A stretch of 64,000 bases of DNA from Eublepharis macularius (Eukaryota > Chordata > Lepidosauria > Squamata > Eublepharidae): assembly GCF_028583425.1 (NCBI RefSeq), contig NC_072797.1:24214001-24278000 (forward strand), written 5' to 3'. Every line of letters starts with the position of its first letter. Position 1 is the stretch's first letter. The notes below the pieces were generated by a model. It had not been told where the DNA came from, did not search any database, and was given only the letters and a program-made list of their open reading frames with translations. The position numbers were made by a program, and so were the translations under genes. Positions 1 to 64,000 of the stretch are shown here, in pieces.

Positions 1-741
1 TATTATTACTTTATTTTATATTGACTTATCCAGGGCAATTAAATCCTTCTTGTTATTAAACAAAGAGCAGGGAGGGAAGGAAGAAATTACTTTGGCAGCC
101 AATTAAAAAAGAAATGGTGAAGGGGTGGTTTGATACAATAGTTTTTCTAACATTTCTAATGGATTTCTTTTTGCTCTTGGGAAATGTTAGAGCTCATCTG
201 CGACAAGATATAAAATGCATCGTGCGTTTGAAATTTAAATTTGCGCATTGTTAAACCTGAAGTGTCACTTTAGCCTCTTCAGCAAGACTTTAAATGTAAT
301 CTGTCTAGTGAGTATTTAATTTATATCTATTTGTTGTAGAGGCTGTTTTCCGCTTCTCGGATTAGACCCAATTTATAAAAATCACCTCAATACTTTTCAG
401 ATTCTTTCTGAGGGAGTCCTGACACCGCAATTGCAAATTATGTTTCTTAGGAGCTCTTTTCATAATTAGGATTGTGTTGTGATTGGGCATCCCCAGAGAT
501 TGCTGACTGTATTTTGGTAAGCTTAGGCATAATAGGTTTTATAAAACGTAGCACGATGCGTCTTCTCCCACAGATACCCACAGGGAATATTCTGAGCTCT
601 TTCCTCTTCCTCCTCACCAATCTTCAGCACAGGTGGTTTGAAGTGTACTGTGTACTTCCAAAAATTTCACACCTCTCATAAGGTATCCAGAAACCTGCTC
701 CTCTCCATAACCGTTGTGTATAGGGATTGAGTGTGTAGGCC
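1..741. other. EGFLAM intron, no recognised feature
   Basis: AT-rich single-copy-looking DNA; no exon with EGFLAM similarity and sound splice sites was found before 3199. Confidence 0.5.
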
Positions 742-950
742 AACATTGTGTAGTGGTTAGCATGTTGGACTAGGATCTGGAAGACACAGGTTAAAATCCA
801 CTCTACTTTGGGCCAATCCTTCTCTCTCAGCTTAAGTTACTTCACATGATGGTTATGAAGATAAAATGGAGGAGGGGACAATGGTGTAAGTCATGTTGGT
901 CTCCCATTGGAGAGAAAAGTGGGTTCTAAAAATCTGAATAAATAAAAATA
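742..950 (+). repeat. tRNA-derived SINE, AATAAATA tail
   Basis: Begins CAACATTGTGTAGTGGTTAG (A-box-like), then CACAGGTTAAAATCC (B-box-like), then GGGCCAATC...TCTCTCAG and a TGAATAAATAAA tail. Same type as 54287-54525. Decayed. Confidence 0.6.
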
Positions 951-1104
951 TTGTCACAATGAGCTTTCGCGGGGAAGTACAGATTTATTCCAACCCAGTT
1001 TGATGAACAAATGGCATACTAGTCTAAACAGCTTAAAAAGATATAGCTAATATATCAAACTGTGTGTGCTAGAATGATTCTGGAGTTACAATTGCAAATC
1101 TAAC

Positions 1105-1300
1105 AATAAGAACATTATTTATTTATTTCATTATATTTCGATTCCGCCCTCCCCATATTGGCTCAGGGCGGATTACATCAATAAAAACACATAACCGACA
1201 ATATGGGCAAGAAATTCACAAATTCATATTAAAATTACAATCCATACATAAATAATTAAAAAGATATCAAGAGGGTGGTAACCGCAGTATAACTTAACAT
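1105..1300 (-). repeat. LINE 3' tail, decayed
   Basis: TTATTTATTTCATTATATTT CGATTCCGCCCTCCCCATAT TGGCTCAGGGCGG is a reversed LINE tail of the kind common in reptiles. Class not certain. Confidence 0.4.
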
Positions 1301-1689
1301 TATCCCAAATAACATGAAAGAGTTTGAACTTTAATAATAGTAATAAAGAATCTATCCCACTAGATTGTATAGAAACACAAATGATCTAATTCAAGGATAG
1401 GAGCTCTTGGGTCATGTCTAGTGCATAATACAATTTCATGTGGATTTCATTACTAAATTTTAATCCAGATGTGGTAAAAAGCTTGCCCACTATTTCATAA
1501 GAAATTTGTTTCCCGAAGTTGTAGGTGAAGGACATATCCCATAGTTTAACATTAGGTTTTATATGGAAAGCTTTGGCTATGCCTCATGGCATGTGCTTCA
1601 TAACTGTGAAACTGCTCGATGGCAAGTCTGACCATCTTGGATGAGATCAAATTTTGAAACTCCTCAGGTACAGTCTATATCTGATGGTA

Positions 1690-2665
1690 AGAATGGGCAG
1701 CATCATACTGGTCTCTGATGGCGCTGCTCTCTGAAAGACTAGCATAAAAACCACTGCTCTGGAATCTGATACATGAATGGGTACTATCAGGAGATGGAGC
1801 ATGCATATCACACCCATTCTTCAGTCACTTCATTGGCTGCCCATTAGTTACTAGGTTCAATTCAAGGTACTGACTATCACATATAAAGCCCTTCAGTTTG
1901 GTGTAGTGGTGAAGAGCGGCATGACTCTAATCTGGAGAACCAGGTTTGATTCCCCACTCCTCCACTTGAAGCCAGCTGGCTGACCTTGGGTCAGTCACAG
2001 CTTCTTGGCGCTCTCTCAGCCCCACCCACCTCGTAGGGTGATTGTTGTGAAGATAATAATAATGCACTTTGTAAACCGCTCTGAATGTGGTATACATTGA
2101 ATGTTGTTGTTGATAGCCTTGGGCCCTCCTATCAGCTAGACCATCTCTCCCCCACCATGACAGGTTTGATCATCTGAACAAGGCCTTCTGCAGGTACTGT
2201 CCTGTAAATGGATGAGATCAACAATTGTCTGTTTGTATGCATTGTCTGTAGTGGCCCTCATCTTGTGGAATGGCTGGCCTGAGGAGGTCAGGAAGCCCCA
2301 CACACATTATCTGGCATTCTGCAAACTATGTAGAACAGAGTAGTTCAGCAGGACATTTTTTATAAAAGGCAATAGGATTATATCATAGTGCAGTTGTTCC
2401 ACAAGGTGATTTAATAAAGGAAATGGGACTGTGGGCTACACTACTGTGCCTAGTATATATTATCTGTTTGTGGCATGTATTATCGTCCTCTCGCTGCATT
2501 GTTATTCTTCCTATGTAATTCCACCTTCTGACATTGTAGTCCTAGTCCCATTACTTTGCTTATCAGATGTTTTATTCTGTTGACTGTGCTGATTTCCATT
2601 TTGTAATCCACCTGGAGTTTCAACAGGAAAGGCAGACTGTAAATAACTTAAATAAATAAATAAAA
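1690..2665 (+). repeat. L2-type LINE 3' fragment, split by a SINE
   Basis: 1785-1888 encodes the familiar HWLPI..RVQFKVL region in decayed form (TTCATTGGCTGCCCATTAG, AGGTACTGACTATCACATA). 2113-2440 holds the continuation (GGGCCCTCCTATCAGCTAG ... GTGGAATGGCTGGCCTGAGG). The 3' end reads TTTTGTAATCCACCTGGAG... then AAATAAATAAATAAA. A tRNA SINE sits in the middle. Confidence 0.6.
1889..2112 (+). repeat. tRNA-derived SINE (TTTGGTGTAG family)
   Basis: Reads TTTGGTGTAGTGGTGAAGAG (A box), then GGTTTGATTCCCCACTCC (B box), CTTGGGTCAGTCACAGC and GTAAACCGCTCTGAAT. Same family as the copies at 5255, 6085, 22830 and 62483. Inserted in an L2 fragment. Confidence 0.8.
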
Positions 2666-3198
2666 TAAAAGTATGAAACTCCCCATACCTGACTTGGATT
2701 CCCTTTCAGGGAAAAGGCACGAGATGGAAATTTTAAAATAAATATTGTCAAACAAGAGGTCCATCTATTCTAGTACTTCCCATCCTGACTGATGATAGCT
2801 TTCCAATTTTTCTGGCAGAGGCCTTTTCCTAACCTGACCCTGAGATTCTTTGATTAAATATACCAAGGATTCCTCTGTCATGGTAGCCACATGTTCTACC
2901 ACTGGATTATAAACATACTTCAGAACTGTATATTACACTTCTGATACCATGCAAGAAATGCACAAAACCTGAAGATGACAATTTGTGGGAGTAATTGTAC
3001 CCACATTCCCGCCTTCTAATTTAGAAGTTTTGACGTTAATGTCTTAAACATTCTTCGGAAGGGGTGCTTGTTTGCTTTCCTCACAATTAAACTATAGCTC
3101 CATTTTCTGTTTCATGCTACAAATGTAACTGTTTATGCCCAAATATACGAAAATCTTTGGACTTAGAGTACATATTGTTCCTTTTCCTTTCTAAATAG
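2666..3198. other. EGFLAM intron
   Basis: AT-rich, no clear repeat. It ends in the acceptor of the first visible exon. Confidence 0.5.
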
Positions 3199-3310
3199 GA
3201 GTGAAGAACCTGTTAGCTTGAATCAGTGGCATGAATTAAAAGTGTCCCGTACAGCCAAAAATGGCATCCTACAAGTTGATCAGCAAAGACCTGTTGAAGG
3301 AATGGCTGAG
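3199..3310 (+). CDS. EGFLAM: EGFLAM (pikachurin) coding exon, laminin-G 2 part
   Basis: First of the EGFLAM exons visible here; earlier exons lie upstream of the window. Pikachurin is a secreted matrix protein of the photoreceptor ribbon synapse; its laminin-G domains bind alpha-dystroglycan. The exon is bounded by an AG acceptor after a pyrimidine-rich tract and a GT donor (GAG|GTAC). It opens with one base that completes a split codon, then reads [18 protein letters not shown] and [19 protein letters not shown], and ends at a codon boundary. The [18 protein letters not shown] stretch is a typical laminin-G strand pair and matches mammalian EGFLAM as I remember it. Gene identity is firm; exact ends rest on frame continuity with the next exon. 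Confidence 0.93.
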
Positions 3311-3776
3311 GTACAAAAATATCTTATTTACTAGGAACAGAACCTGTTAAAAGGGGGGGTGGGGCTAGAAAATGGAGCGCAGGAACACTGGCCTTCTCGC
3401 TGTGGTGGTGCCCTCCAGTGGGACAAGATGGCTCTCCTGGCCATCCTACTGCTGTGGCGCCCTCTGGAGGCCATATTGGCAACAACTCAAGTTTTATCCT
3501 GGTGCTCCTGTGTAGGCACACCAGGATAAAAAGTGCATCATTGCCAATATAGCTTGCCTTTTATAGAAAGATGTAGTAACATACATCCAGAGTGATGACT
3601 TTAAGCTCTGGGCTTGTTTGGGATTTTAGATGTTTGTTGTGGCTGTTTTCCACTTCACTGTCCAAAACAAAGTAAGTGTGTCAACCAATGTGTACCAAAA
3701 ATCAGACGAGTGCCATTTGGGGTTGCACACCAACATCTTTGTATGATGGAGGCAGCTGTTTTGAAATGGATGCTCC

Positions 3777-4136
3777 TAGAGGTGGGCACAAACCGAAATA
3801 CGAACCAAAGTTCGTCACGAATCAGGCCGGTTTCTGGTTCACGAACCAGTTGTTCATGGGAGCTCGTTTCTCGTGAACTGTGATGAATTTTAGCCCGGTT
3901 TGTTTGGTTCATATTTCAGTTTGTCACTGCAGACAGTCTCGCACCAATCAATCAGTTTCCGAGGCAACGGGAGGATGGGCTGTCTGCAGACCTTCTGCTA
4001 ACCCGGAAGTGACATTTCCTCAAACCAAATGAACTGGTTTGTGAACCGGGGCAAGCTCATGAAAGTTCGTGGTTCATGAAACATGATGAACCACGAACCG
4101 CATGGTTCGGAATTTTCACAGTCCTGTCCATCTCCA
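3777..4136. mobile_element. hAT-type MITE, TAGAGGTGGGCAC family, copy 1
   Basis: 360 bp between perfect 8-bp duplications GATGCTCC (3769-3776 and 4137-4144). The ends are TAGAGGTGGGCAC and ...GTCCATCTCCA. The interior is rich in GGTTCGT/ACGAACC words arranged as inverted repeats, with no coding capacity. The 8-bp duplication and terminal repeats indicate the hAT superfamily. Confidence 0.85.
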
Positions 4137-4659
4137 GATGCTCCCTTAAAAACATAAAGACAATATCCCTAGGGATCTTTGAAGCATCTCTGGCTCCACT
4201 GAAGTGGAAGAAAGCCAGCACTGCCTCTTTGCTTTGGGGGAGAGACACTATGTTGAAGAAGCAAGCAGGCACCAGGAAATAGAGTGGTGGGTGCCATAGC
4301 ACCGACAAGCAGCACATTGAAGATCATTGTATTTTCAAATGCATTTTATTCAAAAATTGGGAGGGAAATCATATATTACTGATCACTTGCACGACTACAA
4401 GCCTTTTTGAGACAGTCATTTTATGTGAGCAATCATTCTCAGTTGCCATTTTTTTGTGGAGTATTGAGACTTTTTTTCAAAGTAGCACTTCTATAGCCAC
4501 TTCTTCAAGCACCTAAATTGGAGTGTTTTTCTCAGCAGAAAAATGCTCTGTCCATTACATTTTAAAAATGATATGACTTGGCAGTGATTTTGCTAACTGA
4601 ACAGAAGGCAACCTGAAGTCACTCTTATAATGCAGTGTAATTTTTTTCCCTCCCGATAG

Positions 4660-4776
4660 GGAGCTTTCACACAGATTAAGTGCAATCCTGACATATTTAT
4701 TGGTGGAGTACCAAATTATGACAATGTGAAGAAGAACTCGGGAGTCCTCAGACCATTCTCTGGGAGTATTCAAAAG
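4660..4776 (+). CDS. EGFLAM: EGFLAM coding exon, end of laminin-G 2
   Basis: A 117-nt exon (39 codons, both ends in phase 0) with acceptor CCGATAG| and donor AAAAG|GTATGC. It reads [20 protein letters not shown] followed by [19 protein letters not shown]. The IFIGGVP and FSGSIQ motifs are the C-terminal hallmarks of a laminin-G domain, where a short strand precedes the disulphide-bearing end. It joins the previous exon in frame (MAE|GAF). The intron between them carries a hAT-type MITE at 3777-4136. Confidence 0.95.
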
Positions 4777-4989
4777 GTATGCGTGTTTTAAAATTATTCC
4801 TCTTGCTTACATTTGTGTCCTGCTTTTCCTGCAAGGAAAGCAAAATAATACGTACAAGGGAGGGGGGCTTCCTCATTATCTCTAAGCCAGGGTCTCACAG
4901 GGCACAAAATCAGTTTTGCTTCAGTGATAAAATGAGTTTGTTTACAGGCGAGGCTGGCCTGACTATATAGGCAAAGGAGGGCAAGCCCC

Positions 4990-5206
4990 TGGTGTGCCAG
5001 GCTTTGTGTAAAGAGCTGTCAAGTCACAGCTGAATTATAGCGACCCCTGCAGGGGTTTTCAAGGCAGGAGGGGAACAATGTTTTGCCATTGCCTGCCTCT
5101 GTGCTGGGCTTCCTTAGTTGTCTTCCATCCAAGTACTAACCAGAACTGACCCTGCTTAGCTTCTGAGATCTGATGAGACTGGGCTAGCCTGGGCCACCTA
5201 TGTCAG
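4990..5206 (-). repeat. 5S rRNA-derived SINE with Bov-B-like tail, copy 1
   Basis: 5116-5206 is the reverse complement of the 3' half of 5S rRNA: CATCCAAGTACTAACCAGAA, CTGACCCTGCTTAGCTTCTG and AGATCTGATGAGACTGGGC. The other end, GTCAAGTCACAGCTGAATTA TAG CGACCCCTG, is the Bov-B-type SINE tail reversed. The 5S-plus-Bov-B architecture is a known squamate SINE type. Confidence 0.8.
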
Positions 5207-5254
5207 GACTTTAAGGGGGTACCAAATCAGAAGTGAATTTATTTTCTCTCTTTA

Positions 5255-5490
5255 AAAAGTTTGGTGTAGAGGTTAAGAGTGGCAGGACTTTAATCTGGAG
5301 GAACCGGGTTTGATTCCTCACTCTTTCGCTTGAAGCCAGCTGGTGACCTTGGGTCAGTCGCAGCTCTTCCAGAGCTCTCTCAGCCCCACCCACCTCACAG
5401 GATGATTGTCGTGAGGATAATAATAACACATTTTGCAAACCACTGTGACTGGGCATGAAGTTGTCCTGAATGTTATATATTTATATGCTA
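5255..5490 (+). repeat. tRNA-derived SINE (TTTGGTGTAG family)
   Basis: AGTTTGGTGTAGAGGTTAAG, CGGGTTTGATTCCTCACTC, GACCTTGGGTCAGTCGCAGC and GCATGAAGTTGTCCTGAATG are present in order. It follows a 5S-headed SINE by about 50 bp. Confidence 0.8.
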
Positions 5491-6084
5491 TCTTTAGATA
5501 CCATTTTTTCTGTGTTTAATGTGGGGGAGGGGGCACCAAAGTCATAGATTGCCTGTGGTGCTAAAAAACCTTTGAGTCAGTCCTGTATTCAAGGTGGTTT
5601 CCAATGAACACAAGAACGGCCTGAGCCCTAGAACACTTTCCTGGGATGAAGTCTCAGTAGAGGAAAAAATTGACTTACTTCTGTGTAGACTGCTTATGAT
5701 TCCTTCCGAATGTCCCTGAAGAAACAGCTGGCATGAAAAAGCAACTCAAATTCCATTAATTTTAAAATAAAAAACTCATAAAATGAATGGATTCCCCCAC
5801 ATGAGCCTTAAGACCTTACGTGTGGACTCTAGAATCAACAACTGCCCTCTGCTGTAAATAAGGAGTCTCCTACCATACAACAATAATCCCCTAAGCAAAA
5901 TAATACAGAGAGTCCCACAGTCAAGAGCTGTTGATCCTAGTGCTAGGGTGGAGGAGATATATAAATAATGTAGTCCTTCATGACATTCTTACTACTGCTA
6001 TTTCTCAAGAGCCTCTGCCTATGGGACAGGTTTTATAGCCCAGTTTGGGTTTCTGTTTTAAAATAACAACAACAACAACAACAT

Positions 6085-6309
6085 TTGTTATTAGGGCAAC
6101 TTAATACCCACCCAGAGCAGTTTACAAAGTCTGTTATAATTATCCCCACAACAATCACCCTGTGAGGTGGGTGGTGCTGAGAGAGCTCTGAGAGAGCTGT
6201 GACTGACCCAAGGTCACCCAGCTGGTTTCAAGTGGAGGAGTAGGGAATCAAAGTCGGTTCTCCAGATTAGAGTCCTGTCGCTCTTAACCACTACACCAAA
6301 CTGGCTCCC
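6085..6309 (-). repeat. tRNA-derived SINE (TTTGGTGTAG family)
   Basis: Reverse complement copy: ends CTCTTAACCACTACACCAAA (A box reversed) with GGGAATCAAAGTCGG as the B box reversed. It follows an (AAC)n run at about 6062-6083. Confidence 0.8.
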
Positions 6310-7862
6310 CAATGTTACTTCAAGGCCTGGCTAAGAGGTAGGCAAAAGTCCAAGTTATTTACCAGATTGCTGGCATAATGGTCACCTCATGAGGTTGTTG
6401 ACATTGTATGGCCAGGAGGAAATGGTGCAGTCATTTGCCCTGATTCTCACCTGCCACTGCTGTATCTCAGGAGCCTCCATCGATGAAGCAGGTTTTACAG
6501 GACAATCCGGTTTATTCCTCTTAATGTCACTTCTAGATCGCATAGGGTGCAACATTTCTGCAAACAAAATTGTCTTGCTTGTAGGCTGGTATCCGTGCTT
6601 GACTAGGGTTGGGCATGGCAATCTGTACACCATGCCATTGTTGCCTCCGTTGAAGCACCTTTGTGATATAAGCAGCTATTTTGATTATTAACTTTGGATT
6701 TTTTTCTGAGAATACTTGATGCTTGAGGGTGTGTGGGCAGCTCTCTAACTTCTCTTTTATATTTCCAACAACTGCATGTTAAGTTAGGCTGAGAGAGAAT
6801 GGCAAGTCATAAGTAAGGGAATGTTTAAACCCAAAGCTGTCATCTACTAATCTGACTATCTGCTACACCACGCTGGCTAGGAGAGAAATATCTAGACAAA
6901 AAAATAAATGCAAACATTTGAGAACTAAGAGAATTGGTTCACGTTTTTCCCCCTTCCTTTCAAACCTTCAGGGGTGCTAGGCTCACTGACTAATAACATT
7001 TCTTTCTGCACATCTAAATATTGTAGATGAATTTGTAAAGCTCCAGTAGCCAGATGGGAAATCAAACAAATCTCATAGCTGCTTCAGGATAACTGTAAAG
7101 TTTCAATCCAACGCTGTATTCCAGGGTTGCTCCAACGTATCTCAATGATGCTTGGGAGGAATTGTGCAATAGGTCAATTCAATAAACCGTAGCTTGCTTT
7201 CACCCTTCAATCTAGTACTCTCTAAACTATGATCTAACACTCCAATCTTGGTTTGCCGAGGAAGCAAAAACCACAGTTTGCTGGTTCGAAATAAACTGGG
7301 ATTTGCACTAAACTAAAAGTTACCGGTAGGTTAGCTGGGAAGGATGTCCATGGCCCTGCACTCCTTGAAGAAAGGGAGAGATTAAAAATGAAACAAATAA
7401 CCCAATTAAATTGAAACAAATGAGGGGGCGAGGAAGGACAAGGCAGCGATCAAGCTTGGTAATATCAACTTCCATTCTTGTACGTCCCAGCTTTGGCTCA
7501 AAATAGAACCACAAAAAAAAAAAATATCCTACACCAAATTTTAGACATAAGGCTCATAAATCTGACAACATGTAAAGCTGAAGCTAAAGAGTTTTGTGTT
7601 GCACTGCTTAAAAGAGCTGGTTGCGGTTGCCTCCTCCTCTTTTTCTTGTGGGTAAACAGTGGAATCTACTGAAAGGCTGTTCTGCAGGAACATCACACTG
7701 AAAATAAACAGATGTTAGAAGTGACCTCTCCAAACAGCCTTGGCTCTTGTTTGAAAAGAAGTCCTCCGTTAAAGTTAAGATGTTGAGTAATAAATGTCGA
7801 AATTTTGAAATGTCGAAATAGGAAACTTTTTGTAGCTTTTTGCCCTGTCTCTTAAAACATAG
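6310..7862. other. EGFLAM intron
   Basis: No strong feature. Words such as AACCACAGTTTGCTGG near 7270 occur again near 21990 (AAACCATGGTTTG) and may be remnants of one repeat. Confidence 0.45.
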
Positions 7863-9785
<1,923 letters not shown>

Positions 9786-9912
9786 TCTTTCCTCACTGAT
9801 GGACTCTCATTCTAGCTGTATCTGAAGAAGTGAGCTGTGACTCACAAAAGCTCATACCGTACCACAAATTTTGTTAGTCTTATAGGTGCTACTGGACTCC
9901 TGCTCTTTTCTA
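9786..9912 (+). repeat. Penelope-type short repeat with decayed hammerhead motif
   Basis: The unit CTGAAGAAGTGAG...CTCACAAAAGCTCAT followed by TTAGTCTTATAGGTGCTACTGGACTC is a very common reptile repeat. CTGAAGA at 9822-9828, a GTGAG/CTCAC stem and AAAA in place of GAAA form a damaged hammerhead-like core. Family assignment to Penelope is inference from the motif. Confidence 0.5.
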
Positions 9913-10095
9913 TTTCTCCACAGCATGAGGCACAGCAGTTTGTGTCAGGGAGTGAGATTGCTAAGGTGCCCGGAGGAGAGCAAGCTGTTCATGGGAAAAG
10001 GGGAGTAAAACCAACACCATCCCACTGTGTCCAGCTTGCTCTTTTCCTGGGCAGCTACCATGAGGGTGATGGTTTACTCTCTTCTCTGTCCAGAG

Positions 10096-10215
10096 GAGTT
10101 AGCCGTGTTAGTCTGTAGTAGCAAAATCAAAAAGAGTCCAGTAGCACCTTTAAGACTAACCAATTTTATTGTAGCATAAGCTTTCGCGAATCAAGTTCTC
10201 TTCGTCAGATGCCTG
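10096..10215 (-). repeat. Penelope-type short repeat with hammerhead-like motif
   Basis: The reverse strand reads CTGACGA (10208-10202), an imperfect GAGAA/TTCGC stem, GAAAG, then CTTATGCTACAATAAAATTGG and TTAGTCTTAAAGGTGCTACT, ending in GTTAGCC-type sequence. It is the same repeat type as the one at 9786-9912, in inverted orientation about 190 bp away. The core blocks CUGACGA and GAAA are intact. Confidence 0.5.
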
Positions 10216-10756
10216 ATCCAAACTGGGCAGATACAGAATTGGAGGGGAGAAGAGAGAGAGGAGAAAGAAGGGGACATATATCACAAGGGGATATACGTCC
10301 CCTTGTCTGTGGTCAGCTTGCTTTTCTCCTGGCGGCTGCACAGGTACTGAGAGAAGAGACGCTCCATTTATGAGAAGAAGCACCTCCGTATGGGAGCTGT
10401 ATACATGCGGTTTGAATGTTTCCCTGTCCTTGCTGCCCCAGCTATGCAGAATGCAACAGCAACATGAATTACCCAGAGCTCCTGCTTCTCACGGACGGCG
10501 CATCTTCATGAGTGTGTCTGTGCCACATGTGGCCGTGGTGTGGTGGTTGCTGTTTGTCTGAACTGGATTGTTTGTACCCGATGTTATTTTGCAAAATAAT
10601 TATAGAAGGGATGGGAAAACTTCCCAATTATCCTATATGATCAAGGGAATGAAATCGGATTGTTGGCATTGTAATAGAATAAAAGGCTATTATACTCATT
10701 TATGGTGGGAATGCTCTAAAGTAACAGTCTTTTGGCAAATGATACTGGGAAAGGTG

Positions 10757-11087
10757 TGTTGGAAATTGCAATGTCTGGTGTACTACAGCAGCACTTGCCT
10801 TCTATGCAGGGAGCAGCAAGGATCACTTAGTTAGGACAGTGAGAGCAGCATCTCTCTTGTTTCCTGGGGGTCATTTCCTTGTCTTGTCTCCTATTGGCCT
10901 AAACAGGGCAATATCCTGCTTCTTCTCTCTCCTGCCACACTTCTTTTCTCTCTCTGCAAGATGTAGTCAGATAGCAAGGAACCTATCTCTTCTCTTTACT
11001 ATCAAGTATGTATTTTCCTCAGATAAAGTTTTTGCCTCTTTAATCAGCACAGCGTAACTTCACTGCTCTTTTTGCACTCAGCTAACA
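10757..11087 (+). repeat. 5' LTR of the Copia element
   Basis: 331 bp, TG...CA ends, closely similar to 16763-17100 apart from small indels and scattered substitutions. It contains an AATAAA-like region (CAGATAAAG here, CAAATAAAC in the other LTR) about 65 bp before its end. The following bases are the expected place of the primer-binding site; I could not match them to a tRNA. Confidence 0.93.
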
Positions 11088-11734
11088 GAGTTATGTGGGC
11101 CCCAGAACTCACACGTGCTGTAATTAGAGAGAGCAATTAACTTCTGTCAGAGGTCAGACAGCCTCAGGCTAAAGCATAGATGGCAGACAGTAGAGGAAAG
11201 ATGCCGGACTCCTGGGGAGCACAGCAGGGGTTCTATGTCGACCGATTAAGTGACGACAACTACGAGATCTGGTCAGAAAGGATTAAGGCCCAACTCATCG
11301 AACAGGAAGTCTGGGACGCAATTAAAGATGCGAAGCCTACAGGAGACCCACAAAAAGAAGCCAAATGGGTAAAAAATGACGGCCAGGCAAGATCCATTAT
11401 CATTAATGCTTTAAGTGATAAACAGTTGTTAAGAGTTATTCATGAGCCGACAGCGGGTGAAATGTGGCGGTCTCTTGCAAAAATTAACAGACAAGAATCA
11501 ATTAAAACAAAAATGTTGCTAATTAAACAATTGTATCGGATTCAAATGCAGCCTCAGCAACAACTAAGGGATCATATTTCAAATTTCATGGAATTATCAC
11601 AGAAATTAAGATCCCTTGGAAAAGAGATCCAGGATGAGGATTTGGCAATAATTTTGTTAAGTAGCCTTCCTCAATCCTATGCAAGCATTGTGCATGTCTT
11701 AGAAATGCAGGAAAATCTAAGTCTAAATTATGTG

Positions 11735-13391
11735 ATGTATTGTCGAAGGCTTTCACGGCCGGAGAACGATGGTTGTTGTGGGTTTTCCGGGCTGTATTGC
11801 CGTGGTCTTGGCATTGTAGTTCCTGACGTTTCGCCAGCAGCTGTGGCTGGCATCTTCAGGGGTGTAGCACCAAAAGACAGAGATCTCTCAGTGTCACAGT
11901 GTGGAAAAGATGTAGGTCATTTGTATCTACTCAGGAGGGGTGGGGTTGAGCTGAGTCATCCTGTAAGAGTTTCCCAGAGTGTGGAATGCTAATGGAGGGA
12001 GGCTTCACTGTATCCTGAGGAGGTTCTTTTGCATATGGATTGGTACTTGATGTGCTAATCTTCTCTGCAGGGCTATTGTCGGGGATAGAATGTTTTGTTA
12101 GCCTGGTGTTTTTCAGAACTGGAAACCATGCTCTGTTCATTCTTAAGGTTTCTTCTTTCCTGTTGAAGTTTTGCTTATGCTTGTGAATTTCAATGGCTTC
12201 CCTGTGCAGTCTGACAAAGTAGTTGGAAGTGTTGTCCAGTATTTTGGTGTCCTGGAATAAGATACTGTGCCCTGTTTGAGTTAGGCTATGTTCAGCCACT
12301 GCTGATTTTTCAGGTTGTCCAAGTCTGCAGTGTCTTTCATGTTCTTTTATTCTTGTCTGGATGCTACGCTTTGTGGTCCCGATGTAAACTTGTCCACAGC
12401 TGCAGGGTATACGGTATACTCCTGCAGAGGTGAGGGGGTCTCTACTGTCTTTTGCTGATCGTAGCATCTGTTGTATTTTTCGGGTGGGTCTGAATACTGC
12501 TTGAAGGTTATGCTTTTTCATAAGCTTTCCCATCTGATCAGTAATTCCTTTGATATATGGCAAAAACACTTTTCCTGTAGGAGACTGTTTTTCCTTGGTT
12601 GTTTGATTCATCCTGGGTTTGGTTGCTCTTCGGATTTCATTTCTGGAGTAGCCATTTGCCTGAAGTGCGTGGTTTAGATGATTAATTTCCTCATTGAGAA
12701 AGTGTGGCTCACATATCCGTCTTGCACGATCCACTAATGTTTTCATTATGCCTCTTTTCTGTCGGGGGTGGTGATTGGAGTTTTTGTGTAAGTACCGATC
12801 AGTGTGAGTTGGTTTCCTGTAGACCTTGTGACCTAACTGAAAGTTTGCTTTGTGGATGACCAAGGTATCCAGGAATGGGAGTTTTCCCTCGATTTCTTTC
12901 TCCATTGTGAATTGTATGTTCAGGTGGATGTTGTTGAGATGATTCAAAAACCCCATCAATTCTTCCTCCCCATGGCTCCAAATGATAAATGTATCATCCA
13001 CAAACCGGAACCATACACTAGGTTTGTGGGGTGCTGATTCTAGAGCTGTTTTTTCAAAATGTTCCATGTAGAAGTTTGCTATAACTGGGCTGAGTGGGCT
13101 CCCCATGGCCACCCCATCCATAGAATTCGTTGTCCCATTGGAAGTAACTGGTTGTCAGACAATGGTGGAATAAGGCTGTTACATCCTCTGGGAAAATCTG
13201 ATTAATAAGTGCAATAGTGTCTTTTACTGGAACCTTGGTAAACAGGGATACAACATCAAAACTGACAAGTATGTCTTGTGGATTGAGTTTCAGAGAACTG
13301 ATTTTGTTGATGAAATCTGCTGAATCTTTGATGTAAGACGAGGTTTTCCCGATGTGGTCCTGCAGGAGATCTGCCAGATGTCTAGCTAAAT
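11735..13391 (-). mobile_element. Penelope-like element, 5'-truncated, inserted in Copia gag
   Basis: The 14-bp word GTCTAAATTATGTG lies on both sides (11721-11734 and 13392-13405), showing insertion into the Copia gag region. The element lies on the - strand and holds an open stretch of about 396 codons (13121 to 11931). This starts within the reverse transcriptase core (GVAMGSPLSPVIANFYMEHFE, then FVDDTFIIW as the catalytic box). It runs through a linker into a GIY-YIG endonuclease (VYRIPCSCGQVYIGTTKRS, then TRIKEHERHCR and AVAEHSLTQTGH). The RT plus GIY-YIG order is the definition of Penelope-like elements. The N-terminal RT half is incomplete. The 3' end (lowest coordinates) carries the terminal repeat region with a hammerhead ribozyme core. 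Confidence 0.93.
11825..11859 (-). ncRNA. Hammerhead ribozyme core in Penelope terminal repeat
   Basis: On the - strand the segment reads CTGAAGA, then the stem II arms GCCAGC and GCTGGC around a 7-nt loop, then GAAAC and GTC. These are the conserved hammerhead blocks CUGANGA, stem II, GAAA and a GUC cleavage triplet. Stem I would pair the bases just before CTGAAGA (CCC here) with AGG just after GTC, with one mismatch. Stem III is nearly absent, as known for hammerheads of Penelope elements, which are thought to act as dimers. Activity is not shown. Confidence 0.75.
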
Positions 13392-16300
13392 GTCTAAATT
13401 ATGTGCTTGCAAGATTGCAAGAAAAAAGTCTTAATAGACAATTTCATAAAGATCAGTCCAATGAACATGCCTTGAAAGTTAGCTCAAGAAATGATTTCTC
13501 CTGCAGTTTCTGTGGGAAGAAGGGGCATCTAAAAAGAAACTGCCATTTTCTTGAATCACAAAGAGTGAGTAACTCCCAGCCACGCGGGATGGAGACAAAA
13601 GGCTTTAGGAATGCAGATAGAGTCAATGGCTCACCAAATGCTAATAGCCGACCTAATGCTGGCAGATCAAATAAGAACTGTTTAAATGTTGTCGCAAAAG
13701 ATGAAAGTATATTCCAATGGACAATCGATTCTGGGTGCAATCATCATTTAGCTAAAGATGAAGAGTTATTTGATGAAATGAATACACTTCGTGAAACACT
13801 GTATACTGCTAATGGAGAAACTCTGACCGCTCGGGGACGAGGCAATGTAACTGCATATTGTGCACTACCCAGTGGCCAAGTTAAAGTAGTGCAGATTGTT
13901 GACTGTCTTTATATACCTGAACTAAAAAAGCAACCTCCTTTCTGTCTCAGTGATGGCTCAAAAGGGGATAAAAACTGTATTCAAAGGAGAGAAATGTTTT
14001 ATTAGCAATGAAGGTGAATTAATTGCACAGGGCATATTAAAGGATGGACTGTATATGCTTGATTGCTCTGAAAGAGGAGTAAATCTAATTAAAGGGTGCA
14101 GTCACAAGAACTGTTCTCAACTTATTCATAGAAGGCTTGGACATGCTAATATAGATTATATATATCAGCTTGAAAGGCAGAATCTGACTAATGATTTGCA
14201 AATGAGAAAATGTCCTGATGCAGAGAAATGTGTTTGCTGTATTCAAGCCAAAGGCACAAGACCTTCTTTCACCAAGCAGAGTGAGAAGCAAACCATGAAA
14301 CCACTGGAGTTGATTCATAGTGATGTTTGTGGACCAATGGGAACAGTAACACCCAGTGGAAGTAAGTATATTCTGACTTTTACTGATGATTTTTCAAGAT
14401 TCACTGTAACTTACCTGCTCAGAGAGAAGAGCCAAGTACTGGAAAAATTCAAGCTGTACCTAGCAATGGTGCAGAACAGATTCCAGAGAAAACCAATGGC
14501 TATCCGCACAGACAATGGAGGCGAGTACATGGGGAAGGAGATGACAAGCTTCCTAGCAGCTGAAGGAATACAGCATCACCTGACCGTACCGTACACCCTC
14601 GAACTCAATGGGATAGTGGAGAGGAAAAATCGTTCTTTAACAAAAATGTGCAGAAGTATGCTCCAAGAAACAGAGCTACCTCAAAAATATTGGGGAGAAG
14701 CTATCAACACTGCCGCCTATCTGCAGAACATGCTGCCTACAAAGGGTGCAAGCAGCACACCATTTGAACTGTGGTGTGCCCAATGTAAGGCATCTGAGAG
14801 TGTTTGGATCAAAGGCCTACACTTACATTCCAAAGGAAAAGAGGTCTAAGCTGTATCTCAGAACAGAAGAAGGCATATTTGTTGGATATGCACTGGGATG
14901 CAAAGGATACGGAATCCTCAGCCCAGAGACAGACACGGTGAAGATTTGCAACGTGGTATACATTGATGAAAGAGAGAAGGCAAGCAAGCCAGACACCAGA
15001 GAATCTACACCAAAGGAAGCTGATGCAGCACAGCAGCCAGAGATTGTGCAACTCTGGGACCTGACTGAGACACATGAGACACCTGCAGAGCCCACAGAAA
15101 GAGAAGGGGAAGCAGAGCCAAGTGTCAGACGCTCAGCCAGAACAAACAAAGGAGTTCCACCAATGAAATTCTCTTACCTGGCAAAACAGAAGCTGTACCA
15201 GAACCTTCTAGCTGGGAAGACATAGAAGGAATGCCAACAAGAGAAGCAGAGAAATGGAGAAAAGCTGCAAAAGAAGAAATTGACTCTCTGATCCAGAACA
15301 AGACATGGATCCTCACAGAACTACCACCTGGAAAGAGGACAGTAGGATGCAAATGGATCTTCAAAACCAAACTTGATGCAGATGGAGAAGTACAGAAGTA
15401 CAAAGCAAGACTAGTTGCAAAGGGATATTCCCAGAAGTATGGAGAAGACTATGATGAAACCTTTGCACCAGTAGTGAAACACACTTCAGTAAGAACACTA
15501 CTGAGCATAGCAGCCGCAAGGAAGATGCATGTGGAGCATCTGGATGTGAAAACTGCTTTTCTACACGGAGAGCTGAAAGAAGACGTGTATATGACACAGC
15601 CTCCTGGATTTGAACAGTCCAAAGACAGAGGACTTGTATGCAAACTGCAGAAGAGCATTTATGGACTGAAACAGGCTGCAAGGGCCTGGAACCAGAAACT
15701 GAACCAAATGCTCATCAAAGAAGTATTCAAGCAAGGTGGGGCAGAATGCTGCTTGTACTCAAGAAAGACAACAAATGGACTTTTATTCTAATTTATGTAG
15801 ATGATCTTCTCCTTTGTTATGAAAATCAACAAGATTGTGATGAAATAATTCAGCATCTGAACCAAGAGGTTCAGGTAAAGCATCTTGGAAATGTCAGTTT
15901 TTACCTCGGCGTTCAGATAGAGCGAGAGGAAGATGGAAGCTATCTTCTCAATCAAAAACAAAAGATCATGGACTTCCTAGACTACATGGATATGAAAGAT
16001 GGAAAACCAACATGTACTCCAATAGAAACAGATTTCCTGAAGCAAGATGGAAACAATGAACCACTGAGAAACATCAAAGTGTACAGAGAAGCAATTGGAA
16101 AACTGCTCTACATAAGTACAGTAACCAGACCTGACATAGCAGCAGCAGTTGGAATACTGTGCAGGAAAAGTGCATCACCAAGTGTGAATGACTGGCAAGC
16201 AGTCAAAAGACTGGCAAGATACCTGAGAGGTACTGCACAACTGAAGCTCAAGCTACCAGCAAGCGACAATCCCAGACTATTGGGATTCATGGATGCTGAC

Positions 16301-16762
16301 TGGGCAGAAGACATTACAGACAGAAAGTCTACCAGTGGACGAGTTCTTCTACGGTGGAGGAGCAATCAGTTGGACAAGCAGAAAGCAAGACCTTGTAGCG
16401 GCGTCAACTACAGAAGCTGAATACATATCAGCAGCAGAAGCATGCCAAGAACTCAAGTGGAGCCTACAACTGTTAGAAGACTTTGGGATAGATGAACCCA
16501 AACCTATACAACTTTTTAAAGATAATCAATCTTGCATAAAACTTGCAAATACAGAAAGAATTGGCTCAAGAACCAAGCACATTGACATAAAGAGTCACAT
16601 TGTGAAAAATATGCAAGAAGAAGGGCTTGTTGAGCTACAGTACTGTCCCACAGAAGAAATGATAGCAGACATTCTCACCAAGTCACTTGCCAAAGAGAAG
16701 TTTCAAAGTCTACGTAAAAGCCTGAATTTTGTGGACTTTGTACACTAGACATTGAGAAGGGG

Positions 16763-17100
16763 TGTTGGAAATAGCAATGTCTGGTGTACTGCAGCAGCAA
16801 GAAGGAAGAAGAGACTTCTATGCAGGGGGCAGCAAGGATCACTTAGTTAGGACAGTGAGAGCAGCATCGCTCTTGTTTCCTGGGGGTCATTTCCTTGTCT
16901 TGTCTCCTATTGGCCTAAACAGGGCAATATCCTGCTTCTCTCTCCTGCCACACTTCTTTTCTTTCTCTGTAAGATGTAGTCAGATAGCAAGGATCTCTCT
17001 CTCCCTCTTTCCTATCAAGTATGTAACTTCCTCAAATAAACTTTTTGCCTCTTTAATCAGCACAGCATAACTTCACTGCTCTTTTTGCACTCAGCTAACA
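16763..17100 (+). repeat. 3' LTR of the Copia element
   Basis: 338 bp, paired with 10757-11087. It directly follows the purine tract GAGAAGGGG and is directly followed by the second copy of the AGGTG target duplication and then by L1 sequence. Confidence 0.93.
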
Positions 17101-17769
17101 AGGTGAAGGAGCTTTGCGATGTTGAGATAAATTTAAATGGGGAGATCCTATTTATGGGCATCTGGGAGAATAATAAAAGTACAGGAAAATAGACAGCACT
17201 TGTTAAAAGCCATGATTATAGCTGCCCATGCTGTAATAGCGTATGGATGGAAAGATGCCTCTAAATGGACTTTGGAAAGATGGAATTGGTATCTATATGA
17301 ATGGATCCAATCAGACATTTTATCGATATTAAAACAGGATAAGACATGGGAAAATAAGACGTTAACGATAAGGAAGAAATGGTCTAGATACATTAGATGG
17401 GTAAGAGGAGGCGAGACCAACCAAATTATATTAATGAAACTCCAAAGCGTGTGCTCAGGGTTAAAGATATAAAGCAGATTATTCTTATGGTCGTTCCTCT
17501 TGGGGGGGGGCGAGAAAAGGGGGAAAACAAACTTGTATCGGATGTATGGATTGTTAAATTTATTCTATATGTAAATGTATATGAAGTATAGACAGTATGT
17601 GGAGGTAATATTAATGTATACCATCAGTACAATAAAAAAAGTTAAAAAAAAATAAAAGGGATGGGAAAAAGCTGAACTCATGCGTACTTAAAAAGGGTGA
17701 TACTTTTGAAATTTTGTTTCTGGGAAATAAAATCTGAATATTCTTCTGCTTTATGCTGACACACTAAAG

Positions 17770-17793
17770 AATGTGGAAATTACTGCTTGAACA
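17770..17793 (+). CDS. EGFLAM: EGFLAM 24-nt cassette micro-exon (ECGNYCLN insert)
   Basis: A tiny exon with a pyrimidine-rich approach, an AAAG| acceptor and a strong donor |GTAAGTA. With the G left over from the exon ending at 8043 it encodes ECGNYCLN, and its last A joins CT of the exon at 23682 to give Thr, so the join reads CQK-ECGNYCLN-TVTEAIE. I recall an insert of this sequence at exactly this position in one human pikachurin isoform, absent in another. It is symmetric (24 nt, phase 1-1), so skipping keeps the frame. It lies about 115 bp downstream of the L1/Copia/Penelope nest. Usage is inferred; there is no transcript evidence here. Confidence 0.88.
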
Positions 17794-19542
17794 GTAAGTA
17801 ACCACTGAGAGAGGTTTTCTTTGTATGTATAGTTGTGTGTATAGTTGTGTGTCTTTATGTGTGCTGCCTCTCTATAAAGGTAGCTGCATGATTTAAACTG
17901 CTTTTTGTAGATAACGTAATCCACAATCTTCTCCCAAATTGCATTTTAATGCTGCAACATCTTGATGAGGCTTGTAAACAGCCATTTTACCTTGCCACCT
18001 GAGACTATTGAGAATTGCCTCTGGATAAACACAAACAACAAAGAGTATTGTGGCACCCTAAAGATTAACTATTTTAACGTGTCAATAAATGCATTAATCT
18101 TTAAGGCTCTTTATTGTTCCCACTTCAGCAGATTACCCTCCCAGAATCCAAGTATGTGTAGCTGGCAGTTTTGTAGAAATGCTAAGAACTGTACATTTTG
18201 TGGATTTTCTTGCGCAGCTGATATTTAAAAACAACAACAAAAGGAAAAGAGGCTATAGGTAGATGACCCTTTAGAATGTAAAGCATTACCAGCTCTGCAT
18301 ATTCCAGAAATCTATCCGATGCCTTGGAAACACAGAATCCAAATTTTGTTTATTGCAAGAAATGTCTAGCTTTTGTGACTGCAGATTAAAATATGCAGCT
18401 GCCAGCTTTCAATCAACATCTAATTCTGATCTCTCCTTGCCAAAAAAAAAAAAAATCCCAGAATCTTGGAATTGGATCAGAATTTGATGGGAAAACAAGG
18501 AAATATCAACAAATGTGCTTACAGAACTTGGGCTGCAAAGAATGCTGTTTTTAGTAGTATAGAGAAGTTACTACTTTTTGTAATGATGTTGGGTGCAGTC
18601 CAGCAACAGAGAAGGACTTTTAACTCCCACCCATTTCAGTGATAAATTGAAGAATGTGGTTGACTTGCCTGTTGAACGATAACGGAACGTGCTTGTTTAG
18701 TTGAGACCTTGCTTCCCTTACTTCACTGGGACTTATTTTCTAGGAAGTGTGTTAAGAATTAAAACCTTCAGAGCACTGAGCATTGACTGGATTGTGCCCA
18801 AGAAGAACGAAAATTTCCTATACTTACTTCTGAATTACTGTGTGTGTCTCAAAAGCATCCTTAAACCAGCAGAAATGGTTTCAGAAAGATTGCATCGTAG
18901 CTACGTTGTGCCTTATGGCCCTAAATCACCACTCCAAGAATTTCCCAGACCGCTTACTTATATTTCATCTTTGAAAGAAATCATATTCCTTATGCAAAAC
19001 ATACCAGTTTTCCAAGAGTTTAACGATAGAAATATCCGTTTTAGCACTCTATCGGACTGTGGCATTTCCACTTTGTTAATTTTAATGGAATATGGCTAGA
19101 CTTCTGCATAAAGCCCACTGAAATCCCGTTCCGTGGCATTTTGGGTTGCTCAGCTGCAACAACGGAACACAATCCAACTGGCGCAGTTCAGTACAAGGTA
19201 GACAGGATTAAATGTCATGCTGTGTGTTTTGCTTGCTGAGTGGAGGCTTCTTCTGGCAACTGACCGCACAGCAGCAGCAGTGTGAGGTCAGCTTTCTATA
19301 TAGATGGGCCACATTGTGTGTCAAATGCTCTCAGTGGCGGCTGGTTGCAACCTGGAAACTTCATGCCGTAGGCGGGATCCACATGGTAACCCATGCTACT
19401 GCATGCAGCAGTCCTCCTACAGGGAGCATGCTCTGTAATCTGATCCTAACGTTCAGCATTTAACCACACTCACTGGGTCACTCTACACATTTCTTCTTTT
19501 ACAAGTTCTCCATGGAGCCAACTCGTGCTCCATGCAGACACA
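17794..19542. other. EGFLAM large intron, after the micro-exon
   Basis: AT-rich, mostly featureless; a scrap of the Penelope-type short repeat near 18030-18065. Confidence 0.45.
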
Positions 19543-19889
19543 CGTCAGCTCCAGGGACTGGCTTCTATATATAACAAAAGAGAGTAAAAATGGGCTCAAA
19601 AAGCTGCCGCTGGGGGAAGGATCGCTCCTGCCTTTCTCCTAAGACTTTTTCCCCCATGCAAAAAGTGTGTGTGTGTACGCGGAGTTTTCTTCTTTCTGCT
19701 GCCACAAATGCACATAATACCTCCACGTGGGGTGGCAGAAATGGGGAAATGTCTCCCCTCCACACTGTTTTTGCACGGGTGGGGGGGCAGAAGCTTGGGA
19801 GAAAGGCCAGGAGCGTTCACTCCCCTGGTGGCAGCTTTCCGAGCCCATTTGCACTTTTTTTTTAAATAGGAGCCAATCCCTGTGCTGAT
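19543..19889. repeat. Long foldback repeat, about 347 bp
   Basis: The left arm (CAGGGACTGGCTTCTATAT ... ATGGGCTC..AAAGCTGCC ... CGCTCCTGCCTTTCTCC) is matched by the reverse complement of the right arm (GGAGAAAGGCCAGGAGCG ... GGCAGCTTTCCGAGCCCAT ... GGAGCCAATCCCTGTG). The central loop is about 80 bp, including a (GT)n run. Class unknown; probably a large MITE. Confidence 0.6.
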
Positions 19890-20335
19890 GCTAAGGTCGC
19901 CAGGGAGTCCCTCGATGGGAGATGCCCAGGTCCCTGGACTCTCCTGGCGGGGGATTGGGAGCCGGCACTTACCCCGGCTTCCTTCTTCACATGCGCGCTC
20001 CCAGCTTGCGTGATATCACTTCTGGGAGTGATGGCATCACACGGGGGGGGAGGGTCAAAGGGTGCCATCCTTGCTGGCGTGGGCTGCCACCTGCCGCCAC
20101 TGCCACGGCCCTCTCTTGTTTGGTGCACAGGGACCGGGGCAGCAGCGAGAACGGGCAGTGATGGCGGCAAGAGTGGCCTGCTCTCACTGCCGCCACCACG
20201 GCCTCGCTGCCACCGCCGCAGCCTTCTCTCACGGCGCTGGAGTGCACCCCCCCCTGCCAGCCAAGTAAGTGGGTACAGGGGAAAGGGTAGGATTGGGGAT
20301 CTCCTGCCCCAAGTGGGGGAATGGGAACCCTAGCT
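19890..20335. repeat. GC-rich segment, probable unclassified interspersed repeat
   Basis: A block far richer in G and C and in CpG than its surroundings, with CCAGGGAGTCC/GGACTCTCCTGG inverted words, (CCG)-rich runs and GGGGATCTCCTGCCCC near the end. It ends sharply at 20335. There is no credible gene in it. It could be a repeat or a small CpG island. Confidence 0.4.
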
Positions 20336-22829
20336 GATGCGTGTCTTCACAGAGCATGGGTTGACTCCATGGAGAAGTCGTAAAAGAAGTAACGTATAGA
20401 GTGATCCTTTAATTCTATGCATTATTTCAGTGAGACTGAGGGCTGAAATGTGCATGGTAGAAGCAGGCACAGGGGAGAGCACGTGCTTGACTGTACCACT
20501 CATTGCAAGGCAGGACCATCCCTTCTCTCTGATATGTTTTCTATGTACAGAAAGTGTTATAGGGAAAGTATTCAGCCTGGTGACTCCCCCCGTCTGAAAA
20601 TAGCACAACCCTAGCAAAAGCTGCAGTGCCTGGTTGCTTGGAGTCAATGCTCTGAAGCACTCCTCTTTGACTGGGTTCCATCCAAGGTGGTTAGGATGGA
20701 GATGCTGGGCAATGCTGGAAGTAGCGACGCTGAGCTGCAAAAACCTAAAAGTGAACAACACGTCATCTTTTGTGACCTAAACATACAAGCACACTGAACG
20801 TGGCATGTTTAAGCCCATTGATTTCTGTGGGCTTCAACATGCCGCATTCTGGCTGCGTGGTGGTTGTGATGTTGAAGAAGAAAGGGTTATGTTACACCTT
20901 TTCCCCCCTCACAGTGCAATCCTAGGCAGAGTTAATTTCAGTGGACTTAGAAGGTTATGACTCTCCTTGGGATTGCGCTACTAGGCTAGTATCAGCAAGA
21001 GATTAGCCCCAAATCTCATCCCTGAAAGCCTGGCTGTGTGCACCCCAGTCCTGTGACCAGCGATGGCACACCCTAGCCTGCATTGTGGAGTGCGTTGCAT
21101 TGTGTCAGCATGGTGCAAGACTTGGTTTCTGCTTTGGCCACACTGGACATTTTCCCTAATTTCATTGCAGATGAAACGGCCATTTGCCTACCAGGTATTT
21201 TTTTTTCATATTTTGTTACCATGCATTTCCTGCCCCCCTCTCTACTGTTTCCTTTTTAGTCATGTGAAGAAAGACCTAAACTTGATGACTAAGGAAAGTG
21301 AGAAAAAACAAGGAAAGGCTGAAAAATGAGAATGGAAAACACTGAACTCGCTTCTCCTTTGGGGTTCCCCTCCATTTTGTTTACTAAAGAATATGACCCT
21401 TTATGTAATTTTCCCGGTATGTAATTTACCTAGTCCGTTAACAGAAAATCAAAAACATCTCAACCTGTTGCTAAGATAACAACTGGCTCCAATCAAATGA
21501 GATGAGAGGCGGGGTCAGGCAAATGAGCCATAAAAAGTTATAATCTCGCTTCAGGACCGAGCAAAGGATGCCCTCATACATTGCCTGCGTTCTGATGCCA
21601 TGAATGAACCATGGTTGTTTTGTGATGGGGATTAACTTCCAGAGGCCTCTGGTTCATAAATTTCCTCATTTCTCCCCTTCCTGTCTGCACACCGAGACTG
21701 AAAACTTTCTGGCTTAAAATGAGCCAGAATTTCTTCTTGTCTAAATCAGAAACTTTTAACAAACTCTGAATGTGTATCTTGTCAAAAGAGCATTGTAATT
21801 TAGGGTTAAATGTAGGTTAGAATCTAAGCGTACAAGAAAGGTAGGGGGGGGGGACACACAATTAGTTCAAGCACCTGACTTTGATGTTACAACAAATTGT
21901 GGCTAACTTGAAAACAGGAAGTCTTCAAACTAGGTGTGGTGGGAGAAGGGAAAGACTGCAAGAATTCAACACTTGTTCTCCTCACAAACAAACCATGGTT
22001 TGTTTTGTTTGTACGTGATGACTAAATGCTTTCCTGGTTGGTTGATAGTCCTACATTTGGCAGCAAGTCAGGAGGGAGAGAGGGAAGTTGACTGTTGGAG
22101 AGCTGCTCACTTAAAGATGCCTTGGAGCTGGACCTGTTTTTTGAAAGAGAGGATCACGTCCTTACAATCTTCGGTGCGATGTCTTGAACAGGCAATATAA
22201 GGCTTCCCCTGAAAGAGCATGGTCTCGGCCAGCTAGGAATTAACTCTGCTTCAGGCAGCAAGTTGGAGTGCCCTGCACCCCGGCATTCAAACAGTGATGT
22301 CGAAGGGCCTCAGACTGATATTTCACAAGACATGCCAGGCTTTTGAGAGGAGGAGAGGCAAGCCAAAACAGCATGCCCCCTCCTCTTGAAAAACTTCAGG
22401 GTGTTTCACCCAAACACCAGTTCAGGCAATGTCGATGGTTTGTAGAGTGCAGCTAAATGTGTGGATTAGGACCCAGGCTAGTGGTGCGGCCTTCAGAGAA
22501 GAGAAAATTTTGACCACTCCCTGTAACCCTGAGATGCCAATAGAATTGCTTTTAAAACGCTTCAGCCACCCTGCTTGCCATTACAAGTATTTGAACAGTA
22601 ACTTTATCTAGAATAATTCCTCACAGAGGAGACTTGTATTGGATACATGAGAAATAAAAACAGTCAATGGGGTTTGGGATCATAAAAGTAAAGATCCATG
22701 TCACGGAGACTACTTATGTGAGGAGCCATTTGCTTCTTTCCCTAGCCTCAGCCATACTTAAATGGGAACCATTTCCTGTTAGGCTCATCAGATGGTACTT
22801 CACCTTTGTGGTGATGATGATGATGATAT
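20336..22829. other. EGFLAM large intron
   Basis: No gene. There is a hairpin at about 20802-20843 (GGCATGTT..AAGCCCA with TGGGCTT..AACATGCC) and a poly-G run near 21844. Confidence 0.45.
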
Positions 22830-23045
22830 TAACTGTGCCTATATACCGCTCTTCTAGACAGATTGGTGCCCACCCAGAGCGGTGAGCAAGTTAGTGTTAT
22901 TATCCCCACAATACAACTGGGAAGCTGGGGCTGAGAGGAGTGGTTTACCCAAAGCCACCTACTGAGCTCATGGTAGTAGTGGGATTCAAACCAGTAGAGT
23001 GCTGATTCACAGCCAAATCACTTAACCACTGTGCTACAGCAGCTA
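22830..23045 (-). repeat. tRNA-derived SINE, divergent copy
   Basis: Reverse-strand SINE with CACCCAGAGCGGTGAGCAAG (tail), GGGATTCAAACC (B box reversed) and CACTTAACCACTGTGCTAC (A box reversed). Confidence 0.65.
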
Positions 23046-23681
23046 CCACTCCGAGGGGGCTCACGTTGAAGCCGTCCCTCACTGTTTTTCTTCCACTGAA
23101 GATATAAAACAAGCAGTGTAGTTATTATATCCCATACTTACAGGTACACGATTGCTGCCTGGTCCTAACAGGGTTTACGCAGCATCATTCAGTATTGTCC
23201 TAGAAATCTCCTGGATTCCTGTTAGCTTAGAATTCCAATGAGGTGTCCACCCAGCTGTGTGAGGAATGAGGGAAATGAAATCAAATTGGGCTCTCACTAG
23301 TTCACTTAGTATCTTTGCCTCCCGTGGAGAAGAACTTGAAACATTACAAACGAACCCACTAGGTAGAATTCTAGCAGAACTTATCCCTCTTCATGTTTTT
23401 ATGGGGGGGGGGGTGTTGAACCAAGATAATTTTTGTGTGCTTGTGCCACTCTTAACAGGATGCAGAAGTAAAGGGCTGCACCAATACAGAGTTCAGAGTT
23501 TCTCCATCTACACCTTGTTTTTTCTCTCTTATCAGGATTCCATTTTGTCTGGGGTCTATAAAGAGAAAGTTGTTGCCTGAATATCTTGCTCCTTGAGCTT
23601 TCTTCTTGCCCTGTTAATAGAGCCTTTATCACAAGAAAAGTCTGTCATTTAATATTGTTTTATCCCCCCTTAATTTTCTAG

Positions 23682-23760
23682 CTGTTACAGAAGCAATTGA
23701 AATTCCTCAGTTTATCGGCCGCAGTTACCTCACGTATGATAGTCCAGAAATTCTTAAAAG
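23682..23760 (+). CDS. EGFLAM: EGFLAM coding exon, start of laminin-G 3
   Basis: A 79-nt exon, phase 1 in and phase 2 out, acceptor TTTTCTAG| and donor AAAAG|GTAAAT. It reads (A/T)[18 protein letters not shown] then DSPEILKR across the junction. The [11 protein letters not shown] block opens the third laminin-G domain. The intron before it (about 15.6 kb, holding the micro-exon and the transposon nest) is the largest of this gene within the window. Confidence 0.95.
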
Positions 23761-26700
23761 GTAAATTGATACAGAATTTAGTCATTGCTTTCAGGGACAT
23801 CCCAAGTAGACTTGTGAAGAAGATCATGTTGAAGGGAAGATTGGTACTTCGTTTTGTAGAGATGGATGGCAGATATTAAAATAATCGCATTAAGAACTGC
23901 CTTTCTGGACCAGACCAACGTCCAGCATTCTGTTCCCAGCCAGCCAAATGCCATTTTGGAAAACATAATACGTTGCTAATGGAAGTTTATAGTCCATTTA
24001 TTACTCAGTTAAAGTAAAGTCATCATTGGGGAATTTGGGGCTTGAAACAAGGAGTCTCAGAGTCCGAGGCTAGTAGCTAAACCAGTGGTTTAACTACCAC
24101 TACTACCCACTAAGTAAGTGACATAATCATTACATAATGTGAAAGCTGTAGCTAAAATAAATAGATTTAAGATACATACATAAGGTACACAGATCTCAAA
24201 AATACGTTCATCAGCCAGCTCCTTAATGTTAGATTTGTTTCCGGTTTGCTGTGTGCCACTCTTGAAGGGCTGGAGTTGGGAGGAATCCAGGATCTGAGAC
24301 TTAATTATCAAGACTGGGAAAAGAATATAAAATAACCCCACTTGCTGTGAGAAGCCATTGCAAGCAGGGGAGAGGGTGCCTAAAATTCTGAATTCTTCCT
24401 TCTAGCCCTCTGGTGTTCCAGATTCCCTTCAAGATTTTTTGTTAACCCCCAGGGGACTATCCAGTTAAGAACAACTGAGCTAAACTAAGCTAATCTGCCC
24501 TAATCTTCTGGATAAATCTGTTGTTTTAAAAAATCTGAGGTAACATGTTTCTTGGCCTGGATACAGGTGCAAATATTTTGTACGAATGGATGAAACAGGT
24601 TATTCTGCCACAAAACTATGAATGGTAAAATGGATTCCAGAGTTCTGCAGTTCCCCTTTTAATCTACTGGCACCTTAGTTGTGGATAGTAGATCGCAACT
24701 TCTGATTTGGGAAACAGGAGTCTGAGCTCCCCCTTCTAGCTGAGGAGGTGCTATTTGTAGTGTTGGGCCAGTAGAGCATGTGCTTTGCATGCAGAAGGCC
24801 CCAATTTCAATTCCTGGCATCTATAGTTAAGAGAACCATGTATGAGGTGATGTGACTAATCTTTGCTGATACCCTGGACAGCTGCTGCCAGTCAGAGTAG
24901 ACAATATTGAACTTGATAGATCAAGGGTCTCACTTAGCAGATGGCAGCTTCATGGTGGCGTGTGTGTGATCACCATATGCCCTGCTCCACTATTTTTCCA
25001 GCCAACAGTGTGAGAGGTAGCCCTTGCACCTACACTGCCAGCAGCCTGCAGTCCTGCCATGCTGGGTCACAAAAAGGGAGAGAAAGTTTAGGAGTGGGTC
25101 CCACTTCCAAAAGCTTGAGAGCCACTGTTGTGAATGCAAATTAAAACACCTCCTCCTGGTTGCTGAAATAACATCCCCAGCGATGAACCATTATAATGTG
25201 ACCAGCCGATGCAAAGCACCAGTGATTTCCCCCTGTTCACTCACTGCCATGATCGGAAAGTGTAAGCTCTTGTGTCTTCCCACCCCTCCTGTGATGCATC
25301 TCCATGTGAAGTCCAATCCCCTGTGCCTTTTTAGGGTGAAGCATCATGACAACAACTGGTGTATATTAAACAGCCATGTCATGGATTACATGGTAGCCGG
25401 GATGGCAAAATATAAGCGTTCATGTTTCCTTAGCCAGGTTATTTCCTTAGCCAGTTCTTTAGCCAGAATGCCCAAGCAAATGTCTTCATCTGCAAAGAGA
25501 AACTTCTAGAAAGGAAGCTGCATGGTAAAATGGCTTCTGCAGCCTTCCCAGTTTTACTCAGATGAGTGATTTGCTTGGCTGGTTAAAGCCTTAAGTTACC
25601 AGAGCTTAATGAGCCTTTTCCTTTCTGTCACCCAGTCAAAAATTAGAACTTTTAACCACTGCCACCACCAAGAGCAGAGAGAGATCTATAACTTTTCCTT
25701 CTGTCTGTAACCAAAGGTCAAGTACTTTAAACTCTCATTAATTTATCACTAGCTTCACGTGTTGACTGTGGGTCAGATCATAAAAAGGCAAGCTTGGGGT
25801 TGCAAAAGACTACAGAATTATACTGACTAGTATACTTTTTTAACTGGAAAAAATTATTATAAAAAGAAACCAAATGAAGATAAAAGGTAAATTATCACAT
25901 TTTTGGCTAAGGAAAAAAATGGGAATAAACACGTCCTCTGATCTTTAATTTATCCCTAATAATGGAATGTAGAGAGTCATAAACCTAGTTACAAAAATCT
26001 AGTTACTCGTTCATCCTCATTCTTAAACTGGGTCATCTCACTCCTCCATCCTTCAATGGAGCTGCCATTGTACTGCCCCTCCTCTGCTTTTCCAAAGGAC
26101 CAAGAATAAAAAAGCCACAGAGTCTCTCACAAAAGAGCCGTCTGCAATAGCCACACCTTTTTGCCTACTGAAGAATTCCAGCCTTTTCTAGTTCAGGAAA
26201 GCTGACACTTTAGGAAGGTTCTTCTGTCCGTTTAAGCCAGTCATCCATTTACTTACCTATTTATGTAGGGCATATATATGCTGCTTGTTCAGAGACCTGC
26301 TTGAGGAAGCTTAAGTAAAAATAATACCACAAAGTCATAAGAAGTCATAAATTGTCATACAGAAAACCAAACTAGCCATTAAAACAAGACAAGGCCATAA
26401 AGACAGCATAAAATAACCCTTGAACGCCCTAAAAAGAAACTAGATCTTAAAGCAGAAGCAGAAAATAAAACAGACCAACAGATAAAACCCAAATGTTGGG
26501 ATAAAAAGAAATGCCCTGGCCTGTTGCCTAAATCGTAATTTTTCTTGCTAGGCAAATTCCCAGCTGAAAGCTCACTTGGAAAACTTGTTTTACTACCTTT
26601 GTCCTAACTGGCAAGCCTCTGAATATCTGTAGAGTTTAAATTAATAACTCCCCCACCCCCGCAACTGCAGTTGTATTCTGCAGGTTACTTATGGCATGAA

Positions 26701-26843
26701 GAGTCATTTCACCACAGGCCTTTTTCCTCATAGATCTATTTTTTTAAAAAATGTTTGCAATTTTAAAATCTAGTGTTGCATCGTAGTTCCTGAAACTACA
26801 GTTACAAGTCCAGATTTATAGGGAGGGAAGATTCAATTAGAAC
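23761..26843. other. EGFLAM intron
   Basis: Contains the SINE at 24760-24955 and weak LINE-like tails near 23880-23970 and 26245-26500; otherwise nothing recognised. Confidence 0.45.
24760..24955 (+). repeat. tRNA-derived SINE (GCATGCAGAAGGTCCC family)
   Basis: GTGCTTTGCATGCAGAAGGC, TTTCAATTCCTGGCATC, then CTGCTGCCAGTCAGAGTAGA and GATGGCAGCTTCATGG. Same family as 44728-44930 and 44931-45092. Confidence 0.65.
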
Positions 26844-27152
26844 CAGGGCTTTTTTCCAGCGGGAACGCAGTGGAACAGAGTTCCGGCACCTCTTGAAAAT
26901 GGTCACATGGCCGGTGGCCCCGCCCCCTGATCTCCAGACAGAGGGGAGTTTAGATGGCGCGGAGGGCAATCTAAACTCCCCTCTGTCTGGAGATAAGGGG
27001 TGGGGCCACCAGCCATTGACCATTTTTACCAAGGGCGATTTAAACTTTTAAAAACTGCCCCCTTGTTCCAGCTGACCCAAAATGGCGTCATTGTGCGGTC
27101 CTGAGATCCACCACTGAGTTCCGCCACCTCTTTTCCCAGAAAAAAAGCCCTG
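26844..27152. mobile_element. hAT-type foldback MITE, CAGGGCTTTTTT family, copy 1
   Basis: 309 bp with ends CAGGGCTTTTTTCC and AAAAAAGCCCTG, flanked by ATTAGAAC and ATCAGAAC (8 bp, one mismatch). The interior has long inverted arms (GGTCACATGGCC... and CCAGACAGAGGGGAGTTTAGAT with its reverse complement). It ends about 140 bp before an EGFLAM exon. Confidence 0.85.
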
Positions 27153-27290
27153 ATCAGAACTGAAACAAAAAGATCTATTATTGAGTCAGACTGTGTATGT
27201 TCAGAGAGCAGTGATTGATTGCGGGAGTATCATATTTTCACTGCACCGTAAAATTTTGTACAACTTAATATTGTTTTCCTGTCCACTAAG

Positions 27291-27434
27291 AGTGTCAGGA
27301 TCAAGAACAAATGTGTTCATGAGGTTCAAGACAACGCTGATGGATGGCCTATTGATGTGGCGGGGAGACAGTCCTATGAGGCCCAACAGTGATTTCATCT
27401 CATTAGGTCTTCAAGATGGCGCCTTAGTCTTCAG
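27291..27434 (+). CDS. EGFLAM: EGFLAM coding exon, laminin-G 3
   Basis: A 144-nt exon, phase 2 at both ends, acceptor CCACTAAG| and donor TTCAG|GTAAGT. It reads [19 protein letters not shown], then [20 protein letters not shown] and LQDGALVF. This is the core beta-sandwich of laminin-G 3: the FKTT..DGLLLW and DFISLGL.DGALVF strands are family hallmarks. It joins the neighbouring exons in frame. A hAT-type MITE (26844-27152) sits only about 140 bp upstream of the acceptor. Confidence 0.96.
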
Positions 27435-30184
27435 GTAAGTTGCTTATTCTGGAGCTGGTAATGATAAGAATTGAGGCTCAACAAGCCTTAATCATGACTT
27501 AATCATGACACAGCCAACACCAAAACTGATCTGTACTTTTTTCAGCCACTCCCCAAAACTCGAGTCTGAAAATATCCAAACAATCCAGACTAAAAGACTT
27601 AACACCCTCAGACAACTCACCCTCCCCATCCAACTATGTGCTGCACAAAGCGGGAGTCTAATATACATGCATTGCTCTAGTACCTTCAAGGGCTGCACCA
27701 TTCAGTTCAGTGGAGGAGGATAAATTTCTTGAGCACCCCTTTGTGAAAGAGCTACCCTCTCTGTTGTCATATAAATGCAACTGCCCACATTAACAAGAGC
27801 CCTGTGTGTATATCGTTTAAAGATGGTTTGCTCTCACATGCTAACAAAGCATCTGCCCAACATCTCTGGCTTGACCATTCTGTTTATACATGAACAGGGA
27901 GAGGCTAAGAGATCTGGGCACAGAATTCCCAAATCCTAGCCTCGCTGCCAAGCTGTACCCATTTACAATATGAGAGAGGAAATACCAGGTAGACATGTAT
28001 CAATAAGTCTCTGTCTCTGGGTGATAGAATTTAACAACCCAGGAAATAAGGGAGTGTTTTTTGTTTGTTCAAATCTTCTACAAAGAGCAGTATTGTTGCT
28101 AGATTTTCCTTCTCTGTGTGAAATGATAACAGTTTTCAGTGAAGGGACAACTTGCAAGTTTGTTTGGTCCCATGGGAAAGCACAGCACGCTGAGATCTAC
28201 CTTGTTATTTGGTTTTATATTTAATCCCCTCACTGTCTCTGCAAAGTATTTTGATGCATTATTCTGAAAAGCAAATGTTCTTACTGCCAAAAAGAAAAAA
28301 AGAAGAGAAATGTAAACCCAAGAAGTGACAGTAAAATGAAGACACTGTTCTTTGGGAGATTGTTTCCTGTTCTTCAGTTGTTTATGAACTTTTTATGCGT
28401 TGCATCCAATTTGGGGGGGGGGGTTGGATTATTGGTTCATCAAATGGCCTGCTGTTTCTTTTTGTCAGTTTTTCTTTCTCAGATTAAGTAGCTGCACAGT
28501 CTCTTGAGAAAACAGTTGTCCATCCTGGTGTGATTATATATAGACACATACAGTAAAATTCAATTTTCACAATGCAGTAAAGCCCACAGAACAAGACAAC
28601 CGAAGCATCTGAACTAATGCACCAAAATGTAATATGAGAACGTTACTGTGCCTTTTAAAGAATGTCCTTTATCAAAATAATTGCCTGATGAGGACCAGTA
28701 CAGATGTTCAAACATGTCCTGAGATGAGATTTCTCACTCAGGTAGGGTACATCCCTGGCCAGAATCATCTGGCCATTCAGTGAAGAAAATATCACATATC
28801 ACAGCAGCAGATTTGTGGTAAAAATCTGAGATATACAGAGGCACAAAGCCATTTCCTTGTGGTTTCCTGTGGTTAAATGTTGCAAAACTTGGCGTCTTTT
28901 TGAAGAAGAACTGAAACAAGGTTGGAATCAAGTTGTGTAGTAAAATAGTAATAGGGTTTCTTTTGTTATGGAATCTTGAGATTGCAAAAGCCGTCCAAGC
29001 AAAATTAGGAACAAAAATCTTCATGGAAGGGTGCAGATTTCAACCTAAGTTTCTTGGTGTTCAAAATAAGGTTATGGGAAACTCAAAAAATGTATAGATC
29101 ATTGATCTGAGTTCTCTCTCTGCTTGACGTGAGGTGAACAAAACTCATACAGAAAGGGGGGAAATCATAGAAATTCTGAATGAAATAGAATGTATTAATT
29201 CTGAATTCGAGCATTTGGGAATGACAGTGAATTTATTTGTTTTGGGATGAGAAACTCTGTTTTCTAGGACTAGCAAACTCAGTTTTCTCTCTGTAAAACC
29301 CAGAAAAAGAACCCCAAAGTTTATCGTATTTAAATTTTTATGCTGCATAAGCCCTGTTAAATCATTGTCAGATTTTTTCAGATGTTTACACAACATTCCT
29401 TTTTAATAGTGTTAAGAATTACATTAGTGAATCAAGCCAAGGTTCCATCAAATGCTAGCTAACCCATATTTTCTGTGCCTGGCATCTGGTAATCAAAGAG
29501 TTAATCTGAGTGGTAGCTATTGTAGTTCAGCCGTTGAGAGACTTTTCATGTGTGTTTGTGGCTGCAAACTCTTCAGTGTTTTTCTACTTTTCTACAGTGC
29601 ACCCTTTTTCTAGATGGCTAAGCAGATTCTGATTTTGAGGGCAAGCTCATTTGTCAGTTCATATGAAAAACAGGAACTCAAGAAAGGAATTGAAGTATCA
29701 AAAGGAAGAAGAGTGGGAAAGGAGGGTGTCTTATCAGCTTGAGGCTTATTTGCATAATTTTAACACAATTTGTAAACTGCCTTGAGTCTCAGCAGAAAGG
29801 GTTGGCTATAAATGAATGAAGTAAGTAAATAAATACGTATGAACCAAGATGGCTATATTAGCTAAATCTGAACCAAGTCTATAGATTGGATTTAGTATAC
29901 TTTTCTGCTGACTGAATGGATTTCTGTGAGCAGAAGGAGAGTTTCTTGTCTCCTGTATTCCACTATACCTCAAAATGTTGTTCCTGGGAAACAGGAGACC
30001 CCTCCAGAACAAAATGAGACAGGCGTTGGAGATCTGCAGTGAGACTGGTAAAAAATTAGCAGCAGCTTCCCACTGGATCTAATCCAGGGACCTGTTAGCA
30101 TTTGATTATTTAAAAAGAAGCATAACTATGAATAAGCATAACAGAGAATGGGCTGGCATTTGAGCATCTTTCCTTTTGTTCCAG
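27435..30184. other. EGFLAM intron
   Basis: AT-rich with no recognised feature apart from a LINE-like tail at about 29758-29835 and a poly-G run near 28412. Confidence 0.45.
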
Positions 30185-30268
30185 CTATAATCTGGGCAGT
30201 GGCATTGCTTGCATTATGGTGAATGGCTCTTTCAACGATGGCCGATGGCACAGAGTAAAGGCAGTTCG
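30185..30268 (+). CDS. EGFLAM: EGFLAM coding exon, laminin-G 3
   Basis: An 84-nt exon, phase 2 at both ends, acceptor TTGTTCCAG| and donor GTTCG|GTAAAC. It reads [20 protein letters not shown] followed by [15 protein letters not shown] is the classical laminin-G strand signature. A hAT-type MITE with a perfect 8-bp duplication sits 220 bp downstream. Confidence 0.95.
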
Positions 30269-30490
30269 GTAAACTGTTTCTATTTTATGCTTCTGTCAGG
30301 GTACATGATTCATGATTCAAAGGATGAGTTTCTCATCTAAAGAGTTCTGGCTCCAAAGAATATACTCTAAATTTCAACTAGGAGGAAACTCATAATAATA
30401 AAGTACCATGAAAGTTGCAACCACCTTGTGGTGACCTAAAGACCATGGAGACTATAGAGGGAGAAGTAATGATTGACAAACAGACAGTAG

Positions 30491-30887
30491 CAGGGCTTTT
30501 TTTCAGCAGGAACGCAGTGGAATGGAGTTCCGGCACCTCTTGAAAATGGTCACATGGCTGGTGGCCCCGCCCTCTGATCTCCAGACAGAGGAGAGTTTAG
30601 ATCACCCTCCACGCCCTGTGCGTGGAGGGCGATCTAAACTCCCCTCTGTTTGGAGATCAGGGGGCAGGGCCACCAGCCATGTGACCATTTTCACTGCGGG
30701 CGATTTAAATGTTTAAAAACTCCTCCCCTTGTTCCAGCTGACCCAAAGTGATGTCATTGCGCAGTCCCGGAAGCATGCATGCACTTTGCGCATGTGGTAC
30801 CAGGGGCACCACCTCCCGCCAGGAGTTGCCCCCTGTTCTGGCAACCCATTGAGTTCCACCACCTCTTTTCCCAGAAAAAAAGCCCTG
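30491..30887. mobile_element. hAT-type foldback MITE, CAGGGCTTTTTT family, copy 2
   Basis: 397 bp, flanked by perfect 8-bp duplications GACAGTAG (30483-30490 and 30888-30895). Same ends and internal inverted arms as the copies at 26844 and 61740, with an extra 3' segment containing GGTACCAGGGGCACCACC. Confidence 0.9.
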
Positions 30888-31149
30888 GACAGTAGGTAGT
30901 GGCAAGATTTCCAAAAAGCTGATGCCAGCAAAGACAGTTGCATATGCTTAGGCTTCCTTTGGATTAGGGAAATGAACTAACCGCCTTAGAAATAAATTTT
31001 GAGCAGACTTCAGGATTTCACATGTGGATCAGATTAGGAATGTTTTAACATCCTTCAATTGGTCCTCAAATAAGGGAACACCAAAAGCAGTCCTTGCTAT
31101 AGTTCTGTGTATGATGTGGCAACAAGAAATAGATGACACCAGGCTGCCA

Positions 31150-31372
31150 TGTCCTAGTATTGATTATGTTCTGTTTCAGTATTTTTTCTACTCTGTATTG
31201 GATTCTTGCTAATGCTATATCTTTTTAAACTTGTATCTGTTTTCTTTATGTTTATGGAAATGTCCTTGATACTGTATGGAAATGTACTTGATACTGACTG
31301 TACTAATCTCATACTGTGTAATCCGTCTTGAGTCTCAGTGAGAAAGGCGGACTGTAAATGACATTAAAAAAT
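31150..31372 (+). repeat. L2-like LINE 3' tail
   Basis: GTGTAATCCGTCTTGAGTCT CAGTGAGAAAGGCGGACTGT AAATGACATTAAAAA is a LINE 3' end. A similar tail lies at about 29758-29835 (CTGCCTTGAGTCTCAGCAGA) and another at 48505-48562. Confidence 0.5.
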
Positions 31373-31434
31373 CAGTTACAACATGAAGTTATCTGAAAAG
31401 CATGTGAGTGTATATATATCTTTTTCACTTTAAG

Positions 31435-31538
31435 AGATGGACAATCTGGCAAAGTCACAGTGGATGATTATGGTGCTAGAACTGGTAAATCACCTGGAAT
31501 GATGAGACAATTGAACATCAATGGAGATCTGTATGTTG
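31435..31538 (+). CDS. EGFLAM: EGFLAM coding exon, laminin-G 3
   Basis: A 104-nt exon, phase 2 in and phase 1 out, acceptor CTTTAAG| and donor GTTG|GTAAGT. It reads [20 protein letters not shown] then [16 protein letters not shown] across the junction. The VTVDD and LNING.LYVGG strands belong to the C-terminal half of laminin-G 3. Confidence 0.95.
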
Positions 31539-33129
31539 GTAAGTTCCTCCTAACTTAATTCTTCTTTATTGAGGATTTCGGGGAGATTGGATCATGCGTG
31601 TTTATCATTTGCTATCTAACCTTGCAAATAAACCTGGACAAAACAGATTATTCCTGTCACTTCCCATTACATCAAACACAGTGGTGCACTAGCATGAGGG
31701 AAGGTGCTTTTCAGGGAGTCCACAATTTCCTCAGATTTTTCAGTTGAACTGCAACCCCTGTGCTACATTCCTGAGAGTTCTTCAAACATCAAAAACGGAT
31801 TTTCAGATAGCTGATCTGGGGGTACACGAGGCAGAGAAGTTCTTGTCCATAAAAAGAGATAAGTTGGTAGTTCTTTGGATTTAATCCGATGTTCACATTC
31901 AGCAGAAGAAGGGAGTGTTGATTCTTGAAAGCTCCTACCCTGAAAATGTTGGTCTCTAAGATGCCACTGGACTCAGATCCCGTTATTCTTCTGAAGTCCA
32001 ACATGGGTACCTACCTGAAACACATTCAGCTGTGAGTGATGATCTTCTGAGAGATCGACACAAGTATAAACACGATAAGCATCTTTTAAAGTTAAAGCTA
32101 ATTTAGGCATGGTTTTAAGGAAACTGGCACACAAGTACTGGTTTTCACAGGAGTGTTGTCTTGGAACAATGCCCAGAAGAACTAGTTAAGTTGCAACCAA
32201 TTGTTTACATGGACAATTAATTCCTGTGTCATGTTTTACACTGTTTCTCTTAATATGCCCAGGAACCACTTCCATAGAAGCATTTGTGGTTGTTTCAGAA
32301 GAAGGCCAAGCCAAATGAGCAACTCCCAGGATGAAATTGTACAATCTCAGTAATAGAATGTTTAGCTTGGCTTTCAGTCTCTAGAGCTGTTCACAACACG
32401 AATTTGATTTAACATGCCTATTTATGGTTCTGTCATATAACGATTCCGTGCTTTGCCAGAGCAGCTGTTCTCGTTTAGCAGGCTGAGATACATGCTTGCC
32501 AAAGCCTACGCCAGCAAGCCATTTGCAGAAATAGAACTTGAACCCACCTATAGCGCCCTATGAAGTAATCCATATAAACACCTTGCAAAAAAGAAAACCC
32601 CATTTATAAAGCTCATCGCAACCATGAGCATGAGAACTAACAGCCCGATCTATTGTCATTAGGGCCAAATTAGAGAGTGTTTATTAAAACCTCCCCCAGA
32701 AGGTCCCAATCAAGATTGGTGTCATGATGTAGGGAGAAGGGAGGTTTACCCTTCCCACATGCGCCATTTATCTCCCTCCCTCCCCCCACCCAAGTTATTT
32801 TCCTGTAGGACAAAACAAAGCACCCCTATAGTTCCTATCAGTTTTTCCCACAGGGCAGATAGCATCCACAGGGGGCTATTAAGTTCATGAAAACATCAAC
32901 AAACGAATTGAGCATTGCCATCTTCTTACAAACACACATGAAACCAAAGTGGGCCTCCTCCGACTGCTGCTGTTTAATGTTTAAAAGTTTATGTGGATTA
33001 GGGAGTATATGGTTAATTCTGTCGACTGATTTTGCTGTTTTTTGGTTTCTGCCCTGCTCGATGTAAATTGTTTTATTGAATGCCAATAAAAAGTTGCTGA
33101 TGCTGATGCTGTTTAAAAGTTACAAGAGA
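31539..33129. other. EGFLAM last intron
   Basis: Holds the repeat at 31912-32000 and, at about 32930-33115, a possible LINE 3' end (CTGCTCGATGTAAATTG, AATAAAAAGTTGC and a short GCTGAT repeat). Nothing else recognised. Confidence 0.4.
31912..32000 (+). repeat. Decayed copy of the Penelope-type short repeat
   Basis: TGATTCTTGAAAGCTCCTACC...TTGGTCTCTAAGATGCCACTGG matches the 3' half of the repeats at 9786 and 10096 with many changes. Related scraps occur near 18030-18065 and 33541-33570. Confidence 0.4.
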
Positions 33130-33540
33130 TTTAAATATTTATTTAGCTACTCTATATCCTCTTTTTCTCCCTTTCCACAACAATACAGCGAGATAGGTTG
33201 GACTGAAGGCCAAATTACAAGAGACGAATGACACTTGTACAGCTTCCCTCAAGTTTTGATGGGAAATGTAGGCAACTTGGCGGAATGTTGGACAAGTGAC
33301 AGTTGAAAAGCCCATTGGACAGCAGTCAGAGAGTCAAGCTACAAGACCAGGATGCCTACATTTCCCATCAAAACTTGAGGGAAGCTGACTAGTGTCCAAC
33401 CTGTGTCATTCGTCACTTGTAGCTTGGCCCTTAGAATGACTGACCCAAGGTCACCCAGTGAGCTTCCATAGCCGAGCAGCAATTCAAACCTGGCTCACTG
33501 AACTTCTAGTCTGCTGCACTAACCGCTATAGCTACACAAA
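33130..33540 (-). repeat. tRNA-derived SINE split by a MITE
   Basis: 33130-33207 carries the SINE tail (TATTTAGCTACTCTATATCC) and 33432-33540 the head (GACCCAAGGTCACCCAGTGAGC ... TTCAAACC ... CTAACCGCTATAGCTACA) on the - strand. TTCAAACC on + is the B-box GGTTTGAA reversed. The MITE at 33208-33431 interrupts it, so the SINE is older. Confidence 0.65.
33208..33431. mobile_element. Palindromic MITE, GCTTCCCTCAAGTTTTGATG family, copy 1
   Basis: About 224 bp with inverted ends (GGCCAAATTACAAG and CTTGTAGCTTGGCC) and a 30-bp inner inverted pair, GCTTCCCTCAAGTTTTGATG... against its complement. It splits a tRNA-type SINE, whose halves lie on either side. Target duplication unclear. Confidence 0.75.
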
Positions 33541-33648
33541 CAGATTCATTGTAGCATAAGCTTTCGGGGGGCTTAGCAACGTTTATGCTTACATTCGCTG
33601 GGCTGTCTCATTAATGTACTTTTTCTCCCCCTCTGCCCCGCCCCTCAG

Positions 33649-33803
33649 GTGGAATGAAGGAAATCGCACTACATACAAACAGACAATATATGAGGGGACT
33701 GGTGGGGTGTATTTCTCACTTCACCCTTTCAACCGATTATCATATTTCGCTGGTTGAAGATGCAGCTGATGGGAAGAACATTAACACTTGTGGGACAAAA
33801 TAA
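33649..33803 (+). CDS. EGFLAM: EGFLAM last coding exon and stop codon
   Basis: Acceptor CCCCTCAG| and an in-frame TAA at 33801-33803. It reads [20 protein letters not shown], then [20 protein letters not shown] and [11 protein letters not shown]-stop. It carries the paired cysteines (GC.SHF and NTCG) that close laminin-G 3. The ending matches the mammalian C-terminus as I remember it, with a Gly-Thr-Lys rather than Gly-Ala-Lys end. The whole window therefore covers about the last 324 residues of a protein of roughly 1,000. Confidence 0.97.
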
Positions 33804-35610
33804 GAGCCGGAGAGTCTTCACGTGGAAGAACCTGCGTGATGTAAACGCCCACCGTACACATTGAAGACTTTTTTAAAAACCGCCTAGGGGCAGAAACTGA
33901 ACTGAAACAAAAGGGAACTGTTTCCCACTCTCCTTTTTTAAAAAAAATGGTGGGATGCTGTGCTGTCTCAGATAAACTCTTCATTACTACAGATTTAGAA
34001 TATAGTTCAGAAAAAGCCCCAGTATACTTGCATAGGGCTGGTGTTTCTTCTGCTAGTTCTGTGCACAAGTGTTCCATCTTTGCCAGACCTACAGCCATAC
34101 ACACAATAAACCACTGGCATTTGCAACCGGCAACCGCTTAAGTGAGCAGTAGACAGGTGGGCAACAAAATGAACGTTCCCTGGCTTTGAAGAGTTGGGTT
34201 TTGTGACCTTGAATAGTGCCTGCCTGGCTTCCTTGTTTCGGTTCAAGGCAAGCTGTAAGGGCTCTAAGTTTTCCTGTGCTACTGCCTTGATTCCCACCAG
34301 GTGCCCAGCAGCCCTGCTTGAGTAAATATCGTGTCCCATACAGAATAGTAGGAGGTGGGCTTTAACACTGGTAGCAATGCCTAATGGGAACATCCTAGAC
34401 TGCATAATCTTGTGGGAAGACACATACTATCAGCAACCGTGATGAAGAATAGCACCATCTCTTCAGTTTTGAAGGAGAAGAGACTCCCAAGCCTGCACTA
34501 AAACGACACCTTCAGTATCAACTGCTGTTCCAGCCTCCTTTGAGCCTCCGTGGAGAAAAGAAGCCAATGACCAAAGAGTTTCTGGGCTACTGCATTCTGC
34601 TGCATGTTTGAATAAGTCCCTGGAGCCCCACAGTGAAACCTCTGCATGTTGAAAACTAGCAAGTCATGGAGAAGGGTTGGAGTCTTCTCCTTCTAATCTA
34701 GTTTTGTTCTAATAGAGGGGAGCATTCATTCTTGCCACTTCCTGTTGAAATGGTAGAATCTAGGAACAGTTTTAACCTGGTACCCTGCTGGTTTTGCTTC
34801 ATCTTTACTTTTCTCCCTCCATAGCAAGCAGCACAGGACTCTATTGTCCTTTACTCTTTCACACAGACAGAAGTGAGCAAATGAAAGACTGGTATTCTGC
34901 AATGTTGAGGCTTCCAAGGCGTACATTGGTGGTCAGTAGAGGTCATGCATCAGTCCATTATCCCAAGAGCGATATAGCAGGTTGGTAGCTGCGTGTTTGC
35001 AAAGCAATGCACGGAGAACATCTTTGGAACTACAACAGATCATGTAATGTCACAATGACTGTGTCGTCCAGCAAGCCTAGTGGCGTATTTCAAAAGCGCT
35101 ATATTTATGCATTTATTTTCCTATTCCAGACTCATCAAGCCACATTTACAGAGCGAAAAAATTTCCAGCTCCATTTTGCCCAGTGTAAATAACCATCAAG
35201 CTAACCCCTTTGCAGATTCTGCTCTGTACTGAAGAGGACCGTTCCTACTATTTACAAAGTTTACTTTTTTATTATAAGCAATGAAAATCAACAACCACAT
35301 TTTATAGCAGTAATTTTGTACATGTATATTTTTATATAGCATCAGCTGCAGAATCGATTGGCTAGCATAATTTTGTAAATGGATTAGGCATCTTACTATC
35401 ACCAAGAGGAGGAAAGCCGAGGTTTATCAGACTGTGGGTCATGCGAGTTTCATATGTGCTGATTTTATGGTTTCCGTGGAAATGTTTGTGAAACGTAACT
35501 GGTTTTACCTTTTTTGTTTGTAAATTTAGACAGCTGAATATGTACATTAATGAGATTTTTCTGCTTTAAAAATATTGTAAAGATGTTCAAAATTGTGTTC
35601 TATGATACTT
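33804..35610 (+). other. EGFLAM: Probable EGFLAM 3' untranslated region
   Basis: Sequence after the stop codon. An AATAAA lies at 34105-34110 and could end a short form. AT-rich, repeat-poor sequence with several TTTTGTA/TTGTAAA runs continues to about 35610, which suggests a longer UTR, but I see no canonical signal at that end. The right boundary is a guess. A block at about 34490-34780 resembles one in a LIFR intron at about 51110-51370. Confidence 0.45.
34490..34780 (+). repeat. Block shared with 51110-51370
   Basis: GACACCTTCAGTATCAACTG, GAGTTTCTGGGCTACTGCAT TCTG, TGTTTGAATAAGTCCC, AAGTCATGGAGAAGG and AATCTAGTTTTGTTCTAATA match, in order, words at 51118-51365. This is either an old interspersed repeat or a local duplication. 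It is in the EGFLAM 3' UTR. Confidence 0.55.
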
Positions 35611-36570
35611 TGGCATCATTTTTTTTTTTAAGAACAGCGGTCCAAAACAGACATTACAGAGGGAACCCACAAGGACTTGTGGTGGATGGGCTCACATTCC
35701 CCCTTGCAGTGTTGCAAAAACATGGTGGTACTCTTCTCTTAAAGATGCAGATATTGCTCCTATCATTTAATCCCCCAGTGTTTTTCTGCAAACCTAGAGT
35801 TTTCCCCAGGCATGTGGAAAAACCTGTATGTAGCCCTATTGTGTGGATTTTTCGATCCACCATCTGAGGCTGTTGTTCAGAATTACTGTCTAGGCATGAC
35901 GTCAAGATTGGATTAGGGCCATATGGAAAAGGAAGAGGGAATTGACCTCCCCCCACTCAATGGCATTGGTATATTTGCCTTATTACCACTTCTACAGAGA
36001 AAAAAATACATGTTCTTTAGAAACACATGTCCCCCCCCCCTTTAAAACTGCTAATGGCCACCCAAGGAACTCATTTTTAAATAGCAAAGCCAAATGCAGG
36101 GGGGGGGGGGGTTGAATAGTTCAATCACTTTCCTGCATGGCTCTGATCTATAATTTATCTTTAACTGGTTGATGATTACTGATCGCCATCATGTCTATTT
36201 AGACTCCAGTTCTTAGCAATGTGCCCTTGGGTTATGGTTGAAATCAAAACCTAAGCCTTTTCATGTATGCTTACCTTACAGAACTATTATTATTGCCAGC
36301 TATGTCGTACAGGAAAGCAGTTAGAATTTCTGGTGGCTAGAGTACTAGTTAGACTCTGTGGCAATGGGAGAAGAGCTTTGAAACCATATGAAACTCCAGC
36401 AAAATCTACAGCCAGCTTGTATTCTGCACTAGGAGAACGTATGGTCATAACGCAAGGGTCTCAGCACACTGCTGCCAACCAGAGAACAAAACTGCCAAAG
36501 ATGAAAAGTTAAAAGGAAGGTTGTAAGTGAAGGGATACAAAAAACATATGAGAATATATATGAAAATACA

Positions 36571-36576
36571 TTTATT
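36571..36576 (-). terminator. Candidate LIFR poly(A) signal AATAAA
   Basis: TTTATT on the + strand reads AATAAA on the - strand, followed downstream by an AT-rich run. It is about 6 kb past the LIFR stop, in keeping with the long UTR of this gene. Other - strand AATAAA words exist in the region, so the choice is tentative. Confidence 0.25.
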
Positions 36577-36861
36577 AAATTTCATGGCAATATTCTGGCA
36601 AACTCTTAAATACATGCATATTTGTAAAACAGAGATAAGCAGTACATTGCCAATACGATAACCAGGCAAACTTGCTGTATGCTCATGCTAAATTTAATAT
36701 ATTAGTATTGACCATCTCTTCCTCCCCAGCTGTATTTCTCAAACTTATTTTCTATTCCCAAAGTCTACTTGGGTAATTTTACATGGCAACATAAGGCTAC
36801 CTTAATGGCTAATTTTGCAGCATAGATATTTATTAAACATTGGATCTTCTCCACTGATTTT

Positions 36862-37022
36862 TTAGCACAGTTAAACTGGCAGCGCCAATCTCACTGCTTA
36901 GCAGGAGTTTAGTCCTTTCCCCACTGCAGCCAATGGCAAACTCCCTCTGTTCATCTCTTGCCTTGAAAACCCTATGGGGTTACCATAAGTCAACTGCAAC
37001 TTGACAGCACTTTACACACACA
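36862..37022 (+). repeat. SINE fragment with Bov-B-type tail and ACAC end
   Basis: GAAAACCCTATGGGGTTACC ATAAGTCAACTGCAACTTGA CAGCAC ending in CACACACAC is the Bov-B-derived tail of Sauria-type SINEs. The head is decayed. It lies in the probable LIFR 3' UTR. Confidence 0.65.
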
Positions 37023-40000
37023 CTGCTAAATGTGTTATTGGCATAGGAAGGGGGGCAAGAATATATTATATCAGGTGAACACCGGAAGTTACTAATGCCT
37101 ACACTTTTCCAATAAAATGCCTAACAGGGACCCTATAAAAGTGTCCACATGGGGTTTCCTTTGCTAGAATACAGTACAGCAACTCCAAGGGCAAAGGGTG
37201 AGATTAAGAAACAGTCTTAAAGGCCATCCCAGAGATTTCAATATATACAGCAGAATAAAAATACATTCGTTTGCATACATCATGTAGGTTTGCTTAAGAG
37301 ACAAACACCATCTGAGTCATTTGGCGCCCAGTTGCCAAATGCAGCAGCTCTGTGTATCCCAGACTGAATGGGAAGATAGGTAAGAGTTTAACTGTTTGCA
37401 GAGAGAACACCCCAAAACCTAAAGCAACTATTAGTATTCCAGTTTGATTAACATGATAACGCTTATTTAATATTTCAAAAAACTTTGGAATTATCTTCAC
37501 ATCCATTAATACATTGAATATGCTATCTACATTCTTAATAAAATCCATTAGCATTTATTGAGCTATAAAATACAGCATTTATCATACAAGTAACATTTAA
37601 TAGTCTGACCCCCAACCCCTTTGCACCTTTCCCATTTTTGCTCATTGCCCCAATTCAACTTCCTCATCTCCACTTCCTTCAACTTTCTTATTTCAGAGGA
37701 TTTCACATTCACAATAAAGGCCTTGGCCAAATGATCACACAGAAATAAGGCAAGAAATCTAACCCACCATAAGTTTCTCCTGCTTGGTGTGTAGTTCACA
37801 AATCACAAACAATGGTGAAGGTCCACTGGAAACTGATAGAAGTTCCTTACCTTCAGGGAACATTTAACACAGTGAGCCTGGCAAAGAATTCTGGGGCACA
37901 TTTTAGTGGCTTGGGTGCACTTTCAGTTCATGTGGGGCACAGGTCTAGTAAGGCCTCACCCTGCCAGGCCTGAGGGTGCACTATATTGAACACAACACCA
38001 TTGCACCGGGGAAGACCAGAAGTGGATGGTTTAAGGAAGCTTGCCTACCATGACTAATATTTTAATTAAGGAATAATTGATAACCTTGCAAGAAACCCCA
38101 GTTTGGAAGGGGGAAAAAAAATTGGTGTTCAAGCAATTATCTTACACTTCTTTTTCTGGCACAGAACTGTCCTAGATCCATATGAAACTAGGCCCAATGG
38201 GACCCCATGGTCGTTAAGGATGTGATACTCTAGAAGAGATCCATGTTCTCTGTGCCTTTTCATAGTACAAGGCTACAAGCCCTGCTTGAATTGGACGAAT
38301 GAAGTCCTCCCAACTTTGGTGGATGAAAACTTTTGTCCAATAGAACTGTTTTGAAAGTGAGCAAGCAAACCTCCCCATTTCCTTCCCTTCCCTCACTGTC
38401 ACCACCATGCCAGAAAAACCTCTCCGAGATGAGCTGCAATGAATCTTTGGCTGTATCTGTTTGGCAGCTTCCACAGCCTTGGTTTAAGAACTTCCGTGGT
38501 CATCCTGAGATTTGGGAAGCAGCCTAAAATGGATTGTGCAGACACTCTTTCCCATCTCAACCTGTTAACACCTAGAAGTCTGCTACACAAATGGATGACT
38601 TCCCCATGGCTTGGTCATAGAGGTGGGCTTGGAGAGAAATAGGCTCAAGCTGCTGTACATTTTGATGGCCAACCCCAGAAACAGACTGGCTGCACTTCTC
38701 AATCCTCCTGAGCTGTTTTTGCAAGTGGGCCCTAAAAGGCAATAATGGGCACTCTGGCTGAAGCATAATGCACAATGGTGACCCTGCTATGTACAAGAGC
38801 AAAGATAGCAGGTATTTGCAGGCATTTGGGTGCATAACACCCCAACTCACTGCTCTGGCAGAGTGTTCTCTGAGCAGCTGGTACACAGAACCAACAAGTG
38901 GTGTACATGCCACACAGCAATGAGAGATTTTCTATATGACCCAAAGTGATCCTTTAGTCATAATGCACTACTTTGCTTTTACAGTTAGATTACAACATAG
39001 TTTTTGTGAGGTATATATAATCTGTGGGTTATTCAAAATGTACATCCTTAAACACTTCAAAATGCCATTTCAAAAACAGGATTCACAGTCCCTTTCTTCC
39101 ACATCAGCTAGCACAAAAGCAACACAGAGATAATTAATAAAATGTCATGCTTTTCAAAAATTAATTCATTCTGTCTTGCTGTTAACAAAACAATTAAAAA
39201 TCACATATAAAACGATATATGGCTCAAAAAAGAATAGCATACTTCAGTCTCTTCTGCAAGACATTTAATGCAACAGAAACAATGGTTTAAAAAAAAGTCA
39301 AATGCTACCAACTGAAGTGCCAGAATTTTATTCCCTGTTCTCCAGCCACCCCACCCCAAAACAGGTGCAGACAACATACTAGCTACAGAAAACCTTCTAA
39401 AACTCCCTTTTTAGAGAGATGTTTCATTAAATGCTCTAGAAAAGACAAAACTAGCAATCAGTTCAGCCTTTTTGGATGTCATGTAAATTTTCAAATACAA
39501 AATGAGAGGAACTCCAGTCTAACCTCTACATTCACTGTGAAAAATCAAGGTATGAGTCTCACCTTCTGAGTAAAGCACAGGGCCTGATTTCAGAATTTAC
39601 CTCAGATGCTTATTAAGGTTATATAGCACCAGAGAAAGATTAAGAACTTGGCATGAAAGATCATTCTCCCACTCACAGATACTGTCCCTCCCTAAGGCTT
39701 GGACATTGTCTACAGGAATGAAGTGGAGGAATGGACTGCATCAATCTGCAGTTGGTGAACTCCACATTTGACTATCCCTTCAAAATCTACAAAAATCAAA
39801 CACTAGCATACCACAGGGAGAGAGGGTCCCTCTATTTACAGGAAGCCTGAGACAGCAAGACGCATTTCATGTTATTCTTCACAATCATCCCCCTACTGTC
39901 TGAAGTGGTGCAGTCCATTCTCCCACCTCATTCTCCAGCCTTTAGTCTAAACCACAAGGTGCTTTAAAAAAATTAATAAAATCAGACTATTGGGACTAAG

Positions 40001-40189
40001 CACCAAGTTAGGTCCAAAGACCCTGGAACTGTAATGACCAACAGTACTGGGCCATGGCAATTAGAGATGAATCAAATTTTGCACACAGTTTGGAGTCCGT
40101 TGTGAAGTACGCACTCCTTTTTGCTTGCTTTTTTTCAGGGTTGTGTGCTTTGGAGCACAGAAGTGTGTGTCAAAAGATGTAAGGAATCC

Positions 40190-40365
40190 ATATGGCCATG
40201 GATGCTACAAAAAATGGAGAGGATCAATAGAATTTGGAGGGGTGCTCTCCTTTGACAGAGATGTTTGAGCAGATAGTGTCCAGCCATCTGTTGGGGATGG
40301 CTTTGAGTTTCCTACCTTGAGCAGGGGGTTGGACTAAATGGCCCTTCCAGCTCTAAGATTCGGTG
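40190..40365 (+). repeat. CR1-like LINE 3' end
   Basis: GGGTTGGACTAAATGGCCCT TCCAGCTCTAAGATTC is the usual CR1 3' end of reptiles and birds. The sequence before it (GATGTTTGAGCAGATAGTGT) fits a decayed continuation. In the probable LIFR 3' UTR, opposite in strand. Confidence 0.5.
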
Positions 40366-40432
40366 GCTGGTAGGCAAGAATTGTTACCAGATAAACCAAA
40401 AAGGGATACTGGAGAGTTTTTTTTCCCGCCTC

Positions 40433-40602
40433 ACCAAGAGTGATTCCCCACACTTTGGATAATGCACTTCCAATCCTCTTTATAGATCATTTGGAACGGA
40501 TTTTTTTTTGTGTGCGGAACAAAAAATCCACCTCAAACGATTGATAAAGTGCATTGAAAGTGAATTATCCAACATGTGCGGAATCACTCCTTGAGTAATA
40601 AA
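40433..40602. mobile_element. Palindromic MITE, CACTTTCAATGCACTTTA family, copy 1
   Basis: Inverted ends AAGAGTGATTCCCCACAC... and GCGGAATCACTCCTTG, with the inner arm TTGGATAATGCACTT repeated inverted as AAGTGAATTATCCAA. No coding capacity. It lies in the probable LIFR 3' UTR. Confidence 0.6.
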
Positions 40603-42574
40603 AGATTCCCCCTCACATCAAAGGCACAACTATCACTGCTGTAAAATAAAAAGTACTTCTTTTTTGCCAAGAAAATCAGAAACTTTCCCTCGTATCTGCC
40701 AAATCATGTATCAAATACCTATTCAAAGTGCAGTAGAGACCTGACTATAACTAGAATATATGATGCATTTCAGACTGCAGCTGGAAATGCAACAGCCATT
40801 CCATAGTTTAGTGGAAGGTCTCCAATACGCAGCTGAGTTCACATGCGGGATGCCCTGGGATTGAAGGTAAAAGCAGAGGTGGGCTTAGAGCATTGGTCCC
40901 TAGATTTGACTTCCTCGGAGTCTGTCAGTTGCCAATGAAGAAATCTGAAATATTTCTATGCCTCGAATATATAAAACACTCGCTCTACAAGTACTGTGTA
41001 ATGAGAGAAGTGCATATGCAAGAAATACACTGTAAATGTTAAAATCTGGTTTAGCTTAGTTTAAAATGGCAGCCCATCTTTTTGTATCCCAGCGCTGAAA
41101 ATTTTATTTCTTCTACCAGTAGTAGTTTTAAAGACATCCACAAAAAAAACACCTGCTCTCCACTTTTAATTTGGGCAAATATTAGTGAGGAAATTCAGAG
41201 AAAGAAGCTCTATTTTGTATATATGGCAAATATTCATGATTGACAAAGCTATTTCCAAAAATAATGGTTTTCCATGGAAACTATAGACAGAAACAGTTCT
41301 CAAGTTTATCCTGTTTCTGTTGGTAGCATTTGTACAGGAAAAGTGCTATGGAAGACACTTTCACTGCAGCGAAGTATTCTTACTTTGAACAATTTGCCTG
41401 TGGCATTCTCATGTAAGTAAGTGACAAAGTGGTTTCCATGGATGTGCAGCACAAGACTGTGGCCTAGTTCTCCCTGAGGTGGAAAACCAATGTCTGGGCT
41501 AGACCACTTCAGGACTGCAGACTGGAGCTCACCTGAATGAATGGTCCTCTGAAGAAAAGAAACAAAAATCCCTCCACATAAAAATTAAACATGTTACAGA
41601 GAAGTATTCTAACCAGGCATAACTATGTGATTTCAGTCAACTGCAGTCATTTGACTAGTAACGAACAAAAACTGGAAAAAGTAAACATCATTTAAAATGC
41701 TGGAAGTTAAAACTTTAATCCGTTCCTGACCGAGATTTTAAAATCAGTGTTACACTCGTTTTTGCACCCCTGAGTTGACTTTTGCATATACATTTTTACA
41801 GCAGGTACAGAAACAAGCATCCAGGCTTGTAAAACTAAACAGACACCCCAAGCTGAGGTTGTGATCCGTAAGTTATTTCCCATGGAGTCCTTCAACTCAA
41901 AAACTGGTTCAGTCATACAGGAATTTTTTAAAAAAACAGACGGCTTTTAAGTGTCAGGTGCTCTACAAAGCAGTTCAAGGGCTAATGCCTTCCAATGATC
42001 ATCAATGTAGTGTTGGGCAGTGTCACCCAGAATCGTAAAACTCTAAAAATACCTCTGATTAGACAACATTTGGATGGGTAAACAAGGCACCCATCCTGAA
42101 GGCATTTACATACTCTACATTTTTACAACTCACATAATTGTGTCAGGGCCAGAGGCTAAGCTTATAACGACTTGTCATTTCTTCCTTCTACATTTTTGGA
42201 AGGGGAGGTTGGCTTTTCTGATACTATCCATGAAGAAAAAGGAACCAGAAAGAGCCCCCAAAAAAAGAACATTGTGCCTAACGGACAGCGAAAAAACTGC
42301 CTGAAAGCAGATGCAAGAACTGTGGCAGCTCTTTGGCTTCAGATGTAAGAGAAGGTTACCATGGAACGCTCCTCTCTAACTGAGCTGCTACAAATTAGCA
42401 GCTCAGCTAGCCCTAATAGTGAATCGTGCCACTTACACTGTAACTTAAACAAGGTTAACATTCAATTTCACTGAAATGAAATTATAAACCTGCTGCACAG
42501 CACCTCTGGGCGCTATTCTTAAAACAAGTCCCAGCATACTGAATCTTTCAAAGGCAACATTTTCCATCCTGGTG

Positions 42575-43198
42575 CTAATCATTTGGCTTGTTGTGAAAGA
42601 AATTTGCAAAGGACCACCCTTTGGGAGAGTCTTCATCCTCCTTGGGTGGGATCAAAAACTGTCGAGAATTAATTGAGCAAGGGCTCCCAAACGAGGCATT
42701 TTCATTGTTGCTCTCAATGGATCTGGGAGAATCGGGACAGCCTGTATTCCAGGTGGGTGGATTCGCCTGAGGTCTGTAGCCTGCAGTCTTGTCCACATCT
42801 TCTGCAGATGATGTATCCTCCATTGTTATTAAGCTGTTCACAGGAAGTTGCATTTGGGGCTTATAGCCTGCAGCAGCCACACAGTCCACCCCTGGCTCTT
42901 CCTTCAGTTTTACTTGAGGAGGATACATCGACTGGATGTCAATATAAATGACCTGGGAAGACCCCATGGATTCGTCTCCTGGTGGGTTGGAGATCTCCTC
43001 TTCTATGATGGGGGGACAATAGGAGACGACAATATGGCTCTCTGTTTCAGAGTCAAACCCATCTTCTGGAAGCTCATCTGCCACAGGTGACGTAATCGCT
43101 GTGTCCTCTATCTTGAGGCATGGAGACTGTGTTTCCACCACTTCAATGTTGTTGGGGGTACATGGATTCATCTCCAAGGTTTTAGGGTTAGCCTTCCC
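42575..43198 (-). CDS. LIFR: LIFR last coding exon: cytoplasmic tail
   Basis: LIFR pairs with gp130 to receive LIF-family cytokines and signals through JAK1 and STAT3. This exon begins after a CTTTGTAG| acceptor, reads KANPKTLEMNPCTPNNIEVV..., and ends FFHNKPND-TAG (stop at 42575-42577). It encodes about 207 residues of tail. Visible motifs are VVSYCPPIIEEEI, a conserved tyrosine region, and three YxxQ motifs (SMYPPQ, AGYKPQ, AGYRPQ), the consensus for STAT3 docking, followed by CSINSRQFLIPPKEDEDSPK. The ending matches mammalian LIFR except for small substitutions and the loss of a short Gly-rich insert. An upstream in-frame TTG is not a start; the exon is internal to the frame. Confidence 0.97.
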   Translation of the reverse strand, partial: GKANPKTLEMNPCTPNNIEVVETQSPCLKIEDTAITSPVADELPEDGFDSETESHIVVSYCPPIIEEEISNPPGDESMGSSQVIYIDIQSMYPPQVKLKEEPGVDCVAAAGYKPQMQLPVNSLITMEDTSSAEDVDKTAGYRPQANPPTWNTGCPDSPRSIESNNENASFGSPCSINSRQFLIPPKEDEDSPKGWSFANFFHNKPND

Positions 43199-43348
43199 CT
43201 ACAAAGAGAAAAGGCAATAACTAAGAGAGAAACACAGACATTTCTAGCATTTAAAATCCATAGATGTAAAAAACAGGTCCACTGTTATCATTATTTTCTA
43301 ATTATCTACTGATAAGAGAGAACAGAGAGGTGAAATGAAAACAATTAC

Positions 43349-43427
43349 CTCACATGGACCCTTCTGGAACTCCAAAGCTTTACAGTTCACAGGGTTTGGA
43401 ATGTCAGGATAGAAAGTTTCTTTAATC
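43349..43427 (-). CDS. LIFR: LIFR coding exon: juxtamembrane box 1
   Basis: A 79-nt exon, acceptor TCCAAAG| and donor GAG|GTAATT on the - strand. The first base completes the Trp of REW. It then reads IKETFYPDIPNPVNCKALEF followed by QKGPCE. The proline-rich PDIPNP segment is the box 1 motif through which class I cytokine receptors hold JAK kinases. It joins the tail exon in frame. Confidence 0.95.
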
Positions 43428-43924
43428 CTTTGGAAGTAAGAACAATATTATTGTCAGGGATTTTCAACAAACTGCCTTACAGTATTAAGTACTAATTAAA
43501 GAATACAGCAACCCACACGAAGCACAATTTGTACAGAAGCTTTTTCTCCAACAGTGTCCTGTGGGAATTTGGACACAGAGAACCTCCCAAATGCAGGTTT
43601 CCCAGCAGATTCAATGTGCTTTTCATGGGTATACAGAGCTCCTTCCATTGAGATGAATGGGAGAATCCATGCACACAATAGTATTATGAATGTGCGCAAG
43701 TGCACAAATTGAACTCTAGATCAGGAGGCCTCTCTAAAATCATCCTCCAACCCTTTAATCTGTCATGTTGAATTTATTTTAATTTTGCACAAAAGTTAGA
43801 GTCTGAAAGTTTCCTCAACATCATCCTCGTACTATAAAGTGGGTTTAAGGGAAGCATGCTATCTAACTTTGGGAAAGCATCTCTGTCCCACTTGTCACAG
43901 ACCTCAGTTTGAATTCCTGTATTC

Positions 43925-44254
43925 CAGGAGACCACAACATGGTGCCTGTAGGTGCCATGGCACCCACCAGCATCTTTCCTGGTGCCTACCAAGAGTTTTT
44001 TGAAAGTGGGCAGGGCCATGTGGGGCTTTTGCCGGGCAAGACTTTTGATTGGCCATTGGAGATATGATTGGCTGAGCAGATTTTTAAAATCATTGCTTTG
44101 GCAGCAGCTACCATCTTCATTGAGCGACCGGAGGTAAGTTGCACTAGCCATTTTTTGGCTCGCCCTGCCTTCTGCAGCAGCCATTTTGTGATAGCGTCTA
44201 GCTGTATCAGAATTCTGAAGATGCCTACAGGCTCATAAAGGTTGGGGATGCCTG
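43925..44254. mobile_element. hAT-type MITE (GGTTGGGGATGCCTG end)
   Basis: 330 bp starting CAGGAGACCACAACATGGTGCC and ending AAAGGTTGGGGATGCCTG, flanked by CTGTATTC and CTGTATAT (8 bp, two mismatches). It holds inverted GGTGCC words and the GCAGCAGCCATTTTGTG and AGCCATTTTTTGGCT pieces common in reptile hAT repeats. It lies in the LIFR intron between the box 1 and transmembrane exons. Confidence 0.65.
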
Positions 44255-44727
44255 CTGTATATAATTAAGGATACTCCATTTTGAAAGGGAGGATAATGGA
44301 TGTGAGGAATGCTTTTTATGGCCATTTTGAGATACACCACTGGAGTACAAGATTCCTTAAAGTATATGCATGTCTAAATGCATGGCTTTGTTCTTGAAAT
44401 GCTCACATGCGTACTTAAAATGCTCACAAGCATAGGCCAAGAAAGGACCTAGGCTTGCTAACATGTATTTTGATGGAAAAGCCAAAACTTATACATGTAT
44501 GTGCTCTTCAAAACTTGACAAGTTAAAACATATATTTTGCAAACCAAAAGCAGCTCAGGAAGCAACCCTTAAAAAGTACTGAAACACTGAATAAAAAGAA
44601 CATTGATGGGGAAAAGTCCAGAATCAGGACTGGCCTGAATGCACAAGAAGTCCACCAAATGGTAATGGACAATATGAAATCTGGGAGACAAGACTGAAAA
44701 ACTGGAGATATGTGAACATGCAAAGTA

Positions 44728-44930
44728 GCTTCATACTACATCAGGCCACTAGTCTATCTTGCTCCGTATTGCCTACTCTGAGTGGCAGCAGCTCTTTGGG
44801 CAGAGAAATCTCTTTCCCAATGCTTTCTACCTTCAATTCTTTAACTGGAACTGGCATCTCACCCATGTAAAGCATATGATCTACCACTGAGTCACAGTCC
44901 TCAGACCCTTGGAAGAGGCCAGAGCTCAGT
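44728..44930 (-). repeat. tRNA-derived SINE (GCATGCAGAAGGTCCC family)
   Basis: Reverse-strand copy starting at GATCTACCACTGAGTCACAG (reversed head) and running to the tail complement CATACTACATCAGGCCACTA. It lies head to head with the next SINE. Confidence 0.6.
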
Positions 44931-45092
44931 GGCACAGCCTCTACTTAGCATGCAGAAGGTCCCAAATTCAATCCTTGATGAGAAAGATCTTGACCTGAGA
45001 CTCTGGAGATCCACTGCCAGGTGGAGTAGACAATACTGACCTTGATGGACCAATGGTCTGATACAAGGCCTATAAGTATAAGGCAGCATAAT
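44931..45092 (+). repeat. tRNA-derived SINE (GCATGCAGAAGGTCCC family)
   Basis: CTCAGTGGCACAGCCTCTAC, GCATGCAGAAGGTCCC, AAATTCAATCCTTGATG, then TAGACAATACTGACCTTGAT and TATAAGGCAGC. Head to head with the SINE before it. Confidence 0.65.
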
Positions 45093-45440
45093 GTATCCAT
45101 GTGGCATGCTTTCTGTTTCATTCCTCAGACTCTAAACAATTCTGGGATCTTTCGCCAATGCAAAGGATTCAGGGCACACCTCTTAGGTTGTAGCTGCTTT
45201 AAGCAGGAACCAGTTTTGACCCTATCCTACAATGAACACATACAAAAATGGCTCTTCAACTGACTCAAGTTCTATCTTTAAGAAGGTCCCAACAACTTTT
45301 GCTCTTCTTCCTATTTTACATTTATATTTTACTAATAATGTAATAAACACAATAGTACTGGACACAATGGTACTTGGAACTGTCACTGTTTTGTCCTCTA
45401 GTAGGTAAGACAATAAAAGTTTGTGGCATGCAAATATTAC

Positions 45441-45534
45441 CATTCCCTCTTCCGGTAGCAAAGGATGCTTGTCACCAGTCCAAGCACCACAACAATGGCC
45501 ACTGGGATAATGATGGCAATGATTAACCCCACCG
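45441..45534 (-). CDS. LIFR: LIFR coding exon: transmembrane helix
   Basis: A 94-nt exon on the - strand, acceptor TTTCAG| and donor GAATG|GTAATA. It reads (S)VGLIIAIIIPVAIVVVLGL then VTSILCYRKRE(W). A run of about 24 hydrophobic residues is followed by the basic stop-transfer YRKRE, as expected for a single-pass receptor. Frame joins to both neighbours are exact: EN-S on one side, W-IKETF on the other. Confidence 0.96.
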
Positions 45535-46097
45535 CTGAAAAATATAAGAGAGAAAACTACTTAGCAATCAAGTGGACAGTAAAGATTGTTAGCTACCCCT
45601 GACAAAGCTGCAGGCCAAAATCCTTGCAAGTATTTTGAATTAAAAGTCACAACATTATATAGCTGCTTGTAAGATTCCATCAAACTTCCATAAAGTAGCT
45701 GATTACTCTTTACGTAGCTTGTCAGAAATAGAAGCAATGAATTTGGAATTACTAGGTTCATTCTTGTAGTCCATGTGCTGAAAAGTATTCTGGCAGGCAT
45801 TACCCTTCAGCATTTTTGCTCTGAAGAAATCTCTTCCCACTGTATCACCCTTTTAAAACTCCAGTTCTCCATCTTTTTATAGATGTTTGACAGAAATTCC
45901 TTAGGGGGGTATGTAGCAAGTGACTGTGAAAGCTGCACCGGTTAAATTCCTGCCGTCCAGGGTTAAGTCTGGCTGAAAGACTATGGCAAAGTGTGGCTGC
46001 ATGCAGTCTAACTTCTAACCAAGTGAATGTACATATTTTCTATATAATTTCCATGAGTTTCAGGGTTTGGGTAAATTGGTAAGTGCTGTATCTCTTG

Positions 46098-46312
46098 ACC
46101 TGCTGGAGAGTGCCCTCAAGTCATAGCTGACTTATGGTGATCCCTGGTGGAGTTTTCTTGGCAAGAGACTAACAGAGGTGGTTTGCCATTGCCTGCCTCT
46201 GCAACCCTGGTCTTCCTTGGAGGCCTCCCATCCAATTACTAACCAAGGCTGACCCTGCTTAGCTTCTGAGATCTGATGAGATCAGGCATGCCTGGACTAT
46301 CCAGATCAGGGC
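46098..46312 (-). repeat. 5S rRNA-derived SINE with Bov-B-like tail, copy 2
   Basis: TGCCCTCAAGTCATAGCTGA and CTTATGGTGATCCCTGGTGG (tail reversed), GGTTTGCCATTGCCTGCCTC, then the 5S part CCCATCCAATTACTAACCAA and CTGACCCTGCTTAGCTTCTG. Collinear with the copy at 4990. Confidence 0.82.
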
Positions 46313-49242
46313 TATCTCTTGACCTAAACAAAGTTATTTTGATGCTAGCAGCATTCCACTTCTAACAGTGGCACTGCTGTAGTACTTTGACAGGTATGTG
46401 AATTTATTTTTATTGCAGTAATATTTTACATTTATTTCAATTACCTGCCCCTAACTCATAGGTTCAGAGTAACTGATGGAACTGGAATCTCTTTTAATCT
46501 CCCACTGTGGGCTTCATGGAGAGAACAGGATGCGGATCCTTGAGATTTCTCTGCAGTAAGCAATAAGGGGAGACTTTTTATCTCAAAGTACAATAGTGTA
46601 AAAGCTGGAAAAAAGGAGGGGGCATCACTATAGCTACCATATTAAAATGGTTCATGTTGCAGGCAGACTTGTGAAGGGCTGCCTCTGTCTGCTAAGACCC
46701 CTCTAGCTTTTAAGGGAGACGCTATACTTTATCTTGCACATTCGTGATCACATTTCCCAATATGTTTTTTTTAACTGCAATGATCAGGCACAAAGAAGAG
46801 AGGATCTGGATGGGGGAATGTGATGCTGTGGAAGAAGGGGGAAGGATAACTCTTCCTCTCTGCTCTTTTCATGTTCGGAATGATCCCTCCCTGGAGCTGT
46901 AATTAGACTTGGGAGGAAGCCTGTCTTGCCTTTGCCTTTCTTTCTCCCTAACTGTGTTAATTGCAGCCTCAAACCCCAATTATCATTGGGAAAACAGTCC
47001 TCTGTGCCTTTTTACTGTGGCTCTGATTCAAATATCCCGACTGCCTTTTGGGGTCCAAAAACACCTTGGGAAATTATCATAGATCTCCAACAGAGTATGT
47101 GGTTTGGTGCTCAGATGTAGATGCAAAATTATGGCACTTTGTAAGTTTATCAGGCTACCACACTCTATATATTCCATGTGGCTTGTTCAGGCAATTCTAT
47201 TCTCTCAAGCCTCTAGTGGCCAATTCTCCAAATTTACTGTGTTCCACCTGCATCTCGGAACTCTGAGCTATTGTGTAATACATGGCTGTGATATTCTGGG
47301 ACAGAGCCTCTGATTCTTGCCTTGTATTTTGGAGCTTTACCACTTCACTGTGTATCACTCTGGGCATCTCATATGGGAAATGCCACTTTTAAGTTTTAAT
47401 GAATTACTGGGATACATGAGTCTGGTAAGATGTTCAACTCAGCCACTGGACCAAGCAGAACTCTTTTACACAAGAGAAGATTGTCATCTACAAAGAGTAA
47501 GGCCTTTACAGATCTTAACTAGATTTGTAGACCTTGAAGATATCCATTTTGAACACATCCCTGCTAGCCTTTGATCAAGGTCAACAAACATGCCTTTTTA
47601 GGAAAATGTTAGGGAATGATAAGGGTTTCGTGTTGTCAGAATCTGCAGATTTTACTTTGAAATGTGTATCCTTCTTTAAAGAATTTCTTAGATATTGTAA
47701 GGCATATCAAAGTTGAGGACAGAAAGGATATACAAGGTACATATCTTTTAATTAATTCAATTAAGTGAACAAAATCTCTTAAAACACCTCGGCAACATCT
47801 CCCACCAAAACCATGAGCACAGCAGCATGAATGTAAATGTGTAGATCTCCCGGCACAATTGGGCAGCTTTCTAATTGCTGAGCGTCTTCTGTGATTGAGC
47901 ATGATGAATAGTTCCTGGATTGCTTATTTAAACATTCAATTTAGATGCTCACATTGTGTTCATAACAGGATTCACAAAGCAGCTTAAAACACACTATAAT
48001 ATCAAGATAGAAGTGTCTTATAACACAGTATATAATTATGCTATCACCTCTCCCATTTCACTGCTCCAGATGCTGGTAAAGCACCACTATGTTTGTATAC
48101 CACTCACTACGCCATAACAATAGGGTGGGTGAATGAAAGCCAAACCTCACAGACGATCATGATTAGTACAGGGGAAAGTGGTGCTTGGCTCCCCCACGTG
48201 CAGTTTCTGGAGGATTTGGTGTGCAGAAAATGCATTTGGGGCTGCATAGGAGGAAAAATTATGCTGGGTGAAGAAAGGGCATTGCCTCCTTTTGCAGAGG
48301 GAGAAAACTGCATCTGGCCCATCCTGCAGGACTGGTGTAGGAAAGGGAAGGAACTTCAGAGAAGTCTCTAGCTTCTCTTCTACAAAGAGGCTGTATATTT
48401 AACCCTTATGACCAGACTACTGGCCACCTTGGAAAAACTGAGCTGTCCTGGATGCCTAGTATTTTGGAGCAAGAAGGAAGACCTGACAGCCAGACCTGTC
48501 CTGCAATCTGCTTTGAGTGCATACTGGAGAGAAAATAGCATATAAATACTTGAATAAATAAAATCAGTTATGGTCTCTGATCAACACTGGATAATGGCCA
48601 GAGGAAGTACCAGTATCCGGTTTGGTGGACCAAGTAGTTGCAGAAGCTGCTGCATTATGTTACAGCCAAATACCTTGGTGCAGAATTCCATGAAATGATT
48701 GCTCATATCACAGGAGGCATTAATCCACATGGTGTAGTAGTTTACAGTTGAAGAACTCTTTTGTCATGGAACCATGCATTCATTTAACTGCCCTGTAGTT
48801 AGAGAATCCAAAAACCTAGAAGTCTGCATGAAATTGTCCTTATTCTCATCACCAAATGAGATAATGTCTCCTGAGAAAAGTCTGTCAAGCTCATGAACCT
48901 CTCAGAAGACATCAAGCCAGTGGAGAAGCCAACAATGAGCCTCAGACACTATAATTGCAGATATTTACCAGCTTGTAAAGGGTCACAGCAGGTCTCTTCA
49001 ATGCAGAGATGACCCACTTGGGCAATGAAACCTTGCCCTCATAATGTGTCCAAAGGTGGTCTGGACATAAAGAAAGGGTTTCTGAATTGACTGCTATTCC
49101 GCTATACCAAGATCATGACTGTTAACCAGAGAGCCTCAAATCCCTTCTGTACACACCACCTTGTGCGTAAAGTTACCTCCTTTAGGTTGTTGCTTGGGCA
49201 TTGCAAGCAACAAGGTCCATGAAGGTGTTGTCTGGAAACTTG

Positions 49243-49425
49243 GGCCAAATCCACACTTACCCGGCACAGCGCTAAGCAGGCGGAGTGAGAGCGTCTTTCT
49301 GGCACGTTTTATGACGTCATCGCACCATGAGAGCAGCATCATGGTGCGATGATGTCATAAATCGCGCCAGAAAGACGCTCTCACTCCGCCTGCTTAGCGC
49401 TGTGCCAGTAAGTGTGGATTCGGCC
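49243..49425. mobile_element. Near-perfect 183-bp palindromic MITE
   Basis: The left arm (49243 on) and right arm (to 49425) are reverse complements over about 85 bp each with few mismatches: GGCCAAATCCACACTTAC against GTAAGTGTGGATTCGGCC, and GCGCTAAGCAGGCGGAGTGA against its complement. The centre is about 10 bp. TTG lies on both sides (49240-49242, 49426-49428) as a possible 3-bp duplication. Superfamily not assigned. Confidence 0.75.
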
Positions 49426-51109
49426 TTGGACATCAGACCACTGAGTTGTGATGTGTGCTTTGCCAGATCATCAACTATTTCCTCTTGGAAGATTTGTTCA
49501 GTAGACCTGCATCTTTGTTGGCTGACCATCAAACAGTTCATTCTCCAGTCTGCACCTCACTAACTTTCAGTATTATGAAGGCAAGATCATAGATGGCACA
49601 GTATCCTGAAGAAAAACTCAAAGCTCAGAATCCTCCATTTCAGATTTGATTTTTGAACAATGGCTTGTGGACAATGTGTGCACTGTGGAACATAGTTCCC
49701 AAGTAACAGAAGATATTATAGCAATTGGCCAGCACAACAGACAAAGGGCTCATATAGACTTGCACATGGGAGCAACTATGCCTCTAGTGTGATCGAGGAG
49801 TAACTGCAGACTCTCTGAAACCAAGCACCTTCCATTACCGTATGTGACTCTTGCCTTGAGCTGCAAGGCCATTTAAGCCCCTTCAAAGATGCTGGAAGAA
49901 GAGCGAGCCTCTGATGATACAGATGTTCCAAGGACACCCTCAATTTGTATGTATTTGGGGGGGGGATTTGTATTTGGATACAAAACTACAAATAACCCAA
50001 AACTCAGGCAGGCTAATGCTGAAATCCCAGGATGAGAGTAGAGCTCACATGTAAAGAAATCTCTCTAGGAGTTTTTCTGAAGGGAGTGCAGATTTCTCCC
50101 ATGAAGAACAGGGCTTCATAATAGTTTTGCCTCTGGCGTACAGTCACTTTCCAAGCATCAAACTCTTCCCATTCCAAACACAACACAATGTTGCCTCAGA
50201 CCCGAGTTTCAGAGAAGAGCAATTCTTGGCTACTCCAAAGAGGCTACAAAGCAACAAGCTTGCTTTGGAAAGAGAAGGTTTCTGGAGTGGGGGGGGGGGA
50301 GGTAACAATACACACAAAACCTTAATTTTGCTAATTTATGAAAACGTGGTTTACGAACTTCCACAGGATAGGAGAACGGGCTCTAATTGTCTCAGACGTT
50401 TCCTCACTGCAAAATCTCATTGTCTGCAGTATCATTCTTTGGCTCTACCCATTCCTTGAACTGTCCTGCCTCTCTCCTATGCACTCCAAGCAACACAGAA
50501 TGTCTTCGTAGTGTCTTTTGGAGATCAAGGGCACAGACATGTCTCCACAACACAATGCTGCAATAAGGAAGCTTAGTTTTCAATGTGCCACAAGCTTTTT
50601 TTCTACAAACACCCAGGAAACAGGTGTCTGGTGATTTGTGTTTGTTTGTTCATACAGTAACACTCCTTGTATGCCAATGGCTGGCTGTCAGTGATTACCT
50701 CTAGAACCACCCTCCTCTTTTCTCATATGAAAATGACATATGATAATAAGGATTGATCCTAGGACCTTCTGCATGCATACATGTTCTCTGCACGGTCCCC
50801 AAATACTCTTTATTTTTATCCTGGGCAACACAACGCAGTTGATTTACTGGCTTTTGAGACCCTGAGGCCCAGCTTCCTTACTTCCATTCAAGCCAACTGT
50901 AAAGGACTCGGGGCTTGTAGATTTCCAATAATACCTTGTCTCCCCGCCTGTGACCCACCTTGAACAAATATTGTGATCACTACAAAGAGGGAAGAGGTAG
51001 GCCAGAACTGTGGCAGCAGTGCCTAAGGCAACATCCTTGCCTGCCTAACATCATGATAAGGCAACTGTGATGGAGGAATAAATACACTATCTGCTTTAAA
51101 AGAGAAAAA

Positions 51110-51370
51110 AACTAACATGACACCTTCAGTATTCACTACTACACTAGCTGAGAAAGAACAGCAATGATGAGAGAATTTCTGGGATACTGCACTCTGGTCA
51201 GCAGGCAGAAAGATTCTGTGTGTTTGAATAATCCCAAAGGAATTTCACAATTATATCCTTGCACGCTGAAAATAAGCATGTCATAGAGGAATTTGTGGAA
51301 TTTCATTTATATCTAGTTTTGTTTCAACCAAGAGGAGTATTCCTTCCTAAATTCCCATTTCCCCTTACTG
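51110..51370 (+). repeat. Block shared with 34490-34780
   Basis: GACACCTTCAGTATTCACTA, GAATTTCTGGGATACTGCAC TCTG, TGTTTGAATAATCCC, ATGTCATAGAGGAA and ATCTAGTTTTGTTTCAACCA run in the same order and orientation as the block at 34490. In a LIFR intron. Confidence 0.55.
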
Positions 51371-51447
51371 TCAATACAGTACAACACAAGCAGTGTTGTA
51401 CAGTACACAAGCAGAATCAGAGTAAAGATTTCCACAAAAGGACTCAG

Positions 51448-51679
51448 AGCGGAATCACAAGTGACAAAAGGCACAGATTGGACACTTGTCTGCTTCCCTC
51501 AAGTTTTGATGGGAAATGTAGGCATCCTAGTCTCGCAGCTTGGCTCTCTGACTGCTGTCCAATGGACTTTTCAACTGTCACTTGTCCAACATTCCGCCAA
51601 GCTGCCTACATTTCCCATCAAAACTTGAGGGAAGCTGACAAGTGTCCAATCTGTGCCTTTTGTCACTTGTGGTCCTGCT
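51448..51679. mobile_element. Palindromic MITE, GCTTCCCTCAAGTTTTGATG family, copy 2
   Basis: 232 bp, collinear with the copy at 33208 but in opposite orientation of the asymmetric core. Ends AGCGGAATCACAAGTGAC and GTCACTTGTGGTCCTGCT; CTCAG on each side (51443-51447, 51680-51684) is a candidate 5-bp target duplication. It lies in a LIFR intron. Confidence 0.75.
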
Positions 51680-52422
51680 CTCAGTGTGACTTCAGGCTGA
51701 ACCACGATTACCTAGTGATGTCCATGGCAGAACAGTAATTAGAACCTAAGTCTCCCAGGCTTAAAGCCAACCATCAAACCAACACACTACACAGCTCCTC
51801 CCATGCCCCCCCCCCCCGAAGACCTCTTGGGTCCATTCTTTCCCTCTCTCCTGGGACTTCTGCAGCAGTGAACTATTTTCTTGGTTCTTCAGCAATGCCA
51901 ACTGTTTCCAAAAGGCACTGTCTTTTCTTCCCAATAGATCTACACTTGTTTTTGACAAGAACTCAAGTTCTTCCCTCATCAGCAACTCTAACCCTCTGTG
52001 TCCCCCCATTTGCCCTTTAGATTGTTGAATCATTTGAATCACAGACTTTTTGTAAGTTTGCAAGTAGTGAGACTGTGCTGGACCAACTTTAGGCAGTTTC
52101 TCAGGCAACTCTACGATTTCCTTGTGCTAAATTCATTTCCCATGCTTTGTACCTTTACTGTTCCAATTGTTCTATTCAACGTATTCATAGTGTCTGAGTA
52201 GTCTCTCTTTTTAAAAGTCTCTTAGGATGGTTAAGGCAGGTGTAATGATCTGCATGTTTTAAATAAAACCTGGAAGGGCTGTACACACATTTGCAGGACT
52301 GCTAAGAGATAATCCCTCTTGGAATCAGAGAACTTTGAATGGCAGGTAGTCAGAAGAAGGCCTCTGACTGGGTAGCCTAAACAGAGAGGGGGGTCTTGGT
52401 TCAGTCCTAGCACGCACGCACG

Positions 52423-52423
<1 letters not shown>

Positions 52424-52482
<59 letters not shown>
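52424..52482. repeat. (GA)n microsatellite
   Basis: About 29 uninterrupted GA repeats after a short (CACG)n run, in the LIFR intron. Confidence 0.95.
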
Positions 52483-52484
<2 letters not shown>

Positions 52485-54286
52485 CAGTGTGAAGGAGCTG
52501 AGAGAGAGAGAGTACTCACAAAGAGCAGTTTCAACACCGGCAGGAGAACTGGGGGAAATTGACAAGGAAGTTTGAGAAGTATGAGCAGACTCTCATTTGG
52601 GCCAAAGAAAAGGGGATAGATCTTCTAAGGAGAGGTGATTTTCCCTACCCAGTCAAACAGGGAGGTGGTTCTGGAGTGTGAAGAGATCCCTGGTTGGGTG
52701 TGGTTGGAAACTGCCTGTGGAGACCTTCAGTTAAGATCTGAAAGAAAGCACTGGTGTTTGGAGAGAGAGGACTGGGGTACTAGAAAGTTGATACCACCAT
52801 TCTTAACTCCAGAAGAGAAAGAGAACACTAAAAGAAAGTATACTAAAATGTTCAGGGGTAAACAAAGGGACCAAAGCCTCAAAACATAAGCCTTAAGTAA
52901 CAGGGGAGAGTGTAACAACTGAAGTCTGTGTGTGTTCTGAATTTTACGTTAGAAATTTTCAACCCCTGACTTCACCTGACTTTCCCCCTCTAATGTAAAT
53001 AAACCAATTAGTTGTTTTTGGAAGTTTAAAAATGACTCTGGTGACATTTCTTTGGTTTAAGGAAGAGGGAACATCATAGCAGGTTACTGAACACATTAAG
53101 TAAATAAATCCCCCCCCCGAACTTTTTGATAGGAGGGAGAATAAACAGGTGCTGGACAATCCTGTTGACTGCTGCAGCAGAGACATCATCTTCTGGCACA
53201 TGATGAGCAATTGTGGTGAGCAGAGTTTACCAGAGTATGTTGCTTGTGGTGAGCAGAGTTTGCCTCTGGTACTACGTTGCTGAGGTCAAGATAGGCTATA
53301 ATGGAGTGGTTGTGGCAGTTGCAGGAACCATCCTGTTGAGGGAAAAGGTAGCCAAGAGCAGTCACCATTGCAGAGCAGGTAGGAAGCACGGCAAACAGAG
53401 GAGGGATCCACTGAAGACACTTGTTGAGCTTTATAGTGCCACTTCTGATGGTGTGCCCCGAAGGACATGGTCCTTCCTGTCAGAGAGTCACTGACAACCT
53501 GTGTTAGGAGGACCCATTTTTCCTTTCTATGCTTGACTAGATATCAGTCATAGACACCGCTTCAAGCTTTTTTTTAAAAAAAAAACAACACAGGTTTTGT
53601 ATCTTCTTACTGTTGTGTGTTTTGTATCTTCTTACTGCATTGAAAGTGCTTCTTCCCCATTGATTTCAGGATGGCAGGTATACACAGCCTCATTGCTGGG
53701 CTGCAGCACCTTGTGAATACAGCAGCTCACATATAAATCTGATCAAAGTTTGGCTCTGCTAAGGAAGCAAGTCGTGTACCGTAGCTATGTTGTGCCAATG
53801 ACAAGCCAAGCAACTGAAAGGTCATAAAAAGTGGGAATGACTGCAAGAACCTCCTAGTGCTTAGAGAGATGCAAAAATCCTGTTGGGCGCTGTGAAATTT
53901 ACCTATGAGCGTTCTGATCTGCAATTTCACAGCAATGGAGGGGCTGTGTATAGCCTGCTTGATCATTTCTGCACCTAACTAGTAGCAGATATGAGAGTTG
54001 CCACTTCAGAGATCATTGCGTTGGCCCCACTTCCCCACCACCCTCACATACCCACAGATCACACTCCTAGAACAGGCATAATAGTGCCTGTCGGAGGGGA
54101 CAGGGAGGAAGAGTTCCTACTGCAGAGGCTCTGAACTGTTTTGCATTTGTAACGCTGCTTTTACGTAGTTACGGATGGGATGCTGGCACATTCAATAAAT
54201 GCACAGGATTAAAAATTAGTTCCTTGCTCATGTGGCTTTTAAATTTTTTCCTTAGGAGACGCTTGAATCCACGAGTAATGCTTTGT

Positions 54287-54525
54287 GAGAGCCACTGTAG
54301 TGTAGAGGCAAGAGTGTTGGTCAAGGAACATGGAGACCCAGGTTCAAATTCCCACTCTGCCACAGATATTTGCTGGGTGACTTTGGGCCAGTCACACACT
54401 TAGCCTAACCTACTAGACAGGGTTGGCTGTGAGGGTAATATGGAAGAGAGGAGAATGGTGTAGCTGTTTTACGTCTCCCTTAGGGAGAAAGATGGGGTAT
54501 AAACAAAGTAAATAAATAAATGTGA
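54287..54525 (+). repeat. tRNA-derived SINE, AAATAAATAAAT tail
   Basis: GCCACTGTAGTGTAGAGGCA (A box), CCAGGTTCAAATTCCCACTC (B box), TTTGGGCCAGTCACACAC, then GGGGTATAAACAAAGTAAAT and the AAAT repeat tail. It lies in the LIFR intron between the transmembrane exon and the exon at 55150. Confidence 0.75.
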
Positions 54526-55149
54526 GCTATTACTAGCAGAGAGGAGGGAGGGACACAAGGAAGTGCAGGTGGTGGCCAGACATTGCTAGAACAGCTAGAC
54601 TTTTGGGTTGCTCTACGCAGCCGTCACTGTGGCTAAACAGCCACAAGAGGCAGCAGTACTCAACAAACTAGTCTGTGAATTCATATGTTATCTCAAGCCA
54701 CGAGATGTTATCTCAAGTTAATACAAACTAAAGTATATAAAAACCAGCTATAAACCATAGTTTGAAATCCCAGACCAGCCCTGACCAAACTAGTCTCAGT
54801 TGTTGAAGCGTGTCACTCTGGAATGCTGCTGCTCATTGGGGCTGGACCATCATAACTCACAGGTTTTATCAAAGAGCTTACAAGTTGCAAGTCTATTGTA
54901 GTGTCTGAATACAGCAATTGTCAGTTTTAGATTGGAATGTTGTGGAGGAAGTACTGAATCGTATACTTTCACAATCCAGCAAAATTCAATAATATGATTG
55001 ACTTATTTTGATCATTGTTGGAAGATTTTTTTTTCCAGGAAGTAATAGGATGTTTGCTATTTGAGTGCTGTATCCCATACTATCATTCCACTGCTACCTG
55101 GGTGACAGCAACCCCCGACCTCAAGCAAAAAACTCACAATGCCACTTAC

Positions 55150-55296
55150 AATTTTCCTTCGTGACCACATACAAGCTGCGTCCAGGTCCAATTCCTCCAG
55201 CAGTGTAGGCACTTAAATTCAGGTGGTAGCTGGTTTTTCCTTGAAGATTTGATATTTTGAGTTTTGTTTGTTTAGGTTCCGAAATGTTAAACAACT
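55150..55296 (-). CDS. LIFR: LIFR coding exon: last fibronectin-III domain, second half
   Basis: A 147-nt exon on the - strand, acceptor AAATCCAG| and donor AAATT|GTAAGT. It reads LFNISEPKQTKLKISNLQGK, then TSYHLNLSAYTAGGIGPGRS and LYVVTKEN. L..L.....Y...V.AYT.GG.GP is the classical F-G strand region of a fibronectin type III domain, and YVVTKENS lies just outside the membrane in LIFR. The intron between it and the transmembrane exon is about 9.6 kb and rich in repeats. Confidence 0.95.
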
Positions 55297-55874
55297 CTGG
55301 ATTTAAAAGAAAAAGAGAAGAAGAACAATTAAGAATCTGTCACATTTTCAAGCTTCTCCATCATCATCCCCCACTGCATCTCAGAAGAGAGCTTTCGTTA
55401 AAAAAAAAAAGGCATTGTATGAGAAACAGAGATAATGTGCAGTGGGTTAAAAGCACTGGATGAGCATCATACATCTGGCAAAGATGACTCACCTACTGCA
55501 GCTGAGGCTCATAGGTTTGGCACCACATAAGTTATCAGGCTTGGATCCAGCCAAACATTTCCAGGGGAGGAAAGGGTTCTGCCTGCAGAACGTGACCCAC
55601 TTGCCTTCCATTCCTGCTGCAGCCAAGACACCACCTTTGGGGAGCGGGTGGCATTTGAGGCTGCAGCAAAAGGAGGCGGGTGAGAAAGTCACACTCCACC
55701 TCTGGAAGGGCTCAGTCTGGATCCGAACCATCATCTGGATTACTGAAAAGCATCGTGCAGATTTCTGTCTTTATTTGGACTGTCAACTCTACCCAGTGCA
55801 GCTGTTGTGTTTGAAGCAGGATTTTGCACAAAGCATACTTCACAAGTAATCGGCAGCCACGAGGGGTCATTTAC

Positions 55875-56042
55875 CTGTTTCAAACCCCTTGGACTTTATT
55901 TTGCCTTCCTCCCCTTTGGCAAACTGAAGAAAATAACCTCTTAAAAAGCCACGACGCTCACTGACAGGAAGCATCTCCCAAGTTATCAAGATGGAATCTG
56001 AAGTGGTATGTTCCACAAGCACCTTGGGAGCAATTCTTGGAC
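55875..56042 (-). CDS. LIFR: LIFR coding exon: last fibronectin-III domain, first half
   Basis: A 168-nt exon on the - strand, acceptor CTACCCAG| and donor AACAG|GTAAAT. It reads PRIAPKVLVEHTTSDSILIT, then WEMLPVSERRGFLRGYFLQF and AKGEEGKIKSKGFET. ILITWE..P..E.RGFLRGY is the B-C strand core of a fibronectin III domain and matches mammalian LIFR closely in pattern. Confidence 0.95.
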
Positions 56043-57217
56043 CTGGGTAGAAGGCAAAAGGAGGGGAGAGATTATGTTTTGATAATACAAATTACACACA
56101 AACGCTGCAACTGAGCATTTTAGGTTATCTAGCCTAAAAGGCAGGCAGACATTATTCAGGAAGGGTCTTCCAGTGGCCCACTTTCAACTGCAGAGCGCAC
56201 AGAAAAGTAATAAATGAAACTGGACTACAGTCCAGGAATAGTTCCAGGTAGTCTCTGTATACATGTGCAAGTGGGTGAGTCTTGGGGGGGGGGGGCAACA
56301 TGCTCCTATCCGCTGCTCATTGTTTCAAGTTATTCCTCAATCGCACTGACTTGTATTGGGCTCCATACTTCACAGGAGAGGGACTAGGCAGTAGGTTAAG
56401 ATAGCACACAAACACCTTACAAAGCAGCAGTGAGAGCTCCTAGTGACCCAAGAACTCTTCGCCTCACTTTCAGCTTACTTCCACAAATGATCATGCACTT
56501 GAGGATCAAGAAATGATGGGGGAAAGCTGTCATTGAGACACCTTTCCAAGACCAGAGGACATCTTTAATCCCAAACTGTAATATGGGAATGACTTCATTT
56601 TTTATATCAATGTATTATTTTACCTGAACTATTTTCTATTTAGACGTGTCCTCGTTATGGATATAAAAAAAGCCAAGCTGGAGAAGTCCTACAGCACTGT
56701 AGGACCAGTCAGATGGTTGTGGGAAACCCACAAATAAGAACTTTTCCTGCTATTGCCCCCTCTCTGGCAACTGTTGATCAGAGGTATTCCACTTAAGCAA
56801 CATGAATAAGTGCCACTGATCGGTTGGTCTGATATAAATTTCTAGTATCTTTCTAAAGCTGATCCTGTTCTTTTTTCTTTCCTCTTTTCTCGATCTGTCT
56901 GGGTCGTTTCAGACCCTTGTGTGGATACAATTGCACACCTGAAGATACACCTGCTCTTCTTTTGAGTCTCTCTCTCTCTCTCTCAAAAAAGGTTGTACCC
57001 CTGCTGGTGCCACTCACCTTAAATTCACAGCTGGACCCAGCAATTGAAAACCAACTATTTCAGAATAACCCAATTGTTACACACATCCTTATGAAGTTCA
57101 AGGGGAACATACTTCAAAAGAAATCAGTAATTACTTATTTGATTTTCCAGAATTAGTTCAATACACCCCAATCAAATTCACATATCTATCTTTTAATCAG
57201 TAAGTAAGTGTACTTAC
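56043..57217. other. LIFR intron
   Basis: No recognised feature other than short (CT)n near 56966-56985 and poly-G near 56284. Confidence 0.5.
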
Positions 57218-57319
57218 TTAATTCTTCCGTGTAACCATTTACATATTTCATTAGCTGATATCCGTTGTCTTTGCAGCCGAGAACAGAAAAAGTGTATCTC
57301 ACTCCTGGCTGGAAATGAG
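57218..57319 (-). CDS. LIFR: LIFR coding exon: fibronectin-III domain, strand F-G
   Basis: A 102-nt exon on the - strand, acceptor CTCATAG| and donor TTAA|GTAAGT. It reads HFQPGVRYTFSVLGCKDNGY then QLMKYVNGYTEEL. FxPGVRY.F.V.GC...GYQL is the end of the penultimate fibronectin III domain of LIFR, followed by the linker YTEELSP that runs into the next exon. Confidence 0.94.
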
Positions 57320-57539
57320 CTATGAGACAGGAATATCATTTTAAAAATATTTCTTCTGTAGCACTTTGATCATAACATATAAATACATGGTTTCACACAA
57401 GAAGCAATCATTCGGTGATACATCAGAACCAGGTAAGGTAAGTTTTTGTATGAGTGGTTTTTTCCCCCACTGACCCTTTGAATAGAAGTTCTGTAACTCA
57501 ATATTTTGACCCTTGAAAATGAGGAGATGTTTCCTTCGC

Positions 57540-57693
57540 TGCTTTCACACTTGTTGAATTGTGCGTTTTTGGTGCACTTTAGCAGTCGTTTGCAGGTGGA
57601 TCTTCCTTTTCACATGGGAAAATCCTCTTGTAAACAACTATTAAAGTGCATTGAAAGTGTATTATCCAATATGTGTGAAAGCCACCTTTCACA
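57540..57693. mobile_element. Palindromic MITE, CACTTTCAATGCACTTTA family, copy 2
   Basis: Ends TGCTTTCACACTTGTTGAAT and ATCCAATATGTGTGAAAGCCA are inverted repeats. The interior shares TTAAAGTGCATTGAAAGTG and TTATCCAA with the copy at 40433. It lies in a LIFR intron about 220 bp upstream (on the - strand) of the exon at 57218-57319. Confidence 0.55.
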
Positions 57694-58409
57694 GCTAAAT
57701 ATTGCTATAATCTCCCTAAACTAGGAAATACAATAATTAATTGCTATAATTAATCTCCCTAAGCTAGGAAATACAATGCCGCAGCTCCCCCATGGCATGA
57801 AAGATCCTAACTGTACTCAGTTACACTCCTGCGTGTGCTTAACTTTTCAGGTAGACTGGAAAGGCTGTGATTATGATACAATAGCAATTTGCAAAATGAT
57901 GGCAGATGTCTGTTAATCAGCAAGACATATCAGGAGGAAAGGAAAGAAAGTTTAGCTACTCGAGGCCATGCCATTTCATCTTAGGCTCAGCCATCCAATA
58001 GAAAGAGGAGGATTGTGGCTGCTGGACATTCAGCTCAAGAGACCAAAAAGGTCCATAAAAACAAGATATTTCCCACGCTAGCTCTGTTCCTTAACTCCTC
58101 CCCAAACAAAACAAAGCACAGATGGATGGGCACGCAGCCCATGCAAGTTGGCTACAATTAAGCTCACAACTGCTAGCACCGTGAAGGGACACAAAACAGA
58201 AAATTTGGCAAAATCCAGGAGAAACTCTCAGCACAGTGCTATCAATGAAAACAAAAATCAATTCAGAAATACAATGCAGCTTTGAGGAGCACTGGAAAAC
58301 TACCTTATTGATCAGATGTTGAACCATTAGCTCAGAATGGCCCATCAACTCCAGCAGTTCTCCAAGGTCTCAAGCAGCCATCTTCCCCTACATTAAATTG
58401 TTAGCTGGA

Positions 58410-58760
58410 GATGTGGGGAAGCAAGGCTGTTCCTACCATTGAGCTATGTTCTACCATATGGGGAAGCAAAGCTGTTCTACCACTGAGCTATGTTCTACCA
58501 TGTGGGGAAGCAAAGCTGTCCTACCACTGAGCTATGTTCTACCATGTGGGGAAGCACGGCTGTTCTACCATTGAGCTATGTTCTACCATGTGGGGAAGCA
58601 CGGCTATTCTACCATTGAGCTATGTTCTACCATGTGGGGAAGCAAAGCTGTCCTACCACTGAGCTATGTTCTACCATGTGGGGAAGCATGGCTGTACCAC
58701 TGAGCTATGTTCTACCATGTGGGGAAGCACGGCTGTTCTACCACTGAGCTATGCTCTCTG
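58410..58760. repeat. 44-bp minisatellite, about 8 units
   Basis: The word GAGCTATGTTCTACCAT recurs at 58441, 58485, 58529, 58573, 58617, 58661 and 58702, and GAGCTATGCTCT at 58746. The spacing is 44 bp throughout except one 41-bp unit. Units read ...GTGGGGAAGCACGGCTGTTC TACCACT. The unit edge CTACCACTGAGCTATG resembles the reversed A-box end of a tRNA SINE, a possible origin. It sits about 100 bp from a LIFR exon. Confidence 0.9.
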
Positions 58761-58861
58761 CCCATCACTGGCACTTCCATTTGCAAGGTCAGTCTTCTAT
58801 GAAAACAAAGCAAAAAACCAAACCCCTTACTCCTATGGAAGTGAAATACCATTTTTCTTAC

Positions 58862-59041
58862 CAGATTTGATCACAGCTTGTGTCACATTGGAAGGAAATG
58901 TTTCCCAATCAACAACACAGGGTTCTGGCCCAGGAGCATGACACCATCTTACTGTGTAGCCACAGGTAACTTCAGAATCAGGGGGCCACGCAATGGAAAC
59001 GCCATCCCCTACTGCAAAACCGTCTTCTGTTGGAGCACTAC
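58862..59041 (-). CDS. LIFR: LIFR coding exon: penultimate fibronectin-III domain
   Basis: A 180-nt exon on the - strand, acceptor TGTCTCAG| and donor ATCTG|GTAAGA. It reads SAPTEDGFAVGDGVSIAWPP, then DSEVTCGYTVRWCHAPGPEP and CVVDWETFPSNVTQAVIKS. GDGVSI.WP and CGY.V.WC with CxxDW are LIFR hallmarks; the cysteines probably pair. This is the most 5' LIFR exon I can support. The remaining ectodomain exons and the promoter lie beyond 64000. Confidence 0.94.
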
Positions 59042-59279
59042 CTGAGACATGGAGAGAGTCAAAAATTAACTCCCTGAGACCCTCTTAATGTATTCACTTA
59101 TTTAGACCCTTCTTTTCCAGTCTGCTCAATACAAATTCACAGAAAACAAGCACAACATCGTACCCCTGATGCCTAGCAAGTCCACCTTCTAAAATTAAAG
59201 CTGTAACAAAACTATCCATTCAGAACGTCATATGGGGCCTCTTTCCAGAGTCGCTCAGCTTCACATTTCAGTATCTATC

Positions 59280-59935
59280 CCGCAGCCTCATATGTTCCAT
59301 TCCTGAGCCAGGGGATTGACCAGGCAATGGCTGGATAGATTCAAGCTTTACTGGATGAGGCAAATTGTTCAGATCCTTTTCAACTTGATTTCAGGCCTGG
59401 TTGTGGTACTGGAATGGTCTTGGTCACTCTGGTAGATGACCTACATTGGGAAACGGACAGAGGGAGTATGATTGTGTTGATTCTCCCAGACCTCTCACTG
59501 ATTTTTGAGACCGTTGATCATGGTATCCTTCTAGGCCATCTTTCCAAGTTGGGAATGGAAGGGATCTTTGGAGGCCCTAATTCAGGTTTTCCCCACCTTC
59601 TGAGATTAGACGGTTGGCAAATATACGTGTAACCCAAGAGAGGGCCTTCTCAGTAGCTGCACCAGAATCTCTCTCCTCAGAAAGACTCGCCTGTCCCCTT
59701 CTGTTTCCATCTTCCACCAGCAAGTGAAGACTTCATTTCATCCGGCGTTTCTTCAGCAATCCTTCTTTCATGCCCAGTTTTAATTATTGTTTTAATGTTT
59801 TTGTATGTGGATTTTAGTTTGGTTCTGGTGAAGTATTTTGTTTGGTTTTAACGGTTTTTAAAATGTACTTTTATTATGTACGTTTTTAATCTGTTAGCTT
59901 TCTTAGTGGTCCAGATGAGGGCATAAAGACAGGAT
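59280..59935 (+). repeat. L2-type LINE fragments
   Basis: 59400-59560 encodes a decayed reverse transcriptase patch (VTLVDDLHWETDRGS, then LPDLSLIFETVDHGILLGHL), whose consensus is LLDLSAAFDTVDH. 59636-59935 gives the LINE 3' end (AGGGCCTTCTCAGTAGCTGC, then CAAGTGAAGAC, TTTTAATTATTGTTTTAATG). Confidence 0.65.
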
Positions 59936-60387
59936 ATATCATAGTGGTAGGGTTGTTAATCTGCTCTCTGCTCACTTGAATCCCACTACTGCCATGAGCT
60001 TAGACAGTGCCTTGGTTAAGCCACTTCTCTCAGCCCTAGCTCCCCAGCAATATTATGGGAGTAATGATAACATTGATCTTGTTCAGTGGGGTACTAATGC
60101 AGTTGGGTACTGCTCTGAGTGGGCTACTAATCTGTCAAGAACAGTATATAAGCAAAGTTATTATTATTCTAAATATCCTCTTAATTGCTGCTTTCATTTC
60201 CTTCAGCCGGAAAACATAATGCCTTTTTAATGAAAGGGGCAGAAGAGGCAGGCCCATATAGCTACAGGAGGGATGTTTAGTACAGCATTCATTTCTTACT
60301 GAAGACAAACGGAAGTTAGAGATCTCAGCAGTTCTGTTCCCATTACCTTATTCCATGGCCAAAAGAGTCTGCAAAAGGGATCCCAAT

Positions 60388-60764
60388 TAGAGGTGGGCAC
60401 GAACCAAAATACAAACCAAAACTTGTGACAGACCAGGCTGGTTTGTGGTTTGTGAACCAGCGGTTCATCGGATCCCATTTCTGATGAACTACCACGAACT
60501 TTAGGCTGGTTCGTTTGGTTCATTTTTCAGTTCATCACTGCAGACAGCCTGGTGTTGATCAATCAGTTTCCTAGGCAACAGGGGATGGACTTCCTGCAGA
60601 CCTTCTGCTGACCTGGAAGTGGTGATTTGCTGGCCCAGAAGTCACATTTTCACGAACCAAAACGAGCCAATTCGTGAACTGGGGCAGGTTCGTGAAAGTT
60701 CATGAAATGTGATGAACCATGAACCACCAGGTTTGTTTTTTTTTCTGGTTAGTGCCCATCTCTA
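60388..60764. mobile_element. hAT-type MITE, TAGAGGTGGGCAC family, copy 2
   Basis: 377 bp between perfect 8-bp duplications ATCCCAAT (60380-60387 and 60765-60772). Ends TAGAGGTGGGCACGAACC and AGTGCCCATCTCTA. The interior is collinear with the copy at 3777, sharing GAACCAG, CACTGCAGACAG, TCAATCAGTTTCC and GCAGACCTTCTGCT blocks. Confidence 0.87.
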
Positions 60765-61739
60765 ATCCCAATCACAATACACACAATTTTTTTTACAGAT
60801 GGACAGAGTTGCATAATTACCATTATGTCTGTCTAGGCCTGTTGAAGCAATTAAGCTCCTACGCCCAAACATTTATAAAAATGTTATAGCATACACAAAG
60901 GTATTTTCTTAACAAGATTACAAGATTGCTTGCACTGGAGCATCTGCAAGTAAATCAGATTTAGTTCTATTATAAACTCACAGGGACTATACTGGCTTCA
61001 ATTCAGATTTTCCAGCTTTCTGTTAAGAATCATTTTGGATAAATAGGACTGTGGAGCAAGCTGCCATATTTAGTCAAAAGGAAGATAATCCCTGAATGTA
61101 AACAACCTCCCCACAAAAACCTGTTATACACAGAAACTTGTATTCAACTGGACATAACTGTAACTTGTATGCAAATGTAAGACACCACCACTCCTCTTTT
61201 GATAGCATGTCTGGGGGGGAAAACTAGTCTTGCAATTGAGCACATATAATATATTTCTTAACCAAAACAAACTATATGAAAACAAGTTCCACTGGTAAAT
61301 AAGTATTATTTCATGTAGTACCATCAATAGTTCTTAACAGCAAATGCCTACATTTTCCCTTTCTTCTCTATGATTTTTTTTCAGTAGCAAATGTAATCCT
61401 TAGATTGTTGTCCCATTAGCAGCTCAGCCTGGAACACTGACAAATATCAAATATAGACTTGAATTGGCATATAAACAGGAGCTTACTGCGATGATGTTTA
61501 TTTCAAGCTACCAGACGCATATCACAAGTGGAATTTGTAAGTGTATGGAAACTAGCAAATCATCCATCTCAAAGAACCCAGATGAAACAGGCAAATCCCA
61601 CTAGAACCTACTCACAAGAAAGTGTACCTAGAATTGCATCTGTTCAGTGAAAGACTCAGAAGTTGAAATATTTGCCAAATATAGCTAGCCCACACAGAAA
61701 ATTCAGTCTTGCATAACTTTACTCTTAAGCAGGGCTTTT

Positions 61740-61951
61740 TTTAAATGGAATGCAGTGGAAAGGAGTTCCGGAACCTCTTGAAAATGGTCACGTGGCTGGT
61801 GGCCCCGCCCCCTGATCTCCAGACAGAGGGGAGTTTAGATTGTCCTCCGCAAATTCCCCTCTGTCTGGAGATCAGGGGGCGGGGCCACCAGCCATGTGAC
61901 CATTTTCTCCAAGGGCAACCCACCACCTCTTTTCCCAGAAAAAAAGCCCTG
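61740..61951. mobile_element. hAT-type foldback MITE, CAGGGCTTTTTT family, copy 3
   Basis: 212 bp, the shortest of three copies, flanked by CTCTTAAG and CTCTTGAG (8 bp, one mismatch). It keeps both ends and the central inverted arms but lacks much of the 3' part. It lies beyond the last LIFR exon found here, in LIFR intron sequence. Confidence 0.87.
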
Positions 61952-62482
61952 CTCTTGAGTAAGTTCCACTGATTTCAGTGCCTTACCTGCCTTGCTATAT
62001 GCAGCTGTTAGTCAGAAGTGAAATATTTTGGTCAGACCTGTCTTTAAGCTACTGCCTCTGTTTCAAACCACTTGTGAAACTCACAACACAATTAAAATGA
62101 AATCAAATACATCATTCTCTCTTCTCGGCCTCTGAAGTATTCATAGAATGCACAAAATGCAGTTCAAAAAGAAGCTGCCAGCTTACTCCTCACGCAGCTT
62201 TCTGTATGAGTCACACTTCATGACTACAATCCATGACTCAAGATGCCTCAGAAATGAGTTACAGTGTGGGTAATGCAGAGAGAGAAATTAATTCAAAGTT
62301 TGTTTCTAAGTAGAGTCTGACAAGGAATAAGAATCATCAGCTGTTCGCTTAGCTCACAACCTCAGAAAGTTGGCCCTGACAACATTAGTCAATAAGAGGT
62401 TACTGTATTTTATTTATACAGCTGCCATTTTGTTTACACAATAGGTTGGAACCTATCGTTTTTTTCCACTGGACAAAACTGG

Positions 62483-62733
62483 AGAGCCAGTTTGGTGTAG
62501 CGATTAAGAGCGTGGGACTCTAATCTGGAAAACTGGGTTTGATTCCCCACTTCTCCGCTTGAAGCCAGCTAGATGACCTTGGGTCAGTCACAGCTTCTAG
62601 GCACTCTCTGACCCACCCACCTCACAGGGTGATTATTGTTGCAGGGATAATAACATACTTTGTAAACCGCTCTGAGTGGGTGTTAAGTTGTCCTGAAAGG
62701 CGGTATACAAATCAAATGTTTTATATTATATTA
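62483..62733 (+). repeat. tRNA-derived SINE (TTTGGTGTAG family), best-preserved copy
   Basis: GAGCCAGTTTGGTGTAGCGA, GGGTTTGATTCCCCACTTC, GACCTTGGGTCAGTCACAGC, GTAAACCGCTCTGAGTGGG and GAAAGGCGGTATACAAAT all in order. Few changes, so it is likely the youngest of the family here. Confidence 0.85.
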
Positions 62734-63267
62734 GGCTCTTTCCTAAAAGGATTGCGGACTCAACATGGACAAGAGCCAAGAGAGATGGGAGCTGCAGCGA
62801 GGATGGGAACTGGGCGAGTAAAGGAAGAAAAACTGTAAGATTGAATTCAGTATAAGCAAATGAATGCATGATGGAGCTAGAGGGGTCACCTAGCATATAG
62901 GAGCTTCAATGACATTCAGTTGTGTTAAGCTATATTTGGGTTTTTCAAGCTTCCTACTCTGAGAGAAATCCTCCCACCTCAACCACTCTACCAGTACCTG
63001 GACAGGCGATTATGAAACGTGATCTAAAGAACATCCTCATTTCAGGCAGAGCCCTAGGTAGGCCAGTATCACTACTTCCACTCATGCAGTTTTGGGAAAT
63101 TCACTGTCTTCTTCACTTCCAGCCTTATAAAAATTAAAGAGCCTTGTTACAGAGGGTGTTTTGATCATTTTATTCCCTGAAATGGAGTGTTTTTAAAATT
63201 TTATTGTTTGCTTTATTGCCCTGCTTTGTTGCTGTACTTGATGAATCATTGTCAGTGTTAACTGGTT

Positions 63268-64000
63268 TCTAAGAACATAAGAGAAGCCATGTTGGATCAG
63301 GCCAATGGCCCATCCAGTCCAACACTCCGTGTCACCCAGTGTCCAAAAAACCAGGTGTCGTCAGGAGGTCTGCCAGTGGGGAAGGGACACTAGAAGCCCT
63401 CCCACTGATTGCCCCCTGACAAACACCTAGAATACAGTGCATCACTGCCCTAGACAGAGAGTTCCATCTATGTATTGTGGCTAATAGCCACTGATGGACC
63501 TCTGCTCCATATGTTTATCCAATCCCCTCTTGAAGCTGACTATGCTTGAAGCTGCCACCACCTCCTGTGGCAGTGAATTCCAAGTGTTAGTCACCCTTTG
63601 GGTCAAGAAGTACTTCCTTTTATCCGTTCTAACCCGACTGCTCAGCAGTTTCATTGAGTGCCCACAAGTTCCTGTATTGTGAGAAAGGGAGAAAAATACT
63701 TCTCTCTCTACCTTCTCTATCCCATGCATAATCTTGTAAACCTCTATCATGTCGCCCCTCAGCCGTCGTTTCTCCAAGCTGAAGAGCCCTAAGCGCTTTA
63801 ACCTTTCTTCATAGGGGAAGTGTTCTATCCCTTTAATCATTCTCGTTTCCCTTTTCTGCACTTTTTCCAGTGCTATAATACTTTTTTTGAGGTGTGGTGA
63901 CCAGAATTGTAAACAGTATTCCAAAAGAGGCCATACCATTGATTTATACAGGGGCATTATGATACTGAGTTTTTAATACCTCTTGTTTACTGTAGACAAG
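63268..64000 (-). mobile_element. CR1 LINE, ORF2 3' part, runs to the window edge
   Basis: The - strand is open for about 158 codons (63957 to 63481). It reads MPLYKSMVWPLLEYCLQFWS, PHLKKSIIALEKVQKRETRM and IKGIEHFPYEERLKRLGLFS, then LEKRRLRGDMIEVYKIMHGI. This is the conserved C-terminal region of CR1 reverse transcriptase proteins. The 3' end, toward 63270, reads AGAACATAAGAGAAGCCATG on the + strand and then non-coding tail. The intact frame suggests a fairly young copy. Confidence 0.85.

Follow-up and report, generated by a model that had tools for sequence, protein, structure and literature searches.

The 24-nt segment at positions 17770-17793 of the window, the 64 kb stretch of Eublepharis macularius DNA analyzed here, is a real micro-exon, and judging by its residues and its placement it is very likely the orthologue of an optional 24-nt exon already known in EGFLAM, the gene for pikachurin. 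Its letters are AATGTGGAAATTACTGCTTGAACA, flanked by CTAAAG and GTAAGTA. Upstream of it lies the third EGF exon (7863-8043) and downstream the first LG3 exon (23682-23760), which gives the junctions 8043|17770 and 17793|23682. When the exons were joined and translated from 7863, the frame was kept up to the stop codon ending at 33803 both with the micro-exon (seven exons) and without it (six), and skipping joined CQK directly to A. The segment thus has what defines a cassette micro-exon, namely AG/GT borders, a length that is a multiple of three and no more than 27 nt, and two forms that are both in frame. The coordinates, letters, splice dinucleotides, phase and pair of reading frames given in an earlier note on this DNA were all confirmed on the window sequence (Table 1). 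The encoded peptide adds two cysteines, spaced as CX3C, and these are additional because the EGF exon already holds all six EGF cysteines.

The flanking exons encode pikachurin EGF3 and then LG3, in frame, to the stop codon. A tblastn search with human LG3 as the probe returned five exon pieces in order that were 72-96% identical to it, although the first residues of the lowest-identity piece (72%) run into intron; four further rows, with E values of 1.2 to 5.4, were dropped as chance. The third EGF exon also matches the EGF domains of Notch-type chains. Together with the frame and the pikachurin junction described below, these domain exons support the assignment to EGFLAM, the cassette layout and the position at the EGF/LG3 boundary, as the earlier note had proposed. 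The exon at 30185-30268 encodes SGIACIMV against SGVASIMV in the human probe, which amounts to one extra cysteine in LG3 here.

Table 1. The EGFLAM micro-exon, its neighboring exons and its splice-site surroundings (positions in the window).
Feature	Position	Strand	Basis or content
EGFLAM exon, third EGF-like domain (six cysteines), phase 1 at its end	7863-8043	+	translation; 8d1b_D match
Micro-exon acceptor region	17696-17769	+	acceptor AG preceded by 72 AG-free bases; weak CTAAAG acceptor; UGC at -23 and -16
EGFLAM cassette micro-exon, 24 nt	17770-17793	+	phase 1-1; codes ECGNYCLN
Donor GTAAGTA and downstream intron	17794-17910	+	UAG at +37, +49, +88 and +115; one UGCAUG at +92
12-nt tandem repeat TTGTGTGTATAG, 2.7 copies	17821-17852	+	holds the first two UAG triplets (+37/+49)
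EGFLAM exon, LG3 start	23682-23760	+	tblastn; end 23760 set by the GT rule
EGFLAM LG3 exon	27291-27434	+	tblastn and splice rules
EGFLAM LG3 exon	30185-30268	+	tblastn and splice rules
EGFLAM LG3 exon	31435-31538	+	tblastn and splice rules
EGFLAM last coding exon, coding part, stop codon TAA	33649-33803	+	tblastn and splice rules

The strongest link to a known exon comes from protein structures. With a 48-aa query, the pikachurin chain 8d1b_D of the PDB was matched at an E value of 2.4e-26, and ECGNYCLN is identical there in all eight residues (8/8) and sits at the same junction. We take this chain to be human pikachurin. The insert had been called conserved, which holds for this one other pikachurin. 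A second pikachurin chain, 7zc9_B, was also matched, with EGFLAM sequence that stops short of the junction; from its residue 9 it reads GSAIIEAIEI, and the A there is compatible with the skipped form or with the construct. The documented lengths of the protein were then compared. A 2012 paper names NM_001205301 as the longest human EGFLAM variant and puts mouse pikachurin, in the abstract, at 1,017 aa. For Q63HQ2 a 2019 review likewise has 1,017 aa, and a 2025 report on night blindness uses NM_152403.4 with 22 exons and 1,009 aa. The difference between 1,017 and 1,009 aa is eight residues, the length of the micro-exon, and from this and the identity of the PDB chain we infer that the human forms differ by the micro-exon. 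The human optional exon (Q63HQ2/NM_001205301 versus NM_152403.4) shares both the eight residues and the EGF3/LG3 junction by way of 8d1b_D. The documented forms agree with the earlier claim of human isoforms with and without the insert. It had also been proposed that such an exon is too small for ORF lists or standard gene finders; that may be true of ORF lists, but judging by the two lengths the human counterpart seems to be in databases already. The micro-exon is very probably a well-preserved exon that is already documented, and not a new one. No passage describing it was found in the accessible portions of the EGFLAM and micro-exon-regulator literature searched, from which we do not claim its absence from print. 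The pikachurin-GPR179 paper contains no word starting with splic, exon or variant, and the main text of two Musashi papers, the Splicing Regulatory States paper and the retina atlas does not name EGFLAM.

We also considered whether the segment could be a chance AG...GT stretch and no exon at all. Among 100 first-order Markov copies of the 15,638-base intron, 0.35 segments of the form AG/24 nt/GTRAGT in the right frame were expected against one found, and the splice layout alone is therefore not significant; when the length could be any multiple of three between 9 and 51 nt, two in-frame segments were found against 5.8 expected. Scored with approximate matrices, the micro-exon acceptor is equalled or exceeded by 41% of 1,182 intronic AGs, which would also fit a chance segment. 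However, its donor is matched or surpassed by just 3.3% of 859 intronic GTs, and a degenerate pattern for ECGNYCLN (seven whole codons and two bases of the split codon, with F also allowed at the L position) has a single match in the 64 kb window and none in 100 shuffles. Since the identical peptide stands at the same junction in 8d1b_D, chance is nearly excluded, and we rejected this explanation as having virtually no probability. Viral and prokaryote contigs gave 0 matches to relatives of the micro-exon, which says little because those collections hold no animal sequence.

A second alternative is that the exon codes in mammals and has decayed here, remaining unspliced owing to the transposons nearby. 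An A-rich run ends in the same intron at 17657, 112 bases upstream of the micro-exon, a copia-type LTR element lies in this intron as well, and the acceptor scores lowest of the seven exons; all eight residues are retained, however, and both splice dinucleotides are intact, so that decay seems very unlikely. The distance of about 115 bp to a transposon nest given previously was about right for the A-rich run, the right LTR ending near 17100. The copia-type retrotransposon itself spans 10751-17100 of the EGFLAM intron, with LTRs at 10751-11087 and 16757-17100 that are 90% identical. It carries gag, integrase and RVT_2 pieces across several open stretches (10 of 631 open segments were scanned and five matched), and because its coding pieces are split in this way the element is probably inactive. 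Inside it, on the minus strand at 11934-13154, lies a 407-codon open stretch that matches RVT_1 weakly, at 28.4 bits vs. a Pfam cut-off of 29.6, and may be Penelope-like. The stretch from the right LTR to the A-rich run (17121-17657) contains a 111-codon open frame at 17137-17469 and may be a LINE 3' end.

The micro-exon acceptor scores -5.1, below all six other acceptors (-1.3 to 9.2). Its donor is not unusually weak: it scores 2.4, and only one of the other five, which range from -0.4 to 8.5, is lower. The AG-free run of 72 bases before the acceptor is the longest of the seven exons, albeit closely followed by the last exon (70) and by another ordinary exon (61); a run of at least 72 precedes 6 of 1,183 other intronic AGs and 23 of the 4,601 AGs of the window, the micro-exon's own included. 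Of 40-nt intron stretches, 53% contain UGC, and 10% of 30-nt stretches contain at least two copies; UGC also occurs in the last 40 nt before two of the six other exons. There is no UAG in the 150 nt upstream of the micro-exon and one, at -181, within 320 nt, whereas four lie within 115 nt downstream; at least four UAG in 150 nt are present in 7.4% of intron stretches. All of these regulatory motifs were sought after the sequence had been seen. Over 17700-17880 no signal of RNA structure was detected (z -0.32; 67 of 200 shuffles gave an equally good fold). CTGAA at -33 is a possible branch point; CTGAC at -11 was rejected as one because, from general knowledge, it is too close to the acceptor.

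These features invite comparison with two classes of regulated exon. Published work places UGC close to the 3' splice site of SRRM4 exons, UGC and long AG exclusion zones at fly eMIC exons, and Musashi binding at UAG downstream of photoreceptor exons; it also identifies UGCAUG as the RBFOX motif. Like the SRRM3/4-dependent micro-exons of neurons and photoreceptors, the EGFLAM exon is at most 27 nt long and frame-neutral. It also has UGC near the 3' splice site, only marginally above background, and a long AG-free run, which two ordinary exons approach (70 and 61 bases). It resembles the Musashi-promoted exons (Ttc8, Cep290, Cc2d2a and Cacna2d4) in having UAG in the proximal downstream intron, with none in the 150 nt upstream here. 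It lacks the clusters of three or more UAG, 10-15 nt apart, that are enriched in photoreceptor exons but not strictly required of them; a single pair here has that spacing. Taken together, the signals fit a regulated neural micro-exon, none of them being strong singly. Tissue-regulated splicing is plausible, with each motif signal marginal against the intron background.

Two explanations of the optional use of the exon can be set against this evidence. In the first, inclusion would be close to constitutive wherever the gene is active, nothing would be switched by a regulator, and the short human form would be a minor by-product of poor exon recognition. A weak acceptor would be expected to give leaky skipping without any regulator, the solved chain 8d1b_D includes the insert, mouse pikachurin is given as 1,017 aa in the 2012 abstract, and a long-read study puts Egflam among genes dominated by few isoforms. 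However, the 1,009-aa form serves as the reference in the clinical paper, and phase 1-1 with a frame-neutral length fits a cassette, although any tolerated skipping requires both. We regard near-constitutive inclusion as possible, if somewhat doubtful. The other explanation is a switch in neurons or photoreceptors, under SRRM3/4 and Musashi, that would alter the binding of dystroglycan or GPR179 through the extra cysteine pair. The UGC triplets at -23 and -16, the asymmetry of UAG about the exon and the 72-base AG-free run are consistent with it, as are the regulator literature and the expression of EGFLAM in photoreceptors. The motif signals are marginal, however, and were looked for with the sequence in hand; the Musashi spacing is missing, and the UAG pair at +37/+49 falls within a short tandem repeat. 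A switch of this specific form seems to us rather unlikely.

If inclusion is regulated, the following steps can be proposed, all of them much less certain than the identity of the orthologue. A tiny exon with a poor acceptor amounts to weak exon definition, and inclusion would then need an activator. This would most likely be an SRRM3/4-type factor acting at the upstream UGC triplets, with possible help from Musashi at the UAG triplets downstream, in the manner of other photoreceptor micro-exons; with the activator absent, the micro-exon would be skipped and CQK would join A. With the micro-exon in place, the linker from EGF3 to LG3 would gain eight residues and the CX3C pair, which would probably close a small disulfide loop and change how LG3 is held against EGF3. 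According to published work, LG3 binds GPR179, LG2 with LG3 binds dystroglycan, and EGFLAM is highly expressed in the retina, including in photoreceptors. A two-cysteine insert at the EGF3-LG3 hinge, as read from the sequence, could change the presentation of LG3.

A known parallel is the B/z site of agrin (0, 8, 11 or 19 aa), where, as in pikachurin, an optional insert of eight residues lies near the last LG domain of a synaptic EGF-LG matrix protein. A review (PMC6450144) locates the agrin insert after the last EGF module and before LG3. In chain 8s9p_A of agrin it comes directly after ...EYLNAVTE, 29 residues past the end of the EGF module (HCEK). Pairwise alignment (29 of 86 residues identical) placed the agrin insert point within two residues of the pikachurin junction 23760/27291, and a three-row alignment placed it in the same region. 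Homology of the micro-exon to the agrin B/z site was therefore rejected, as the agrin insert aligns with the next exon junction of pikachurin, and by these alignments the likeness is one of kind and not of place. One could go further and imagine a vertebrate-wide switch in photoreceptors or neurons, in which a disulfide-bearing hinge beside LG3 would set the preference for dystroglycan (photoreceptor) versus GPR179 (bipolar cell), an analogue of the agrin z insert that would have evolved at a different junction. We think this improbable.

The micro-exon has some bearing on the reading of patient sequences. In the 2025 report, EGFLAM is implicated in complete congenital stationary night blindness in three patients from two families, with the changes described on the 1,009-aa transcript. 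If that transcript lacks the micro-exon, as the lengths suggest, changes that patients carry in it or at its splice sites would be annotated as intronic. The micro-exon is also a concrete difference beside LG3, which bridges the synapse of the photoreceptor.

Finally, two features elsewhere in the window were observed. A 5S rRNA match on the minus strand at 46197-46305 (44.4 bits vs. a cut-off of 38) is perhaps a 5S-derived SINE or a pseudogene, and a tandem array at 58411-58757 consists of 7.9 copies of a 44-nt unit with 91% matches.
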